A stretch of 64,000 nucleotides of DNA from Burkholderia sp. TSV86 (GTDB lineage Bacteria; Pseudomonadota; Gammaproteobacteria; Burkholderiales; Burkholderiaceae): contig NZ_LOWB01000104.1 of the NCBI RefSeq assembly GCF_001522865.1, forward strand, positions 1 through 64,000, given 5' to 3'. How positions within the stretch are numbered: the stretch's first letter is position 1; the number at the start of each line of letters is the position of its first letter. Below the pieces are notes generated by a model, which did no database searches, was not told where the DNA came from, and saw only the letters and a list, made by a program, of their open reading frames with translations. This document shows, one piece after another, positions 1 to 64,000 of the stretch. A program made the translations under genes and the position numbers.

Positions 1-99
1 TCGCCGCCGCTCGTCATCTCCAAGCCCGAAATCGACGAACTGGTCGAGAAGGCGAAGCGCGCGATCGATGCGACGGCAAGGCAGATGGGCATGGCGTGA
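1..99 (+). CDS. C-terminal tail of an aminotransferase-like protein (partial)
   Basis: The window opens inside a gene: frame 1 stays open for 32 codons and stops with TGA at 97-99. The tail reads PPLVISKPEIDELVEKA and then AIDATARQ. The pattern (a PPL.I motif followed by an amphipathic helix with IDE and EKA) is typical of the end of class III PLP-dependent aminotransferases, where this helix packs against the small domain. The catalytic lysine and cofactor site lie outside the window, so substrate and family member cannot be told. Codon use matches the GC-rich core, so this marks the left edge of core chromosome before the AT-rich patch. Confidence 0.55.
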   Translation, partial: SPPLVISKPEIDELVEKAKRAIDATARQMGMA

Positions 100-465
100 A
101 CTTGCCGGATTCGCGCTCGTTTGCCGGTGCGCGATGCATAGACGGGCCGCGGATGTTCGACCGGTATCCCGAGACGATCAGATTCAGGCCGAACATCCGG
201 AATAGGCGTATTGCCGATTCGATTGCTCGGGCGGCGCGACGCCGGTTTCGCGGGATTTAGATTAAATGGGTATTGATTCATAATTAACGTGAATGATGGG
301 ATTGAATTAATTTTTTATTTTTAAATAAAATTTCCGGTATGGGGAATTTCATGTTTTTATAGATGATCATCATCTAATTAAAATGTGATGCTGGAAAATT
401 GGTGGAGCGTTGCCTACTATATATCGGGAGCAGTATTGAGCGATCCATGATGACGGCGGCGTGGC
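100..465. other. AT-rich intergenic stretch
   Basis: No gene is recognised here. From about 255 to 400 the composition drops sharply to AT-rich, with runs of T and A around 306-330, in strong contrast to the surrounding GC-rich DNA. This could be a promoter region for the small gene at 466 or a scar of horizontal transfer near tRNA-Val. No promoter hexamers are convincing enough to call. Confidence 0.5.
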
Positions 466-825
466 ATGAAAAATTCAAACGAACGCAGATTTTCAATTGT
501 ATTCGCCTTTATCGTTTTTCTGGCGCCCGTGGCGAGTCTTGCGGGAGGCAAGCGCTGCCTGTCGTCCAATGCGCTCATCGAATTCAGGTGTGGTCGCGCG
601 ATCAATGGATTGGATGTTGTGGTTATTACCGGGCGCCGTGGCAACGCCATGTGCAATGTTGCGCTTGCCGTCGCGAACGCTACCCTTGGAATGGGTAACG
701 GGGCGGTGATCGTCAAAGGCAACAAATGGATATGCGCTGACGCTCAGCCAAAGGGATGGCCGGTTCCGTACAGACAGTGCATTAACTGGAATGCGCCTAG
801 TGAAATTGTGAGGATATATTCGTAA
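466..825 (+). CDS. Small secreted cysteine-containing protein, unknown function
   Basis: A 119-residue protein with a clear Sec-type signal peptide: basic start (KNSNERR), hydrophobic core SIVFAFIVFLAPVASLA, likely cleaved near residue 26. The mature part of about 93 residues has five cysteines (31, 42, 63, 90, 105), which fits a disulfide-stabilised periplasmic or secreted protein, with a hydrophobic stretch VVVIT near 51-55. I do not recognise the family. It lies directly after the AT-rich patch and its base composition is lower in GC than the core genes, which suggests recent acquisition. The ribosome site is weak (GGCGGCGTGGC before ATG), so the start and even expression are uncertain. 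A signal peptide in this frame only favours it over overlapping frames. Confidence 0.5.
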   Translation: MKNSNERRFSIVFAFIVFLAPVASLAGGKRCLSSNALIEFRCGRAINGLDVVVITGRRGNAMCNVALAVANATLGMGNGAVIVKGNKWICADAQPKGWPVPYRQCINWNAPSEIVRIYS

Positions 826-1323
826 CGTAGGCAATAAGCGAGACACTTGCATCCGGCATGCTTGCATTGGTGTGCCCGAATGGAATCGTTCCTGGGGGGG
901 CTTGAGTATTCAAATCGGGCGACGACGCTTAGCTTGGCTTCGATATGAACAGCATGCATGCGGGCGCGACACCGTTCGCGCGAATTTGAACCGGCGAGGC
1001 TGGGTTGGCAGTAAAAGCGGCTCGATGATTTTCCATTGTCTATCGTCGATGGCCGGTTCGCATATTTTTTCTGATTGTTTTACCAAACGTTCGCGTCATG
1101 GCCAGCTATAACGGGAACATTGCTGATTATGGAGAATTGGCCCGGCACTCGGACATCGGGCTTTGCTGCCGGAGTTTGGTTGGGTGCGGCATGTTTGCGC
1201 TCTCATAGAGCCCTTTGCGCTAATTCGATCTCCTATCCGGCGCGCTACCCATCTAATAGCGATGCCGCCCGTCATCGGCGGCCATGTGATATCGATCAAC
1301 CTGAAGACAGATAAAAGGTGTTC
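826..1323. other. Gap without a recognisable gene
   Basis: About 500 bases of intermediate GC between the two orphan genes. Short open frames exist on both strands but none has a recognisable domain, a good ribosome site or convincing codon bias. It may hold the promoter of the gene at 1324 or gene remnants. Confidence 0.45.
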
Positions 1324-1701
1324 ATGAATTCAATCGGTTCATCCAGCTTTTCCAATGACTATCAGATCCAATCGGATTGCAGCCTGTCTCCCGGCACTGC
1401 CGCGTCGTACAGTCAGGCGGCGCCGGGAACGGCATCGGATTTGACGGGGGCGTTGAAAGACTTAGTGGATAAGGCTCATTCAGACGCGCGGAGGGAGATT
1501 TATTTCGGCTTGCGCGAAAAGGCGGCTGACATGGTGCCGATCCTGCAAATCGAGACGCAGCGGGGAAGGTCGGGCCGAAGCGTTGCAATGGAGCGGGGTT
1601 TTTCAGCCGGTCTTGCGTCCGAATACATGAAGAGAGGCATGGCCTCGGTAAAGGGCCAGCGTTCCATCCAAAAGCATTACCAAAACTATTGGCAGCCGTG
1701 A
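1324..1701 (+). CDS. Orphan hypothetical protein, 125 aa
   Basis: No family recognised. The ATG at 1324 is preferred because AAAGGTG lies just upstream; a GTG at 1318 would add two residues. The N-terminal 40 residues are Ser/Gly/Ala-rich and unstructured-looking (SIGSSSFSND, SLSPGTAASYSQAAPGTAS). The rest is a charged, helical part (LKDLVDKAHSDARREIYFG) with a basic C-terminus. A flexible Ser-rich start is seen in many secreted effectors, but I see no decisive secretion motif and make no such claim. A stem-loop at 1801-1830 may end its transcript. Composition is lower in GC than core genes and there is no functional neighbour, so it belongs to the accessory islet beside tRNA-Val. Confidence 0.45.
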   Translation: MNSIGSSSFSNDYQIQSDCSLSPGTAASYSQAAPGTASDLTGALKDLVDKAHSDARREIYFGLREKAADMVPILQIETQRGRSGRSVAMERGFSAGLASEYMKRGMASVKGQRSIQKHYQNYWQP

Positions 1702-1800
1702 ACGCGGCGTGGCCGATGCGAATGTGATGCGCGGTGCGGACGTGGCACCACCGCAGATTAAAACTCAGGTTTGAGATTCGGCTGCATTCGGTTTGTTGAC

Positions 1801-1830
1801 GAACTCCACATCTCTGGAAATGTGGAGTTC
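1801..1830 (+). terminator. Perfect 10-bp stem-loop, possible terminator
   Basis: GAACTCCACA, a 10-nt loop, then TGTGGAGTTC, followed by CGTTTTG. It lies 100 bases after the orphan gene at 1324. The stem is perfect but the U-tract is short, so it could also be an operator or a scar. Confidence 0.45.
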
Positions 1831-1913
1831 CGTTTTGCAGGCGGCGGAGAGTAGATGCCGGCACCGATAGGGCGGACCATGATCGATCTCTTTTCGGGCA
1901 GCCCGATGGAAAG

Positions 1914-1942
1914 AAAAAAGCCCCGCGTGTGCGGGGCTTTTC
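1914..1942 (-). terminator. Bidirectional rho-independent terminator after tRNA-Val
   Basis: AAAAAAG then CCCCGC, a short GTGT loop, GCGGGG and CTTTTC. With A-rich and T-rich flanks it can work on both strands. On the minus strand it follows tRNA-Val, which ends at 1988. Confidence 0.8.
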
Positions 1943-1987
1943 AATTCAGCTTGCGATGCGCGCTACAGCTGCGCTTCAGGAATTCTT

Positions 1988-2062
1988 TGGTGGGCGGTAC
2001 TGGGATCGAACCAGTGACCCCTGCCGTGTGAAGGCAGTGCTCTACCGCTGAGCTAACCGCCC
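1988..2062 (-). tRNA. tRNA-Val (anticodon CAC)
   Basis: Read on the minus strand, the cloverleaf begins GGGCGGTTAGCTCAGCGGTA and ends with the T-arm GGTTCGATCCC, the acceptor strand and an encoded CCA (1988-1990). The anticodon stem CTGCC/GGCAG encloses the loop TTCACAC, so the anticodon is CAC, reading GUG valine codons. It is 75 nt including CCA. tRNA genes are common island insertion points, and an AT-rich islet with orphan genes lies directly downstream of it. Confidence 0.95.
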
Positions 2063-2297
2063 AAAGAGCCTTGAATTATGTCAGAGCTTTTGATGCTCGT
2101 AAAGCATTTTCTGCAAAAATTTTATGAGTTTGCGCGGTGGCGGTTCTCACAGGCCATTTCGTGGCCCAGCGCGATGATCGATCGGACTGCGATAGCGCCG
2201 CGCGGTGTCGTGCGTCGGCGGGACGGGCGCCGGCCAGCATTACGATCGCGCCGACGCGGTGTGCGTGCAAGCCGCGCACGCTTCGGTCCGACAAGAC

Positions 2298-2335
2298 AAA
2301 ACGGCGCGACCGACCATGCGCGGCGCCGCTTTTTT
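2298..2335 (-). terminator. Bidirectional terminator after yggX
   Basis: AAAACGGCGC and GCGCCGCTTTTTT form a hairpin with a U-tract on either strand. It lies 39 bases downstream of the yggX stop on the minus strand and is the likely end of the argA-yggX transcript. The rest of 2063-2373 shows nothing else. Confidence 0.6.
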
Positions 2336-2373
2336 GCGCACCTGCCGCGCACCCGGCGGGCAGGCGCGCGGTG

Positions 2374-2649
2374 TCAATCTTGCGTCGGCGGCACATACCC
2401 CGACGCCTGATCCGCACCTTCGCCGAAGAAATACTTCTCGGTCTGCTTCATCAGATATTGGCGCGCACGCGGATCAGCCATGTTCAGGCGGTTTTCGTTG
2501 ATGAGCATGGTCTGTTGCTTGAGCCAGCCTTGCCATGCCTCCTTCGACACGCTTTCGTAAAGACGCTTGCCGAGTTCGCCGGGCAGCGGTGGAAAATCGA
2601 GCCCCTCGGCTTCCTTGCCAAGCTTCGCGCAATGAATCATACGGGCCAT
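2374..2649 (-). CDS. yggX: Probable Fe(2+)-trafficking / oxidative damage protection protein
   Basis: A 91-residue cytosolic protein of the YggX family, which helps protect labile iron-sulfur clusters and handle intracellular iron. It has the family N-terminus [20 protein letters not shown] with the conserved cysteine at position 6, and the C-terminal FFGEG segment. The start at 2649 is chosen over an ATG nine bases upstream because AGGAG lies at good spacing for it and directly abuts the earlier ATG. It lies 46 bases downstream of argA on the same strand, so the two are probably co-transcribed. A terminator follows at about 2300. Confidence 0.93.
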
Positions 2650-2695
2650 CGTGTACATCTCCTGTCAATCGATATCGGGGGGAAGGGCATGCCGC

Positions 2696-4072
2696 TCAAA
2701 GCTGCTTCATCAGTACGAGCGATTTGCGTTGCCAGTTATAGAGTTTGCGGCGATCCTCGGGGAGATCGTCGACGGTTGCCTTGACGAAGCCGCGCTTGAG
2801 AAACCAGTGCTCGGTGCGCGTCGTCAGCACGAAGATGCGCGTCAAACCGCGCGCGCGGGCGCGCTGCTCGATGCGCTTCAGGAGCCGCTCGCCGTCGCCC
2901 GAGCCTTGCGCTTCCGGCGCGACGGTCAGGCACGCCATCTCGCCGATTTTCTCGCTCGGATACGGATAGAGCGCCGCGCAGCCGAACAGCACGCCGTCGT
3001 GCTCGATCACCGAGAAATGATCGATATCGCGCTCGATCTGGTGGCGGCCGCGCCGCACCAGCGTGCCGTCTGCCTCGAGCGGCTCGATCAGCGCGAGGAT
3101 GCCGCCGACGTCGTCTGGTGTCGCCTCGCGCAGGCTTTCGAGATTCTCGTAGGAGATCATCGTGCCGACGCCGTCGTGCAGGAACAGCTCGAGCAGCACG
3201 CTGCCGTCGAGCGACTGCGGAATCAGGTGCGCACGCGCGACGCCGCCTCGGCATGCGCGGATCGCGTGCTTCAGGTAGAACGCGTCGTCGCCTTGCAGGT
3301 CGCCCGAATCGAGCAGCTCGGCGGCGGCGTCGAGCGACATTTCGCGCACGAGCTCGCCCGCGTCATCGACGATGCCGGGCGAATCGGTCAGGAAGATGAT
3401 TTTGTCGGCGCGCAGCGCGATCGCGGCGGCCGATGCGACATCCTCCATCGACAAGTTGAATGCTTCGCCCGTCGGCGAGAAACCGAGCGGCGACAGCAGC
3501 ACGAGCTTGCGGCTCGCGAGCGAGTGGCGAATCGATTCGGCGTCGATTTTGCGCACGACACCGGTATGCGCGAAATCGACGCCGTCGAGCACGCCCACCG
3601 GCCGCGCGGTGACGAAGTTGCCCGACACGACGCTGATGTGCGCGTGCGCCATTGGCGTGTTCGGCAAACCCTGGCTGATCGCCGCTTCAATATCGAGCCG
3701 CACTTCGCCTGCGGCTTCCTTCGCCGATTCGAGCGCGCGCGCGTCGGTGATCCGCAGCCCGTGCGAGAAAGACGATTCGACGCCGTGCAGGCTGAGCTGC
3801 TCCTCGACTTGCGGACGCGACCCATGCACGAGCACGATTTGAATGCCCATCGCCTGCAGTAGCGCGATGTCGGATACGAGCGCGCTCAGCAATCCGCGAT
3901 GCACGACCTCGCCGCCGAAGCCGACGACAAACGTACTGTTCCGGAACTTATGGATGTACGGCGCGACCGAGCGCATCCAGTCGACGAACTGCGCGTGATG
4001 CGCGGCTTCGTCGGCGGAATATGGGGGCGCGGCGTCCGGCTGGGCGGCGGGAAGGTCGGATTGGGAATTCAT
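2696..4072 (-). CDS. argA: N-acetylglutamate synthase (amino-acid N-acetyltransferase)
   Basis: A 458-residue enzyme making N-acetylglutamate from acetyl-CoA and glutamate, the first step of arginine synthesis. It has the classical two-domain layout. The amino-acid-kinase fold spans residues about 35-300 (FVVGFGGEVV, IVLVHGSRPQVEEQL, and the FLTDSPGIVDD segment); in this family it is the arginine-sensing part. A GNAT acetyltransferase domain spans about 310-450 (EKIGEMACLTVAPEAQGSG). Length agrees with classical ArgA. It is divergent from hrpA with only 23 bp between the start codons, and that gap holds a near-palindromic ATTATAAT. The -10 on its strand ends only 7 bases before the ATG, so the mRNA may have almost no leader. 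Confidence 0.95.
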   Translation of the reverse strand: MNSQSDLPAAQPDAAPPYSADEAAHHAQFVDWMRSVAPYIHKFRNSTFVVGFGGEVVHRGLLSALVSDIALLQAMGIQIVLVHGSRPQVEEQLSLHGVESSFSHGLRITDARALESAKEAAGEVRLDIEAAISQGLPNTPMAHAHISVVSGNFVTARPVGVLDGVDFAHTGVVRKIDAESIRHSLASRKLVLLSPLGFSPTGEAFNLSMEDVASAAAIALRADKIIFLTDSPGIVDDAGELVREMSLDAAAELLDSGDLQGDDAFYLKHAIRACRGGVARAHLIPQSLDGSVLLELFLHDGVGTMISYENLESLREATPDDVGGILALIEPLEADGTLVRRGRHQIERDIDHFSVIEHDGVLFGCAALYPYPSEKIGEMACLTVAPEAQGSGDGERLLKRIEQRARARGLTRIFVLTTRTEHWFLKRGFVKATVDDLPEDRRKLYNWQRKSLVLMKQL

Positions 4073-4079
4073 GGCCGGG

Positions 4080-4087
4080 ATTATAAT
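4080..4087. promoter_or_regulatory. Overlapping divergent -10 elements between argA and hrpA
   Basis: ATTATAAT contains TATAAT on the plus strand (4082-4087) and on the minus strand (4085-4080). It sits in the 23-bp gap between the argA and hrpA start codons. No strong -35 hexamer is visible on either side. Initiation about 7 bases downstream would give nearly leaderless mRNAs for both genes. This is inferred from sequence only. Confidence 0.5.
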
Positions 4088-4095
4088 GCGCCCCC

Positions 4096-7000
4096 ATGTC
4101 GAATGTACCTAAAAGTCCCGTGCGAAATCGTGCCGACACGCCGCACGGGCCGCGGCCTGAAAACGATGCCCGCGCGCCGCATGCGCAACAGCAGGCGGCG
4201 CGCCCGGCGCAGGCCGGCGTATCGCGCGGCGAAGCTCCACCCGCTGCCGCCTCTCACGGCGGCGCACCGCAAGCAGGGGCGCGTAGCCACGGCGCATCGC
4301 ACGCTGCGGCTCCCGGCCGTGGCGCGCCGCAAGCCGCCACGTCGCGCGATAGCGCATCGTCATCCGCCGCGCCGCCAGCCGGCGCGGCGCACGGCGAAGC
4401 GGCCGGCCGCGCGCCGCGCGCCCGCGCCGAGCGCAGGCCGGTTGCGCCGAATCCCGTTCCGCCGATCACGTTTGCCGAAAGCCTGCCCGTGTCGGGCAAG
4501 CGCGACGAGATTGCGCGCGCGATCGCCGCGCACCAGGTCGTGATCGTTTGCGGCGAAACCGGCTCGGGCAAGACCACGCAGCTTCCGAAGATCTGCCTGT
4601 CGCTCGGGCGTGGGCTGGGCGCGGGCGGCACGGGCCTGATCGGCCACACGCAGCCGCGGCGGCTCGCGGCGTCGTCCACCGGCCGGCGGATCGCCGACGA
4701 GCTTGGCACGCCGTTCGGCGAGGTGGTCGGCTACAAGGTGCGCTTCACCGACAACCTCGCGCCGGGCGCGTCGGTCAAGCTGATGACGGACGGCATCCTG
4801 CTCGCCGAGACGCAGACCGATCCGCTGCTCAAAGCGTATGACACGCTGATCATCGACGAGGCGCATGAGCGCAGCCTGAACATCGATTTCCTGCTCGGCT
4901 ATCTGAAACAGATCCTGCCGAGGCGGCCGGATCTGAAGCTGATCGTCACGTCGGCGACGATCGACGCGGAGCGCTTCGCGCGCCATTTCGGCCGCGACGG
5001 CGCGAACGCGCCGGTGATCGAGGTGAGCGGGCGCCTGTATCCGGTCGAGATCCGCTACCGGCCGATCGCCGAGGACCGGCCGGCCGCGGCGCGGCACGCG
5101 CAAGGCGCGCCGGGCGCCTCGGCAGCCGGCGCGGCGAGCGCAACAGGCGCGGCCGGCGGCGGCCGCGACCGCGCGAAAAACGCGCGCGGTGCCGAGCGCG
5201 ACCTGATGGACGGCATCGTCGACGCGGTCGACGAGCTGTGCCGCGAAGGCCCGGGCGACGTGCTCGTGTTCCTGCCTGGCGAGCGCGAGATCCGCGACGC
5301 GGCCGAGGCGCTGCGCAAGCACCATCCGCCGCACACTGAGATTCTGCCGCTTTTCGCGCGGCTGTCCGCGGCCGAGCAGGAGCGCGTGTTCAAGCCGTCG
5401 AACGCGCGCCGGATCGTGCTGGCGACGAACGTCGCCGAGACGTCGCTGACGGTGCCGGGGATTCGCTATGTCGTCGATGCGGGCCTCGCGCGCGTGAAGC
5501 GCTATTCGTACCGCAACAAGGTCGAGCAGTTGCAGGTCGAGGCGATCTCGCAGGCGGCCGCGAACCAGCGCGCGGGCCGCTGCGGCCGCGTCGCGGACGG
5601 CATCTGCATCCGTCTGTATGAAGAAAGCGATTATCAGGCGCGGCCGCGCTTCACCGATCCGGAGATCCTGCGCTCTTCGCTCGCGGCGGTGATTCTGCGG
5701 ATGAAGTCGCTGCATCTGTCGGAGATCGAATCGTTTCCGTTTCTCGAGCCGCCGCCCGGCCGCGCGATTGCCGACGGCTATCAGCTGCTCAACGAGCTGG
5801 GCGCAGTCGACGACGACAACGCGCTGACGCCGCTCGGCCGCGAACTGGCGCGGCTGCCGCTTGATCCGCGCGTCGGCCGAATGATTCTCGCCGCGCGCGA
5901 CCAGCACGCGCTGCGCGAGGTGCTTGTGATCGCGAGCGCGCTGTCGGTGCAGGATCCGCGCGACCGGCCGATCGACGCGCAGGAGCAGGCCGACCAGGCG
6001 CACCGGCGCTTTGCCGACGAGCGCTCCGAGTTCCTGCAGTGGCTGAAGATCTGGACGTGGTTCGACGACGCGCTCGCGCACAAGAAATCGAACCGTCAAC
6101 TCGCCGACGCGTGCCGTGCGAATTTCTTGTCGCATCTGCGGCTGCGCGAGTGGCGCGACGTCCATTCGCAATTGCTTACCGTCGTGCGCGAGCACGGCTG
6201 GCGGCTGAACGAAGCCGACGCGACGTTCGAGCAGATCCACCTCGCGCTCCTGACGGGCCTGCTCGGCAATCTCGGCTTGAAAGCCGACGACGAGCCGCAT
6301 TACCTCGGCGCGCGCGGGATCAAGTTTCATTTGTGGCCGGGCTCCGCGCTCGTGAAGAAGGCGGGGCGCTGGGTGATGGCGGCCGAGCTGGTCGAGACGA
6401 GCCGGTTGTACGCACGCTGCATCGCGAAAATCGAGCCCGAATGGATCGAGAAGGTCGGTGCGCATCTATTGAGAAAGTCGCTGTCGGAGCCGCATTGGGA
6501 GAAGCGGCCTGCGCAGGTGAGCGCGTTCGAGCGCGCGACGCTGTACGGGCTGCCGGTCTACCATCGGCGGCGTGTCGCGTTCGGCCGCCAGGACCCGGCG
6601 CGCGCGCGGGAGTTGTTCATTCGCGGCGCGCTCGTCGACGGCGAGTTCGACACGAAACTTGCGTTTTTCGCGCACAACCGCAAGCTGCTGGCCGACATCG
6701 AGCAACTCGAGCACAAGTCGCGCCGGCAGGACGTGCTCGTCGACGACGAGCTGATCTACGCGTTCTACGATCAGACGATTCCGGCAGGCATTCATACGGG
6801 CGCGGCGTTCGAGCGCTGGTATCGCGACGAGGTGAAAAAGAGCGGTCAGCTGGAAGACAAACTGCGCCTGTTATATCTGTCGCGCGATGATCTGATGCGC
6901 CACGAGGCGGCGGGCGTCACGACCGACCTGTTCCCTAAGAGGGCGACGATGGCGGGCGTCGAGATGACGCTTTCGTACCATTTCGAGCCCGGCGCGCCGC

Positions 7001-8490
7001 GCGACGGCGTGACGCTCGCGGTGCCGCTGTTCGCGCTGAACCAGATTGATGCGCGGCGCGTCGAGTGGCTCGTGCCGGGGATGTTGAAGGAGAAGGTGCA
7101 ACTGCTGCTCAAGTCGCTGCCGCAGAAGCTGCGCCGGCACTGCGTGCCGCTGCCCGAATATGCGGCGGGCTTCGTCGAGCGGCACGGCGCGGCGCGTTTC
7201 GGCACGGCCGGTCCAGGCACGGCCGCTGCGCCCGTGGGCGGCCTCGTTGATGCGCTGATCGCCGATATCCGCGAGCAAACGCAGATCGCGGCCAAGACCT
7301 CCGATTTCAAGCTCGAGACGCTGCCCGCGCATCTGTTCATGAATTTCAAGGTGGTCGACGAGCACGGCCGACAACTCGCGATGGGCCGCAATCTCGCGCA
7401 GCTGCGCGCGGAACTCGGCGCGCAGGCGCAACAGCATTTTCAGAAGATCGCCGCGGCCTCGACGCTCGCGCCGGTCGGCGGCGCGCAAGGCCAGGCGGCG
7501 CCGGGCGCAACGGCAGCGGGCGGCGACGGCGCGGCGCACGGTACGGGCGCAGCAGGCAAGGGCGCGGCAGGCAGCGGTGCGCGCGGCGCGGTTGTGTCGT
7601 CGGGCGGTGCGGCCGGGGCCGACGCCGGCGCGACCGCGCTCTACGAAAACCTGACGACTTGGAATTTCGGCAAGCTGCCGGAATTGCTCGAAATCCGCCG
7701 GCGGGGCGAGACGCTGTTCGGCTATCCGGCGCTCGTCGACCGGGGCGCGCATTGCGATGTCGAGGTATTCGACTCCCCGGACGAGGCGGCGCGGATTCAT
7801 CGCGCGGGGTTGCGGCGGCTGTTTGCGCTCCAATTGAAGGAGCCGATCAAATATCTGGAAAAAAACCTGCCCGGCCTGCGCGAAATGGCGATGCAGTTCA
7901 TGGCGCTCGGCACGCAGGACGAACTGCGTGACCAGTTGATCGCGCTCGCGCTCGATCGTGCGTGCCTGCAGGAGCCGCTGCCGGACGATGACGCGAGCTT
8001 CCACGCGCGCCGCGACGAGGGCCGGGGCCGCTTGAGCCTGCTCGCGCAGGAGATCGCGCGGCTCGTCGGACAGATCCTCGCCGAGTACGCGGGGCTCGTG
8101 AAGAAACTCGCGCAGGCCAAGCCGTTCGCGGCGGCCTATGCGGACATGCAAGGGCAGCTCGCCGCGCTGGTCGGCAAGCGTTTTGCCGTCGATACGCCCT
8201 ATGCGCAGCTCGCGCATTTTCCGCGCTATCTGAAGGGCATCGCGTTGCGGATCGACAAGCTGAAAGCCGATCCCGCGCGCGACGCGCGCCAGCTCGCCGA
8301 ACTCGCGCCGCTCGCCCAGCATTACCAGCGCGCGCTTGCGCAGCGCGGCGGCGTCGCCGACGCGCGGCTCGCCGAGTTCCGCTGGCTACTCGAGGAACTG
8401 CGCATTTCGCTGTTCGCACAGGAATTGCGCACGCCGATGCCGGTGTCGGTCAAGCGCCTCCACAAGGTGTGGGAGTCGATGCAGCGCTAG
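4096..8490 (+). CDS. hrpA: ATP-dependent RNA helicase HrpA (DEAH-box)
   Basis: A 1464-residue DEAH-box helicase of the HrpA family, which in enterobacteria resolves stalled ribosomes. Residues 1-115 are a low-complexity Ala/Arg/Pro-rich extension. The helicase core follows: Walker A GETGSGKT at 153-160, DEAH at 254-257, TSATID, and the motif V-VI region TNVAETSLTVPG and QRAGRCGR. After it come the HA2/OB region and the long HrpA C-terminal domain. Two further Ala/Gly-rich inserts occur, at about residues 330-370 and 1130-1180, and look like flexible linkers. The start has no Shine-Dalgarno, consistent with a near-leaderless message from the shared argA/hrpA promoter. No gene directly follows, so it is probably monocistronic. 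Confidence 0.95.
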   Translation: MSNVPKSPVRNRADTPHGPRPENDARAPHAQQQAARPAQAGVSRGEAPPAAASHGGAPQAGARSHGASHAAAPGRGAPQAATSRDSASSSAAPPAGAAHGEAAGRAPRARAERRPVAPNPVPPITFAESLPVSGKRDEIARAIAAHQVVIVCGETGSGKTTQLPKICLSLGRGLGAGGTGLIGHTQPRRLAASSTGRRIADELGTPFGEVVGYKVRFTDNLAPGASVKLMTDGILLAETQTDPLLKAYDTLIIDEAHERSLNIDFLLGYLKQILPRRPDLKLIVTSATIDAERFARHFGRDGANAPVIEVSGRLYPVEIRYRPIAEDRPAAARHAQGAPGASAAGAASATGAAGGGRDRAKNARGAERDLMDGIVDAVDELCREGPGDVLVFLPGEREIRDAAEALRKHHPPHTEILPLFARLSAAEQERVFKPSNARRIVLATNVAETSLTVPGIRYVVDAGLARVKRYSYRNKVEQLQVEAISQAAANQRAGRCGRVADGICIRLYEESDYQARPRFTDPEILRSSLAAVILRMKSLHLSEIESFPFLEPPPGRAIADGYQLLNELGAVDDDNALTPLGRELARLPLDPRVGRMILAARDQHALREVLVIASALSVQDPRDRPIDAQEQADQAHRRFADERSEFLQWLKIWTWFDDALAHKKSNRQLADACRANFLSHLRLREWRDVHSQLLTVVREHGWRLNEADATFEQIHLALLTGLLGNLGLKADDEPHYLGARGIKFHLWPGSALVKKAGRWVMAAELVETSRLYARCIAKIEPEWIEKVGAHLLRKSLSEPHWEKRPAQVSAFERATLYGLPVYHRRRVAFGRQDPARARELFIRGALVDGEFDTKLAFFAHNRKLLADIEQLEHKSRRQDVLVDDELIYAFYDQTIPAGIHTGAAFERWYRDEVKKSGQLEDKLRLLYLSRDDLMRHEAAGVTTDLFPKRATMAGVEMTLSYHFEPGAPRDGVTLAVPLFALNQIDARRVEWLVPGMLKEKVQLLLKSLPQKLRRHCVPLPEYAAGFVERHGAARFGTAGPGTAAAPVGGLVDALIADIREQTQIAAKTSDFKLETLPAHLFMNFKVVDEHGRQLAMGRNLAQLRAELGAQAQQHFQKIAAASTLAPVGGAQGQAAPGATAAGGDGAAHGTGAAGKGAAGSGARGAVVSSGGAAGADAGATALYENLTTWNFGKLPELLEIRRRGETLFGYPALVDRGAHCDVEVFDSPDEAARIHRAGLRRLFALQLKEPIKYLEKNLPGLREMAMQFMALGTQDELRDQLIALALDRACLQEPLPDDDASFHARRDEGRGRLSLLAQEIARLVGQILAEYAGLVKKLAQAKPFAAAYADMQGQLAALVGKRFAVDTPYAQLAHFPRYLKGIALRIDKLKADPARDARQLAELAPLAQHYQRALAQRGGVADARLAEFRWLLEELRISLFAQELRTPMPVSVKRLHKVWESMQR

Positions 8491-8693
8491 CGCGCATCGC
8501 TTTGCGCTTTGCCGCATGGCATTCGCCGCCGCCCGGTTTCGCCCGGGCCGCGGGCGGGTTGGGCAGGCGGACAAGCTGGCACGCGGCCTTCCGAGGCGGC
8601 GGCGCGTGGCGGCAGAGCGCACCGGCGAGTTTTTCGCGATCATGAAGCCCATTGCCGCGCGAAGCCGCCGCCTCGGTATCCTCGCGCGAGCGG

Positions 8694-8728
8694 GCAACAG
8701 GCAGCAGGCAGCAGGCAGCAGGCAGCAG
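8694..8728. repeat. Heptamer tandem repeat (GCAGCAG)
   Basis: One imperfect copy (GCAACAG, 8694-8700) and four perfect GCAGCAG copies (8701-8728), a likely VNTR. It lies in the 352-base gap between hrpA and the YncE-like gene, outside any recognised gene. Apart from the repeat and a TACAAT at 8810-8815 that could be the -10 of the next gene, I see nothing in 8491-8842. Confidence 0.85.
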
Positions 8729-8842
8729 GCGGGGCGACTGCCGCCCACGGCTGCGTTCGCTGGACCCCGGAAGGGCGTGCAGGTCAACCGTCGGCCTGCC
8801 CAAACGTTCTACAATGACGGCTGTCCCACGACGTGAGTCTTC

Positions 8843-9835
8843 ATGCGCACTTTCCTGTCCCTCGGGCGCGCCGCCGCGCTCGCCGCCGCCTTTCTGGCGC
8901 CCGCCGCCGCTTTCGCCAACAATGTCATCGTGCTGAATTCGGCCGAGGCGACGCTGTCGCTGATCGACCAGAACAGCCGTCAGGTCATCGGCACGATGCC
9001 GACCGGCAAGGAGCCGCACCACTTGATGGCGACGCCGGACAGCTCGTCGCTGATCGTCGCGAACTCGGTGTCGAACAGCCTGATGTTCCTCGATCCGAAG
9101 ACGGGCAAGCTGCAACGCACCGTCGAGAATATCGACGATCCGTACCAGCTCGGCTTCTCTCCGGACCGTAAGTGGTTCGTCGCGGCGGGGTTGCGGCTCG
9201 ATCGCGTCGATATTTACGGCTACGACGGGCTCGACCTGAAACTCGTCAAGCGCTTGCCGCTCGAGGTGATGCCGAGCCACCTCGCGTTCACGAAGGACAG
9301 CAAGACGGTGCTGGTGTCGCTGCAGGTGTCGGGCGAACTCGCGGCGATCGATCTGCCGACGCAGACCGTCAAATGGAAGATGAAGGTCGGCAAGGTGCCC
9401 GCGGGCATCTGGCTTACGCCCGGCGACAAATATGCGCTCGTCGGGATGACGGGCGCCGATTACGTTGCGGTGGTCGACTGGCGCAACCAGAAGGTCGTGA
9501 AAACGATTCCGACCGGTAAGGGCGCGCACAATTTCCGCTCGCTCGCCGACGGCACGCACGTCGCCGTCACGAACCGCGTCGCGAACACGATCAGCATCAT
9601 CGACGAGAATACGCTGACCAACGTCGGCGATATCACCGGCTTGCTGCCGGGCCCGGACGACATGGAGCTTGCCGCCGACAAGAAGACGCTGTGGGTCACG
9701 TTCCGCTTTGCGAAAAAGGTCGGCATCATCGATCTGCCGACCCGCAAGCTCATCCAGACGATCTCGGTCGGCCGCTCGCCGCATGGGATCTATTTCTACG
9801 ATCGCGCGCCGTGGACGGCGCCGAACGGCGCGTGA
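8843..9835 (+). CDS. YncE-like periplasmic beta-propeller protein
   Basis: A 330-residue exported protein. The signal peptide has the core AALAAAFLAPAAAFA, probably cleaved before NNVIV near residue 25. The mature part is a chain of roughly 42-residue YVTN-type blades, each with a pattern like VIVLNSAEATLSLID, IGTMPTGKEPHHLMATPD, VAVVDWRNQKVVKTIPTGKG and ISVGRSPHGIYF. Such propellers often serve as periplasmic binding or scaffolding domains and resemble cytochrome d1 propellers, but no heme-binding motif is present. The actual ligand is unknown. It is followed after 19 bases by a fatty acid hydroxylase, so the two are probably co-transcribed. A TACAAT at 8810 may be its -10. Confidence 0.8.
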   Translation: MRTFLSLGRAAALAAAFLAPAAAFANNVIVLNSAEATLSLIDQNSRQVIGTMPTGKEPHHLMATPDSSSLIVANSVSNSLMFLDPKTGKLQRTVENIDDPYQLGFSPDRKWFVAAGLRLDRVDIYGYDGLDLKLVKRLPLEVMPSHLAFTKDSKTVLVSLQVSGELAAIDLPTQTVKWKMKVGKVPAGIWLTPGDKYALVGMTGADYVAVVDWRNQKVVKTIPTGKGAHNFRSLADGTHVAVTNRVANTISIIDENTLTNVGDITGLLPGPDDMELAADKKTLWVTFRFAKKVGIIDLPTRKLIQTISVGRSPHGIYFYDRAPWTAPNGA

Positions 9836-9854
9836 CGCGTGGCGGGAGCTTGCG

Positions 9855-10841
9855 ATGTTCCACATGATTGCCGCCGCGCTCGACGGTTTCGTGTCGAACC
9901 TGCAGACCTGGCTGTACATCGACGTCGTGCAGCCGCTGCTGTTCAAGTTCGATCTGATGGGCTACGACGAGGACACCTACGACGCGCTCTATTGGGTGAT
10001 CGTCGGCGCGCTGGAGGTGGTCGCGATGTATGCGCTGCTGCGCCCGCTCGAGGCGCTGCGTCCCATCGAGCGCTGGAAGAACCGCAAGGAAGCGCGCGTC
10101 GATGTGATCTACACGCTGATCGCGAAGCTCGGCATCTTCAATCTGGGCTTCTTCTTCGCATTCCAGCCGTTGTTCGATCATTTCCAGGCATGGCTGCGCT
10201 TCTTTGGCATCGCCAATGTCAATCTCGATTACCTGTGGCCGGGCGTGACGTCCCAGCCGATCGTCGCGTTCGCGATCTATCTGATCGTGCTCGATTTCGC
10301 CGGTTATTGGTATCACCGCTGGCAGCACCGCTTCGGCATCTGGTGGGAACTGCACGCGGTGCATCACAGCCAGCGGCAGATGTCGCTGTGGTGCGACGAT
10401 CGCAACCATCTGCTCGACGACGTGATCCAGGCGGGCTTTTTCGCGGCCATCGCGCTGGTGATCGGCGTGCCGCCGTCGCAGTTCGTTGTGCTGACGGCGG
10501 TAACGAATTTCGTGCAAAGCATCCAGCATACGAACGCGCGGCTGCCGTTCGGCCGGCTCGGCGAGCGGCTGCTCGTCAGCCCGATGTTCCATCGCCGCCA
10601 TCATGCGGTCGGCTATGGGCACGAAGGCACGAAGTATGGCTGCAACTTCGGCGTGCTGTTTCCATGGTGGGACATGATGTTCGGTACCGCATCGTGGAGC
10701 CGCACGGTCGAGCCGACCGGCATTCGCGAGCAGTACGAGGGCGTGTCGTATGGCGACGGCTTCTGGTCGCAGCACGGGCTCGCGTTCGTGCGGATCGCGA
10801 AGCGGCTCGCGCCTAAGAAGCGGGGCGCGGCGTCGGCGTAG
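9855..10841 (+). CDS. Sterol desaturase / fatty acid hydroxylase family membrane protein
   Basis: A 328-residue inner-membrane di-iron oxygenase. The histidine clusters of the family are all visible: HRWQH in the segment GYWYHRWQHRFG, HAVHH and HRRHH, which bind the di-iron centre. Hydrophobic stretches near residues 50-65, 95-115, 140-165 and 215-235 would span the membrane. The substrate is unknown; relatives hydroxylate or desaturate fatty acids, sterols or carotenoids, and bacterial members can act on lipid tails. The ATG at 9855 is chosen because it gives a start close to the preceding gene (19 bases) and the open frame further upstream overlaps that gene. It may share a transcript with the YncE-like protein. 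Confidence 0.85.
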   Translation: MFHMIAAALDGFVSNLQTWLYIDVVQPLLFKFDLMGYDEDTYDALYWVIVGALEVVAMYALLRPLEALRPIERWKNRKEARVDVIYTLIAKLGIFNLGFFFAFQPLFDHFQAWLRFFGIANVNLDYLWPGVTSQPIVAFAIYLIVLDFAGYWYHRWQHRFGIWWELHAVHHSQRQMSLWCDDRNHLLDDVIQAGFFAAIALVIGVPPSQFVVLTAVTNFVQSIQHTNARLPFGRLGERLLVSPMFHRRHHAVGYGHEGTKYGCNFGVLFPWWDMMFGTASWSRTVEPTGIREQYEGVSYGDGFWSQHGLAFVRIAKRLAPKKRGAASA

Positions 10842-11019
10842 GTGGCGGGCGCGACGGCGGGCCGCTCGGTCTGCCGCCATGGCCTTCCGGCGGCTGTCCC
10901 GTTTGCCGCATGCGTGATTCAGCGTGCGCGATTCAGGCTTGCGCCGTTTTGCCGAGCGAAAGCCGCGTGGTTTATCCTTGGCTGCCTTTCCCTATTTCCC
11001 GCTCGATGATTCTTTCCGC

Positions 11020-11862
11020 ATGAACGATCTGCTGCGCTCCTTCGGCCGGGCGCTCGCGGGTGCGCTGCACCCGCGCATGCTCTGGCTTACCTTCGTGCCC
11101 TTCATCGTGGCCGCCGTGGTCTGGGGCGCCGTGCTCTGGTTCACCTGGCAGCCGCTTGTCGACACCGCGCGCACGGCGCTCGACGGCTTCGCGTTGACGG
11201 CGCTGCTCTACAAATTCTTCAATGCGATCGGTGCGTCGCAGTTGCATGCGGTCGTCGCGCCGTTCGTCGTCGTGTCGCTCGCGATTCCGCTGATCGCGCT
11301 GACGGTGCTGCTGCTGATCGCGACGCTATCGATGCCCGCCGTGGTCAATCACCTGTCGAAGCGCTCGTTTGCGACACTCGAGATGAAGCGCGGCGGCACC
11401 TGGTTCGGCAGCGTATTCAATTCGCTCGGCGCGGCGCTGGCCAGCCTCGTCGTGCTGGTCGTCACGGTGCCGCTGTGGCTGATCCCGCCGTTTTTCGCGC
11501 TGCTGCCGCCCGTGATCTTCGGCTGGCTCACCTATCGCGTGATGAGCTATGATGCGCTCGCGTCGCACGCGAGCCGCGACGAGCGCCGCGCGCTGATGCG
11601 CACGTACCGCTGGCCACTGCTCGGCATCGGCATCGCATGCGGGCTGCTTGGCACGGTGCCGACGTTCGTCTGGGTGTCGTCGATCTGGATGATGGTGTTG
11701 TTTCCATTCGTCGCCGCCGCGATGATCTGGGTCTACTCGTTCATCCTGGTGTTCTCGGCGCTGTGGTTCGGCTTCTATTGCCTGCGCGCGCTGGAGGATC
11801 AGCGCGCGGCGCTCGCCAACACGGCGGCGGCGACTTCGAATGAATTGACGAGGCGCGCATGA
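11020..11862 (+). CDS. EI24-domain (CysZ-like) inner-membrane protein
   Basis: A 280-residue polytopic membrane protein. It begins MNDLLRSFGRALAGALHPRM and has hydrophobic segments near residues 20-45, 70-115, 145-175 and 205-255. The N-terminal pattern (a short amphipathic helix, then a histidine-proline before the first membrane segment) and overall layout fit the EI24/CysZ family, which includes sulfate permease CysZ. Assignment to transport is not proven, as no sulfur-assimilation gene is nearby. The ATG at 11020 is preferred to an earlier in-frame ATG at 10924 because homology-like sequence starts here. Its stop overlaps the start of the CinA-like gene by 4 bases (ATGA), so the two are translationally coupled. 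Confidence 0.8.
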   Translation: MNDLLRSFGRALAGALHPRMLWLTFVPFIVAAVVWGAVLWFTWQPLVDTARTALDGFALTALLYKFFNAIGASQLHAVVAPFVVVSLAIPLIALTVLLLIATLSMPAVVNHLSKRSFATLEMKRGGTWFGSVFNSLGAALASLVVLVVTVPLWLIPPFFALLPPVIFGWLTYRVMSYDALASHASRDERRALMRTYRWPLLGIGIACGLLGTVPTFVWVSSIWMMVLFPFVAAAMIWVYSFILVFSALWFGFYCLRALEDQRAALANTAAATSNELTRRA

Positions 11863-12671
11863 CAATCGGCATCGTTATCATCGGCGACGAAATCCTGTCG
11901 GGACGGCGTCAGGACAAGCACCTGGCCAAGGTGATCGAACTGCTTCGCGCGCGCGGGCTGACGCTCGGCTGGGCCGAGTATGTCGGCGATGATCCCGCGC
12001 GGATCACCGCGACGCTCGAGCGCACGTTCGCATCGGGCGACATCGTGTTCTCGACGGGTGGCATCGGCGCGACGCCTGACGACCATACGCGCCAATGCGC
12101 GGCCGCGGCGCTGCGCGTGCCGCTCGCGTTGCATCCGGATGCCAAGGCGCTGATTCAAGCGCGCATCCGCGAGATGCATGTCGATCCGGCCGCGAGCGTC
12201 GATTTCGAGTCGCCCGAGAATCTTCACCGGCTGAACATGGGTGTGTTTCCGCAAGGCGCGTCGATCATTCCGAACGGCTACAACAAGATTCCCGGCTTTT
12301 CGGTCGGCGACCATCATTTCGTGCCGGGCTTTCCGGTGATGGCATGGCCGATGATCGAGTGGGTGCTCGATACGAAGTACGCGCATCTGCACCACGCGAC
12401 GCCCCACGCGGAGCGCTCGCTTTACGTGTTCGATCTGCCGGAATCAACGCTCACGCCGCTGATGGAGAAGATCGAGCGCGATTTTCCCGGCGTGCGGGTG
12501 TTCAGCCTGCCGAGTGTCGGTGATGCGGAGCGCGGCGGTATCTACGCGCGCCGGCATATCGATCTCGGCGTGAAGGGCGAGCCGGAGGCGGTGGCGGCTG
12601 CGTTTGTCAAGTTGCGCGAAGGGGTGCATCTGCTTGGCGGCGATATCGTAGAGCCCCACATCGAACCCTGA
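11859..12671 (+). CDS. CinA-like MoaB/Mog-domain protein
   Basis: A 270-residue soluble protein with the molybdopterin-binding (MoaB/Mog) fold. Characteristic segments are IGDEILSGRRQD at the N-terminus and FSTGGIGATPDDHT, the binding loop. It corresponds to the N-terminal half of CinA (competence/damage-inducible protein A) and lacks the C-terminal PncC-type nicotinamide-nucleotide amidase domain. CinA N-domains have ADP-ribose pyrophosphatase activity in some bacteria, so a role in pyridine-nucleotide repair is possible but not shown. It overlaps the EI24 gene by four bases and faces the convergent rhodanese gene. Confidence 0.85.
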   Translation: MTIGIVIIGDEILSGRRQDKHLAKVIELLRARGLTLGWAEYVGDDPARITATLERTFASGDIVFSTGGIGATPDDHTRQCAAAALRVPLALHPDAKALIQARIREMHVDPAASVDFESPENLHRLNMGVFPQGASIIPNGYNKIPGFSVGDHHFVPGFPVMAWPMIEWVLDTKYAHLHHATPHAERSLYVFDLPESTLTPLMEKIERDFPGVRVFSLPSVGDAERGGIYARRHIDLGVKGEPEAVAAAFVKLREGVHLLGGDIVEPHIEP

Positions 12672-12685
12672 GGCGCTTGAATAGC

Positions 12686-12703
12686 GCGGCCCTGCCGGGC
12701 CGC
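12686..12703. terminator. GC hairpin between convergent genes
   Basis: GCGGCCC-TGCC-GGGCCGC lies in the 93-base gap between two convergent genes. It has no U-tract, so intrinsic termination is doubtful. Confidence 0.35.
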
Positions 12704-12764
12704 TCGCCCGGTGCGCGTCATCGCCGTGTCATCGGCCGGCCGGACGATGATGGGCGGCGGCGCA

Positions 12765-13229
12765 TCATGCGCCGATCCACGGTAGGCCGCGGTGGCACCA
12801 GCCGTCGACTGTCTTGCGATGCCCTTGCGAATCCTTTGCACCTTCAAATCCTTCGAGCAGATCGTAGGCCTTCGCGAAGCCGGCCTGCGCGGCGGCAATC
12901 GCGGCGAGCTTCGAGCGCGCGGCGCTGCGGCACAGGAAGAGCACGGGCTGGTCGGCGCGCACGATCGAGCGCAATTGGTCGATGAATTCCGGGTTGGGCA
13001 CGCCGCCCGGATAGCGGGTCCACTCGATATGCGCATATTGGCCGTCGCCGACGAGCGGCCGGCCAACCCAGTCGAGTTCCGCGCGGGTGCGCACGTCGAC
13101 GAGACGCGCGTTCGGATCGAGTTGCAGCAATTCGAACGATTCGGCGGGCGACAGCGCGCCCGCATAGGTCAGGCCGCCTTGCGTGCGGCGCGCGTCGGCC
13201 TGGGCGTAAAGCTGTTCTAGTGTGCTCAT
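12765..13229 (-). CDS. Rhodanese-like sulfurtransferase
   Basis: A 154-residue single-domain rhodanese. The active-site loop CRSAARS holds the cysteine that would carry a persulfide. It is preceded by the family strand [16 protein letters not shown] (CH2A-like) and followed by [14 protein letters not shown] and [16 protein letters not shown] at the C-terminus. It is cytosolic, with no signal peptide. The six-residue active-site loop suits sulfur rather than phosphate chemistry. The start at 13229 is set by GGAG about 10 bases upstream; an earlier in-frame ATG lacks one. It is divergent from glnA and convergent with the CinA-like gene, so probably monocistronic. The partner for sulfur transfer is unknown. 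Confidence 0.9.
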
Positions 13230-13342
13230 GACGGGAGGTCTCCTGCAGATCAAAAAATCATTCTAGCGTGCCGTGCAGTCGATGATGGAAGCGCGAATCG
13301 CAATCTGAATGGCTCGTCGGTCCGGTTTGAAAGCTCCCGAAA

Positions 13343-13359
13343 ATCACCAATCCGGTGCA
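13343..13359 (+). promoter_or_regulatory. Upstream NtrC-type dyad of glnA (weaker)
   Basis: ATCAC-N7-GTGCA matches the NtrC consensus TGCAC-N7-GTGCA at 8 of 10 half-site positions. It is centred 70 bp from the second dyad at 13413. The pair forms an enhancer-like region over 100 bp upstream of the sigma-54 promoter. Confidence 0.55.
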
Positions 13360-13412
13360 GAATTGCTCTTTCGCACATGAATGGTGATTTCAATTGGCCG
13401 GATTGGCGGGCG

Positions 13413-13429
13413 TGCACAATCAATGTGCG
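13413..13429 (+). promoter_or_regulatory. NtrC-type enhancer dyad of glnA (strong)
   Basis: TGCAC-N7-GTGCG matches the NtrC consensus at 9 of 10 half-site positions. It is centred about 115 bp upstream of the -24/-12 promoter, a usual enhancer distance. ntrB and ntrC lie in the same cluster. Confidence 0.7.
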
Positions 13430-13527
13430 AAATCGGACGCATTGGTTTGCATCCAAGCCCCGAAAGAGCGCGCCGATGCCCAGGCCGCGCGCGGCGAGAC
13501 GCAATCCGCGCCGCTCTGGCGCATGGG

Positions 13528-13543
13528 TGGCATGGAAGCTGCT
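13528..13543 (+). promoter_or_regulatory. Sigma-54 (-24/-12) promoter of glnA
   Basis: TGGCATG-N4-CTGCT matches the sigma-54 consensus TGGCACG-N4-TTGCW, with the essential GG and GC at the right spacing. Transcription would start near 13555, giving a leader of about 95 nt before the glnA ATG at 13650. Confidence 0.7.
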
Positions 13544-13649
13544 TTATCGGGATGGATCGGTTGTACGCGGCAAAGAACGCTGCGCCCAAGCAGCTCGCTT
13601 AACGAGGCGGTCCCAGTCCGCCGGATTTGTTCAATCAGGAGAAGAGGTT

Positions 13650-15065
13650 ATGAGTAAAACCGTCGCCGACGTCATGCAGCTCGTGAAGGACGAGGACGTC
13701 AAGTTCGTCGATTTCCGCTTCACGGACACGCGCGGCAAGGAACAACACGTTTCGGTGCCGGTGTCGGCTTTCGAGGAGGACAAGTTCGAAAGCGGCCACG
13801 CGTTCGACGGCTCGTCGATCGCCGGCTGGAAGGGCATCGAGGCGTCGGACATGTTGCTCGTTCCCGATCCGAACACGGCTTTCATCGATCCGTTCTATGA
13901 AGAGTCGACGCTCGTTCTGACCTGCGACGTCGTCGAGCCCGCCGACGGCAAGGGCTACGAGCGCGATCCGCGCTCGCTCGCCAAGCGCGCCGAAGCGTAC
14001 CTGAAGAGCACGGGGCTGGGCGACACCGCGTTCTTCGGCCCGGAGCCGGAATTCTTCATTTTCGACTCGGTCCAGTGGAATACGGACATGTCGGGCTGCT
14101 TCGTCAAGATCGGCTCGGAAGAAGCGCCGTGGTCGTCGGGCAAGGAATTCGAAGGCGGTAACACCGGCCACCGTCCGGGCACCAAGGGCGGTTACTTCCC
14201 GGTCGCGCCCGTCGACACGTTTCAGGATATGCGCTCGGAAATGTGCCTGTTGCTCGAGCAGATCGGCATTCCGGTCGAAGTGCATCATCATGAGGTCGCG
14301 GGCCAGGGCCAAAACGAGATCGGTACGAAATTCGCGACGCTCGTGCAGCGTGCGGACTGGACCCAGCAACTGAAATACATCGTCCACAACGTCGCGCACA
14401 CGTATGGCAAGACGGCGACGTTCATGCCGAAGCCCGTCGTCGGCGACAACGGCTCGGGCATGCACGTGCACCAGTCGATCTGGAAGGACGGCCAGAACCT
14501 GTTCGCGGGCAACGGCTACGCGGGCCTGTCCGAGTTCGCGCTGTTCTACATCGGCGGCATCATCAAGCACGCGCGCGCGCTGAATGCGATCACGAACCCG
14601 ACGACCAATTCGTACAAGCGTCTCGTGCCGCACTTCGAGGCGCCGGTGAAGCTCGCGTACTCGGCGCGCAACCGCTCGGCATCGATTCGCATTCCGCACG
14701 TGTCCAATCCGAAGGGCCGCCGCATCGAAACGCGTTTCCCGGACCCGATGGCCAACCCGTACCTCGCGTTCTCGGCGCTGATGATGGCGGGCCTCGACGG
14801 CGTGCAGAACAAGATTCATCCGGGCGAAGCCGCCGACAAGAATCTGTACGATCTGCCGCCGGAAGAAGACGCGAAGATCCCGACCGTCTGCGCCGGTCTC
14901 GACCAGGCGCTCGACGCGCTCGACAAGGATCGCGAGTTCCTCACGCGCGGCGGCGTGTTCACGGACGGGATGATCGATGCGTACCTCGAACTGAAGGAAG
15001 GCGAGCTGCAGCGCTTCCGCATGACGACGCATCCGATCGAGTTCGAGATGTACTACTCGCTGTAA
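13650..15065 (+). CDS. glnA: Glutamine synthetase, type I
   Basis: A 471-residue dodecameric cytosolic enzyme forming glutamine from glutamate, ammonia and ATP. Family landmarks are FDGSSIAGW (latch region), [11 protein letters not shown] (metal-binding glutamates), [15 protein letters not shown], the [10 protein letters not shown] loop and NRSASIRIP. The adenylylation tyrosine lies in NLYDLPPEE at residue 400, so activity should be controlled by GlnE. The ATG at 13650 has AGGAGAAGAGG upstream; the frame is open further upstream but lacks a start with support. Transcription is likely nitrogen-controlled through two NtrC-type dyads and a sigma-54 promoter, and a strong terminator follows at 15158-15185, separating it from ntrB. 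Confidence 0.98.
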
Positions 15066-15157
15066 GCGGCGATGGCGCTTCGTTTCGTCGGCGGGCGAAG
15101 CGCCGCGGCGCCGACCGGCCTTCGCGCGGCAGGTGCGCGCGAAGGCTTCGGACCTTG

Positions 15158-15185
15158 GGGGACGGCGAGACGCCGTCCCCTTTTT
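15158..15185 (+). terminator. Rho-independent terminator between glnA and ntrB
   Basis: GGGGACGGCG-AGA-CGCCGTCCCC-TTTTT is a perfect 10-bp stem with a U-tract. It lies 92 bases after the glnA stop and 44 before the ntrB start. It should make glnA mRNA mostly monocistronic and let ntrBC be expressed at a lower level by read-through. Confidence 0.9.
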
Positions 15186-15228
15186 GTTCCGCCCGTCATG
15201 GCGGTTTTTGACACGGCATCCACGCAAG

Positions 15229-16371
15229 ATGGTTCTGAAGAATCTGATCAAGGCCAGGGCCGGCCACTCGGAGCGCCTGTCGGACGATGACCGGCTGGCG
15301 CGCTCCGGGCTATTGACCGGGCTCGAAGCGTTGCCCACGGTCGTGCTCGTGCTCGACCGGCGCACGCTCAAGATTGCATTTGCGAATCCGTCGGCGGAGG
15401 CGATGCTCGACATCTCACGGCGGCAACTGTCGCAGATGCCGTGGGGCGAGATTTTTCCGAACGCGAACGAGCTGGCGACGACGATCACCGCGATCGGCGA
15501 GGAGCGTTTCCACGCGACCCATCTCGACACCGTGCTCGACCGCCCGGGCCGCGAACCGTTGCATGTGCACGCGATCGTCGGCTTTCTCGAGGGGGCGCCG
15601 GACTACGTGCTCGTCGAGCTGTTCGAAAACGAGCGGCAGTCGCGCACGGATCGCGAGGAACGGATTCACGATCTCACGGCCGTCAACAAGCAGTTGATCC
15701 GCAATCTCGCGCACGAAATCAAAAATCCGCTCGGCGGCATTCGCGGCGCCGCGCAACTGCTCGAATTCGAGCTTGGCGAGCGCGAGCGCGGCGAGCTGCG
15801 CGAGTACACGCAGGTCATCATCAAGGAATCGGACCGGCTGCAGACGCTCGTCGACCGTCTGCTCGAGCCGCACCGTCATCCGCACATCGTCGGCGACGTG
15901 AACATCCATGAGGTGTGCGAGCGGGTGCGTGCGGTGATGCTCGCGGAGTTTCCGCGCGGGCTCACGATCGAGCGCGACTACGACGTCAGCGTGCCCGATC
16001 TGCGCGGCGACAAGGAGCAGTTGATCCAGGCGCTCCTGAACGTCGTGCGCAATGCGGCGCAGGCGCTGCGCGAGCGCATCGCGCAGGGCGACGCGAGGAT
16101 CGAGTTGCGCACGCGCGTCGCACGCAAGGTCACGATCGCCAAGCGTCTGTACAAGCTTGCACTCGATTTGCGCGTGACCGATAACGGCCCGGGCATTCCC
16201 GACGACATCCGCGACCGGATCTTCTATCCGCTCGTGTCGGGGCGCGAGGAGGGCAGCGGGCTCGGACTCACGCTCGCGCAAACGTTCGTCCAGCAGCATG
16301 ACGGGATGATCGAAGTGGACAGCCGGCCGGGCCGCACCGAATTTCAGATTTTGTTGCCGCTCGATTCGTGA
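15229..16371 (+). CDS. ntrB: Nitrogen regulation sensor histidine kinase NtrB
   Basis: A 380-residue soluble histidine kinase that phosphorylates or dephosphorylates NtrC according to PII signalling of nitrogen status. An N-terminal PAS-like domain occupies about residues 25-140. The phosphoacceptor His162 is in NLAHEIKNPLGG. The HATPase domain shows the N box NVVRNAAQA, DNGPGIPDD and GSGLGLTLA. There are no membrane segments, as usual for NtrB. The ATG at 15229 gives a family-length protein; an upstream ATG at 15133 would run through the glnA terminator and is rejected. ntrC starts 37 bases after its stop, so ntrBC is an operon, probably fed by read-through from glnA. Confidence 0.95.
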   Translation: MVLKNLIKARAGHSERLSDDDRLARSGLLTGLEALPTVVLVLDRRTLKIAFANPSAEAMLDISRRQLSQMPWGEIFPNANELATTITAIGEERFHATHLDTVLDRPGREPLHVHAIVGFLEGAPDYVLVELFENERQSRTDREERIHDLTAVNKQLIRNLAHEIKNPLGGIRGAAQLLEFELGERERGELREYTQVIIKESDRLQTLVDRLLEPHRHPHIVGDVNIHEVCERVRAVMLAEFPRGLTIERDYDVSVPDLRGDKEQLIQALLNVVRNAAQALRERIAQGDARIELRTRVARKVTIAKRLYKLALDLRVTDNGPGIPDDIRDRIFYPLVSGREEGSGLGLTLAQTFVQQHDGMIEVDSRPGRTEFQILLPLDS

Positions 16372-16408
16372 GCGGCGGCGCAGTGATTCTCCATACCTCT
16401 GACCGACT

Positions 16409-17926
16409 ATGAAGCCGATCTGGATAGTAGACGACGACCAATCGATCCGCTGGGTGCTCGAAAAAGCGCTCGCGCGCGAGAGTTTCGCGACGAGGAGCTT
16501 TGCGAACGTGCGCGACGCGCTTGCCGCGCTCGATCATGAAACGCCGCAAGTGCTCGTATCCGACATCCGGATGCCGGGCGGCTCGGGGCTCGAGCTGTTG
16601 CAGGCGATGCATGAGCGCCTGCCGGGGCTGCCCGTCATCATCATGACCGCGTTCTCGGATCTCGACAGTGCGGTTGCCGCGTTTCAAGGCGGCGCGTTCG
16701 AGTATCTGGCGAAACCGTTCGATGTCGACAAGGCGGTGGAGCTGATCCGCCGTGCAGTCGACGAGAGCCTGCGCGGCGGCGCGCCCGACGACGACCGGCT
16801 TGCCGACGCGCCCGAGATGCTCGGCCAGGCGAGTGCGATGCAGGACATGTTCCGTGCGATCGGCCGGCTGTCGCACTCGGTGGCGACGGTGCTGATCACG
16901 GGTGAATCGGGGACCGGCAAGGAACTCGTCGCACGTGCGCTGCATCGGCACAGCCCGCGCGCGAACGGCCCGTTCATCGCGCTCAACACGGCTGCGATTC
17001 CGAAGGATCTGCTCGAATCCGAGCTGTTCGGCCACGAGCGCGGTGCGTTCACGGGCGCGCAGACGACGCGTCAGGGGCGCTTCGAGCAGGCGGAGAACGG
17101 CACGCTCTTTCTCGACGAAATCGGCGACATGCCGTTCGATCTTCAGACCCGGCTGCTGCGCGTGTTGTCGGACGGGCAGTTCTATCGCGTCGGCGGTCAT
17201 AGCCCGTTGCGCGCCAACGTGCGGGTCATCGCGGCGACTCACCAGAATCTCGAGGCGCGCGTGCGGCAGGGATTGTTTCGCGAGGATCTGTATCACCGGC
17301 TCAACGTGATCCGTTTGCGGTTGCCGGCGCTGCGCGAGCGCAGCGAGGACATCGCGCTTCTCACGCGCCACTTTCTGCAAAAGAGCGCGCGCGAGCTGGG
17401 TGTCGAGCCCAAGCGCGTATCGGATGAGGCGCTGGCCTATCTGAGCTCGCTGCCGTTTCCCGGTAACGTGCGGCAGCTTGAGAATCTCGCCAACTGGCTG
17501 ACGGTGATGGCGCCCGCGCAGACGATCGAGATCAAGGATCTGCCGCCCGATCTCGTCGCAACGCAGGTCGCGGCGGCCGGCGCGGCCGCGCACGAAGCCG
17601 TCGCGGGCGGCGACGCGCGCGCGGGCGGCGGTAGTCCGGCTGTCGTGCCGCAGGCCGCCGGCGCGGGCATTGCCAATGCCGCGAACAACGCGCCGCCTGC
17701 CGCCGCCTATCCGTTATGGGAGCATGGGTTGCGTACCGAGGTCGCCCGCTTGTTACGCGAGAATTCTGCCGATGTGATGGACGCGCTTGCCCGCCGCTTC
17801 GAGGCCGCGGTGATTCGCGAGGCGCTTGATTTCACGCGCGGTCGCAAGGTCGAGGCGGCAGAGCGGCTGGGCATCGGCCGCAATACGATCACGCGCAAGA
17901 TTCAGGAGTTGCATCTGGAGTCGTGA
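16409..17926 (+). CDS. ntrC: Nitrogen regulation response regulator NtrC (sigma-54 activator)
   Basis: A 505-residue enhancer-binding protein. The receiver domain has Asp52 (LVSDIRMPG) as phosphate acceptor. The AAA+ domain shows Walker A GESGTGKE at 165-172 and the sigma-54 contact loop GAFTGA at 212-217. An Ala/Gly-rich linker of about 40 residues (roughly 390-430) precedes the C-terminal Fis-type helix-turn-helix, ending AAERLGIGRNTITRKIQEL. It should activate sigma-54 promoters of nitrogen genes, including the glnA promoter upstream, where matching dyads are seen. It is slightly longer than enterobacterial NtrC because of the linker. It is the last gene of the glnA-ntrBC cluster and faces convergent xth. 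Confidence 0.96.
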   Translation: MKPIWIVDDDQSIRWVLEKALARESFATRSFANVRDALAALDHETPQVLVSDIRMPGGSGLELLQAMHERLPGLPVIIMTAFSDLDSAVAAFQGGAFEYLAKPFDVDKAVELIRRAVDESLRGGAPDDDRLADAPEMLGQASAMQDMFRAIGRLSHSVATVLITGESGTGKELVARALHRHSPRANGPFIALNTAAIPKDLLESELFGHERGAFTGAQTTRQGRFEQAENGTLFLDEIGDMPFDLQTRLLRVLSDGQFYRVGGHSPLRANVRVIAATHQNLEARVRQGLFREDLYHRLNVIRLRLPALRERSEDIALLTRHFLQKSARELGVEPKRVSDEALAYLSSLPFPGNVRQLENLANWLTVMAPAQTIEIKDLPPDLVATQVAAAGAAAHEAVAGGDARAGGGSPAVVPQAAGAGIANAANNAPPAAAYPLWEHGLRTEVARLLRENSADVMDALARRFEAAVIREALDFTRGRKVEAAERLGIGRNTITRKIQELHLES

Positions 17927-18092
17927 TGCGGTTGACCTGTGCGCTGGCGCCGGTCGCGACGGCGGCGGGAGATGGCACGCGTCCGAACGGATGCGCGCGG
18001 CTTGCCCGCAGATCCAAGCGTGCTTCGAACGCTCGCGCATTCGGCCTGAAACGGGCCGGGGCATTCGGGCGCCCCGGTCGCATTGTGCTGCG

Positions 18093-18869
18093 CTACCCGA
18101 TCTGAGCGACGACTGGTGTGTGATCGGACGGCTGATCCCATTTGCGCGGCTCGCGGTCGACCGTGCAACTCGTGCAGGTATCGGCGAGCGCGCTCGACAA
18201 CAGGATATGGTCGATCCTCAAGCCCGCGTTGCGGCGGAAAGCGAGCATTCGGTAGTCCCACCACGTAAAGGTTTTGTCCGGCTGCTCGAAGCGCCGGAAC
18301 GCGTCGACGAGGCCGAGCGCGACGAGTTGCGCGAAATGCGCGCGCTCCTGCGGTGATACGAGATTCTGACCTTCCCATTTCGCGGGATCATGCACGTCGC
18401 GATCTTCGGGCGCGATGTTGTAATCGCCTAGCAGCGCGAGCTTCGGATAACGCATGAGTTCGTCTTTGAGCCACGTTTGCAGCGCGTCGAGCCACTGCAT
18501 CTTGTAGACGAATTTGTCGGAGTCGAGCGCCTGGCCGTTCGGAAAATAGGCGCAGATGATGCGCACGCCGTCGATCGTTGCGGCAATCAGGCGCTGCTGC
18601 GGATCGTCGAATCCGGGAATGTTGCGAACGACATTCGTTTCATCGAACGGCAGGCTCGTGCGCGCGAGAATCGCGACGCCGTTGTAGGTCTTCTGACCGG
18701 CGAACCAGCTTCGATAGCCGGCCGCCTCGAGTTCCGCGACCGGAAACTTCTCGTCGGGAATCTTCAGTTCCTGCAGGCAGAGCACGTCGGCGCCGCTCTG
18801 CGCGAGCCAGTCGAGGACATGCTGCTTGCGCACGTTCAATGAATTGACGTTCCAGGTGGCAATCTTCAT
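18093..18869 (-). CDS. xth: Exodeoxyribonuclease III (AP endonuclease)
   Basis: A 258-residue EEP-superfamily nuclease acting in base excision repair at abasic sites and on 3' blocks. It starts with the diagnostic KIATWNVNSLNVRK. Further landmarks are LQELKI (metal-binding Glu), GDYNIAPEDRDVHDP (catalytic Asp/Asn loop), WDYRMLAFRRNAGLRIDH and the final SDHTPV with the catalytic histidine. Length is typical of the ExoA/Xth family. It is convergent with ntrC (166-base gap, with a GC hairpin at 18056-18077 lacking a U-tract). Its upstream side borders a 455-base stretch without a recognisable gene. Confidence 0.95.
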   Translation of the reverse strand: MKIATWNVNSLNVRKQHVLDWLAQSGADVLCLQELKIPDEKFPVAELEAAGYRSWFAGQKTYNGVAILARTSLPFDETNVVRNIPGFDDPQQRLIAATIDGVRIICAYFPNGQALDSDKFVYKMQWLDALQTWLKDELMRYPKLALLGDYNIAPEDRDVHDPAKWEGQNLVSPQERAHFAQLVALGLVDAFRRFEQPDKTFTWWDYRMLAFRRNAGLRIDHILLSSALADTCTSCTVDREPRKWDQPSDHTPVVAQIG

Positions 18870-19324
18870 TAATTCGTCATCGCCTTATGTGGCGCGGGTT
18901 TCCGGTAGAGAGACGGCTGCAGGAATCGCCTGGCTGCCCATCCAGCTACCCGCTTCATCCGCAGTGGTTGGGGCACAACAAAAGTGCGTTGCTGCTTTCG
19001 GCCGTGATGCCGCTCTGGCGCGCGGGCCGATCTTGATGAGCCGAAGTTTACCAGCGGGGACGAGCCGGTAGCGCTTCGTCGACGCATACCTGATCGGCCC
19101 GACGGCAACGCAGGCGGCGATTTGCGCCGGATATGGCGAGCGCACGGCCAGCCTAATGGGCTCGGCATTGGCAATGCGATGAAGCGCCGCGGCGAGCGGC
19201 GCGAGAATGGGGATGCTCGTCTACCAGCGCGCCGAGTGTGGGCGCGGGCGGAATTCGCCCAGCCGCCGAACGAGCATGGCGGCTCAGGCAAGTGATGAGC
19301 GAGAAATGCGCTGCTCGACAGCCG
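18870..19324. other. Gap with possible gene remnants
   Basis: About 455 bases between xth and the lower-GC propeller gene. Open frames here have no recognised domain. On the minus strand two adjacent frames (around 19090-19240) read as plausible protein for 25-50 residues each before breaking, which would fit a decayed gene, but I cannot identify it. The base composition shifts to lower GC from about 19310 onward. Confidence 0.4.
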
Positions 19325-20245
19325 TTAAGTTCTCTTCAAAGTATCCGTGTTGTGAAGCTTGCCGTCATTTCCCCGGTAAATACAGATAGGACGGTCATTT
19401 TGATTGAGTATCGCCGGCGAACCTGTTGCAGTGTTTGGCGTGGTGTCCAACCAAGTATCCTTTCCAAAGGAGGTTCCGTTTTCAGACGTTAGATAGAACA
19501 GATTTCCGTCGCCGTTGTGGTCCAGGTGAACGAGAGCGAACCCTAACTTATTCGAGTACACGGCTGCTGGCGCCGCGTCCATCGCGACCAGCTCATTCAC
19601 TCGTTCGTCGGCTCCCCATTGAATTCCGTTGGTCCACGTGACCCAACAGCGGTTGGCTTCACTGCCGTCACCGCGGTGATAAATCCAAAGCGTATCTCCG
19701 TTGACTGCCAGAGCCGGTGAGTCAGAAGTCGTAACGCCATCAATGCGCGTGTCTTTTGTCCACGCCACGCCATTGAACTTGGTGTACCAAAGCTGATTGC
19801 TGTCGCCGCCCGCGCCGCGGTGCACGAGCCACAAGTAATTTCCAACTACGGCAAGGGCAGGGTTTCCGGTGATGCCGACATTTTCGATACGGGTGTCTTT
19901 TTCCCATGTATAGCCGTCATCGTGGGAAACCGTGATCCATACTTGGTTACCGTCATTGCCCTGGCCGCGGTGGGCTAAGTACAGCGTGTTTTTGTAAATG
20001 GCCATGGCAGGGCCGCCCGATATCCCAACGCCGGGCACAAGCTTAGGTTCGCTCCATTTGGGATCGACATATCGCGTTAAATACAATTCGCCGCTATTGT
20101 TCGGGCCTTGATACGCGATAAGGAGCCTGCCTAATAGGTAATTGATCGCCGCAGGCGTATCGCTGAGCGGATAGGGGGGAACAAATTCCCCGATGTTTCG
20201 ATTATGGCCGGCGGACTCGCCGGTGGCAGCGTGTGGATTGCTCAT
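19325..20245 (-). CDS. Beta-propeller, lectin-like repeat protein (accessory)
   Basis: A 306-residue protein with about five to six repeats of 46-52 residues. Each has a strand like PALAVVGNYLWLVHRG, an acidic Gly/Asn loop (GAGGDSNQLWYT, GQGNDGNQVWIT, GDGSEANRCWVT, GNDGKLHN) and a strand ending TKDTRID or EKDTRIE. The last repeat lacks its final strand, which the N-terminal segment could supply, closing a circular propeller. The repeat pattern resembles sialidase-like and lectin propellers, so sugar binding is plausible, but no catalytic sialidase residues are visible. There is no signal peptide. GC content is visibly lower than in neighbours and no related gene is nearby, suggesting horizontal acquisition. 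The start has GAGG at good spacing. Confidence 0.75.
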   Translation of the reverse strand: MSNPHAATGESAGHNRNIGEFVPPYPLSDTPAAINYLLGRLLIAYQGPNNSGELYLTRYVDPKWSEPKLVPGVGISGGPAMAIYKNTLYLAHRGQGNDGNQVWITVSHDDGYTWEKDTRIENVGITGNPALAVVGNYLWLVHRGAGGDSNQLWYTKFNGVAWTKDTRIDGVTTSDSPALAVNGDTLWIYHRGDGSEANRCWVTWTNGIQWGADERVNELVAMDAAPAAVYSNKLGFALVHLDHNGDGNLFYLTSENGTSFGKDTWLDTTPNTATGSPAILNQNDRPICIYRGNDGKLHNTDTLKRT

Positions 20246-20753
20246 GGCTTACCTCGGACTGGAGAGTCTAGACGATAGGACGAATCGTTTGATGAGCGGG
20301 CGACGGCACATGGATTCCGACCGAAGCCGCGCTAAGCAGTGTAGTTCGGCATCCGATTGGCATTTACCCCTGAAACTGAACCGGTGCGAGCGTGCAAAAC
20401 AGGCGGTCTGTTCGTTGTATGCCGGTCAAAGGAAGCTGGCGAATGAAAACGGCCGAGCATAGGGAAACGAGCGAACGACGTGGGCGCGAAAAACAGTAAC
20501 GCGGCCGCTGTGCGGCCGGCATTCCCGAAGGCGAAGTGTTGATCGGCGCGCTGAATGAGGTTGGGCAATGGGTGAGGTCAAAGCGTGGCGAAGCGGCGAC
20601 GGCCATCTGTGCCGCATGCGCGCGCATCGCGCAGCCGCCAACAAACGGCGGTTGACACACGCGGTGTTCGGGCCGCCGGATCGGCTCGAACACCGAGCAG
20701 CGCCGTGAAGCGTGCGCTATGCTACGACGGTTCATATGGCTGAGGACCACACG
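20246..20753. other. Divergent intergenic region
   Basis: About 500 bases between the divergent propeller and dienelactone hydrolase genes. No gene is recognised. It should hold the promoters of both; a TTGACA at 20652-20657 has no good -10 at normal spacing. Composition returns to high GC from about 20500. Confidence 0.4.
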
Positions 20754-21461
20754 ATGACACAAACGCTCGGATCCACGATTACGTTTCAGCGGCCGGACGG
20801 CCAGACCGTGAACGGCTATCTTGCCCGGCCGGAGAAGGCCGAAGGCGCGCCCGCGATCGTCGTCATTCAGGAATGGTGGGGCTTGAATGATCAGATTCGC
20901 GGCGTCGCGGACCGGCTCGCACGGTCCGGTTATCTCGCGCTCGTTCCCGATCTCTATCGCGGCAAGGCGACAGTCGAAGAAGAGGAAGCTCATCACTTGA
21001 TGAATGCACTCGACTTCGGCGACGCGACGAGCCAGGACATTCGCGGCGCGGTGTCCTATCTGAAACAGCATGCGGCGCGCGTCGGCGTGACGGGCTACTG
21101 TATGGGCGGCGCGTTGACCCTGCTCGCGCTGTCCCAGATTCCGGACGTATCGGCCGGCGTGGTCTGGTATGGCTTTCCGCCGCTCGACTATATCGACGCA
21201 ACGAAGATCCGCGTGCCGGTGCTCGGCCACTGGGCCACGCAGGATGCGGCCTTTCCGATCGCGACCGTCGATGCGCTCGAAGCGAAGCTGCGCGAAGCCA
21301 ACGTCGATTTCACGTTTCATCGCTATCATGCGCATCACGCGTTCGCGAACGAGACGGCGCTCGGCCCGGACCGGATCGCGATCACGCAGTACGATCCCGT
21401 ATGGGCGCAACTGGCGTGGGACCGCACGCTGACGTTTTGGGGCCGTACACTCTGGAAGTAA
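20754..21461 (+). CDS. Dienelactone hydrolase family protein
   Basis: A 235-residue alpha/beta hydrolase. The nucleophile is Cys116 in GYCMGGA, the usual cysteine elbow of dienelactone hydrolases. The catalytic aspartate probably lies in the HWATQDAAFP segment and the histidine in HAHHAFAN. The conserved WWGLNDQIR segment after IVVIQE is also typical. The family opens lactone rings in chloroaromatic degradation, but many members in organisms lacking that pathway have other ester substrates, so the true substrate is unknown. The ATG at 20754 is chosen because GAGG lies about 9 bases upstream; two earlier in-frame ATGs at 20712 and 20736 lack this. No operon partner is seen. Confidence 0.9.
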   Translation: MTQTLGSTITFQRPDGQTVNGYLARPEKAEGAPAIVVIQEWWGLNDQIRGVADRLARSGYLALVPDLYRGKATVEEEEAHHLMNALDFGDATSQDIRGAVSYLKQHAARVGVTGYCMGGALTLLALSQIPDVSAGVVWYGFPPLDYIDATKIRVPVLGHWATQDAAFPIATVDALEAKLREANVDFTFHRYHAHHAFANETALGPDRIAITQYDPVWAQLAWDRTLTFWGRTLWK

Positions 21462-21663
21462 CGCGCAATCGAGCAGGCGCGCCGGCTGCGTGTGGCGGCA
21501 GCCGGCGCGGTTTTCAGCAGATGGTGGCGGTGCGCGTCATGCCGTCATCTTATCGACGGCCATCGAAAAAGCGCCGGGAAGGTTTTCTCCGAGCGTGCGG
21601 CGGTGTGGAGCGGAGCGGCCAGACCGGCGTGCGCCGCAACTGGCCTGCCATTGCATCGCTCAG

Positions 21664-22461
21664 TCAGACGGGCGCGCCGACGCTTGCGAGCGCGGCCGCG
21701 TTCGCGGCCATCGCATGGTCGAATTCGCCGCGCTTTTCGGTCGGCACCATGAAGTAATCCCAGCACACGTAGTCGCAGCCGAACTTCCAATCGTCGCGCG
21801 TTTCGAACGGCGTGAGGAAGATGCTGTATAGCGTGTAACCGTGTTGTTGCGCGAAGTCGAACAGCGTTTCGGCGGTGTTGCCGTAGGCGCTGTACGTCGG
21901 CAAGCCGTACTCGACCGACACGACCGGGCGAAAGCGCCCCAGCGTGACTTGCGCGCCGCGCAGGCAGTCGATTTCGCCGCCTTCGATGTCGATCTTCACG
22001 AACGACAGTGATTCGAGCGCGGACGTATGCGCATCGAGTGTGCTCACGGTGACTTCGATTTGCGTGGGGTTGGCGGCTTCGGGCCGATTGAACTGGCGCT
22101 GGCGCAAGCCGCTTTCCTCCGGCGTGCCTTGCGCATAGGAAAACGATGCGGTGCCGGGGATATTGCTCAACGCGAGATTGAATAATTGGACGTTGGGCGT
22201 CGCGGCGAATCGTTGGGCCAGCGCTTCGTATGCGAACGGCAACGGCTCGAAGCCGAGCGCACGGCCGTTCGGCCCGATACATTCGGCGAGCGGCCCGAGA
22301 TGCCGGCCGACATGCGCGCCGATGTCGATGACCGTGTCTCCTTGCTTGACCCACTTGCGATAGTGATATTCGAGCAGCGCCTCGAAGCTGAAGCTGATTG
22401 CTCCCGCATCGAGCAGTTCACGAATCCGAATCAGTCTGGCACGGCTGGCGGAATGCTCCAC
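21664..22461 (-). CDS. FkbM-family methyltransferase
   Basis: A 265-residue SAM-dependent methyltransferase. The SAM-binding motif is DTVIDIGAHVGRH, followed by GRALGFEPLPFAYEAL (motif post I). The acidic segment FVKIDIEGGEIDCL is the FkbM hallmark. FkbM enzymes O-methylate sugars or small molecules, but the substrate cannot be told here and no glycan cluster is nearby. The start is GTG at 22461 with GAGGACAAC just upstream. A hairpin-forming stretch at 22490-22526 lies in its leader. It sits between the dienelactone hydrolase and the initiator tRNA, pointing away from the latter. Confidence 0.85.
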   Translation of the reverse strand: MEHSASRARLIRIRELLDAGAISFSFEALLEYHYRKWVKQGDTVIDIGAHVGRHLGPLAECIGPNGRALGFEPLPFAYEALAQRFAATPNVQLFNLALSNIPGTASFSYAQGTPEESGLRQRQFNRPEAANPTQIEVTVSTLDAHTSALESLSFVKIDIEGGEIDCLRGAQVTLGRFRPVVSVEYGLPTYSAYGNTAETLFDFAQQHGYTLYSIFLTPFETRDDWKFGCDYVCWDYFMVPTEKRGEFDHAMAANAAALASVGAPV

Positions 22462-22489
22462 GTTGTCCTCGTCCTTGTCGTCGAAGAGG

Positions 22490-22526
22490 TTAGAGAGGGG
22501 GTGACCTGTCCCCGGATGATCCTAAC
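22490..22526 (-). promoter_or_regulatory. Nested inverted repeat in the leader of the FkbM gene
   Basis: GTTAG at 22490-22494 pairs with CTAAC at 22522-22526, enclosing GGGG (22497-22500) and CCCC (22510-22513). It ends 29 bases upstream of the GTG start. It could fold in the mRNA leader or act as an operator; neither is shown. Confidence 0.3.
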
Positions 22527-22667
22527 ACAGGGACGATGGCGGCCGATATCGGCTTGTTCCGGTTGTGTTCCGGCGGTTTCAGATCGCCGCGCGGCGGTCT
22601 CATGGAAATAAATCGAATGAAAGTTTGACTCATTCTCATATATCTCATATAATTTTCTTTCTCTGAC

Positions 22668-22744
<77 letters not shown>

Positions 22745-22790
22745 ATACGGCGAAAAAATCCCGCGTATGTGACCGATGCGCGATTCGCCA

Positions 22791-22820
22791 AAAAGCCCGG
22801 CCTAGTGCCGGGCTTTTTTG
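22791..22820 (+). terminator. Rho-independent terminator after tRNA-fMet
   Basis: AAAAAGCCCGGC-CTAGT-GCCGGGCTTTTTT is a perfect stem with A- and T-rich flanks, 47 bases after the tRNA. Confidence 0.9.
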
Positions 22821-22994
22821 TATCCGCATTCGCCGTTCGCGATCCTCTCCTGGCGCTTTTCCCGTTACATTGCGTCATTGCGCCGTGTTCTTGCCCGCGC
22901 GCTTTGCGTATGACCGCGCGTTCGAATCGATCTATCGCGAACCTGTTCTTCGGCGCGCGGCGTCGGTATGCGTGCCTCGCACCGAGTCGCGCAG

Positions 22995-23023
22995 TTGAAA
23001 CGCGCACTGTGTTTTTGTACAGT
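22995..23023 (+). promoter_or_regulatory. dinB promoter with LexA (SOS) box
   Basis: TTGAAA (22995-23000), 17 bases, TACAGT (23018-23023) form a good sigma-70 promoter. CTGT-N8-ACAG at 23007-23022 is a perfect match to the LexA consensus core and covers the spacer and -10. LexA binding here would block RNA polymerase, so dinB should be induced by DNA damage. Confidence 0.85.
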
Positions 23024-23032
23024 ATCGGCATC

Positions 23033-24235
23033 TTGGATAAGCCGACGTCCCCTCCCGACGTGCCGCCACCGCCATCGAGCGGCGCGTGTGCGTTCGTGCG
23101 CAAGATCATCCATTGCGATTGCGACTGCTTTTATGCGTCGGTCGAGATGCGCGACGATCCGTCGTTGCGCGGCCGCCCGCTCGCGGTCGGCGGCCGGCCC
23201 GATCAGCGCGGCGTGATTGCCACCTGCAATTACGACGCGCGGCGCTACGGCGTGCATTCGGCGATGTCGTCGGCGCTTGCGATGCGCAAGTGCCCCGGCT
23301 TATTGATTCTGCCGCCCGCGATGGACAAGTATCGTGCGGCGTCGCGGCTGATCATGGCGATCTATCGCGACTACACGCCGGATGCCGAACCGCTGTCGCT
23401 CGACGAGGCGTATCTCGACGTGAGCCGCGCGACACGCTGTCGCGGCAGCGCGACGCTGATCGCGCGCGAGATTCGCGAGCGCGTGCGCGAGACGGTCGGC
23501 GTCACGGTGTCGGCGGGCGTCGCGCCGAACAAGTTCGTCGCGAAGATCGCGTCCGACTGGAACAAGCCCGACGGCCTTTTCGTCGTGCGGCCGCATGAAG
23601 TCGACGCGTTCGTCGCCGCGTTGCCGGTGCGCAAACTGCATGGTGTCGGCAAGGTGACGGCCGCGCGGCTCGACAAGCTCGGTATTGGCACTTGCGGGCA
23701 ACTGCGCGCATGGTCGCTGTTCGATCTGCATCGCGAGTTTGGCGCGTTCGGCCGCCGGCTTTACGAGCTGGCGCGCGGCATCGACGAGCGGCCGGTGCGC
23801 GCGGATCAGGAGCGTAAATCCGTTAGCGTCGAGACGACCTACGTGCAGGATCTCGCCACGCTCGAGCAATGCGCGGCCGAGATTCGCCGGCTGACGGCGC
23901 AACTCGACGTGCGCATCGAACGGGCAGGGGCGGTACGTTCGATCAGAAAGCTGTATGTGAAGATCCGCTTCGCGGATTTTCGGCGCACGACGGTCGAATG
24001 CGTGGCCGATGCGACCGATCCGGACACCGCGGTCGCATTGCTCGAAAAAGGGCTTGCGCGGCGCAGGCAGCCGGTGCGGCTGCTCGGCGTCGGCGTGCGG
24101 GTCGACGAGGATACGGCCGAGCGGCATGGGCAGATTGCGTTGTTCGATGACGATCCGTGCGCCGGTGGGGCAATTGACGATTGCGCGGCGCTCGGCGGTG
24201 CCGGCGATGGCAACGGCACTGCGAGCCCGGCGTGA
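23033..24235 (+). CDS. dinB: DNA polymerase IV (Y-family translesion polymerase)
   Basis: About 400 residues. Y-family signatures are HCDCDCFYASVEM (metal-binding Asp near the N-terminus), SLDEAYLDVS (catalytic Asp-Glu), GVTVSAGVAPNKFVAKIASD, and the helix-hairpin-helix region LHGVGKVTAARL. The little-finger domain follows. It copies damaged templates during the SOS response. The start is uncertain. The frame is open upstream, but the promoter and LexA box lie at 22995-23023, so translation must start after about 23030. TTG 23033 would be nearly leaderless, GTG 23060 and GTG 23096 are alternatives, and none has a good Shine-Dalgarno. It is monocistronic, with a terminator at 24241. Confidence 0.93.
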   Translation: MDKPTSPPDVPPPPSSGACAFVRKIIHCDCDCFYASVEMRDDPSLRGRPLAVGGRPDQRGVIATCNYDARRYGVHSAMSSALAMRKCPGLLILPPAMDKYRAASRLIMAIYRDYTPDAEPLSLDEAYLDVSRATRCRGSATLIAREIRERVRETVGVTVSAGVAPNKFVAKIASDWNKPDGLFVVRPHEVDAFVAALPVRKLHGVGKVTAARLDKLGIGTCGQLRAWSLFDLHREFGAFGRRLYELARGIDERPVRADQERKSVSVETTYVQDLATLEQCAAEIRRLTAQLDVRIERAGAVRSIRKLYVKIRFADFRRTTVECVADATDPDTAVALLEKGLARRRQPVRLLGVGVRVDEDTAERHGQIALFDDDPCAGGAIDDCAALGGAGDGNGTASPA

Positions 24236-24240
24236 TAAAC

Positions 24241-24280
24241 AAAAAAAGCGGCAACCCGCGACGCAGGTTGCCGCCTGTTT
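24241..24280. terminator. Bidirectional terminator between dinB and prlC
   Basis: AAAAAAA-GCGGCAACC, a 9-nt loop, GGTTGCCGC-CTGTTT. The stem of 9 bp is perfect. The seven-A side gives a strong U-tract for the minus-strand prlC transcript, and the other side serves dinB. Confidence 0.85.
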
Positions 24281-24340
24281 CACGCACGAACGGCTTAAAA
24301 GCGAGGGCATCGCGCACCGCACGCGGGCGATGCCGCGTGC

Positions 24341-26455
24341 TTACGCGTGCGCCGTGCCGGCATCGGCCATTCCGTTGTGGCGCAGCAGCGCATCAATGCG
24401 CGGCTCGCGTCCGCGGAACGCCTTGAACGATTCCATCGCCGGGCGGCTGCCGCCCACTTCGAGGATTTCGTGCCGATAGCGCGCGCCCGTTGCCGCGTCG
24501 AGCACGCTGCCCGCCGTGCGCGCGGCTTCCTCGAACGCCGCGTAGGCGTCGGCGGACAGCACTTCCGCCCACTTGTAGCTGTAGTAACCTGCCGCGTAGC
24601 CGCCCGCGAAGATATGGCTGAACGTGTTCGGCCAGCGCGAGAACGACGCCTGCGGAATCACGTGGAAGCGCTCGTTGACGGCACGCGCGAAATCGTTGAC
24701 GTTCGTCATTGCGGCGGCGCCGCCGCTCTGCGGGTCGAAATCGACGTGCAGCAGCATGTCGAACATCGAGAATACGATCTGGCGCAGCGTGCCGAGGCCG
24801 CTTTGGAAGTTCTTCGCGGCGAGCATCTTATCGAACAGCGCGCGCGGCAGCGGCTCGTTCGAATCGACGTGCGACGACATCGATTTCAGCACATCCCATT
24901 CCCAGCAGAAGTTCTCCATGAACTGCGACGGCAGTTCGACCGCATCCCATTCGACGCCGTTGATCCCCGACACGCCGATCTCGTCGACGCGCGTCAGCAT
25001 GTGATGCAGCCCGTGGCCGAACTCGTGGAACAGCGTGATCACCTCGTCGTGCGTGAAGCATGCGGGCTTGTCGCCGATCGGCGCGGAGAAGTTGCAGTTC
25101 AAATAGGCGACGGGCGTCTGCACGCTGCCGTCGTCGCGCTTCGCGCGTGAGCGCGCGTCGTCCATCCACGCGCCACCGCGCTTGCCCTCGCGCGCATACA
25201 AGTCGAGATAGAACTGCGCGACGAGCGAGCCGTCGCGGTTTTCGACGCGGAAAAAGCGCACGTCGTCGTGCCACACAGGCGCTTCGTCACGCACGATCCG
25301 CACGCCGAACAGCGTCTGCGCGACCGTGAACAGCCCCTTCAGCACCGCCGGCTCGGGGAAGTATTGCTTCACCTCGTTTTCGGAGAACGCATAGCGTTGC
25401 TCGCGCAGTTTTTCCGCCGCATACGCAACGTCCCACGGCTCGAGCGTGGCCAGACCCAGCTCGCTTGCGGCGAACGCGCGCAGTTCGTCCCAGTCTTTTT
25501 CCGCATAGGGGCGCGCGCGCTTGGCGAGATCTTCAAGGAACGCGATCACCTGCGGCGGTGATTCCGCCATTTTCGGCGCGAGCGATACTTCGGCGAAATC
25601 GTGGTAACCGAGCATCTGCGCTTCTTCGCGGCGCAGCTTGAGTTGATCCGCGACGATTGCCGTGTTGTCCCATTCGATCTTGCCGCCGCCGTACTGCGGG
25701 CCGAGTTCGGAGGCGCGCGTCACGTATGCGCGATAGAGGGTTTCGCGCAGCGGGCGGTTTTCCGCGTATTGCAGCACCGGGAAGTACGACGGAAAGTGCA
25801 GCGTGAATTTCCAGCCCGCATGGTTGTCCTTTTGCGCGGCTTCGCGCGCAGCGGCGATCGCATCGGCCGGCAGGCCGGCGAGTTCGTCCTCGCTTTGCGC
25901 GTAATACGCGTATGCGTTCGTCGCGTCGAGCACGTGATCGGAGAACGCCTTCGACAGCGCCGCCTGCTGCTCCTGCAACTGCGCGAAGCGCGGCTTCTGG
26001 TCTTCGGGCAATTCGGCGCCCGACAGGCGGAAATCGCGCAGCGCATTGTCGAGAATCTTTTTGCGTTCGGCCGACAGCGTCGCGTATTCGGCGCTCGCGG
26101 CGATCGCCTTGTATTTTTCGTAGAGCGCGAGATTCTGGCCGACGCTCGACCAGAATTCGGTCACGCGCGGCAGATTTTCGGCATGCGCCGCGCGCAGCTC
26201 GGGTGTGTCGGCCACCGCGGTCAGATGGCCGACGATGCCCCACGCACGGCTGAGCGGCTCGGTCGTGCGCTCGAGCGCGTCGATGATGTTGGCCCAGGTC
26301 GCGGGCGTGTCGGGATGCGCCGCGTGCGCAACGGCGTCGTTTGCGTTGGCGAGCAGCGTGTCGAGCGCGGGCGTCACGTGTTCCGGACGAATTTCGCCGA
26401 AACGGGGCAGACCGGAGAAATCGAGAAGCGGGTTGGCATGGGCGCTGACGGACAT
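24341..26455 (-). CDS. prlC: Oligopeptidase A (M3 zinc metallopeptidase)
   Basis: A 704-residue cytosolic zinc peptidase of the M3 family that degrades short peptides, including signal-peptide fragments. The zinc site HEFGHGLHHML is visible in the C-terminal half, with the third ligand Glu downstream in the GVEWDAVELPSQ region. The helical N-terminal lid is typical, as is the C-terminal YYSYKWAEVLSADAY segment. Length agrees with E. coli PrlC (about 680). The start MSVSAHANPLLDF at 26455 is preferred; the frame is open 69 bases further but that part is unlike the family. It is convergent with dinB and ends at the shared terminator. A 526-base gap lies upstream. Confidence 0.95.
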   Translation of the reverse strand: MSVSAHANPLLDFSGLPRFGEIRPEHVTPALDTLLANANDAVAHAAHPDTPATWANIIDALERTTEPLSRAWGIVGHLTAVADTPELRAAHAENLPRVTEFWSSVGQNLALYEKYKAIAASAEYATLSAERKKILDNALRDFRLSGAELPEDQKPRFAQLQEQQAALSKAFSDHVLDATNAYAYYAQSEDELAGLPADAIAAAREAAQKDNHAGWKFTLHFPSYFPVLQYAENRPLRETLYRAYVTRASELGPQYGGGKIEWDNTAIVADQLKLRREEAQMLGYHDFAEVSLAPKMAESPPQVIAFLEDLAKRARPYAEKDWDELRAFAASELGLATLEPWDVAYAAEKLREQRYAFSENEVKQYFPEPAVLKGLFTVAQTLFGVRIVRDEAPVWHDDVRFFRVENRDGSLVAQFYLDLYAREGKRGGAWMDDARSRAKRDDGSVQTPVAYLNCNFSAPIGDKPACFTHDEVITLFHEFGHGLHHMLTRVDEIGVSGINGVEWDAVELPSQFMENFCWEWDVLKSMSSHVDSNEPLPRALFDKMLAAKNFQSGLGTLRQIVFSMFDMLLHVDFDPQSGGAAAMTNVNDFARAVNERFHVIPQASFSRWPNTFSHIFAGGYAAGYYSYKWAEVLSADAYAAFEEAARTAGSVLDAATGARYRHEILEVGGSRPAMESFKAFRGREPRIDALLRHNGMADAGTAHA

Positions 26456-26981
26456 AGGGTTCCCTGGCGGTTGCGAAGTAGGTGAAAGACGAGCGGCATA
26501 CCGCGTGCCGCCCGCCGGCGTCATATCGACATTATTGGGGCGCGTCGCGCGGTTTCCAATTGGAAGTTTCTAATGAAACGATTGGGGCGGGAGCGGAGCA
26601 GCCGGATGACGGGCCGCACGAAGGCGGCGCACGCCGAGCGCCGCAGTGTCGGAGGGGCGGCGGCAGGCAGCCTGCGACCCCGTATTCGGCTGATGCGGGG
26701 AGCGTTTGGCACCGCGCGTTGCGGCACCGGGGTTGGATGACGATTTGTCGAAGCCGGGACGGCTGCCGCGAGCGGTGCGCAGTCGCGCCGAGCGGGCGGA
26801 TTGCGCTGGCGGCGCGCATCGAACCGCGTTGTTCCGCGGGCTGACGCCGACAGCGCCGCGCATTGGCGCACAGGGCGGTATCGATCGGCGCGGATCGACG
26901 CCTTTATCGTTGCGCCGCCGCGTGGTCATGCGTTCACGCCATCATGCCGACGAACCGCCGAACCGCCGTAATGTCCGGCCG
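26456..26981. other. Intergenic region between folD and prlC
   Basis: A 526-base GC-rich stretch between two minus-strand genes. It should hold the folD transcript end and the prlC promoter, but I see no clear hairpin, promoter hexamers or gene. Confidence 0.4.
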
Positions 26982-27839
26982 TCAAGCCGCTTGGGCCGCG
27001 CGTTCGGCCGATTCGAGCGTATTGATGAGCAACATCGTGATCGTCATCGGGCCGACACCGCCCGGCACCGGCGTAATATGGCCCGCCACCTGCGCGACCC
27101 CCGCGAAATCGACGTCGCCGCATAGCTTGCCTGCGTCATCGCGGTTCATCCCGACGTCGATCACGGTCGCGCCGGGTTTCACCATGTCGGCCGTCAACAC
27201 ATTGCGCTTGCCGACCGCCGCGACGATTACGTCGGCGTTGCGCGTGTGCGCGGCAAGCTCGCGCGTCTTGCTGTGGCAGATCGTGACGGTCGCGCCGGCT
27301 TCGAGCAGCAGCAGCGCCATTGGCTTGCCGACGATGTTCGAGCGGCCGATCACGACCGCATTCGCGCCGACGAGTGAAATGCCGTGCGCCTCGAGCATCT
27401 TCATCACGCCATAAGGCGTGCACGGGCGAAAGAGCGGCTTGCCTGTCATCAGCGCGCCAGCGTTCGCGATGTGGAAGCCGTCGACGTCCTTCTCCGGCGC
27501 GATTGCTTCGATCACCTTATGGCTGTCGATGTGGGCCGGGAGCGGCAATTGCACAAGGATTCCGTGGATGCGCGGGTCGCGGTTCAATTCGCCGATGCGC
27601 GCGAGCAGGTCCACTTCGGCGAGCGTGGCCGGATAGCGGTCTTTCACGGAGAAGAAGCCGTTGTCTTCGCACGCCTTGATCTTGTTGCGCACGTAGACCT
27701 CGCTCGCCGGATTGTCGCCGACGAGAATCACCGCAAGGCCCGGCTGATGGCCGCGCGCGGCGAGCGCGGCGGCGCGCTCGGCCGCTTGCGCGCGCAGGGT
27801 CTTCGAAAGGGCGTTGCCGTCGATCAGGGTGGCTGTCAT
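26982..27839 (-). CDS. folD: Bifunctional methylenetetrahydrofolate dehydrogenase/cyclohydrolase
   Basis: A 285-residue cytosolic enzyme interconverting 5,10-methylene-THF and 10-formyl-THF with NADP. Landmarks are [14 protein letters not shown] (with the catalytic Lys), [27 protein letters not shown], the [12 protein letters not shown] segment, and the nucleotide-binding loop [14 protein letters not shown]. It ends with [17 protein letters not shown]. Length is normal. It is transcribed on the minus strand; a TATAAT on this strand lies about 70 bases upstream of the ATG. The two-component pair upstream is separated by nearly 400 bases, so folD is likely expressed alone. Confidence 0.97.
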
Positions 27840-27908
27840 GGTGAAAATTCGCTTGGCAAGGTGGAAGGCGGGGGGGCGGCGCGAAAAAGCGCTGCGAAGA
27901 AGCGACGG

Positions 27909-27914
27909 ATTATA
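27909..27914 (-). promoter_or_regulatory. Candidate -10 of folD
   Basis: A perfect TATAAT on the minus strand, about 70 bases from the folD ATG. The -35 at 17 bases (TTCGGG) is poor. The rest of 27840-28236 shows no gene; a second AT-rich patch at 27969-27981 may be another promoter. Confidence 0.4.
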
Positions 27915-28236
27915 CCGCTCGGCCGCTGCCGCCCGAAGTGGGCGCGACGGCCGCGCTTGGTGCGCACGCTATAAAAATAATGAGAACGATGGGCGGCTAC
28001 CGCAAGCCGGCTCGCAATCGTGAGCGGCACGCAAGTGGGGAAGGTGCGCAAAGAGCAAGCGCGATGGAATGATGAAAATGGCCCGAACTGGAGCCGGCGC
28101 GCGGTGCGACCAGCGAAGGCAATTGGGCGATCGAGGGCCAGTACAGCGCAGCGCGGGTGAAGCCGGGAAGGCGAAACGAGCGCTCGCCGGCGCGCGGCGC
28201 GCCCGGCAAGCCCAGCCGGACGCGGCGGCGTGCGCG

Positions 28237-28875
28237 TTACGCCTGTTTCTTCGACAGCGCGAGCCGCAGCAGATCGGCGACCGTATTGACGTTGAGCTTT
28301 TCCATGATGTTCGCGCGATGCGCCTCGACCGTCTTGATGCTGATGCCGAGATCGTCCGCGATCTGCTTGTTCAGGCGCCCGGCGATGATCCGCTCGAGCA
28401 CCTGCTGCTCGCGCGCGGTCAGCTTCGACAGGCGTTCGCTCGCCGCGCGCTGCTCCTGCACGCTCTTGCTTTCGCTTCTCGCCTTGTCGAGCATCCGCTC
28501 GACGAGCTTGCGCAGTTCGGCCTCGTCGAACGGTTTCTCGATGAAGTCCATCGCGCCTTTTTTCATCGTCGACACCGCCATCGGCACGTCGCCGTGGCCG
28601 GTCACGAAGATGATCGGCAGCGCTGCGTTTTCGGCGATCAGCCGCTCCTGTAGCTCCAGGCCGCTCATGCCGGACATCCGCACGTCGAGGATCAGGCACG
28701 CGATCTGCCCCGCCTGTTGCGCGGGCTGGTATGCGTCGAGAAACTGCTCGGCGCTCGAGAAGCATTGCACGCGATAGCCGTTTGCCTCCAGCAGCCATCG
28801 CAGCGAGTCCCGCACGGCCTCGTCGTCGTCGACGACAAAGACGGTTTCCTGAGAGGTGGTGACAGGGCTATTCAT
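28237..28875 (-). CDS. FixJ-type response regulator
   Basis: A 212-residue response regulator. The receiver domain has the acidic pocket VVDDDEA and phosphoacceptor Asp64 in LILDVRMSG, followed by the FVTGHGDVPMAV segment common in FixJ/TtrR-type proteins and the conserved Lys in FIEKPFDE. The C-terminal LuxR/NarL helix-turn-helix (TAREQQVLERIIAGRLNKQI and SIKTVEAHRANIMEKL) binds DNA. The start at 28875 overlaps the kinase stop by 4 bases (ATGA), so the two are translationally coupled and surely partners. Targets are unknown; the divergent pyruvate dehydrogenase operon is a candidate from position only. Confidence 0.93.
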   Translation of the reverse strand: MNSPVTTSQETVFVVDDDEAVRDSLRWLLEANGYRVQCFSSAEQFLDAYQPAQQAGQIACLILDVRMSGMSGLELQERLIAENAALPIIFVTGHGDVPMAVSTMKKGAMDFIEKPFDEAELRKLVERMLDKARSESKSVQEQRAASERLSKLTAREQQVLERIIAGRLNKQIADDLGISIKTVEAHRANIMEKLNVNTVADLLRLALSKKQA

Positions 28876-31382
28876 ATCTCTCCCGTTACGGTTTGTGTTG
28901 GCGAGGTCTCGGACCCGTGACCGGGATCCTCTGGTTCTCCAATCGGCAGGCTGCAGTGGAACGTGGCGCCGGATATGCTGCCGTCCGGCTCGACGTTGTT
29001 GACCACCCACAGGCGTCCGCGGTGCGATTCGATGATCGATCGGCAAATGTTGAGCCCCATGCCCATGCCGTCCGATTTGGTGCTGTAGAACGGTTCGAAC
29101 AGGCGCTCGGCGGACGCTTCGTCGACGCCTGGGCCCTGGTCGATCACGCGGATGTCGACGAAGCCCGCTTCGAGATCGGCGACGATGCGGATCACGCCGT
29201 CCGCGTTCGCCAGCTTGACTTCCTGCATTGCCTCGGCCGCGTTCTTCAGCAGGTTCACGAGCACCTGCTCGATCAGCACGGGATCGGCATAAATAATAGG
29301 CATTCTCGCGCGGATTTCGGTGACGATCCGGATCCGGCGTTTTCTCGCTTCGATTTCGGCGAGGCCCACCGCGTCGGCAACGATGTCCACCACGCGCGAC
29401 GGTTGCCGCTTCGGCTCGCTGCGTTTAACGAACTCGCGGATCCGCTTGACGATCATCCCCGCGCGCAGCGCCTGCTGCGCGGTCTTCTCGAGTGCGGGCG
29501 CGAGCGTCTCGGGCGTCGCGCGGCCGCCTTTCACGAGCGCGAGCGTGCCCGAGCAGTAGTTGTTGATCGCGGCGAGCGGCTGGTTGAGTTCATGCGCGAT
29601 GGACGATGCCATTTCGCCCATCGTCATCAGCCGGCTTGTGAACTGCAGCTTCTCTTCCTGCTGGTGCGCCAGCTCCTGCGCTTTCTTGCGGCTCGTGATG
29701 TCGGTGGCGATCTGCATTTGCGCGAGATGGCCGTCGACCCACTGAATGTACTGGCGGCGCACTTCGAACCATTTCTGGATGCTCTCGACGTAGACTTCCT
29801 GTGCATCGGCCGTGCTTTCGGTCAGCGCGGCGGCGGGCAGGCCCGCGTAGGTGTCGACCAGGTCGATCGAATCCGACGACGCCTGCGCGCTGTCGAAACC
29901 GCCGCCCGACAATTCGAGATGGCCGTCCGGGCGGATGCCGAACAGGTGCCGGTAATAGCGATTCGCGAACAGCAGCTCCGCCTCGTCGGCGGCGAGCACC
30001 GACACGGCCGCGTCCAGGCTTTCGAGCACCGTCGTGAAGCGCTCGTGCGCGGCGGCCAACTCCTCGCGCGCGCGCTTGGGCTCGGTGATGTCCGTCATCG
30101 ACGACATCCAGCCCGTTTGCCGGCCCGAACTGTCGATGAGCGGCGATACATATAGGCGTGCGTGGAACAGCGAGCCGTCCTTGCGGCGCACGCGCAGCTC
30201 GAAGCCCGAGCTGGGCGCCTTGCCGCGCAGCGTCATGTCGAGCTGGCGCTGCATTTCCGGGTAGGCGTCGCGCGGCCAGTACGGAAACGGTGCGATCTTG
30301 CCGACGAGATCGCTTTCGTCCCAGCCCGTCATCCGGCAGAACGCGGGATTCACGTGCGTGATCCGGCCGTGCATGTCGAGCACGCGCATGCCGATCAGCA
30401 CCGAATTTTCCATCGCGCGGCGAAAGAACGCCTCCGCGTACAGCGCCTGCTGCGCCTCGAAGCGCTGGCGCGTGTGCTTCCAAAGGCTCCACAGGCTCCA
30501 CAGCACGAAGCACGACAGGCCGGCGACCAGCCAGACGAGCGTGTTGTTGGTCAGGTTCGTTGTTTGCGGGTACGCGTAGACGCGCACCGTCAGGCCCTGG
30601 CCAGGCGGGTCCAGCGGCAGGTCGTAGTGCGCGTCGCGCGGCAGGCGCGGGCGCGACGATGTCGACGCGAGTTCGCGGCTGTTCGCATCGACGATGGAAA
30701 TCTTGTATTTCGCGGACAGCTCCGGCGGGATGTCGTGCTTCAGGATGCCTTCGACCGAGAACACCGCGGCAATCGAGCCGAGATAGTCGCGCTCGCGGAT
30801 CACGGGCGTTTGCAGCGTCAGGTAGCCGTAGCCGAAGTCGTCGTAGACGAGTGCGGAGTACGTTTGCCGGCGGGTGTTGCGCGCCGCGCCGAACGCGCCG
30901 CGCACGATTTCGTCCATCTGCGTGTCGTTCGGCCTCGCGAGCCGCTGGCCGAGCAGCGGGAGCTGCATCGCGGGCCAGCGCTTCGCGCCGGGCGCGGTGT
31001 ACCAGTTCAGATAGAGAATTTCCGGATGCGCCTGCAACACGTCGCCGACCGTTGCCTGGAACGCGTGCTCATCGACACGGCCCGCGGCGATGTCGCGCGC
31101 GAACGCCTGCAACTGCTCCTGCGCGCTCGTCATCGACAGGCGAATCTGCTGCTGCGCCCACGCGACGTTGCGATACAGCGTGTCTTCCTGCTGCTGTTGC
31201 TCGCGGCGATTGAGGCTCCATAGGATGAGGCTCATCACGACGAGGAAAACGAGAATCGACAGCAGCGGCGTCAGCAGATAAGAGTTGGACCACCATGGTC
31301 CATGGTGCCAGCGGGACGGCTGCGACTCGGCCGGCGAACGCGACGGTCGCGCCGAGCGTGCGAGAAGCCGATCGGTCAACAT
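28872..31382 (-). CDS. Membrane PAS-domain sensor histidine kinase (FixL-like)
   Basis: An 836-residue inner-membrane kinase. The first membrane segment is near residues 35-55 (LTPLLSILVFLVVMSLILW), followed by a periplasmic sensing domain of about 220 residues and a second membrane segment near 280-300 (LVWLVAGLSCFVLW). Two cytoplasmic PAS domains follow: the first with VLDMHGRITHVNPAFCRMTG, the second more degenerate. The kinase core is of the FixL/DctB type, with the phosphoacceptor in SSIAHELNQPLAAINNY, the N box NLLKNAAEAM, and GMGMGLNICRS. The signal is unknown, and I see no basis for calling the PAS heme-binding. MLTDRLL at 31382 is the preferred start. It is divergent from aceE. Confidence 0.9.
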   Translation of the reverse strand: MLTDRLLARSARPSRSPAESQPSRWHHGPWWSNSYLLTPLLSILVFLVVMSLILWSLNRREQQQQEDTLYRNVAWAQQQIRLSMTSAQEQLQAFARDIAAGRVDEHAFQATVGDVLQAHPEILYLNWYTAPGAKRWPAMQLPLLGQRLARPNDTQMDEIVRGAFGAARNTRRQTYSALVYDDFGYGYLTLQTPVIRERDYLGSIAAVFSVEGILKHDIPPELSAKYKISIVDANSRELASTSSRPRLPRDAHYDLPLDPPGQGLTVRVYAYPQTTNLTNNTLVWLVAGLSCFVLWSLWSLWKHTRQRFEAQQALYAEAFFRRAMENSVLIGMRVLDMHGRITHVNPAFCRMTGWDESDLVGKIAPFPYWPRDAYPEMQRQLDMTLRGKAPSSGFELRVRRKDGSLFHARLYVSPLIDSSGRQTGWMSSMTDITEPKRAREELAAAHERFTTVLESLDAAVSVLAADEAELLFANRYYRHLFGIRPDGHLELSGGGFDSAQASSDSIDLVDTYAGLPAAALTESTADAQEVYVESIQKWFEVRRQYIQWVDGHLAQMQIATDITSRKKAQELAHQQEEKLQFTSRLMTMGEMASSIAHELNQPLAAINNYCSGTLALVKGGRATPETLAPALEKTAQQALRAGMIVKRIREFVKRSEPKRQPSRVVDIVADAVGLAEIEARKRRIRIVTEIRARMPIIYADPVLIEQVLVNLLKNAAEAMQEVKLANADGVIRIVADLEAGFVDIRVIDQGPGVDEASAERLFEPFYSTKSDGMGMGLNICRSIIESHRGRLWVVNNVEPDGSISGATFHCSLPIGEPEDPGHGSETSPTQTVTGEI

Positions 31383-31526
31383 GGCTGGATTGTAGCTCAG
31401 CGCGTATTGCCCAAAGGGCACGGAAGACAGTTTGAACCGAAAGCGGAAATAGCTGCGCGCGATCCGCTTTCGATGCCCATGCGGCGGGTGCGGCGCAGCA
31501 TTATTTCACATTAAGAAAAATAATCT

Positions 31527-31574
31527 CATAATTCGAAAATTATGTTGCACGGGGCCCGCGACGCTCTTTACAAT
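31527..31574 (+). promoter_or_regulatory. aceE promoter region with an 18-bp palindrome
   Basis: CATAATT-CGAA-AATTATG is a perfect 7-bp inverted repeat (31527-31544). It is directly followed by TTGCAC (31545-31550, weak -35) and, 18 bases on, TACAAT (31569-31574, good -10), giving a leader near 90 nt to the aceE ATG. The palindrome abuts the -35 and is probably an operator for a dimeric regulator of pyruvate dehydrogenase; it does not match the E. coli PdhR site closely. Confidence 0.5.
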
Positions 31575-31670
31575 CCGCGGGAGCTTGCAGCAGCCGGCCA
31601 TCGACGTCGTCTGCACGAAGAGCGATCCTCATATCCCAGGACGCCAGTCCAGGACACCCAGGAGACGAGC

Positions 31671-34367
31671 ATGTCCGCTGTACCCAACGAAGTGCTGAAA
31701 TACGTCACGGCCGAACGTGATGATGATCCGCAGGAAACCGTCGAATGGCTCGAAGCGCTTGACGGCGTGATTTCGTCAGTCGGCCCAGGCCGTGCGCACT
31801 ATCTGATCGAGAAGCAGATCGAATTCGCGCGGGTACACGGCGAGCACCTGCCGTTTTCCGCGAACACCCCGTACATCAACACGATTCCCGTCGAAGCCCA
31901 GGCGAAGATTCCGGGCGACCAGGACATCGAGCACCGCATCCGCTCGTACACGCGCTGGAACGCGATCGCGATGGTGCTGCGCGCGGGCAAGGACACGAAC
32001 GTTGGCGGCCACATCGCGTCGTTCGCATCGGCCGCCACGCTGTACGACGTCGGCTACAACCATTTCTGGCACGCGCCGTCGGACAAGCACGGCGGCGATC
32101 TCGTGTTCGTGCAGGGCCACTCGTCGCCCGGCGTTTACTCGCGGGCCTTCCTGCTCGGGCGTCTGAGCGAGGCGCAGCTCGACAACTTCCGCCAGGAAGT
32201 CGGCGGCAACGGTATCTCGTCGTATCCGCACCCATGGCTGATGCCGGATTTCTGGCAGTTCCCGACCGTGTCGATGGGGCTTGGCCCGATCATGGCGATC
32301 TACCAGGCGCGCTTCATGAAGTATTTGCAGTCGCGCGGGATCGTGAATACGGAGGGCCGCAAGGTCTGGGCGTTCCTCGGCGACGGCGAAACCGACGAGC
32401 CGGAATCGCTCGGCGCGATCGGCATGGCGAGCCGCGAAAAGCTCGACAACCTCGTGTTCGTGATCAACTGCAACCTGCAGCGTCTCGATGGCCCGGTGCG
32501 CGGCAACGGCAAGATCATCCAGGAACTCGAATCGGAATTCCGCGGCGCCGGCTGGAACGTGATCAAGGTGATTTGGGGCAGCCGCTGGGATGCGCTGTTC
32601 GCGCGCGACAAGACGGGCGCGCTGATGCGCCGGATGATGGAAGTCGTCGACGGCGAGTACCAGACGTACAAATCGGAGTCGGGCGCCTACGTGCGCGAGC
32701 ATTTTTTCAACACGCCCGAGTTGAAGGCGCTCGTTGCCGACTGGTCCGACGACGACATTTGGAACTTGAACCGCGGCGGCCACGATCCGCACAAGATCTA
32801 CGCGGCGTTCCACGAGGCCAGCAACACGAAGGGCGCGCCGACCGTCATCCTCGCGAAGACCATCAAGGGCTACGGGATGGGCGAGTCGGGCCAGGCGATG
32901 AACATCACGCACCAGCAGAAGAAGCTGCCCGTCGAGCAACTGAAGAAGTTCCGCGACCAGTTCCGCCTGCCGATCTCGGACGACGAAATTGCCGACGTGC
33001 CTTATGTGAAGTTCGAGGAAGGCTCGAAGGAACTCGAGTACATGCGCAAGCAGCGCATGGATCTGGGCGGCTATCTGCCGCAACGCCGCGAGAAGGCGCA
33101 ATCGCTGCCGGTGCCGGCGCTCGACGCGTTCGAGCCGCTGCTCAAGGGCACGGGCGAGGGCCGCGAGATCTCGACGACGATGGCGTTCGTGCGGATCCTC
33201 AACATCCTGCTCAAGGACAAGACGCTTGGCAAGCGTATCGTGCCGATCGTTCCCGACGAATCGCGCACGTTCGGCATGGAAGGCCTGTTCCGCCAGATCG
33301 GCATCTGGAATCAGGAAGGCCAGAAGTACGTGCCGGAAGATTCCGACCAGCTGATGTTCTACAAGGAATCGCAGACCGGCCAGATCCTGCAGGAAGGGAT
33401 CAATGAAGCGGGCGGCATGTGCGACTGGATCGCCGCGGCGACGTCGTACTCGACGCACGGCGAGATCATGGTGCCGTTCTATATCTTCTACTCGATGTTC
33501 GGCTTCCAGCGGATCGGCGATCTGGCATGGGCGGCGGGCGACATGCGCTCGCGCGGATTCCTGCTCGGCGGCACCGCGGGCCGCACGACGCTTAACGGCG
33601 AGGGGTTGCAGCACGAGGACGGCCATTCGCTGCTGTGGGCGGCGTCGGTGCCGAACTGCGTGAGCTACGATCCGACGTTCGGCTACGAGCTTGCCGTCAT
33701 CATGCAGGATGGCCTGCGCCGGATGGTGCAGGAGCAGGAGGACGTGTACTACTACATCACGGTGATGAACGAGAACTACGAGCACCCGGCGATTCCGCAG
33801 GGCGAGCACGTGGCGGCCGACATCATCAAGGGCATGTACGCGTTCCGCAAGGCCGAAGCTGACAAGAAGGCGCCGCGCGTGCAACTGCTCGGCGCTGGCA
33901 CGATCTTCAACGAAGTGATCGCCGCGGCCGATCTGCTGAAGAACGACTGGGGCGTCGCGGCCGATCTGTGGAGCGTGCCGAGCTTTACCGAGTTGGCACG
34001 CGAAGGCCACGACGTCGAGCGCTGGAACCTGCTGCATCCGTCGGAAGAGCGCCGCCTCACGCACGTGCAGCGCTGCCTGAAGGACACGCAAGGCCCGGTC
34101 ATCGCATCGACCGATTACGTGCGCGCGCTCGCCGATCAGATCCGCGGCCAGATCGATCGCCGCTACGTCGTGCTCGGCACCGACGGCTTCGGCCGCTCGG
34201 ATACGCGCCGCGCGCTGCGTCACTTCTTCGAGGTCGACCGCTATTGGGTCACGGTCGCCGCGCTGAACGCGCTCGCTGACGATGGCAAGATCGACCGCAA
34301 GATCGTTGCCGAGGCGATCGCGAAGTACGAGCTCGATCCGTCCAAACCCAACCCGATGACGGTTTAA
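31671..34367 (+). CDS. aceE: Pyruvate dehydrogenase E1 component (homodimeric)
   Basis: An 898-residue thiamine-diphosphate enzyme that decarboxylates pyruvate and transfers the acetyl group to lipoyl-E2. The ThDP/Mg motif is FLGDGETDEPES with NCNLQRLDGPVRGN. Family landmarks include GHSSPGVYSRAFLLGRL and the HEDGHSLLWA region. Length equals that of E. coli-type homodimeric E1. The start at 31671 has AGGAGACGAGC upstream. It is the first gene of the aceE-aceF-lpdA operon (124 bases to aceF) and is preceded by a palindromic candidate operator. The FixLJ-like pair is divergent from it. Confidence 0.98.
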   Translation: MSAVPNEVLKYVTAERDDDPQETVEWLEALDGVISSVGPGRAHYLIEKQIEFARVHGEHLPFSANTPYINTIPVEAQAKIPGDQDIEHRIRSYTRWNAIAMVLRAGKDTNVGGHIASFASAATLYDVGYNHFWHAPSDKHGGDLVFVQGHSSPGVYSRAFLLGRLSEAQLDNFRQEVGGNGISSYPHPWLMPDFWQFPTVSMGLGPIMAIYQARFMKYLQSRGIVNTEGRKVWAFLGDGETDEPESLGAIGMASREKLDNLVFVINCNLQRLDGPVRGNGKIIQELESEFRGAGWNVIKVIWGSRWDALFARDKTGALMRRMMEVVDGEYQTYKSESGAYVREHFFNTPELKALVADWSDDDIWNLNRGGHDPHKIYAAFHEASNTKGAPTVILAKTIKGYGMGESGQAMNITHQQKKLPVEQLKKFRDQFRLPISDDEIADVPYVKFEEGSKELEYMRKQRMDLGGYLPQRREKAQSLPVPALDAFEPLLKGTGEGREISTTMAFVRILNILLKDKTLGKRIVPIVPDESRTFGMEGLFRQIGIWNQEGQKYVPEDSDQLMFYKESQTGQILQEGINEAGGMCDWIAAATSYSTHGEIMVPFYIFYSMFGFQRIGDLAWAAGDMRSRGFLLGGTAGRTTLNGEGLQHEDGHSLLWAASVPNCVSYDPTFGYELAVIMQDGLRRMVQEQEDVYYYITVMNENYEHPAIPQGEHVAADIIKGMYAFRKAEADKKAPRVQLLGAGTIFNEVIAAADLLKNDWGVAADLWSVPSFTELAREGHDVERWNLLHPSEERRLTHVQRCLKDTQGPVIASTDYVRALADQIRGQIDRRYVVLGTDGFGRSDTRRALRHFFEVDRYWVTVAALNALADDGKIDRKIVAEAIAKYELDPSKPNPMTV

Positions 34368-34491
34368 CACGTGCGCCGCGCGATGCCGCGCGCCCCGTTC
34401 GCGCGATGAGCACGGGGGCGCGGCTGCGCTGCGCATGGGGTCGGCGCTGGCCGCTGAAGCGGCGGCGCCGATCGACTGGAGACATGAACAG

Positions 34492-36156
34492 ATGAGTCAA
34501 GCGATCGAAGTCAAGGTGCCGGATATCGGCGATTACAAGGATGTCCCCGTCATCGAGGTGCTGGTGAAGCCGGGCGATGCGGTCGAGCCCGAGCAGTCGC
34601 TCGTCACGCTCGAATCGGACAAGGCGACGATGGACGTGCCGAGCCCTGTTGGCGGCACGGTCAAGGAAGTCAAGGTGAAGGTGGGCGACGCGGTGTCGGA
34701 GGGTTCGCTGATCGTGCTGCTCGATGGCGCGCCGGCGGCCGGCGCATCGCAGCCGAACGGCGCGACCGCGCCGGCTGCCGCTGCGCCGGCTTCGGCGCCG
34801 GCCGCACCCGCGGCGAGCGCCGCGAGCGCGCCGGCCGCGGGCGGCACGGTCGACGTGAAGGTGCCCGACATCGGCGACTATAAGGACGTTCCGGTCATCG
34901 AGATCGCGGTGAAGGTCGGCGATACGGTCGAAAAGGAGCAATCGCTCGTCACGCTCGAATCGGACAAGGCGACGATGGATGTGCCGAGCCCGGCTGCCGG
35001 CGTCGTCAAGGCAATCAGCGTGAAAGTCGGCGATACGGTGTCCGAAGGCACGCTGATCGTCGTGCTCGAAGCAGCGGGCGGCGCGGCCGCGGGCGCGCCG
35101 CAAGCAGGCGCGCCGGCTCAGGCTGCACCGGCTGCCGCGCCGGTGTCCGCGCCGGCCGCGGCGCCCGCGGCGCCCGCGGCGCAGGTTGCGCCCGCAGCAG
35201 CGCCTGCCGCACCTGCCGCGAGCGGCGAATATCGCGCCAGCCACGCGTCGCCTTCGGTGCGCAAGTTCGCGCGCGAGCTGGGTGTCGACGTGTCGCGCAT
35301 CACCGGCAGCGGGCCCAAGAACCGAATCACGAAGGAAGACGTCACCGCGTTCGTGAAGGGCGTGATGACGGGCCAGCGCTCGGCGCCCGCCGCCGCGGCC
35401 GCAGCGGCCGCGGGCGGTGGCGAGCTGAACCTGCTGCCATGGCCGAAGATCGACTTCACGAAATTCGGTCCGACCGAAGCGAAGCCGCTGTCGCGGATCA
35501 AGAAGATCTCCGGTGCGAACCTGCATCGCAACTGGGTGATGATCCCGCACGTGACGAACAACGACGAGGCGGACATCACCGAGCTGGAAGCGCTGCGCGT
35601 GCAGTTGAACAAGGAGCACGAGAAGGCGGGCGTGAAGTTCACGATGCTCGCGTTCGTGATCAAGGCGGTCGTCGCGGCGCTCAAGAAATTCCCGGCGTTC
35701 AACGCGAGCCTGGACGGCGACAACCTGGTGTTCAAGCAGTACTACCACATCGGTTTTGCCGCCGACACGCCGAACGGCCTCGTCGTGCCGGTGATTCGCG
35801 ACGCCGACAAGAAGGGCCTCGTCGACATCGCGAAGGAAATGAGCGAGCTGTCGAAGGCGGCGCGTGAAGGCAAGCTCAAGCCCGATCAGATGCAAGGCGG
35901 CTGCTTCTCCATCTCGTCGCTCGGCGGCATTGGCGGCACGCATTTCACGCCGATCATCAACGCGCCCGAAGTGGCGATCCTCGGCCTGTCGCGCAGTGCG
36001 ATGAAGCCGGTGTGGGACGGCAAGCAGTTTGCGCCGCGCCTCACGCTGCCGCTGTCGCTGTCGTATGACCACCGCGTGATCGACGGCGCGCAAGCCGCGC
36101 GCTTCAACGCGTATCTCGCGTCGCTGCTCGGCGATTTCCGCCGCGTGATTCTTTGA
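34492..36156 (+). CDS. aceF: Dihydrolipoamide acetyltransferase, E2 of pyruvate dehydrogenase
   Basis: A 554-residue core protein of the complex. Two lipoyl domains lie at about 1-75 and 118-190, with lipoylated lysines in ESDKATMD at Lys44 and Lys159. Ala/Pro-rich swinging linkers separate the domains. The E1/E3-binding domain is near 245-285 (ASPSVRKFARELGVDVSRI). The catalytic domain ends with the active-site motif SYDHRVIDGAQ (His527). The start at 34492 has GGAG about 10 bases upstream; the frame is open 57 bases further but without support. It lies between aceE and lpdA and is certainly co-transcribed with them. Confidence 0.97.
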   Translation: MSQAIEVKVPDIGDYKDVPVIEVLVKPGDAVEPEQSLVTLESDKATMDVPSPVGGTVKEVKVKVGDAVSEGSLIVLLDGAPAAGASQPNGATAPAAAAPASAPAAPAASAASAPAAGGTVDVKVPDIGDYKDVPVIEIAVKVGDTVEKEQSLVTLESDKATMDVPSPAAGVVKAISVKVGDTVSEGTLIVVLEAAGGAAAGAPQAGAPAQAAPAAAPVSAPAAAPAAPAAQVAPAAAPAAPAASGEYRASHASPSVRKFARELGVDVSRITGSGPKNRITKEDVTAFVKGVMTGQRSAPAAAAAAAAGGGELNLLPWPKIDFTKFGPTEAKPLSRIKKISGANLHRNWVMIPHVTNNDEADITELEALRVQLNKEHEKAGVKFTMLAFVIKAVVAALKKFPAFNASLDGDNLVFKQYYHIGFAADTPNGLVVPVIRDADKKGLVDIAKEMSELSKAAREGKLKPDQMQGGCFSISSLGGIGGTHFTPIINAPEVAILGLSRSAMKPVWDGKQFAPRLTLPLSLSYDHRVIDGAQAARFNAYLASLLGDFRRVIL

Positions 36157-36261
36157 TGAGCATGACGGCGCGCGGCGCGCATGAGCCGCTCGGCGGCTCG
36201 CGCACCGCGCGCCGTCGCTCTGTCGGTACGGTAGGAAGCCCATACAAGTAGGGGACAGTTC

Positions 36262-38016
36262 ATGAGTCTCATCGAAGTCAAGGTGCCGGACATCGGCGAT
36301 TTCAGCGGCGTCGACGTCATCGAAGTGAATATCAAGCCCGGCGACGCGATCGAAAAAGAGCAGACGCTCATCACGCTCGAGTCCGATAAGGCGTCGATGG
36401 AAGTGCCGAGCGATGTGGCCGGCACAGTCAAGGAAATCAAGGTCAAGGCGGGCGATAAAGTGTCGCAGGGCACGGTGATCGCGCTCGTGGAGGCGGCCGA
36501 GGCCGCGAAGGCGCCCGAAGCGGCGAAGCCCGCGGCCGCCGCGCAGCCCGCGCCGGCCGCGCGCCCGGCCTTGGCGCCCGAAGCGGGCAGCTACGGCGGC
36601 GCCGCCGATATCGAGTGCGACATGCTTGTGCTCGGCGCGGGCCCCGGCGGCTATTCGGCCGCTTTCCGCGCGGCCGATCTCGGCATGAAGACGGTGCTCG
36701 TCGAGCGTTATTCGACGCTGGGCGGCGTGTGCTTGAACGTCGGCTGCATTCCGTCGAAGGCGCTGTTGCATACGGCGCTCGTCGTCGAGGAGGCCGCTGC
36801 GCTTGCCGATCACGGCATTGCGTTCGGCAAGCCGCAAGTCGATCTCGACAAGCTGCGCGGTTTCAAGGCGGGGGTCGTCAAGAAGTTGACGACGGGGCTG
36901 GCCGGCATGGCGAAGGCGCGCAAGGTCGAGGTGGTGACGGGCGTGGGCGCGTTCGTCGATCCGCATCATCTCGAAGTGCAGACGCAAGGCGGCAAGAAGG
37001 TGGTCCGCTTCAAGCAGGCGATCATCGCGGCGGGCTCGCAGGCGGTGAAGCTGCCGTTCATGCCGGACGATCCGCGCGTCGTCGATTCGACGGGGGCGCT
37101 CGAACTGCGCCAGTTGCCCAAGCGGATGCTCGTGATCGGCGGCGGGATCATCGGTCTCGAGATGGCGACCGTCTACTCGACGCTCGGCGCGCAAATCGAC
37201 GTCGTCGAAATGATGGACGGGCTGATGATGGGCGCGGACCGCGATCTCGTCAAAGTCTGGGAAAAATACAACGCGAAGCGTTTCGGCAACGTGATGCTGA
37301 AGACCAAGACGGTCGGCGCGCAAGCCAAGGAGGACGGCATCTACGTGCAATTCGAGGGCGAGAAGGCGCCGGCGGACGCGCAGCGTTACGACCTCGTGCT
37401 CGTCGCGGTCGGCCGCAGTCCGAACGGCAAGAATGTCGGCGCGCAGAATGCGGGCGTGGCTGTTACCGAGCGCGGCTTCATCGAGGTCGACAAGCAGATG
37501 CGCACGAACGTCCCGCATATTTTCGCGATCGGCGACATCGTCGGTCAGCCGATGCTCGCGCACAAGGCAGTGCACGAAGGCCATGTCGCAGCGCAAGCCG
37601 CGCACGGCGAGAAAGCGTATTTCGACGCGCTGCAGATTCCGTCCGTCGCGTATACCGATCCGGAAGTTGCATGGGCCGGCAAGACCGAGGATCAGTGCAA
37701 GGCCGAAGGGATCAAGTACGGCAAGGCAGTGTTCCCATGGGCCGCCTCGGGCCGGGCAATCGCGAACGGCCGCGACGAGGGCTTCACGAAGCTGATCTTC
37801 GACGAGCAAACCCATCGGGTGATCGGCGGCGGGATCGTCGGCCTGAATGCGGGTGATTTGATCAGCGAAGTGTGCCTCGCGGTAGAGATGGGCGCGGACG
37901 CGGAGGATATCGGCAAGACGATCCATCCGCATCCGACGCTCGGTGAATCGATCGGAATGGCCGCCGAGCTGTATGAAGGCGTTTGCACCGACCTGCCGCC
38001 GCAGCGCAAAAAGTAA
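36262..38016 (+). CDS. lpdA: Dihydrolipoyl dehydrogenase with N-terminal lipoyl domain, E3
   Basis: A 584-residue flavoprotein that reoxidises dihydrolipoamide with NAD. An extra N-terminal lipoyl domain (Lys43 in ESDKASME) and an Ala/Pro linker precede the usual E3 fold; this fusion is known in beta-proteobacterial and neisserial enzymes. The FAD-binding motif is VLGAGPGGYSAAFRA, the redox disulfide is Cys157/Cys162 in GGVCLNVGCIPSK, and the NAD motif is VIGGGIIGLEMATVY. The C-terminal HPHPTLGE carries the catalytic His-Glu pair. It is the last gene of the pdh operon, with a terminator 35 bases downstream. Confidence 0.97.
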   Translation: MSLIEVKVPDIGDFSGVDVIEVNIKPGDAIEKEQTLITLESDKASMEVPSDVAGTVKEIKVKAGDKVSQGTVIALVEAAEAAKAPEAAKPAAAAQPAPAARPALAPEAGSYGGAADIECDMLVLGAGPGGYSAAFRAADLGMKTVLVERYSTLGGVCLNVGCIPSKALLHTALVVEEAAALADHGIAFGKPQVDLDKLRGFKAGVVKKLTTGLAGMAKARKVEVVTGVGAFVDPHHLEVQTQGGKKVVRFKQAIIAAGSQAVKLPFMPDDPRVVDSTGALELRQLPKRMLVIGGGIIGLEMATVYSTLGAQIDVVEMMDGLMMGADRDLVKVWEKYNAKRFGNVMLKTKTVGAQAKEDGIYVQFEGEKAPADAQRYDLVLVAVGRSPNGKNVGAQNAGVAVTERGFIEVDKQMRTNVPHIFAIGDIVGQPMLAHKAVHEGHVAAQAAHGEKAYFDALQIPSVAYTDPEVAWAGKTEDQCKAEGIKYGKAVFPWAASGRAIANGRDEGFTKLIFDEQTHRVIGGGIVGLNAGDLISEVCLAVEMGADAEDIGKTIHPHPTLGESIGMAAELYEGVCTDLPPQRKK

Positions 38017-38050
38017 ACGCCGCTAGGCGGCGTTGCCGCCGCAGCAAGAG

Positions 38051-38087
38051 AAATGGCGCCTTCCGGCAACGGGAGGCGCCATTTTTT
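38051..38087 (+). terminator. Rho-independent terminator of the pdh operon
   Basis: AAATGGCGCCTTCC, a 6-nt loop, then GGGAGGCGCCATTTTTT. The stem is 12 bp with one wobble pair, followed by a U-tract. Confidence 0.9.
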
Positions 38088-38157
38088 GCAATGCGAGAGC
38101 GGACCACGCACGAAGACGGCGCGCAGCGAGCATCGCGGCCGTGGCGGCTGCGCAATG

Positions 38158-38187
38158 AAAAAAGCCGCGCATATTCGCGCGGCTTTT
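38158..38187 (-). terminator. Rho-independent terminator of the phasin gene
   Basis: On the minus strand AAAAGCCGCGC, a short loop and GCGCGGCTTTTTT follow the phasin stop by 34 bases. The stem is 11 bp and works in both directions. Confidence 0.85.
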
Positions 38188-38220
38188 CCCATTCAAGCAG
38201 AAGACGTCAACCAGAGACGC

Positions 38221-38799
38221 TTACGCCGGCTTATTCGTGGTGGTGCTGCGGCGCGACGCGGCGGCGGCATTGCTGGCGGCCTTGGTGGCGACAGCGGCGG
38301 CGGCGTTGAAGTTCGTTTCCGCGATTTCAACCGCTTGCTTGGCGGCCTTCTGCACCGTTTCGTAAGTGGTGTTCGCGGCGTTGATCGCGGATTTCAGCGC
38401 TGCGACGGCGGTTTCCGAGCCGGCCGGCGCGTTCTTCGCGACATTGTCGACCAGCGCCTGAACCTTGCGGTTTTGCTCTTCGTATTGCGCCTCGGCGACC
38501 TTCGCGAACTCGGCTTGCGTGGCCGACGCGATTTCGTACAGATGGCGGCCATACGACAGCACCTTCTCGGCGATCGGCTGCGTCAGGCTTGCTTGCAGGG
38601 CGAGCAGCTCTTGCGCGTCCTTCACGGACAGCGCGCGTTGCACATTTTCCTGGCTTTCCGCGAGCGTCGACTTCACGACTTGGAGATTCAGCTCGATCAG
38701 CTTCTCGACACCTTCAAATGCCTTCGACGTCAGGCCGAAGAGATTTTCGATGTTGGCTTTCTGTGCGGCGGCAATTTGCTCGGGGGTCAGAAAAGACAT
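38221..38799 (-). CDS. phaP: Phasin family protein (PHB granule-associated)
   Basis: A 192-residue, almost wholly helical protein of the phasin family that coats polyhydroxybutyrate granules. It begins [20 protein letters not shown] and continues [19 protein letters not shown], the typical betaproteobacterial phasin start. A long Ala-rich amphipathic middle and an Ala/Lys-rich tail follow. The start at 38799 is preferred to the ATG six bases upstream because AGGAG is spaced 7 bases from it and only 1 from the earlier one. Its promoter is flanked by two TGC-N3-GCA dyads, expected sites for the PHB-sensing repressor PhaR. It is monocistronic, with a strong terminator. Confidence 0.93.
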
Positions 38800-38877
38800 T
38801 TTCATGCTCCTGAAGAAGGGGTAGTCGATCGTGGGGACAACAAGCACAACTTTGGTGAACGAATGCTCAAAACAGCT

Positions 38878-38893
38878 TTGTGCAACGCAGCAA
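38878..38893 (-). promoter_or_regulatory. Downstream PhaR-type dyad of phaP
   Basis: On the plus strand TTGTGC-AAC-GCAGCAA shows a TGC-N3-GCA core, the same geometry as the upstream dyad. It lies over the probable transcription start (about 38895 on the minus strand), where a bound repressor would block initiation. Confidence 0.55.
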
Positions 38894-38901
38894 TGGAGCA
38901 T

Positions 38902-38929
38902 ATTGTAGAGCGCCAAAATGGAAAGTCAA
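38902..38929 (-). promoter_or_regulatory. Sigma-70 promoter of phaP
   Basis: On the minus strand TTGACT (38929-38924), 16 bases, TACAAT (38907-38902). This is a strong match, giving a leader of about 95 nt. Confidence 0.7.
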
Positions 38930-38930
38930 G

Positions 38931-38953
38931 TATTTTGTGCGCCGCACAAAATA
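38931..38953 (-). promoter_or_regulatory. Upstream PhaR-type palindrome of phaP
   Basis: TATTTTGTGC-GCC-GCACAAAATA is a perfect 10-bp inverted repeat with a TGC-N3-GCA core. It abuts the phaP -35. PhaR proteins bind TGC/GCA-rich dyads at phasin promoters. Confidence 0.65.
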
Positions 38954-38992
38954 GATAATTTATAGACAAAACAAAGAGTTGTGCTGTTTGAA

Positions 38993-39006
38993 TGGAATCG
39001 ATTCCA
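38993..39006. promoter_or_regulatory. 14-bp palindrome in the phaP/pbpG intergenic region
   Basis: TGGAATCGATTCCA is a perfect palindrome in the 664-base gap between divergent phaP and the endopeptidase gene. It may be an operator. Apart from this and the phaP control sites, the gap holds AT-rich DNA before 39464 but no gene I can support. Confidence 0.35.
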
Positions 39007-39463
39007 ATTGCTGCGCGCTATGATTCAATACGGGGCGCTGCAACACGGCTGCACCGTTGCGATACGTCAAGTAAACCAAACAACGAAGCGGAACGTTTAA
39101 CGGTTTAATTGGTCGAAGCGCTCATCGTTTTCTGCGCGGGGCGGGTTTTGCACTCGCCGTCGCGCCTGCCGGCGGGCCGTCGCATCTGTTTTGCCGGCAA
39201 CATCACGATTTTCCCGCCTCAAGTTGTTTGCCGATCGCAGACCGATATGCCGAACGCCTACGGCAGCGCACATAGCTGCCGCGGGCAGCGGGCGTCATGC
39301 GTGGGCCATCGTATTTTTCGATGAGGCAGCGCGTGCCGATTGGCTTGGTGTAATCAATTCTTACATTTCGGTTTAACGAAGATCGGTAAGTGCCTAATAT
39401 TGCTTCTTTTTTGAGCTTTTAATACACTGGCGAAAATTTCCTCGCCGTTTTGTTCGGACCCCA

Positions 39464-40579
39464 ATGAAAGCCCAATTATTTGCCCCGCTCAGGATGATGC
39501 AGAGCGTCGCGCTCAGCACTGCCGTTTCGGTTGCCATCACGTTGATGGCGTCAGCGGCTGCTGTCGCTCCCGCGGACGCGTTTGCCGCGACAAAGACTTC
39601 ACATAGCGCGAAAGGCAAGAAGAAGAGCGTGGCGAAGAGGTCGCAGCGCGTTGCGTCGGCCGATACGGCGCGCGCGAGCGGCTCGCGCAAGCGGATGACG
39701 CTCGCGGCCGGCGGCCGTCACCACGGTGGCGTGCGCCGGGTTGCGTTCCAGCCGCGCCAGCCGTCGGTCGGCCAGGCGTTCGGCCTGCATGACACGCCGG
39801 ATGCGCTCGCGCTGCGCTCGGGCGTCGCGTATGTCGTCGATCAGAATTCGTCCGAGCCGCTGTTCGATAAGAACTCGCACGCGGTCGTGCCGATCGCGTC
39901 GATCACCAAGCTGATGACCGCGATGGTCGTCCTCGATTCGAAGTCGCCGCTGACCGATCAGATCGAAGTGACCGACGAAGATCGCGATTACGAGAAAGGC
40001 ACGGGCTCGCGCTTGTCGGTCGGCTCGGTGCTGTCGCGCGAGGATATGCTGCACATCGCGCTGATGGCCTCGGAGAACCGCGCGGCGGCCGCGCTGTCGC
40101 GCTACTATCCGGGCGGCCGTCCGGCGTTCATCGCGGCGATGAACGCGAAGGCGAAGGCGCTCGGAATGGCCGACACGCATTTCGAGAATTCGACGGGCTT
40201 GTCGAGTGCGAATGTATCGACCGCGCGCGATCTCGTGAAGATGGTGAATGCCGCTTACCAATATCCGTTGATCCGCAACTTCTCGACTGATCGCAGCTAT
40301 GAGGTGTACACGGGCAAGCGCACGATCGCGTACAACAGCACGAACGCGCTCGTGCGTAATGCGTCATGGGATATCGGGTTGCAGAAGACGGGCTTCATCA
40401 ACGAAGCGGGCGAATGCCTGGTGATGCAGACGACGATTCACGGCCGCCCGATCGTGATGGTGCTGCTCGATTCGTTCGGCAAGTATTCGCGTTTTGCCGA
40501 TGCGTCGCGCGTGCGCAATTGGCTCGACAACGGCGGCGGCGAGCGTCTCACCGCGGTGAACACGACGGCGGGCACCTGA
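39464..40579 (+). CDS. pbpG: D-alanyl-D-alanine endopeptidase (PBP7-like, S11 family)
   Basis: A 371-residue exported penicillin-binding protein acting on peptidoglycan cross-links in the periplasm. The signal peptide ends near residue 42 (ADAFA). A basic, disordered segment of about 60 residues (KGKKKSVAKRSQR) precedes the catalytic domain. The three active-site motifs are present: SITK with Ser146 and Lys149, SEN in LMASENRAAAALSR, and KTG in GLQKTGFINEAG. The S11 architecture without a large C-terminal domain suits PbpG/PBP7 better than DacA. A terminator follows at 40608. It is divergent from phaP. Confidence 0.92.
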   Translation: MKAQLFAPLRMMQSVALSTAVSVAITLMASAAAVAPADAFAATKTSHSAKGKKKSVAKRSQRVASADTARASGSRKRMTLAAGGRHHGGVRRVAFQPRQPSVGQAFGLHDTPDALALRSGVAYVVDQNSSEPLFDKNSHAVVPIASITKLMTAMVVLDSKSPLTDQIEVTDEDRDYEKGTGSRLSVGSVLSREDMLHIALMASENRAAAALSRYYPGGRPAFIAAMNAKAKALGMADTHFENSTGLSSANVSTARDLVKMVNAAYQYPLIRNFSTDRSYEVYTGKRTIAYNSTNALVRNASWDIGLQKTGFINEAGECLVMQTTIHGRPIVMVLLDSFGKYSRFADASRVRNWLDNGGGERLTAVNTTAGT

Positions 40580-40607
40580 GCCGGCGGCGGCGCGTGATCG
40601 CTTGATG

Positions 40608-40634
40608 AAAAGCCCCGCGAATGCGGGGCTTTTG
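40608..40634. terminator. Bidirectional terminator after pbpG
   Basis: AAAAGCCCCGC-GAAT-GCGGGGCTTTT is a perfect stem 29 bases after pbpG. It may also end the minus-strand iclR-type transcript. Confidence 0.9.
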
Positions 40635-40717
40635 CTTGGGCTGGGCGTCGCGCGCGGCCGCTCACGGCAATCAGCTGCCTAGGCGCGTGCCCGGGCTTTC
40701 GCTGCTGATCAACCTGG

Positions 40718-41530
40718 TTATGCTTGTTTTTGCGTGAGCGTATCCGCGTCCTTCAGCGCTTCGGGGTGATACCCGAGCGATTCGGAAATCGTCAGCGCGG
40801 TGCGGCTGAGTTGGCCGAGCCACGCGTCCTGAAGCCGGTCGGCTGGAGCGGACAACGATAGCCCCGCGACGAGCTTGCCCGTGTCGTCGTAGATGCCGGC
40901 CGCGATGCAGCGCACGCCGAGTTCCAGTTCCTCGTTGTCGCGCGCGCATGCTTGCTGGCGCACGAGCGCGAGTTCGCGCTCGAGCTTCGGCAGATCGGTA
41001 ATGCTGTTTTGGGTGTGGCCGGCAAGCCCTGTGCGCGTCGCATACGCGCGCACCCGCGAGGTTTCGTCGGCGGCGAGAAACAGCTTGCCGACCGAAGTCA
41101 GATGCAGCGGCGCGCGGCCGCCGATCGCGCGCACGACCTGCATGCCGGAGCGCTCCGAATACGCGCGTTCGATATAGACAATTTCGTCGCCTTGCCGGAC
41201 TGACAGGTTGACTGTCTGTCCGGTCAGTCGATGCAATTCGCGCATCGGCATCAGCGCCGCGTCGCGCACCGACAGCCGGGCTTTGACGAGATTGCCGAGT
41301 TCGAGCAGGCGCATGCCGAGCCGGTACGTACCGGGATCGGAACGATCGACGAGGCGGCAGGTAACCATGTCGTTCAGGATCCGGTGCGCGGTGGAAGGGT
41401 GGAGTTCGGTGCGCTGCGCAAGCTCCTTCAGGCTGACCGGATCGCTGTGCGCGGCGAGCGCATCGAGGAGCCGCATCATCCGCTCGATCACCTGGATCGA
41501 CGTTTTGGAATCCGGGTTTGGGTTGCTCAT
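40718..41530 (-). CDS. IclR-family transcriptional regulator
   Basis: A 270-residue regulator. The winged helix-turn-helix at about 10-75 includes SLKELAQRTELHPSTAHRIL. The C-terminal effector-binding (GAF-like) domain shows the family pattern GGRAPLHLTSVGKLFLA and ELGVRCIAAGIYDDTGKLVAGLSLSAP. IclR proteins control aromatic, acetate or other catabolic genes. The target is not evident, because no catabolic gene is adjacent. A TACAAT on the minus strand at 41579-41574, about 45 bases before the start, is a possible -10. It lies tail-to-tail with pbpG, with a shared terminator. Confidence 0.92.
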   Translation of the reverse strand: MSNPNPDSKTSIQVIERMMRLLDALAAHSDPVSLKELAQRTELHPSTAHRILNDMVTCRLVDRSDPGTYRLGMRLLELGNLVKARLSVRDAALMPMRELHRLTGQTVNLSVRQGDEIVYIERAYSERSGMQVVRAIGGRAPLHLTSVGKLFLAADETSRVRAYATRTGLAGHTQNSITDLPKLERELALVRQQACARDNEELELGVRCIAAGIYDDTGKLVAGLSLSAPADRLQDAWLGQLSRTALTISESLGYHPEALKDADTLTQKQA

Positions 41531-41838
41531 CGTCGTGAATCGATTGACGCATCAAGAATACAGGAATGCGACGATTGTATCTCGTATTGTGAAAAGAACG
41601 GAAGGCATTCGAGGAAGTCTTCGCCTGCGACGGCGTATTGGCGTGCCCGCTGTTTGCGCCGTGGCAGGGCCGGGCCGGCGCGCTAACTGGATATGGCGCG
41701 GGTGCGCGATGCGTGAAATTCCGCGCGCAGCCGAATACCCACCGACCGCTCGCGACCGCACGCACGCGTGACTGTTCACTTGGTGACAACACTGCGTTCG
41801 CTATTCGTGGATTTATCTTGATAGAGACGGTTTATAGA

Positions 41839-41848
41839 ATGTCGACAT
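41839..41848 (+). promoter_or_regulatory. Palindrome upstream of the small membrane protein gene
   Basis: ATGTCGACAT is a perfect 10-bp palindrome, five bases before a second inverted repeat. It may be an operator. The rest of 41531-41838 shows no gene. Confidence 0.3.
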
Positions 41849-41853
41849 GCTGA

Positions 41854-41872
41854 CATTGGGCGACGCCCAATG
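41854..41872 (+). promoter_or_regulatory. 19-bp inverted repeat upstream of the small membrane protein gene
   Basis: CATTGGGCG-A-CGCCCAATG is a perfect 9-bp inverted repeat with a one-base centre, ending 23 bases before the ATG at 41896. It fits an operator better than an RNA hairpin because there is no loop. Confidence 0.4.
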
Positions 41873-41895
41873 CGCGAGTCGAGTGAGGTCGCATC

Positions 41896-42123
41896 ATGAA
41901 AAAGACAATATCGATGTACTGGCCGCTTGCGATCGTTGTGCCGCTTGCCGCCGCCGCTTATCTGCATTTGTCCGACGTTGGATCACCGCGCGCGGGCGCC
42001 GTCGTGCGCGATGCGTCGGCCGAGCTTGCGCGCACCGTGTCGTATGGGTTCGTCGACGACGCGTCGCAGCCGCTTCCCGCCGCGTCGCAAGGCGCTGCGC
42101 TCGTGACGCCGAAGGCGCTGTAA
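41896..42123 (+). CDS. Small membrane-anchored hypothetical protein, 75 aa
   Basis: A 75-residue protein with one hydrophobic segment at about residues 7-24 (MYWPLAIVVPLAAAAYLHL) behind a short basic start, so it is either a membrane anchor or an uncleaved signal. The rest is a short, low-complexity periplasmic tail. I do not recognise a family. GAGG lies seven bases before the ATG, which supports translation. Two palindromes just upstream suggest specific regulation. The phosphatase gene starts 91 bases after its stop and could share its transcript. Confidence 0.55.
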   Translation: MKKTISMYWPLAIVVPLAAAAYLHLSDVGSPRAGAVVRDASAELARTVSYGFVDDASQPLPAASQGAALVTPKAL

Positions 42124-42214
42124 TGCGCGCGCCGTTGCGAGCGGGAATCGGCGGGCGTTTGTATAATGCCGCGTTCTCCATTCGAGCGGTGCGCCGCACA
42201 ATTCTGGCCGCGTG

Positions 42215-42703
42215 ATGAAAAGCGTCGCGATCTGTTTCGTTTGCCTCGGCAACATCTGCCGTTCGCCCACGGCCGAAGGGGTAATGCGGCATCAAGTCGC
42301 GGCAGCGGGGCTCGATGGCGCGATCACCGTCGATTCGGCCGGCACCGGCGACTGGCATGTCGGTGAGCCGCCCGATGCGCGTGCGCAGCAGGCGGCAAGC
42401 CAGCGAGGCTACGATCTTTCGAAATCGCGTGCGCGGCAAATCGGCCCGGCCGATTTCGAGCGCTTCGATCTGGTGCTCGCAATGGATGCCGCGAATCTCG
42501 CCGAGCTGCAAAAGCGCTGCCCACCGCAGTATCGGGGCAAGGTTCGGCTGCTGATGGAATACGCGGGCGACGGGGCGTCGCGCGAAATCGCCGATCCTTA
42601 TTTCGGCGGCTCGCAGGGTTTCGAGCAGGTGCTCGATCAGTGCGAGGCTGCGTGCGGCGGTCTTCTCGGCAGCCTACGCGCCGGCGTGCCGCACCGGCAT
42701 TGA
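42215..42703 (+). CDS. Low-molecular-weight protein-tyrosine phosphatase
   Basis: A 162-residue cytosolic phosphatase. The P-loop CLGNICRS holds the nucleophile Cys10 and Arg16 near the N-terminus, and the general acid Asp lies in IADPYFGG. Length is typical. In Burkholderia and relatives such enzymes sit either with exopolysaccharide tyrosine kinases or, as here, next to the isc cluster without a kinase nearby, so its substrate is open. The start is ATG 42215; GTG 42212 is an alternative. It lies 109 bases before iscR and is expected to be transcribed separately from the IscR-controlled promoter. Confidence 0.93.
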   Translation: MKSVAICFVCLGNICRSPTAEGVMRHQVAAAGLDGAITVDSAGTGDWHVGEPPDARAQQAASQRGYDLSKSRARQIGPADFERFDLVLAMDAANLAELQKRCPPQYRGKVRLLMEYAGDGASREIADPYFGGSQGFEQVLDQCEAACGGLLGSLRAGVPHRH

Positions 42704-42743
42704 AGCATTTTCGATGTTGCTTTCCACCCTTTTGGAGATAGGG

Positions 42744-42795
42744 ATACTTGACTGATTTTGTCGAATATTTATACTTGACAAAAATCGTCAAGATT
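42744..42795 (+). promoter_or_regulatory. isc promoter with two IscR type-1 boxes
   Basis: Two tandem 25-bp sites at 42744-42768 and 42771-42795 match the [2Fe-2S]-IscR type-1 consensus at about 23 and 21 of 25 positions by eye; each starts ATACTTGAC. A sigma-70 promoter TTGACT-N16-TATACT lies at 42748-42775, so the first box covers the -35 and the second the -10 and start. Holo-IscR should repress the operon when Fe-S supply is sufficient. Confidence 0.8.
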
Positions 42796-42812
42796 GCTGC
42801 CCATTCAATACC

Positions 42813-43352
42813 ATGAGACTCACCACGAAAGGCCGTTTCGCCGTTACGGCGATGATCGACTTGGCGCTGCGCCAGGAGCATGGCCCGGTGACGCTTGCAG
42901 GCATCAGCCAGCGCCAGCGGATTTCACTCTCCTATCTTGAGCAATTGTTCGGCAAGCTGCGCCGGCATGAAATCGTCGAATCGGTTCGCGGGCCGGGCGG
43001 CGGTTACAACCTCGCGCGCCGCGCGCAGGACGTGACGGTTGCCGACATCATCATCGCGGTCGACGAGCCGCTCGATGCGACGCAATGCGGCGGTAAGGGC
43101 GCGTGCGACGGCACGAAGCAGCGCAACGGCCACTGCATGACGCACGAGCTTTGGTCGACGCTGAATCAGAAGATGGTCGAGTATCTCGATTCGGTGTCGC
43201 TGCAGGATCTCGTCGATCAGCAGCGCGCGTGCGAAGGCTCGCCGGCGGTGTTGCGCGACAAGCGCAAGCCCGAGCCCTCCACGGCGGGCGTCGAGCCGGT
43301 CCGCTCGATTCCGCTTGGCCCGAATTCGGTTTTCAATATCGCGAACTCATGA
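42813..43352 (+). CDS. iscR: Fe-S cluster assembly transcription factor IscR
   Basis: A 179-residue Rrf2-family regulator. The winged helix at the N-terminus begins MRLTTKGRFAVTAMIDLAL and has the recognition segment SLSYLEQLFGKLR. Cluster ligands are Cys92, Cys98, Cys108 and probably His111 in QCGGKGACDG and NGHCMTHELW. The spacing to the third cysteine is four residues longer than in E. coli IscR (92, 98, 104, 107). The C-terminal tail of about 40 residues is Pro-rich. It should repress its own operon through the two type-1 boxes immediately upstream. iscS follows after 75 bases. Confidence 0.96.
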   Translation: MRLTTKGRFAVTAMIDLALRQEHGPVTLAGISQRQRISLSYLEQLFGKLRRHEIVESVRGPGGGYNLARRAQDVTVADIIIAVDEPLDATQCGGKGACDGTKQRNGHCMTHELWSTLNQKMVEYLDSVSLQDLVDQQRACEGSPAVLRDKRKPEPSTAGVEPVRSIPLGPNSVFNIANS

Positions 43353-43427
43353 CCGCCGCCGCGCGCGAAAGGCCGCGGCGAGCATAACGAACAGTCCCGC
43401 ACAGAACACGCATACCCGGAGCGACAG

Positions 43428-44651
43428 ATGAATAACGAGATTCCCCACCTGCCCATCTATATGGACTACAGCGCGACGACGCCTGTCGATCCGCGCGTTG
43501 TCGACAAGATGGTGCCGTATCTGCGCGAGCAGTTCGGCAACCCGGCGTCGCGCAGCCACGCATACGGCTGGGATGCCGAGCGCGCGGTCGAACAGGCGCG
43601 CGAGCAGGTGGCGGCGCTCGTCAACGCGGACCCGCGCGAGATCATCTGGACTTCCGGCGCGACCGAGTCCGACAATCTCGCGATCAAGGGCGCCGCGCAT
43701 TTCTATCAAGGCAAGGGCAAGCACATCGTCACGGTGAAGACCGAGCACAAGGCGGTGCTCGACACGTGCCGCGAGCTCGAGCGCGAAGGCTTCGAGGTGA
43801 CCTATCTCGACGTGAAGGAAAACGGCCTGATCGATCTCGACGCATTCAAGGCCGCGCTGCGCCCGGATACGGTTCTCGTGTCGGTGATGTTCGTGAACAA
43901 CGAGATCGGCGTGATCCAGGATATCGAGACGATCGGCGAAATCTGTCGCGAGAAGGGCATCGTGTTCCACGTCGACGCCGCGCAGGCGACGGGCAAGGTC
44001 GGAATCGACCTCGCCAAGCTGAAGGTCGACCTGATGTCGTTCTCCGCGCACAAGACCTACGGCCCCAAGGGCATCGGCGCACTGTACGTGCGCCGCAAGC
44101 CGCGCGTGCGCATCGAAGCGCAGATGCACGGCGGCGGCCACGAGCGCGGGATGCGTTCGGGCACGCTGCCGACGCACCAGATCGTCGGGATGGGCGAGGC
44201 GTTCCGGATCGCGCGCGAAGAGATGGCCACCGAGAATGAGCGGATTCGCGCGCTGCGCGACAAGCTGTTGCGCGGTCTCGCGCAGATCGAGGAAACCTAT
44301 GTGAACGGCGACCTCGAGCACCGGATTCCGCACAATCTGAACATCAGCTTCAATTTCGTCGAAGGCGAGTCGCTGATCATGGCGATCAAGGACGTCGCGG
44401 TGTCGTCGGGCTCGGCGTGCACGTCGGCCTCGCTCGAGCCGTCGTATGTGCTGCGCGCGCTCGGCCGCAACGACGAACTCGCGCACAGCTCGATCCGCTT
44501 CACGGTCGGCCGCTTCACGACGGAGCAGGAAGTCGACTACGTGATCGAACTGCTGAAGAGCAAGATCGCGAAGCTGCGCGATTTGTCGCCGCTTTGGGAA
44601 ATGCATCAGGAAGGCATCGATCTGTCGACGATCGAATGGGCGGCGCACTGA
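43428..44651 (+). CDS. iscS: Cysteine desulfurase IscS
   Basis: A 407-residue PLP enzyme that takes sulfur from cysteine and passes it to IscU and other acceptors. The PLP lysine is Lys209 in [11 protein letters not shown], and the persulfide-forming Cys331 lies in the flexible loop [14 protein letters not shown]. The N-terminal [14 protein letters not shown] is characteristic. Numbering is three residues beyond E. coli IscS at both sites. Length is standard for group I desulfurases. It is the second gene of the isc operon, 81 bases before iscU. Confidence 0.98.
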
Positions 44652-44732
44652 GCGCGGCGCGGGGTTGAGCGGTTTATCGCGGACGCTGAGCGAAAAGCGC
44701 GCCGCACGGACGAAATGCAAGGAGTTTGAGTC

Positions 44733-45143
44733 ATGTCTTACAGCAACAAGGTTCTGGATCACTACGAAAATCCGCGTAACGTCGGTTCGTTCGCGAAGGA
44801 CGACGATGCGGTGGGTACCGGCATGGTCGGCGCGCCCGCGTGCGGCGATGTGATGAAGCTGCAGATTCGCGTCGGCGCGGATGGCGTGATCGAGGATGCG
44901 AAGTTCAAGACGTATGGCTGCGGTTCGGCGATCGCGTCGAGTTCGCTCGTCACCGAATGGGTGAAGGGCAAGACGCTCGATGAGGCGCTCGCGATCAAGA
45001 ACACGCAGATTGCCGAGGAACTGGCGCTGCCGCCGGTGAAGATTCACTGCTCGATCCTCGCCGAAGACGCGATCAAGGCGGCCGTTGCCGACTACAAGCA
45101 GCGTCACGCGGGCGCGGCGCAAGGCGACAAAGCCGCTGCGTGA
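44733..45143 (+). CDS. iscU: Fe-S cluster scaffold protein IscU
   Basis: A 136-residue scaffold on which clusters are built. Conserved ligands are Cys37 (with Asp39), Cys63 and Cys106. The LPPVK motif at 99-103 is the recognition site for the HscA chaperone, whose gene is three genes downstream. The C-terminal tail is Ala-rich and slightly longer than in E. coli. AAGGAG lies upstream of the ATG. iscA starts 193 bases further, a longer gap than usual in this operon. Confidence 0.98.
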
Positions 45144-45336
45144 GGCCGGCTATGCGCTGCGCGCCGGCTGGCCGTGCGTTGCGGGCAAGCGCCGGGATAG
45201 GCGCTGTGGGCAATGCGCGATGAGCCGGTGGTGCAGGCAGGCTCTGTGTGCGCTGACGGCGCGGCGGGTTGGACGGACGACGTTTGAGTTTGAACGCAAT
45301 ACGCGCGTGGCCCGGCTGCGCGCGGCGAAGGACATT

Positions 45337-45660
45337 ATGGCAATCACACTGACCGAAAAAGCGGCGCAACACGTGCAGAAGTATCTGACGCGTCGCGGCA
45401 AGGGGCTGGGCCTGAGGCTCGGCGTGCGCACGACCGGCTGCTCGGGGCTTGCGTACAAGCTCGAATATGTTGATGAGCTTGCCGCCGAGGATCAAGTGTT
45501 CGAGAGCCATGGCGTGAAAGTCGTCGTCGATCCGAAAAGCCTCGCGTATATCGACGGCACCGAATTGGACTTCGCGCGCGAAGGGTTGAACGAGGGATTC
45601 AAGTTCAACAACCCGAACGTGAAGGACGAATGCGGCTGCGGCGAGTCGTTCCGCGTCTGA
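45337..45660 (+). CDS. iscA: Fe-S cluster assembly A-type carrier IscA
   Basis: A 107-residue A-type carrier that passes clusters or iron to apoproteins. The three invariant cysteines are Cys35 (TTGCSG) and Cys99/Cys101 (DECGCGESF). It starts [16 protein letters not shown]. The frame is open for 250 bases upstream, but the ATG at 45337 gives the family length and earlier residues are unlike IscA. A small hairpin with five Ts follows at 45687-45707, before hscB. Confidence 0.97.
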
Positions 45661-45686
45661 CGACGATTCCATACGGCGCGGCAACA

Positions 45687-45707
45687 GGCGGCGCGGGCCG
45701 CCTTTTT
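45687..45707 (+). terminator. Possible attenuator between iscA and hscB
   Basis: GGCGGC-GCGG-GCCGCC-TTTTT is a 6-bp GC hairpin with a U-tract, 27 bases after the iscA stop and 80 before the hscB start. It may reduce chaperone-gene expression relative to iscSUA. Confidence 0.5.
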
Positions 45708-45786
45708 AATGGGCGGCGCAACGGCTCGCGACAGCGGGCGTTGGGCCGCGCGATCGACAACGAATCCTGCACGATTGCGACACGCG

Positions 45787-46314
45787 ATGGTTTCGCTCAA
45801 AGACAGCCACTTTGATTTGTTCGGCCTGCCGGCGCAATTCGCGCTCGACGAGCAGGCGCTGGATGCCGCTTATCGCACCGTGCAGTCGCAGGTGCATCCG
45901 GACCGCTTCGCGGCGGCGGGCGACGCGCAAAAGCGCGTCGCGATGCAATGGGCGGCGCGCGCGAACGAGGCGTACCAGACGCTGCGCGATCCGCTCAAGC
46001 GTGCGGCGTATCTGCTTGCGCTGCGCGGCGTAGAGGTCGGCGCCGAGAACAACACGGCGATGGAGCCGGCGTTCCTGATGCAGCAAATGGAGTGGCGTGA
46101 GCGCATCGAGGATGCGGCCGCCGCGAGCCATGTCGGCGAACTCGACGCGCTGCTTGCGGAGCTGCGCGACGAGCGGCGCGCGCGGATCGCGAAACTCGCC
46201 GCGCTCGTCGATAGCGGCGCCGACCAGGGGGCAGCCGAGGCGGTGCGGCAGTTGATGTTCGTCGAGCGCGTGACGGCGGAGATCCGCGCGCAGATCGAGC
46301 GTCTCGAGCGCTGA
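45787..46314 (+). CDS. hscB: Fe-S cluster co-chaperone HscB (J-domain)
   Basis: A 175-residue J-protein that delivers IscU to HscA and stimulates its ATPase. The J domain at 1-75 has the HPD motif at 37-39 (VHPDRF). The C-terminal three-helix bundle has [11 protein letters not shown], the surface that binds IscU in homologues. The ATG at 45787 gives a normal length; the open frame upstream is not family-like. It is followed by a 143-base intercistronic region rich in hairpins and then hscA. Confidence 0.95.
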
Positions 46315-46381
46315 TGCCCGGCTGCGATGCCCGGCTGCGCTCTCCAGTCGCAGCCGCAACAACGGCCGCGGATGCGCGGCC
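46313..46381 (+). repeat. 13-bp duplication and two hairpins between hscB and hscA
   Basis: GATGCCCGGCTGC is duplicated at 46313-46338. The second copy begins a hairpin CGGCTGCG/CGCAGCCG (46332-46356), and GGCCGCG-GATG-CGCGGCC follows at 46364-46381. Neither has a U-tract, so they more likely affect mRNA processing or stability than termination. Confidence 0.6.
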
Positions 46382-46457
46382 GCGATACTAACTGCGCGCG
46401 GCACCCCGGCTTCACGCGCGCGATGCAACGAGGGCTACGCCCCTCATCGAACTGAAG

Positions 46458-48326
46458 ATGGCTTTACTGCAAATTTCCGAACCCGGCATGGCGCCCGCGC
46501 CGCATCAGCGGCGGCTCGCCGTCGGCATCGACCTCGGCACGACCCATTCGCTCGTCGCCGCGGTGCGCAACAGTATTCCCGAAGCGTTGCCCGACGAAGC
46601 GGGGCGGGTGTTGCTGCCGTCCGTCGTCCGCTATCTCGAGAACGGCCGCCGCCGGATCGGTCATACGGCAAAAGCCGAGGCGGCGCGCGATCCGCGCAAT
46701 ACGATCGTGTCCGTCAAGCGTTTCATGGGCCGCGGCAAGGCGGAAGTCGAGGGCGCGGCGAATGCGCCTTACGAATTCGTCGACGCGCCGGGCATGGTGC
46801 AGATTCGCACGGTCGACGGTGTGAAGAGCCCGGTCGAAGTGTCGGCCGAGATTCTCGCGACGTTGCGCCAGCGCGCGGAGGATACGCTTGGCGACGAACT
46901 GGTCGGCGCGGTGATCACCGTGCCCGCGTATTTCGACGACGCCCAGCGCCAGGCGACCAAGGACGCCGCGCGGCTCGCGGGGCTGAACGTGCTGCGCCTG
47001 CTGAACGAGCCGACCGCGGCGGCGATCGCTTACGGGCTGGACAACGGCGCGGAGGGGCTTTACGCGGTCTACGATCTGGGCGGCGGCACGTTCGATCTGT
47101 CGATTCTGAGGCTCACGAAGGGTGTGTTCGAAGTGCTCGCCGCGGGCGGCGATTCGGCGCTCGGCGGCGACGATTTCGACCATGCGCTGTTCGATCATGT
47201 GCTCGCGCGCGCGAACATCGATGCGAAGACGCTCGCGCCCGAAGACGTGCGCCTGCTGCTCGACCGGGTGCGCATCGCGAAGGAGGCGCTGTCGGATGCG
47301 CCGGACGTGAAATTGGACGTGACGCTGTCGACGGGCGCGACGCTCGCGCAGGCGATCTCGCGCGATACGTTCGCGACCGTCGCCGAGCCACTCGTGCAGC
47401 GGACGCTCGGGCCGACCCGCAAGGCGCTGCGCGACGCGCAGGTCACGGCGGCCGACATCAAGGGCGTCGTGCTCGTCGGAGGGGCGACGCGCATGCCGGT
47501 GATTCGGCAAGCGGTGGCGGAATTCTTCGGTCAGCCGCCGCTCGTCAATCTCGATCCGGACCAGGTGGTCGCGCTCGGCGCGGCGATTCAAGCCGACCTG
47601 CTCGCCGGCAACCGCGGCAGCGGCGACGATTGGCTGCTGCTCGACGTGATTCCGCTGTCGCTCGGCGTCGAGACGATGGGTGGTCTCGTCGAGAAGATCG
47701 TTCCGCGCAATTCGACGATTCCCGTCGCGCGCGCGCAGGATTTCACGACGTTCAAGGACGGCCAGACCGCGATGGCGATTCACGTCGTGCAGGGCGAGCG
47801 CGAGCTGGTGTCCGATTGCCGGTCGCTCGCGCGCTTCGAGTTGCGCGGCATTCCGCCGATGGCGGCGGGGGCGGCGCGCATTCGCGTCACGTATCAGGTC
47901 GACGCGGATGGCCTTTTGTCGGTGTTCGCGCGCGAGCAGGGCTCGGGCGTCGAGGCGTCGGTGGTCGTGAAGCCGTCGTATGGTTTGGCCGACAGCGACA
48001 TCGCGCGGATGCTCGAGGACAGCTTCAGCGCGGCCGAAGTCGACATGCGCGCACGCGCGCTGCGCGAAGCGCAGGTCGACGCGCAGCGCCTCGTCGATGC
48101 GACGCAGGCCGCGCTCGACGCCGACGGCGATTTGCTCGAGGCGGGCGAGCGCGCGGCGATCGACGGCCTCGTCACGTCACTGCGCACGCTTGCGACGGGC
48201 GACGATACGGACGCGATCGACGCGGCGACCAAGGCGCTCGCCGCGGGCACCGACGAGTTCGCCGCGCGCCGGATGGACAAGAGCATCAAGCGGGCGCTCG
48301 CCGGCCGCAAGCTCGACGAGATTTGA
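46458..48326 (+). CDS. hscA: Fe-S assembly Hsp70 chaperone HscA
   Basis: A 622-residue specialised DnaK homologue that, with HscB, promotes cluster release from IscU. The nucleotide-binding domain shows [12 protein letters not shown], the [12 protein letters not shown] phosphate loop and [14 protein letters not shown]. The substrate-binding domain follows from about residue 395 ([13 protein letters not shown]). It is embedded in the isc operon and slightly shorter than DnaK, as HscA proteins are. The fdx gene follows after 111 bases that fold into a strong GC hairpin. Confidence 0.97.
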
Positions 48327-48334
48327 TATACGCT

Positions 48335-48374
48335 GCGCCGCGCGGCCGGGCTGACGCCGCGGGCCGCGCGGCGC
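48335..48374 (+). other. 13-bp GC hairpin between hscA and fdx
   Basis: GCGCCGCGCGGCC, a 14-base loop, GGCCGCGCGGCGC, a perfect stem. It has no U-tract. It could protect or delimit mRNA segments of the operon. Confidence 0.55.
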
Positions 48375-48437
48375 GACGACGAACCCGCGCGGCTGCGCGC
48401 CGAGCCGGCCGCGCCTAGCGCAACGAACGGAACCAAC

Positions 48438-48779
48438 ATGCCTCAACTCGTAGTACTGCCGCACGTCGAACTGTGCCCGGACGGCGCGGTGATCGACGCC
48501 GTGCCCGGCAAGAGCATCTGCGACAATCTGCTCGACAATGGCGTCGAGATCGAGCATGCATGCGAGAAATCGTGCGCATGCACGACCTGCCACGTGATTA
48601 TCCGCGAGGGCTTCAACGAACTCGAGCCGTCCGAGGAGGACGAGGACGATCTGCTCGACAAGGCGTGGGGGCTTGAGCCTACGTCGCGCTTGTCATGCCA
48701 GGCGATCGTGAAGGACGATGTGGATCTGGTGGTCGAGATCCCGAAGTACTCGATCAATCACGCGAAAGAAAATCACTGA
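48438..48779 (+). CDS. fdx: ISC-system [2Fe-2S] ferredoxin
   Basis: A 113-residue adrenodoxin-type ferredoxin that supplies electrons for cluster assembly. Ligands are Cys42, Cys48, Cys51 and a fourth in RLSCQAIV. Cys46 is a further cysteine between the first two. It begins PQLVVLPHVELCPDG as do other isc ferredoxins. It sits between hscA and iscX, 22 bases before iscX, all on the plus strand. Confidence 0.96.
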   Translation: MPQLVVLPHVELCPDGAVIDAVPGKSICDNLLDNGVEIEHACEKSCACTTCHVIIREGFNELEPSEEDEDDLLDKAWGLEPTSRLSCQAIVKDDVDLVVEIPKYSINHAKENH

Positions 48780-48801
48780 TGACGCGCAAGGAGAGACGGC
48801 G

Positions 48802-49008
48802 ATGAAATGGACCGATTCGCGCGAGATCGCGATTGCGCTGGCAGAACTGCATCCGGACGTCGATCCGAGGACTGTCCGCTTTACCGAGCTGCGCGAGTGG
48901 GTGCTCGCGCTTGACGGCTTCGACGACGATCCGAATCGCTCCGGCGAGAAAATTCTCGAAGCGATCCAGACGTATTGGATCGACGAATCGGATGTCGACG
49001 ACGATTGA
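48802..49008 (+). CDS. iscX: Fe-S assembly protein IscX
   Basis: A 68-residue acidic protein that binds IscS and iron and modulates desulfurase activity. It starts MKWTDSREIAIALAELHPDVD and ends with an acidic WIDESDVDDD. AAGGAGAGACGG precedes the ATG. Its TGA stop (49006-49008) runs straight into an octamer tandem repeat. It is the last gene of the isc operon, and a terminator follows at 49236. Confidence 0.96.
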   Translation: MKWTDSREIAIALAELHPDVDPRTVRFTELREWVLALDGFDDDPNRSGEKILEAIQTYWIDESDVDDD

Positions 49009-49085
49009 AGTGCTGAAGTGCTGAAGTGCTGAAGTGCTGAAGTGCTGAAGTGCTGAAGTGCTGAAGTGCTGAAGTGCTGAAGTGC
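49007..49085. repeat. Octamer tandem repeat (GAAGTGCT) x9 plus a partial copy
   Basis: Nine perfect copies at 49007-49078 and a partial tenth (GAAGTGC) to 49085. The first copy begins inside the iscX stop codon. Such arrays commonly vary in copy number. It is not a CRISPR: there are no spacers. Nothing else but the terminator at 49236 is seen before 49306. Confidence 0.95.
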
Positions 49086-49235
49086 GGTCGGGCGAGTGTT
49101 CGCGCATGTGGGCAGATGTCTGCAACGTTCGCGCGCACGGCCCACGCGCACACGCGAACGGATATGGCTGCCGAGCGGTGCTCGCACGGCGTTGCGTCGG
49201 CGGCGGGTCGCAGCGAAATCGAATCATGCGTAAAG

Positions 49236-49276
49236 AAAAACGGCTCGTGAAGCGATCGCTTCACGAGCCGTTTTTT
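49236..49276. terminator. Strong bidirectional terminator
   Basis: A perfect 18-bp stem: AAAAACGGCTCGTGAAGC, loop GATC, then its complement and TTTTTT. It separates the isc operon from the convergent glycine-zipper gene. Confidence 0.95.
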
Positions 49277-49305
49277 CATACCGCCCCGCTCGCGCGGTGC
49301 GCTGA

Positions 49306-50043
49306 TCAGGCGCCGACCAGTGTGCCGTTTTCGACCCGCACGCGCTGCCCTTGGCCGAACGGCGGCGGGTTGCGGTACGTAAAGGTGCGCGTCGAGCCGT
49401 CTTGCATCTGCACTCGCACCTGATAATCGGTTTCGCTGCGAACCTGTTTTTCGATTGCATTGCCGGCGAGCCCGCCGCCGAGTGCGCCAAGGATCGTCAT
49501 TGCCGCGCGGCCGTTTCCGTGGCCGAACTGGTTGCCGGCAAAGCCGCCCGCCGCCGCACCGCCGATCGCGCCAAGCCCCGAACTGGTGCCGGCACTGCGT
49601 ACCGGCACGATGGCGGCGACGGTGCCGCAGCTCGAGCAGTAAGACGCCTGCGACGGTTGCGGCGAATACGGCTGCTGCGCATATTGCGGCTGCGGTGCGG
49701 CGGCCGTGTTGTGCTTGCGCGGCGTGTGGCGCGCCGGCTGTTGAGGTGCGGCCTGCGCGACAGTTTGGCGTTGTTGCTGCGCGGCTTGCTGGGCGGCCTG
49801 CTGCTGCGCTTGAGCGGCGAGCGCGGCGCTTGCCGCGGCGGCCGTATCGACAGCCGGTTGCGACGCGATCAGCGCGGCCTGCGTTTGCGGATTCTGCTCG
49901 GCGGTGCTGCTCGCTTTCGGGAACAGGCCCGTGACGGCGGCCGTTGCCGCGAGGCTGGCGATGATGACCGCGCCCGCGGCGGTAGCGATGAGCGGATGGA
50001 GGCGCTGACGTTGCTGCGTAGTAGCGGTGTTTTGATTGTCCAT
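49306..50043 (-). CDS. Glycine-zipper 2TM domain membrane protein
   Basis: A 245-residue envelope protein. An N-terminal membrane anchor lies at about residues 20-42 (IATAAGAVIIASLAATAAV), followed by a Gln/Ala/Pro-rich linker of about 80 residues with poly-Gln runs. A glycine zipper follows: SGLGAIGGAAAGGFAGN and LGALGGGLAGNAIEK, as in SlyB/17-kDa-antigen-type proteins. It ends with a short beta domain (YQVRVQMQDGSTRTFTY). There is no lipobox, so it is not a classical lipoprotein. The start at 50043 has AGGAGAG. Function is unknown; relatives affect envelope integrity. It is convergent with iscX. Confidence 0.85.
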   Translation of the reverse strand: MDNQNTATTQQRQRLHPLIATAAGAVIIASLAATAAVTGLFPKASSTAEQNPQTQAALIASQPAVDTAAAASAALAAQAQQQAAQQAAQQQRQTVAQAAPQQPARHTPRKHNTAAAPQPQYAQQPYSPQPSQASYCSSCGTVAAIVPVRSAGTSSGLGAIGGAAAGGFAGNQFGHGNGRAAMTILGALGGGLAGNAIEKQVRSETDYQVRVQMQDGSTRTFTYRNPPPFGQGQRVRVENGTLVGA

Positions 50044-50534
50044 TTTCGACTCTCCTGACGCGCACGGACGTGCGTTATTTTCTGCAGTCAAGTGTCGATC
50101 ATCCGCTATGGGCGCGCCGTTTCAAGTTGTAACGATTCGCTGTGGAAACTTCGGTGTCAAACACCGTCAAATGCGCGCACGGGCCGCTGCGGCAATGGCG
50201 GCGCGCTGAAAGGGACGGAGCGCAAGACGCGTGCGACGGCCGTGCTTTAACCAGTGGTTACAAAGCACGCGATCAGGTAGGCGGCGGATTGGGCGTTTGG
50301 GGGGATTCGAGCGCCGCTGACGCGCTTACGGCGAGGTTCTGCCCACGCTGAAGGGGGCGCGGCTTTGCGCCACACGGTGGCGGTGGAGCAAAAAGTGGCG
50401 CAGGTGAAGCGAAAAGCGGCTGCGCCAGGCGGGCGAATCGCCGGTGTCGAACGGACGGACGGCGGGCCGCCCGGCCGGGCGATCAGGCAACTGAACGATC
50501 GGCCGGCCGGGCGCGGCGCTGCAAGCCGCCGCCG
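50044..50534. other. Intergenic region upstream of the glycine-zipper gene
   Basis: About 490 bases between the glycine-zipper gene start and the lysS stop, both on the minus strand. It should contain the promoter of the former and the end of the lysS transcript. No hairpin with a U-tract and no gene are evident. Confidence 0.4.
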
Positions 50535-52061
50535 TCAGTCCTCGCGGCGCAGATGCGGGAACAGCAGCACGTCGCGGATCGTTGGGCTGTCGGTGAGCAG
50601 CATCACGAGGCGGTCGATGCCGATGCCGCAGCCGCCGGTCGGCGGCATGCCGTATTCGAGCGCGCGGATATAGTCGGCGTCGAAATACATCGCTTCTTCG
50701 TCACCCGCGTCCTTTTGCTCGACTTGCTTCTTGAAGCGGGCCGCCTGATCTTCCGGGTCGTTGAGTTCGGAGAAGCCGTTCGCGATCTCGCGGCCGGTGA
50801 CGAACAGCTCGAAGCGCTCGGTGATGCCGGGCACCGTGTCCGAAGCGCGCGCGAGCGGCGATACCTCGACCGGGTAGTCGATGATGTAGGTCGGTTCCCA
50901 GAGCTGCGACTCGGCGGTTTCCTCGAAGAGCGCAAGCTGCAGTGCGCCGATGCCCGCGTTCAGAAACGCCGGCTGCGACGCGTCCACGCCGAGCCGCTTG
51001 AGTTCGGTGCGCAGATAGGCGGGATCGGCAAGCTGAGCGTCGGTGTAGGACGGCGCGTACTTCTGGATCGCCTGCGTGATCGTGAGCCGGTGGAACGGCT
51101 TCGACAGATCGAGTTCGCGGCCTTGATACTGGAACGTCGCGGTGCCGAGCGCGTCGATCGCCGTCTGGCGGATCAGTTGTTCGGTGAAATCCATCAACCA
51201 ACGATAATCGGTGTACGCAGCGTAGAACTCCATCATCGTGAATTCCGGATTGTGGCGCGGCGACACGCCCTCGTTGCGGAAATTCCGGTTGATTTCGAAT
51301 ACGCGCTCGAAGCCGCCGACGATCAGGCGCTTCAGATACAGCTCCGGCGCGATGCGCAGGAACATCTGCATGTCGAGCGCGTTGTGATGCGTGACGAACG
51401 GCTTGGCCGCCGCGCCGCCTGGGATCGGATGCAGCATCGGCGTTTCGACTTCCATGAATTCGGCGTCGCTCATGAACTTGCGGATCGACGCGATCGCCTT
51501 CGTGCGCGCGCGGAACGTCGCGCGCGTTTGCGGCGTGACGATCAGATCGACGTAGCGCTGGCGGTAACGCATTTCCTGGTCCGCGAGGCCGTGGAACTTG
51601 TCTGGCAGCGGGCGCAGCGCCTTCGACAGCAGCCGCAGCGCCGTACACTTCACCGAAAGCTCACCCTTGTTCGTGCGGAACAGCACGCCGCGCGCGGCGA
51701 CGATGTCGCCCAGATCCCACTTCTTGAATGCTTCGTAAGTGTCCGCGCCGACGTCGGCGGGCGTGACGAAGAACTGGATCTGGCCCGAGCCGTCCTGCAC
51801 GGTCGCGAAGCTCGCCTTGCCCATCACGCGTTTCAACATCATCCGGCCGGCGATCGCGACTTCAAGGGACTTTGCTTCGAGCGCTTCCTTGTCGGCATCG
51901 GCGTGTTCGGCTTGCAGATCGGCTGCGTGGTGGGTCGGCCGGAAGTCGTTCGGGTACGCGACGCCTTGCTCGCGCAGCGCGCGCAGCTTGTCGCGGCGCT
52001 CCGCGATGATCAGGTTTTCGTCCGCCGCGACTGCGGCCTGCGGTTGGGTCGGTTCGGTCAT
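50535..52061 (-). CDS. lysS: Lysyl-tRNA synthetase (class II)
   Basis: A 508-residue class II synthetase that charges tRNA-Lys. The N-terminal OB-fold anticodon-binding domain ([20 protein letters not shown]) precedes the catalytic domain. Motif 2 is [20 protein letters not shown] and motif 3 is [24 protein letters not shown] at 52061 is the chosen start; upstream residues in the open frame are not family-like. It lies 131 bases downstream of prfB on the same strand, the usual prfB-lysS order, so the two are probably co-transcribed. Confidence 0.98.
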
Positions 52062-52192
52062 GATGGTCGGTTCGGTGGTGATGCATGAGCGGGGCGGTGC
52101 GACGGCGATGCACGAGGCGGCCCGCCGGGCGGGCGCCTCTTCGTCGCGCGGGCGCGGATGGCGGCCGTGCGGGCCGCGCCGCGCGCGGGCGC

Positions 52193-53297
52193 TTACACGC
52201 CCTGTTTGAGACTTGCGCTGATGAAGTCGTCGAGATCGCCGTCGAGCACGGCCTTCGTGTTGCTCATTTCGACGTTCGTGCGCAGATCCTTCACGCGGCT
52301 CTGGTCGAGCACGTACGAGCGGATCTGGTGACCCCAGCCCACGTCGGTCTTGCTCGATTCGAGCTTGTCCTGCTCGGCCTGGCGCTTGCGCAGCTCGGCT
52401 TCGTAAAGGCGCGACTTCAGCATCGCCATCGCCTCCGCGCGGTTGCGGTGCTGCGAGCGGTCGTTCTGGCACTGGACGACGATGCCCGTCGGCATATGCG
52501 TGATGCGCACGGCCGAATCGGTCTTGTTGATGTGCTGGCCGCCCGCGCCGGACGCGCGATAGGTGTCGATGCGCAGATCGGCCGGGTTGATTTCGACTTC
52601 GATCGAATCGTCGATTTCCGGATAGACGAACACCGACGAGAACGACGTATGGCGGCCGCCCGACGAGTCGAACGGCGATTTGCGCACGAGCCGGTGAATG
52701 CCGGTTTCGGTGCGCAGATAGCCGTATGCGTATTCGCCCGTGACCTTGATCGTCGCGTTCTTGATGCCGGCGACATCGCCGTCGGACTCTTCGAGCACCT
52801 CGGCCTTGAAGCCCTTGCGCTCGCAGTAGCGCAGATACTGGCGCAGCAGCATCGACGCCCAGTCGCACGCCTCGGTGCCACCGGCGCCTGCCTGGATGTC
52901 GATGAAGCAGTTGTTCGGATCGGCCGGGTTCGAGAACATCCGGCGGAATTCGATGTCGGCCACGCGCGCCTCAAGCTGCGCGGCGTCGCTTTCGGTCGCG
53001 ACGAGCGTGTCTTCGTCGCCTTCGTCGCGCGCGAGGTCGAACAGATCCTGCGTGTCGCGCAGGTCGTTATCGAGTTGCGTGAGCGTCGTCACGACGCCTT
53101 CGAGCAGCTTTTTCTCCCGGCCGAGCGCCTGGGCGTTCTTCGAATCGTTCCAGACGTTCGGGTTTTCGAGGGCCTTGTTGACTTCGGCTAGACGTTGCGA
53201 TTTGACGTCGTAGTCAAAGATACCCCCGTAGCTCGCCCGCGCGCCGGCGCAGGTCCGCAAGGGAGCTTTCGATCGCGTTCAGACGTTCCGCTTCCAT
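52193..53297 (-). CDS. prfB: Peptide chain release factor 2, with programmed +1 frameshift
   Basis: RF2, which reads UGA and UAA stop codons. The first frame starts at ATG 53297 ([20 protein letters not shown]) and meets an in-frame TGA at 53216-53214 after GELRGYL. Reading then moves +1 into [14 protein letters not shown] and runs to 52193. The site is CTT TGA C preceded by a GGGGG Shine-Dalgarno-like run, the classical autoregulatory signal: low RF2 gives more frameshifting. The peptidyl-hydrolysis motif GGQ is in [13 protein letters not shown]. The total is about 367 residues, normal for RF2. A minus-strand TATAAT lies about 40 bases before the ATG. Confidence 0.97.
53213..53229 (-). promoter_or_regulatory. 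Programmed +1 frameshift site of prfB
   Basis: On the minus strand ACGGGGGTATCTTTGAC: an SD-like GGGGG run, then the slippery CTT, the TGA stop and C. This is the conserved RF2 frameshift signal. Confidence 0.95.
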
Positions 53298-53334
53298 GAT
53301 CTCGTTCGCTCGTGATGCTTCGTGAAAAGGGGAA

Positions 53335-53340
53335 ATTATA
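53335..53340 (-). promoter_or_regulatory. Candidate -10 of prfB
   Basis: A perfect TATAAT on the minus strand, about 40 bases upstream of the prfB ATG. The -35 region is GC-rich and weak. The rest of 53298-53695 holds the decamer repeat at 53522 and no gene. Confidence 0.45.
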
Positions 53341-53521
53341 GCCGATGGTGGTGGGCGACCGGCCGGGCGGCCAGGCTCGCCGGCGGCATGCGCGGGCACT
53401 CATGTGCGTAGCCGGATTCGCGCGCGCCTCATGCCGATGACGGCGGCCGCTGCTTCCCGCTGCCTGCGGCGGTTGAGCGCCTGGCGACAAGGTGGTGGAG
53501 TGATACGGGTTCATGCGGGCT

Positions 53522-53571
53522 GGTTCGGGCCGGCTCGGATTGGTTTGGACCGGTTCGGACGGGTTCGGGCT
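53522..53571. repeat. Degenerate decamer tandem repeat
   Basis: Five 10-bp units of the form GGTTCGGRYY (GGTTCGGGCC, GGCTCGGATT, GGTTTGGACC, GGTTCGGACG, GGTTCGGGCT) in the gap between recJ and prfB. The copies differ, so it is an old array. Confidence 0.6.
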
Positions 53572-53695
53572 GCACGGGCGTTTCGGAACACGCCTTTCGA
53601 TGCCCGCCCGGCGCAATGACGCGGGCCGCCCGGCCGGGCCCGGCGCGCTCGACCAAGCCTGGCCCGCCGCAACGGGCCAGACGCTCGCCGCCGTT

Positions 53696-55390
53696 TTACG
53701 CCGCGTGCTCGACGATCAACTGCAAGCGCGTCATGCCGTTCCACGTATCGCTCGCGAGCCGGTATGCAAGCGTCGCGCGCGCGGGCAGCGGCTCGGTGCG
53801 GTTGAACCAGATGGCGTTGAAGCGTTGCCGGCCGCGCGTCAACTGCAGCTTCAGATGCTTGTCTTTCACGAGCGCCTGCGACGCGACGCCGAATTCGCCC
53901 GAGAACAGCGGCGCCGGGAATCCCTGGCCCCAGACGGCCGAGTCGAGCAGCTCGACGATTTGCGGCGTGAAATAGGCTTCGTCGAGTTCGCCGTCGGTCT
54001 CGATCACGCGCGCGAGCGCGTCGTCGGTAAGCGATTCGCGCGCGACCGATTCGAACGCGGCCGCAAAGCGCGGCACGTTTTCGGTGTCGAGCGTGACGCC
54101 CGCGGCCATCGCATGGCCGCCAAACGTGATGATGAGGCCCGGTTCGCGCTTCGAGATCAAGTCGAGCGCGTCGCGCAGATGAAAACCCGCGATCGAGCGG
54201 CCCGAGCCCTTGACGCGCGCGCCGTTGTCGTCGGCGTGCGCGAACGTGAACGCCGGCCGGTGAAAACGCTCCTTCAGCCGTCCGGCGACGATGCCGATCA
54301 CGCCCTGGTGCCAGGCCGGATTGAACAGCGTGATCGTCGCGGCTTCGGCGGGATCGACCGACGACAGATCGGCGAGCGCCTGCTGTTGCATGCCCGCCTC
54401 GATTTCGCGGCGCTCGCGGTTCATCGCGTCGAGTTGCTGCGCGAGTTCCCACGCGCGGCCGGCGTCGTCGGTCGTCAGGCATTCGATGCCGAGCGACATG
54501 TCCGACAGCCTGCCCGCCGCGTTCAGCCGCGGGCCCAGGCCGAAGCCGAGATCGAAGCCGCAGGCGCGGCGCGCGTCGCGCGCGGCCGCGCGAAACAGCG
54601 CGGCGACGCCCGGTTGCATGCGGCCGCTGCGGATGCGCGCGAGCCCCTGTGCGACCAGCACGCGGTTGTTCGCATCGAGCCGAACGACGTCGGCGACCGT
54701 GCCGAGCGCGACCAGGTCGAGCAAGCCGTCGAGCCGCGGTTCGGGGCGCGCGTCGCCGAACGCGCCACGCGCGCGCAGCTCGGCGCGCAGCGCGAGCAAC
54801 ACGTAGAACATCACGCCGACGCCGGCGATGTGCTTGCTCGGGAACGTGCAGCCAGGCTGGTTCGGATTGACGATCGCGCGCGCGGCGGGCAGCGTGTCGC
54901 CGGGCAGGTGATGGTCGGTGACGAGCACGTCGATGCCGCGCGCGTTCGCGGCCGCGACGCCATCGACGCTCGCGATGCCGTTGTCGACCGTGATCAGCAG
55001 ATCGGGCCGGCGCTCGGCGGCGAGCGCGACGATTTCCGGCGTGAGGCCGTAGCCGTATTCGAAGCGGTTCGGCACCAGATAATCGATCTGTGCGCCGAAC
55101 ATGCGCAGGCCGCGCACGGCAAGCGCGCAGGCGGTCGCGCCGTCGCAATCGTAGTCGGCGACGACGAGCATCCGGCGGCCGGCCGCGAGCGCGTCGGCAA
55201 GGAGCGCGGCCGCGTCCGCGCAGCCTTTCAGTTGCGTCGGCGGCAAGAGGCGCGTGAGCGCGGTTTCGACGTCGGCGGGCGACGCGATCCCGCGCGCGGC
55301 GTACAGGCGCGCGAGCACGGGGTGCAGGCCGTGGCGGGCGAGCGCGTCGAGCGCGTCGGGAGCGCAGGGGCGGGTGACGATGCGGGTCAT
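53696..55390 (-). CDS. recJ: Single-strand-specific exonuclease RecJ
   Basis: A 564-residue 5'-3' single-strand exonuclease used in recombination and mismatch repair. DHH-family motifs are VVADYDCDGATACA (metal-binding), LITVDNG, LVTDHHLPG, and the DHHA1-domain motif GSGRSIAGFHLRDAL. The C-terminal OB-like domain follows. Length and order are standard. The start MTRIVTRPCAPDALDALARH at 55390 lies 12 bases after the stop of the upstream RpfE-like gene, so the two are probably co-transcribed. Confidence 0.96.
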   Translation of the reverse strand: MTRIVTRPCAPDALDALARHGLHPVLARLYAARGIASPADVETALTRLLPPTQLKGCADAAALLADALAAGRRMLVVADYDCDGATACALAVRGLRMFGAQIDYLVPNRFEYGYGLTPEIVALAAERRPDLLITVDNGIASVDGVAAANARGIDVLVTDHHLPGDTLPAARAIVNPNQPGCTFPSKHIAGVGVMFYVLLALRAELRARGAFGDARPEPRLDGLLDLVALGTVADVVRLDANNRVLVAQGLARIRSGRMQPGVAALFRAAARDARRACGFDLGFGLGPRLNAAGRLSDMSLGIECLTTDDAGRAWELAQQLDAMNRERREIEAGMQQQALADLSSVDPAEAATITLFNPAWHQGVIGIVAGRLKERFHRPAFTFAHADDNGARVKGSGRSIAGFHLRDALDLISKREPGLIITFGGHAMAAGVTLDTENVPRFAAAFESVARESLTDDALARVIETDGELDEAYFTPQIVELLDSAVWGQGFPAPLFSGEFGVASQALVKDKHLKLQLTRGRQRFNAIWFNRTEPLPARATLAYRLASDTWNGMTRLQLIVEHAA

Positions 55391-55402
55391 GCGGGAAACC
55401 GG

Positions 55403-56500
55403 TTATTCGATCGGTGTTTCGATCGGTGTTTCGAATAGGGATGCGAACGTGCGCCGGCGCCAGAATTTGCGCAACTCGCCGCGCGTGACGGCGAGCGTGA
55501 CGGTGCTGGTGTCGCCGCAGAGCGTGAGCGCGAGTTCATCGAGCCGGCCGTCGCCGAGCGCGGCGAGCGCGGGCGCGAACCAGTCGCGTTCGAGCACGGC
55601 CAGCGCGTCGTGCCAGCGCGCCCAGTCCTGTTCGATGAACGGCGCGCTCAGCGCGTCGAGTTCGACGAGCGTTGCCGCGCCAGGCTGAGCGGAGCCGGCA
55701 GGCGGCAGCGCGTCGAACGACGCGGGCGGCGCATCCGTTGCCGCGCGCGCCGCAAGGGCGAGCCCGCGCGCGCCCGGCGAACGCGACAACACGCGCGCGA
55801 ACGGGCTCGTCACGGGCTTCATCGCCCCTTGCGCATGGAACCAGATCGAATTGACGGCCGGATAGCCGCGCGCTTCACGCGCGTCGTTGACCGGATGGCC
55901 GAACCACGCCATCTGCACTTCGTTCTGCAGTTTCATCCACGCGCGCGAGCGTTCGCCCGTCTGCGTCTCGTGCGGCAGCCAGATTTCGATGTTGCGTCCG
56001 CTCGCGCGCAGCGGCGCGGCGCCCGCAAGGCTCGCGAACTGCGGGCTCGACAAGTACCAGCGCGCCGGCCGCGGCGCCTGTAGCGTGACGCCCAGCTCCT
56101 CGATCAGCGGGCGGGCGGTGGCCAGAAGCGCGGCCGCTTCGTCGTCGCGGATGTCGAGCGAGGCCGGATCGATCAACACCAGATGATCGGTGGCGATCCG
56201 CACATGAACGGGCTCGACGCATGCCCATGTGTGGCTGCCCGGCTCGCCGCCGTCGGCGGCGAGCATGTAGGGCGCGAGCGGCGCGTCGTCGGTGCCGGCA
56301 TCGGTTGCGCCGAAGCGGCACGCGAGCCAGTGCTCGTGCGGCAGCGTGCGCTGGAACGCTTCGCCCGCCACGCGCTCGACGATACGTGCGCGGGCGACGA
56401 GCTTGTCGAGTGCCGGGCGGGCGGCTGGCGGGCCGGCGGCGTTGTCGGCTGCCGAAGGCAGCGCGAAAGGCAGAAGAAGGTGAAGACGTTGGGCGCGCAT
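55403..56500 (-). CDS. RpfE-like conserved protein (uncertain function)
   Basis: A 365-residue soluble protein. It begins MRAQRLHLLLPFALP. The body has PHEHWLACRFG, CVEPVHVRIATDHLVLIDPASLDI, a WYLSSP segment, and MKLQNEVQMAWFGHPVNDARE followed by VNSIWFHAQG. These I associate with conserved gamma/betaproteobacterial proteins sometimes named RpfE or predicted phosphoglycerate mutase; the metal-binding residues of real phosphoglycerate mutases are not evident to me. It sits directly upstream of recJ. The very C-terminus carries a 12-bp in-frame tandem duplication (ETPIETPIE). ATG 56500 is preferred over 56512. A TACAAT just upstream on this strand may be the -10. Confidence 0.55.
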   Translation of the reverse strand: MRAQRLHLLLPFALPSAADNAAGPPAARPALDKLVARARIVERVAGEAFQRTLPHEHWLACRFGATDAGTDDAPLAPYMLAADGGEPGSHTWACVEPVHVRIATDHLVLIDPASLDIRDDEAAALLATARPLIEELGVTLQAPRPARWYLSSPQFASLAGAAPLRASGRNIEIWLPHETQTGERSRAWMKLQNEVQMAWFGHPVNDAREARGYPAVNSIWFHAQGAMKPVTSPFARVLSRSPGARGLALAARAATDAPPASFDALPPAGSAQPGAATLVELDALSAPFIEQDWARWHDALAVLERDWFAPALAALGDGRLDELALTLCGDTSTVTLAVTRGELRKFWRRRTFASLFETPIETPIE

Positions 56501-56739
56501 GATGGTGCGCATTGTAGGCCATAAGGGCAGCGCTGCTGGCGCGATGGCCGCAGGCCGCGTCGCGAAGGGCGCGATTGGTAAAATTGCCGGGCGGCGCGGC
56601 GCCCGAGGCCCGCGGCGCGCGCCGCCGCGTTTTCAGGGGCGATTAAGCATTGTGTGGCACACTGCGCGCACATGTCGGTGACCGCCCGGTTCGCGCGCTG
56701 CGCGGGCCGCGACGCATCCAACCCGTAGAAAGGACACGC

Positions 56740-57993
56740 TTGAAACTTCCGTATGAATGGCAGATCGGCTGGCGCTATACGCGCGCCGGCAAACGCACGA
56801 CCGGCAACGGCTTCATCTCTTTCATCGCGCTCGCATCGATGCTCGGAATCGCGCTCGGCGTCGCGGCGCTCATCGTCGTGCTGTCGGTGATGAACGGCTT
56901 TCAGAAAGAGGTGCGCGACCGGATGCTGTCGGTGCTCGCGCACGTCGAGATCTTCTCGCCGACGGGCTCGATGCCCGACTGGCATATGACCGCGAACGAA
57001 GCGCGGCTGAACAAGTCCGTGATCGGCGCGGCGCCGTATGTCGAGGCGCAGGCGCTGCTCACGCGCCAGGATGCGGTGAGCGGCGTGATGTTGCGCGGCG
57101 TCGATCCGTCGCTCGAGCCGCAGGTGTCCGACGTCGCGAAGGACATGAAGGGCGGCGCGCTGTCGGCGCTCGCGCCGGGGCAGTTCGGCATCGTGCTCGG
57201 CAATGCGCTTGCCAGCAATCTGGGCGTGTCGATCGGCGACAAGATCACGCTCGTCGCCCCGGAGGGGACGATTACGCCAGCCGGGATGATGCCGCGTCTG
57301 AAGCAATTCACGGTGGTGGGCGTGTTCGAGTCCGGGCACTACGAATACGACAGCTCGCTCGCGATGATCGACATCCAGGATGCGCAGGCGCTTTTCCGGC
57401 TGCCCGCGCCGACGGGCGTGCGGCTGCGCCTGGCCGACATGCAAAAGGCGCCGCAGGTCGCGCGGGAACTCGCGCATTCGCTTTCGGGCGAGCTGTATAT
57501 CCGCGACTGGACCCAGCAGAACAAGACATGGTTTTCCGCGGTGCAGATCGAGAAGCGGATGATGTTCATCATCCTGACGCTGATCATCGCGGTCGCGGCG
57601 TTCAATCTCGTATCGTCGCTGGTGATGACGGTGACCAACAAGCAGGCCGACATCGCGATTCTGCGCACGCTGGGCGCGCAGCCGTCGTCGATCATGAAGA
57701 TCTTCGTCGTGCAGGGCGTGACGATCGGCTTTGTCGGCACTGCGTCGGGTGTCGCGCTCGGATGCCTGATCGCGTGGAGCATTCCTTGGCTCGTGCCGAT
57801 GATCGAGCATCTGCTCGGCGTGCAGTTCCTGCCGCCGTCAGTGTATTTCATCAGCGAACTGCCTTCGGAATTGGTCGCGGGCGATGTGATCAAGATCGGT
57901 GCGATTGCGTTCGCGCTGTCCGCGGTCGCGACGCTCTATCCGAGCTGGCGCGGCGCGAAGGTCCGCCCGGCGGAGGCGCTGCGCTATGAATGA
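56740..57993 (+). CDS. lolC: Lipoprotein-releasing ABC transporter permease LolC/E
   Basis: A 417-residue inner-membrane subunit of the LolCDE complex, which extracts lipoproteins from the inner membrane for transfer to LolA. It has the family start [11 protein letters not shown] followed by membrane segment 1 ([23 protein letters not shown]), a large periplasmic domain of about 200 residues, and three membrane segments at the C-terminus. The cytoplasmic loop [20 protein letters not shown] and the terminal [10 protein letters not shown] are typical. The start is TTG at 56740 with AAAGGA at proper spacing; no ATG fits. Its last 8 bases overlap the start of lolD. Betaproteobacteria usually have one such permease serving as both LolC and LolE. 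Confidence 0.94.
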
Positions 57994-58741
57994 TCAGGTG
58001 TTCGAACCAGCAATGAATCAGCAACAAGAAAAAGCGCGCGTCGCCGCGCACGGCTATGTGCTCGAGGCGCACGGGATCACGAAATCGTTCGTGCAGGGCG
58101 GCCTCGACGTGCAAGTATTGAAGAACGCTGAGGTATCGGTGCGGCGCGGCGAGAAACTTGCGATCATCGGCGCGTCGGGCTCGGGCAAGAGCACGCTGTT
58201 GCATGTGCTGGGCGGTCTCGACGAGCCGAGCGCGGGGCAGGTGTCGCTGCTCGGCAAGCCGTTCACACAGCTTGCCGAGCGCGAGCGCAACGATCTGCGC
58301 AACCGCTCGCTCGGCTTCGTTTATCAATTCCATCATTTGCTGCCCGAATTCAGCGCGCTTGACAATGTCGCGATGCCGCTGAGGATTCGCCGGATGCCGG
58401 TCGAACAAGCGCGGCGCGAGGCGCGCGAGATGCTCGATCAGGTCGGGCTTGCCGCGCGTGCGAAGCACCGGCCGGGTGAGTTATCCGGCGGCGAGCGGCA
58501 GCGCGTCGCGATCGCGCGCGCGCTCGTCACGAAACCCGCGTGCGTGCTCGCCGACGAGCCGACCGGCAATCTCGACGGCGCGACCGCCGATCACGTGTTC
58601 AATCTGATGCTCGATTTGTCGAAAACGCTCGACACGAGTTTTGTGATCGTCACGCACGACATCGAACTGGCCGCGCGCTGTGACCGCATCCTGAGGTTGC
58701 GCGATGGCGTGCTGCACGAGGAACCCGCCGTGACGGCGTAA
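57986..58741 (+). CDS. lolD: Lipoprotein-releasing ABC transporter ATPase LolD
   Basis: A 251-residue ATPase subunit of the Lol exporter. Walker A is GASGSGKST, the signature [15 protein letters not shown] and Walker [13 protein letters not shown], all in the usual order and spacing. An N-terminal extension of about 25 residues precedes the ATPase fold; MNQQQEK at 58013 is an alternative start. It overlaps lolC by 8 bases, showing translational coupling. It is followed by a 282-base gap before tatD. Confidence 0.96.
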
Positions 58742-59023
58742 CATTGAACGGCGGTTGTCCGGTTTCACGCGAGGCTGGGTGCCGGTTTGGGTTCCCATGC
58801 CGCTCGCGGTGACCGGGCGCGGCGCGCAGGAACTTGGAGTGACTGGCGTGCGGCGGTTGTCGCGCCGCGCTCGCGCGGGCAGTTCACGGGCGGCTCAAAT
58901 GGGCTGCGAGTGCGTTCGGCGCGGCGAGCGGACACGGGCTCGCGGCCGCTCGCGCTTTCGCCGGCCGCCGCTTTTCTGAACAGCGGCCAGCTCTTCGCGG
59001 CCGGCTTGGCGAGTCAAACTGAC

Positions 59024-59812
59024 ATGTGGATCGATACGCACTGCCATCTCGACGCTGCCGAATTCGACGCCGATCGCGCGTGCGTCGCCGATGCGGCACG
59101 CGAGGCGGGCGTGTCCCGGATCGTGATTCCGGGCGTGGCCCGCGACAACTTCACGGTAGTGCGCGAGCTTGCGCACGCGACGGCGGGCGGCGCTTACGCG
59201 TTAGGCATCCATCCGATGTACACGCCGCACGCGCACGACGCCGATCTCGAGCGGCTGCGGATGGAAGTCGAGGCAAGCCTCGACGATCCGCGCTTTGTCG
59301 GCATCGGCGAGATCGGTCTCGATTACTTCGTGCCGGGGCTCGATGCGAATCGGCAGGCATTTTTCTACGAAGCCCAGTTGCGGCTCGCGCGCGATTTCGA
59401 TCTGCCCGTGCTCTGCCACGTGCGCAAATCGCAGGATCGCGTGCTGGCTGGGCTGCGGCGCTTTGGCGTGCGCCGCGGGATCGCGCATGCGTTCAACGGC
59501 AGTTTCCAACAGGCGAACGCCTACCTCGCGCAGGGGCTCAAGCTCGGCTTCGGCGGCAACGTGACGTTCGGTCGCGCATTGCAGATCCGGCGGCTCGCGG
59601 CGCAACTGCCGCTCGATGCGCTTGTCGTCGAGACCGATGCGCCCGACATCCCGCCCGAATGGCGTTACAGGGCGCGCAACACGCCCGACCAGGTGCCGCC
59701 GATCGGCGCCGCAATCGCCGCGCTGCGCGGCATCGATCCGGCGCAGTTTGCGCTATCCACTTCGGCTAACGCGCTTGCCGCGCTGCCCCGTCTGGCGCTC
59801 GCCGCCGCATAA
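59024..59812 (+). CDS. TatD-family metal-dependent hydrolase (DNase-type)
   Basis: A 262-residue TIM-barrel metallohydrolase. Metal-binding and catalytic motifs are present: DTHCHLD at the N-terminus, GIGEIGLDY, LCHVRKS, HAFNGS and VETDAPDIPPEW. TatD proteins are 3'-5' DNases linked to DNA repair. The YcfH/YjjV-like members form several paralogues and this one could be any of them, so no symbol is given. The ATG at 59024 gives the family start directly; the upstream 282-base gap is GC-rich with no recognised gene. comEC begins 54 bases downstream, so the two may be co-transcribed. Confidence 0.93.
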   Translation: MWIDTHCHLDAAEFDADRACVADAAREAGVSRIVIPGVARDNFTVVRELAHATAGGAYALGIHPMYTPHAHDADLERLRMEVEASLDDPRFVGIGEIGLDYFVPGLDANRQAFFYEAQLRLARDFDLPVLCHVRKSQDRVLAGLRRFGVRRGIAHAFNGSFQQANAYLAQGLKLGFGGNVTFGRALQIRRLAAQLPLDALVVETDAPDIPPEWRYRARNTPDQVPPIGAAIAALRGIDPAQFALSTSANALAALPRLALAAA

Positions 59813-59866
59813 TCGATTCGTGATGCGGACGCGCCGCGCGGGCGGCGCACGAAACGCGGAGGCGCG

Positions 59867-62413
59867 ATGCGGGCGATGGTCGGCGCGTTCGCGCTCGGCG
59901 TCGTCGCGCTGCAACAGCAGGCGGCGTTGCCGGGCGCGGCGGCATGGGCGGGCGGCGTGCTCGCATTCGGGGTGTGCGTGTGGCTCGCGGCCGTTGCGTA
60001 TCGCGGCTGCCGCGACGGGCCGCCGCGCCGGCGCCGGGCTGGCTTGTGCGCGTGCTGTTGCGCGGCGGCGCTTGCCGGCTTCGGCTATGCGGCGGCACGC
60101 GCGCAATGGCGCTTGAGCGATACGCTGCCCGAGCGGTGGGAAGGGCGCGATATCGTCGTGACGGGAGCGGTGCGCGGCTTGCCGTCACGCGATGCGAAGG
60201 GAGTGCGTTTTCTGTTCGATGTCGACGCAAACGATGCGGGCATCGCGCGCTTTCCTGCGACGCTGTCGCTCGGATGGTATGCGCTTGGCCGCGACGCGGC
60301 CGCGTCGCCCCGGCTCGTGCCGGGCGATCGATGGCGGTTGCGCGTGCGTTTGAAACGGCCCCACGGCAACGCGAACTTTGGTGTGCGCGACGCCGAGGCG
60401 AGCTGGCTCGCGCGCGGCATTCGCGCGCTGGGGTACGTGTCGGCGCCGCGCGATGCGCGGCGGCTCGCAAGCGGGGCGTCCGGCGCCGGCTATGCAATCG
60501 ATCGGGTCCGTGCGCGCTTGCGTGAGCGCATCGATAGCGCGCTCGGCGCCGCGCCGCATCGCGGTATCGTCGCGGCGCTCGCGATTGGCGCGCAGGACGG
60601 CATCGGCGACGACGACTGGCGCACACTGCGCGAGACCGGCACGAGTCATTTGGTCGCCATTTCCGGGCTGCATGTCGGGATGGTGGGCAGTTTGTGCGGA
60701 TGGCTCGCAGGCTGGTTCTGGCGGCGCTCGGGCTATGTCGGGCGTGCGTGGCCGCTTGTCGCGCCGGCGCAGAAAGTTGCCGCGCTCGGCGCGCTTGTCG
60801 GCAGCGCCGGTTATGCGGCGCTGGCGGGCTTCAACGTGCCGGCGCAGCGCGCGTGGTGGATGCTCGCCGCGGCGAGCGTCGCGTATCTGAGCGGGCGGTC
60901 GTTGCCGGCATCGTCGGTGCTCGCGGCGGCGCTCGTCTGCGTGCTGTTCGTCGATCCGTGGGCCGTGACATCGCCGGGATTTGGGTTGTCGTTCGGCGCA
61001 GTCGCGGCGATTTTGTTCGCGTCGGCTGGCCGCAGGGCAGCAGCGCGCGATGCGGCAGATGCCGCTCGGCCAAGTTCGGCTGACGCGGCAGGCGCTGGCC
61101 CAACCGCTGACGGCGTGTCGCCGTCGCATCAGGTCCGGGTGCGAGGCGCGATCGTGCGCATCGCGCGGCGTGCGATGCGGCGCCTGCGAGAGGCGTCACG
61201 CACGCAATATGCGGTGACGATCGCGCTCGCGCCGCTCACTGTTTTATGGTTCGCGCAGATTCCGCTTGCCGGGCCGCTTGCCAATGCGTTCGCGATTCCA
61301 TGGATTGCCTCGCTCGTCACGCCGCTCGTGCTCACCGGCGTCGTGCTGCCCGCGCCGCTCGACGCCACGGTGTTGACTGTCGCCCATGCGCTCGTCGGTG
61401 CGCTGATGCGGTTGCTCGAAGCGATCGCCGGGGCTGGGCGCACGGTCTGGTTCTTGCCGCTGCCGGGCGGCTTCGCGCTTGCGGCAGCGGTCTGCGGTAT
61501 CGTTTGGGCGCTCGCGCCGCGCGGCTGGCCGCTGCGGCATGCCGCGCCGCTTACGTGGCTGCCGCTCGTCGCGCCGGGGCCGCACGCGCCCGCCGATGGC
61601 GCATTCCGGTTGACGGCGCTGGATGTCGGGCAGGGGTCCGCGATCGTGATCGAAACCGCGCGGCATACACTGCTGTTCGACGCCGGGCCAGGGCCGGAGG
61701 CGTCGAACGCGGGTGAGCGGGTCGTCGTGCCGTTTTTGCGCGCGCACGGTGTGCGCGTGCTCGACGCGCTCGTAATCAGCCACGCGGATGCCGATCACGC
61801 GGGCGGCGCGCCCGCGATACTTTCGGCGTTGGCGGTTCGGCAACTCGTGGGCGGTCTGCCGCCGTCGAATCCGCTATGGCGCACCGCGCACGACGCCGGT
61901 GTGGCTGATGCGCTGCCTTGCGCGGCCGGGCAGCGCTGGCGCTGGGACGGCGTCGATTTCACGATGCTTTGGCCTGCCGTCGGCCCGCGCGCGCGCGGGC
62001 CGACGAACGCGCAGTCATGCGTGCTGCGTATCACGGCGCGCGGGCCGATGGTTGCGCCGATGGCGCGCGGCGCAACCGAGCAGCCGCCCGAGCGTTCCGC
62101 GCTGCTGACGGGCGACATCGACGCACGCTCCGAGCGCACGCTCGTCGCGGGCTCGCGCGCGGCGCTCGCCGCGCATGTGCTCGTCGTTGCGCATCACGGC
62201 AGCCGCACATCATCGACCGAACCTTTCCTCGACTCGGTCGAGCCGCGCGTCGCGGTATTTCAGGTAGGCTATCTGAAACACCGTGCCTACCTCGGGCCGG
62301 GAAAACCTTACGCAGCAAAGCTTTCCGGGGGTGTGTCAGTGCTGTCACGTGCTGCCTGTGACCAAATCGTGACCGCTTCTGCGTGCGCCGCAAGATGGTC
62401 AGGCGCGAGATGA
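59867..62413 (+). CDS. comEC: ComEC/Rec2 DNA-uptake channel, 3' end replaced by an integrated element
   Basis: A DNA-internalisation protein of the inner membrane. The first 800 or so residues look normal: several N-terminal membrane segments, the competence domain (RETGTSHLVAISGLHVGM), and a metallo-beta-lactamase-like domain with VGQGSAIVIET, SHADADHAGG and VVAHHGSRTSST. Homologous-looking sequence runs to about residue 802 (VFQVGY). After that the frame continues for about 45 residues (LKHRAYLGPGKPYAAKLSGG onward) unlike the usual ComEC end, then stops at 62413. This tail overlaps the integrase gene on the opposite strand, so it is element DNA. The junction is near 62270-62278. Function may be lost or altered. 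SD GGAGG precedes the ATG. Confidence 0.85.
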   Translation: MRAMVGAFALGVVALQQQAALPGAAAWAGGVLAFGVCVWLAAVAYRGCRDGPPRRRRAGLCACCCAAALAGFGYAAARAQWRLSDTLPERWEGRDIVVTGAVRGLPSRDAKGVRFLFDVDANDAGIARFPATLSLGWYALGRDAAASPRLVPGDRWRLRVRLKRPHGNANFGVRDAEASWLARGIRALGYVSAPRDARRLASGASGAGYAIDRVRARLRERIDSALGAAPHRGIVAALAIGAQDGIGDDDWRTLRETGTSHLVAISGLHVGMVGSLCGWLAGWFWRRSGYVGRAWPLVAPAQKVAALGALVGSAGYAALAGFNVPAQRAWWMLAAASVAYLSGRSLPASSVLAAALVCVLFVDPWAVTSPGFGLSFGAVAAILFASAGRRAAARDAADAARPSSADAAGAGPTADGVSPSHQVRVRGAIVRIARRAMRRLREASRTQYAVTIALAPLTVLWFAQIPLAGPLANAFAIPWIASLVTPLVLTGVVLPAPLDATVLTVAHALVGALMRLLEAIAGAGRTVWFLPLPGGFALAAAVCGIVWALAPRGWPLRHAAPLTWLPLVAPGPHAPADGAFRLTALDVGQGSAIVIETARHTLLFDAGPGPEASNAGERVVVPFLRAHGVRVLDALVISHADADHAGGAPAILSALAVRQLVGGLPPSNPLWRTAHDAGVADALPCAAGQRWRWDGVDFTMLWPAVGPRARGPTNAQSCVLRITARGPMVAPMARGATEQPPERSALLTGDIDARSERTLVAGSRAALAAHVLVVAHHGSRTSSTEPFLDSVEPRVAVFQVGYLKHRAYLGPGKPYAAKLSGGVSVLSRAACDQIVTASACAARWSGAR

Positions 62414-63378
62414 GCGTATCGCAAAACCATCTCGTATTTCGACCAACCGCCGAGTTCCATCAACCGATTGAGTGGCGTACCCGCTTGCACGTGCCAACTC
62501 GCCCAGGTGTGCCGCAAGTCATGGAATCGAAAGTTTTCGATCCCGGCCCGCGCACATGCGCGCCTCCACTGCATCCGGTCCCAGCGCTCAATCGGTTTGC
62601 CGCGGCGCGTGAACACGCGCGTTGGATGCTTGCCGAGTTGACGCCGGATGACTGTAACCGCCTCGTCGTTCAACGGCACACCGATCGGTTTTCGCGCCTT
62701 TGCTTGATCGGGGTGAATCCATGCGCGGCGATTCACCAAATCAATTTGCGACCATTCCAGCCCGAGCACGTTGGCTTGACGCAGGCCAGTAGCGAGCGCA
62801 AGCGTTGCGACGTCACGCAACCATTCCGATCGAATTGCTTCGAGCAAGCGGTGGGCTTCGCCGCGCGTGATCCAACGTATGCGCTTAGGCGGCATTGCAA
62901 GTTCCGACAGTTTCGGGGCCTTATCGAGCCACCCCCATTCGTTCGCTGCGGCATTGAGCAACGCACGCATCGTGCCGAGATACCGATTCTTCGTCGTGGC
63001 CGTTAGCGGTCGGATGGCTTTTGTGCAGCCGTTGTGTTGCGGGAGCGCAGCAAAAATCTCATCGCGCGTGATCGAGTCTAGCCGTCGGCCAGCGAAGAAT
63101 TGCCGGAAGTGTCGGATATGTATCCGCTTGTTCACGTTGTCGTGCGCGCACGTGCGTCCTGCACTTTCTTCAAGGAACCGGAGCGCCGCTTCATCGAACA
63201 TGCGCGCAGGGCGTTCGCCAAGCTTCACGACGCGCCACGCCTCATGCTTCAACTTGTCGTGGAACTCTTGCGCCTCCTTTCGATTGGTTGTGCCAGTAGT
63301 TTGTCTAATGCGACCGCCGCCCGGCGTGCGGATGTCAACGTGCCAGATGTCACTGCCTTTGCGCTTTCGGATGGGCAT
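62308..63378 (-). CDS. int: Tyrosine site-specific integrase
   Basis: A 356-residue tyrosine recombinase. The N-terminal arm-type and SAM-like domains span about 1-165. The catalytic domain has the first Arg in TGLRQANVLGLEW, HDLRHTWASWH with the His-X-X-Arg, and the nucleophilic Tyr in MVLRYAHLAPDH. It is a complete enzyme by these residues. The start at 63378 has GGAGAG well placed. Its 3' end lies about 30 bases from the comEC junction, as expected of an integrase next to its attachment site. Its 5' end overlaps the excisionase-like gene by 130 bases. Confidence 0.95.
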   Translation of the reverse strand: MPIRKRKGSDIWHVDIRTPGGGRIRQTTGTTNRKEAQEFHDKLKHEAWRVVKLGERPARMFDEAALRFLEESAGRTCAHDNVNKRIHIRHFRQFFAGRRLDSITRDEIFAALPQHNGCTKAIRPLTATTKNRYLGTMRALLNAAANEWGWLDKAPKLSELAMPPKRIRWITRGEAHRLLEAIRSEWLRDVATLALATGLRQANVLGLEWSQIDLVNRRAWIHPDQAKARKPIGVPLNDEAVTVIRRQLGKHPTRVFTRRGKPIERWDRMQWRRACARAGIENFRFHDLRHTWASWHVQAGTPLNRLMELGGWSKYEMVLRYAHLAPDHLAAHAEAVTIWSQAARDSTDTPPESFAA

Positions 63379-63590
63379 TGAAAACTCTCCTTTCCTTCCG
63401 TCCGCGCCGGTCGATCGGCATTGTAACTGGACGTTTGTGCTTTCAGATTTTCGGGCCACACGCGCCACGCTGCGCCTACGCGGAAGAAGCCAAGGGCTTC
63501 CTTGTTTGCGTAGAGGGTCGAATACGAGACTTTGAGTAGCGCGGCCGCTTCCTTCAGGGTCAGTGCGCGGGTTTCCGTGTCGATAGTCAT
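63249..63590 (-). CDS. Excisionase-like helix-turn-helix protein
   Basis: A 113-residue protein whose first 50 residues form a MerR/Xis-type winged helix (TLKEAAALLKVSYSTLYANK, then FFRVGAAWRVWPENL). Such proteins bind att DNA and steer integrase toward excision or regulate it. The rest is polar and unstructured and overlaps the start of the integrase gene in another frame by 130 bases; this part could be dispensable. The start at 63590 has GGGGGA upstream, and the upstream helicase stop overlaps it (ATGA), so the three genes form one transcript. The name excisionase is by fold and location only. Confidence 0.75.
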   Translation of the reverse strand: MTIDTETRALTLKEAAALLKVSYSTLYANKEALGFFRVGAAWRVWPENLKAQTSSYNADRPARTEGKESFQCPSESAKAVTSGTLTSARRAAVALDKLLAQPIERRRKSSTTS

Positions 63591-64000
63591 CGATTCCCCC
63601 TTCGTTTCATTGAGTCGAGCAAGATGTCTTGCACTTGGCGTTTGGTTTCCCGGCGCAGCACGACGTCTTCGTCGATCGTGTCGCGCGCGAGAATGTGGTA
63701 AATGAAGACCGGCCGGCGGCGTCCGGCCTGCAATTGACGGACGGGACCGATCCGCTCGACGATCTGCTGATATTCTTCGAGATTCCACCAGTGCCCAAAG
63801 ACAGCGAGAATGTTTCCGCCGTCCTGCAAGTTCAGGCCGTGCCCGGCGCTGGCCGGGTGCGCGAACATCACGGGAATCTTGCCGAGATTCCAGTCACGAA
63901 TCGTCTGTGGGTTCTGGTCGAGCGGCCGGCCGCGCGGGAATGCGCGCTGCAGCCGCGCAAGGTCCGACTTGAAGTGATAGGCGACGAGTACCGGCATGCC
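63587..64000 (-). CDS. Phage-type SNF2/DEAD helicase, C-terminal part (partial)
   Basis: The frame runs off the window to the right, so only about the last 137 residues are seen. They form the second RecA-like helicase domain: VLVAYHFKSDLARLQRAF, motif V region ASAGHGLNLQDGG, and motif VI EEYQQIVERIGPVRQ. In the last, the Arg finger region reads GPVRQ rather than the usual GR.GQ. The C-terminal tail is DEDVVLRRETKRQVQDILL. This resembles the SNF2-like helicases in the replication modules of temperate phages, which supports a prophage. Its stop overlaps the excisionase-like start. Confidence 0.8.
   Translation of the reverse strand, partial: GMPVLVAYHFKSDLARLQRAFPRGRPLDQNPQTIRDWNLGKIPVMFAHPASAGHGLNLQDGGNILAVFGHWWNLEEYQQIVERIGPVRQLQAGRRRPVFIYHILARDTIDEDVVLRRETKRQVQDILLDSMKRRGNR

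What the first reader, a model, noticed from the sequence alone, without database searches (positions are those of the whole stretch)
62255..62413. Competence gene comEC is interrupted by an integrative element and given a chimeric C-terminus
ComEC-like sequence ends near residue 802 (VFQVGY, about 62272). The same frame then runs 45 residues through DNA that is antisense to an integrase gene ending 30 bases away. This replaces the end of the metallo-beta-lactamase domain of the DNA-uptake channel. If excision is regulated, competence could be switched by the element, as known for the Listeria prophage in comK. The in-frame tail may instead keep the protein partly functional.
Basis: partly seen in the sequence, partly recalled or inferred. 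Interest (0 to 1): 0.8.

Follow-up and report, generated by a model that had tools for sequence, protein, structure and literature searches.

The report
Prophage inserted in DNA-uptake gene comEC
A dormant virus of about 43,000 bases sits inside a Burkholderia gene for the DNA-uptake channel and cuts off the channel's last part; related viruses chose the same spot in other genera, and at that spot the gene's DNA spelling, not just its protein, is unusually conserved.

Summary
comEC runs to Tyr802 (FQVGY, 62272). A prophage begins at the att core GGTAGGCTATC (62263-62273), which recurs at contig position 105154 beside the missing comEC 3' piece: 42,891 bp core to core. A close relative has the intact gene. 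Integrase, excisionase-like, S24-repressor, packaging, head and lysis genes suggest an inducible phage; activity is not shown.

Integration is site-specific and recurrent: three more lysogens (Trinickia soli, Paraburkholderia solisilvae, one IMG/VR record) have related integrases at the same codons and the comEC 3' piece elsewhere; four IMG/VR contigs show attP-like junctions. The 46-residue chimeric tail looks fortuitous: the other three frames stop after 0-5 residues. ComEC keeps its metal ligands but loses 58 residues; reduced transformation is inferred. Regulated switching is untested.

Prophages in comEC are in print already (phi1207.3; a Variovorax prophage): a new member of a known kind. 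Unexpected: of 794 codon columns, only the three at the core have an A/T third base conserved in 29 relatives, a DNA- or RNA-level constraint of unknown function.

The parts
59867..62272 (+). comEC, codons 1-802, up to FQVGY
   Evidence: Pfam/NCBIfam; 95.8% identity to intact L006 over 802 residues
62256..62272 (+). motif TATTTCAGGTAGGCTAT, conserved at DNA level in comEC of relatives
62263..62273 (+). attL core GGTAGGCTATC, repeated at C104:105154-105164 (attR, outside the window)
62253..62283 (.). near-perfect inverted repeat around the attL core (15-nt arms, 87% complementary): presumed core-type integrase sites
   Evidence: L002:2253-2283
62273..62413 (+). fortuitous 46-codon tail and stop, phage DNA
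   Evidence: not kept in three related junctions
62356..62371 (+). 16-bp direct repeat CTGTGACCAAATCGTG, second copy at C104:105007-105022: presumed arm-type integrase site
62308..63378 (-). tyrosine integrase, 356 aa
   Evidence: Pfam PF00589, PHROG integrase 1.7e-66
63249..63590 (-). excisionase-like protein (start inferred)
   Evidence: PHROG 2907 excisionase, E 1.6e-12; Pfam HTH_17 below its cut-off
63587..64000 (-). phage DNA helicase, runs on beyond the window; the prophage continues to C104:105153
   Evidence: PHROG 62 DNA helicase, E 1.7e-139, on L002:3590-5047

Best explanation
A complete-looking temperate phage of 42.9 kb, related in part to Burkholderia phage BcepC6B, has integrated by site-specific tyrosine recombination at a short core (7 bp identical in every junction read, 11 bp here) inside comEC. 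SHOWN by sequence: both half-sites, the split gene with no host bases missing relative to L006, an intact relative, the same site in three other lysogens with related integrases, and attP-like junctions in four virus contigs. INFERRED: ComEC loses the last 58 residues of its nuclease-type domain, so natural transformation is lost or strongly reduced in the lysogen, which would also protect the prophage from removal by transformation; induction through the S24-type repressor and precise excision would re-form the gene.
For: Direct repeat and 3' piece; intact relative L006; single comEC; integrase, excisionase-like, S24 repressor, packaging, head and lysis genes; same site in G025 (Trinickia soli), G345 (Paraburkholderia solisilvae) and L109, with the comEC 3' piece found apart from the 5' part in each; TAGGCTA identical in 4 attL, 4 attR and 4 attP-like junctions; lost part is conserved and part of the solved fold; dprA and comM have open, family-level matches elsewhere in the genome.
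Against: No transformation, expression or excision data. All metal-ligand positions of the nuclease domain are kept, and some ComEC proteins work without this domain, so partial function is possible. Competence of this species is unknown. Related integrases without the core near them exist (24 of 57 rows), so the integrase family as a whole does not predict the site. In G345 the two comEC parts lie on different contigs.
Confidence: 0.85

Rival explanations
1. The site was chosen for its DNA, not for its gene: the integrase exploits the most constrained DNA stretch of comEC, as others exploit tRNA genes, and loss of competence is a by-product rather than a strategy. This competes with the anti-competence reading, not with the insertion itself.
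For: Only codons 796, 797 and 799 of 794 columns have a conserved A/T third base in 29 genes, and they are the core; TAGGCTA is kept even where Val became Leu (TTA) in G130.
Against: Prophages recurrently hit competence genes in other bacteria (PMC4774983, passages), which points to the gene.
Confidence: 0.45
2. Active lysogeny: excision is regulated, so the phage switches competence on and off as in Listeria comK.
For: Excisionase-like gene and S24 repressor present; the core is identical at both ends; for phi1207.3 in pneumococcal comEC, mitomycin C restored a low level of competence (PMC10383233, discussion passage).
Against: The phage carries lysis and packaging genes and no sign of control by competence was looked for or seen; SOS excision would normally end in lysis.
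Confidence: 0.1
3. The 46-residue in-frame tail keeps a partly functional ComEC.
For: The frame is open to 62413.
Against: Tails in the three other junctions are 0, 5 and 5 residues; most of this one is antisense to the integrase, which alone explains its similarity in relatives.
Confidence: 0.03
4. Assembly artefact.
For: Draft genome of 135 contigs.
Against: One 244-kb contig holds both junctions; a separate IMG/VR record holds this integrase and terminase at 100%, though it may come from the same isolate; the same architecture recurs in other genera.
Confidence: 0.02

Closest known systems
Streptococcal phage phi1207.3 in pneumococcal comEC/celB (PMC10383233, discussion passage seen)
   Same: Temperate phage inserted in comEC; transformation impaired; induction frees the site and restores some competence.
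   Different: Unrelated host and a different element; here the host is a Gram-negative, the insertion leaves 802 of 860 or so codons, and function is untested.
Prophage VAI-C_pp_2 in ComEC/Rec2 of Variovorax paradoxus (PMC9658991, table passage seen)
   Same: Tyrosine-integrase prophage of 42 kb in comEC of a member of the same order.
   Different: Different att sequence (GCTGCCGTGGTGCGGC in the table); its integrase was not compared here.
Prophages and islands in comK, comYC, comFA, comM (PMC4774983) and comGA (PMC7029219), passages seen
   Same: Mobile element split of a competence gene at a recurrent site by related integrases across genera.
   Different: Target gene is the channel itself, which PMC12955456 (passages) calls rarely hit.
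Listeria phi10403S in comK (cited in PMC12955456; details recalled)
   Same: Phage in a competence gene with both halves flanking it.
   Different: Regulated excision without lysis is not shown here.
Burkholderia phage BcepC6B / Bordetella BPP-1 type phages
   Same: DNA match over 31% of the first 17.7 kb at 81.5%; lysis genes next to the integrase end as in BcepC6B.
   Different: BcepC6B was not among the 40 rows shown in the integrase search (257 rows unseen), and the virion half was not compared by DNA.

Membership tests
Prophage integrated by a tyrosine integrase | Integrase gene next to one att site | tested here: met
   62308-63378, 34 bp from the core
Prophage integrated by a tyrosine integrase | Direct repeat of the core at both ends, host gene split without loss | tested here: met
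Prophage integrated by a tyrosine integrase | Packaging, head, tail and lysis genes | tested here: met
Prophage integrated by a tyrosine integrase | Excision, circular attP and virions | not testable with these tools
   attP-like junctions seen only in related IMG/VR contigs
Competence-disrupting mobile element | Gene needed for transformation is split | tested here: met
Competence-disrupting mobile element | Same site used by related integrases in other hosts | tested here: met
   three further lysogens
Competence-disrupting mobile element | Transformation reduced | not testable with these tools
   inferred from the lost fold elements and published domain mutants (PMC8579336, PMC12455585, passages)
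Active lysogeny (Listeria comK type) | Regulated excision that restores the gene without lysis | not testable with these tools
   no data on excision
BcepC6B/BPP-1-like phages | Shared replication and virion modules in one order | tested here: inconclusive
   replication half matches BcepC6B in part; head-tail adaptor and major head families hit; virion half not compared by DNA

The most novel reading that the evidence does not exclude
The att core lies on a DNA- or RNA-level functional element hidden in the comEC coding sequence of Burkholderia and allied genera (TTTCNNNTAGGCTAY, usually preceded by TA). It might be an internal promoter or processing site for the downstream hydrolase gene (next to comEC in 29 of 29) or a programmed slow-translation site. 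Integrases carried by phages with different terminases parasitise this constraint, so lysogeny cuts both the channel and the element.
Probability: 0.6. Interest if true: 0.65.

Novelty: new member of a known kind. Interest (0 to 1): 0.5.

Why it matters
It adds the DNA channel gene itself, in Burkholderia, Trinickia and Paraburkholderia, to the competence genes that prophages use as recurrent attachment sites. It supports the idea of conflict between prophages and transformation, and sharpens a rival that can be tested: that the site is used because its DNA is constrained. The constrained motif inside comEC is, as far as my searches went, not described. Strains lysogenic at this site may be poorly transformable, which matters when strains are chosen for genetics.

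Tried and rejected
Functional chimeric tail: rejected, since three other junctions close the frame at once. A second comEC as backup: none found. A sigma-70 promoter at the conserved motif or at attR: no match; other promoter types are not covered by that scan. An Rfam RNA over comEC and flanks: no match up to E 0.5 in L006 and L009. The motif elsewhere in the window, up to 3 mismatches: only the att site and a 3-mismatch match that is the other arm of the same palindrome.

Integrase tree: the label 'core TAGCCTA near the integrase stop' is clustered but not one clade. 8 of 57 rows have it, 24 lack it, 25 are unknown because the record ends at the integrase; the tree needs 3 changes. The 24-row clade that holds all 8 also holds 7 without it. 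So comEC targeting cannot be read from the integrase alone. L037 (70% identity) sits next to other genes, some 208 kb from the comEC match in that genome. Rows dropped before the tree: seven loci that repeat others, and L042 for an in-frame stop (65 rows, 57).

Exceptions to the motif: four genomes that lack the longer pattern were read. In G143, G162 and G017 codon 796 no longer ends in TA, but TTTCNNGTAGGCTAY is kept; in G130 Val799 is Leu, written TTA, so TTTCAGTTAGGCTAT. Other genomes of the family without a hit were not read; most genera of the family have none (hits in 6 of 25 genera in each call). The comEC codon set is the 29 best-scoring genomes other than the window's own (139 of 150 genomes had a match), so close relatives are over-represented, and the resampling ignores relatedness. 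Two of 29 outgroup loci were unreadable at the site.

Papers that led nowhere for this question (passages only): PMC9341999 and PMC3948429 (comEC without an insertion), PMC12860723 (no integration sites in the passages found), PMC9927172 (the word comEC does not occur in its held text).

Full report
WHAT IS THERE. The window is C104:1-64000 of a 5.82-Mb draft genome. Its genus is Burkholderia: contig G193:C26, of the same genus, has the length (183,990) of NZ_ML058622.1, Burkholderia sp. Nafp2/4-1b, and both hold the same integrase match. ORF 59867-62413 is ComEC up to codon 802. Beyond the window the 3' end of comEC lies at C104:105152-105340, and the flank matches the intact relative L006 at 95.1% over 1537 bp. 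The core GGTAGGCTATC is present at 62263 and 105154, 42,891 bp apart (one search printed 105153 and 42,890 because of an offset slip in my script). The two flank alignments overlap by 14 positions on L006, so no host sequence is missing. The element has 59-60% G+C, the flanks 65-68%.

THE ELEMENT. Ten proteins were sent to PHROGs and all ten matched: integrase, excisionase, helicase, DNA polymerase, terminase large subunit, head-tail adaptor, major head protein, tail protein, endolysin, holin. Of ten sent to Pfam (nine of the phage, one the host hydrolase), an S24-peptidase repressor and a YdaS-type protein stand next to each other; an 898-residue protein has an SLT domain; three had no match. 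The first 17.7 kb match BcepC6B over 31% at 81.5%, and Bordetella BPP-1-type phages over 3-4%. The rest was not compared by DNA. It looks like a complete temperate phage; activity was not shown.

SITE-SPECIFIC AND RECURRENT. In 398 family genomes the integrase matched 63 at E 1e-30 or better; of the 30 loci returned, 3 have comEC beside the integrase: the window, G025 and G345. Of 42 genome-contig loci the same two have comEC; of 80 IMG/VR loci (the best 80 of 384), one, L109. In all three the comEC alignment breaks at the same codons. A search for the comEC 3' piece in 19 genomes and records matched four: the intact G134, and, apart from the 5' part, G025 (same contig; cores at 37,921 and 79,598), G345 (another contig) and the L109 record. 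Fifteen records had none; the window phage's own IMG/VR record is one of these, being cut at the integrase. The 7-bp TAGGCTA is identical in 4 attL, 4 attR and 4 attP-like junctions; the latter (L108, L113, L122, L143) have no comEC on either side of the core. The window's attL is a 15-nt inverted repeat and a 16-bp direct repeat lies near both ends of the phage; I take them for core-type and arm-type integrase sites, by analogy recalled from other tyrosine integrases. This phage's terminase has relatives in G025 and G528 but not in G345 or in the other comEC-core records tested (4 of 12 genomes and records matched, two being this phage itself). So the integration module occurs in phages with different terminases. 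Records may be fragments.

THE UNEXPECTED PART. In 29 comEC genes (L006-L034) codon 799 is GTA in 29 of 29, though GTA is 6% of valine codons; 797 is TTT in 29 of 29; 796 ends in TA in 29 of 29, whether it codes Val, Ile or Leu. Of 794 codon columns only 796, 797 and 799 have an A or T third base conserved in at least 97%; mean GC3 is 0.82; resampled synonymous codons gave the motif in at most 2 of 29 genes in 2000 trials; at same-residue sites two genes share a median of 55% of codons. TATTTCNNGTAGGCTAY occurs in 118 of 299 family genomes and TTTCNNGTAGGCTAYCG in 107 of 299; in each case every listed genome has one copy, and the reversed pattern occurs in 2 of 299. Of 41 genomes of the window's genus 38 have the first and 39 the second; each of the 41 has at least one. 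In the 55 genomes that I took from both lists, 55 hits lie in comEC. Genomes without it were partly read: three keep TTTCNNGTAGGCTAY but not the preceding TA, and one has TTAGGCTAT with Val changed to Leu. So the strictest part is TAGGCTAY, the att core. In a class-wide sample 0 of 27 readable genes have GTA there. The hydrolase gene follows comEC on the same strand in 29 of 29. No sigma-70 match, no Rfam family. What the motif does is open.

KNOWN OR NEW. Eight searches of the paper library and passages of twelve papers (I read no paper whole) show prophages in comEC in print: phi1207.3 in pneumococcal comEC/celB (PMC10383233) and a Variovorax prophage in a table of PMC9658991. PMC4774983 describes the general kind (comK, comYC, comFA, comM); PMC12955456 says comEC is rarely hit and reports transposable elements in it; PMC12637031 cites transposons in pneumococcal comEC. 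I found no report of this site, these lysogens or the codon motif in those searches; the library lacks most subscription papers. Natural transformation is reported for some Burkholderia strains (PMC5734746, abstract and passages).

VERDICT. Observation confirmed; chimeric-tail function rejected; switch untested; loss of competence likely but inferred. A new member of a known kind with one surprising side result.

Noticed in passing
window 62256-62272; same codons in L006-L034: comEC carries a DNA-level conserved motif (TATTTCNNGTAGGCTAY) exactly at the att core; function unknown.
   Followed up: partly
L004:5152 (C104:105152): At attR the phage end supplies an in-frame GTG for the 62-codon comEC 3' piece; no clear ribosome site was seen by eye, so it is probably chance.
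   Followed up: no
L117, L119, L123-L125, L144 downstream of the integrase: Related integrases (65-68%) without the comEC core nearby; their attachment site was not worked out.
   Followed up: no
window 1-3000: Low G+C (0.53-0.58) beside a tRNA-Val gene at 1988-2062; possibly the edge of another island.
   Followed up: no
L003:16079-18775 (C104:96079-98775): 898-residue phage protein with an SLT transglycosylase domain and a sub-cut-off match to the nuclease-type domain PBECR1.
   Followed up: no
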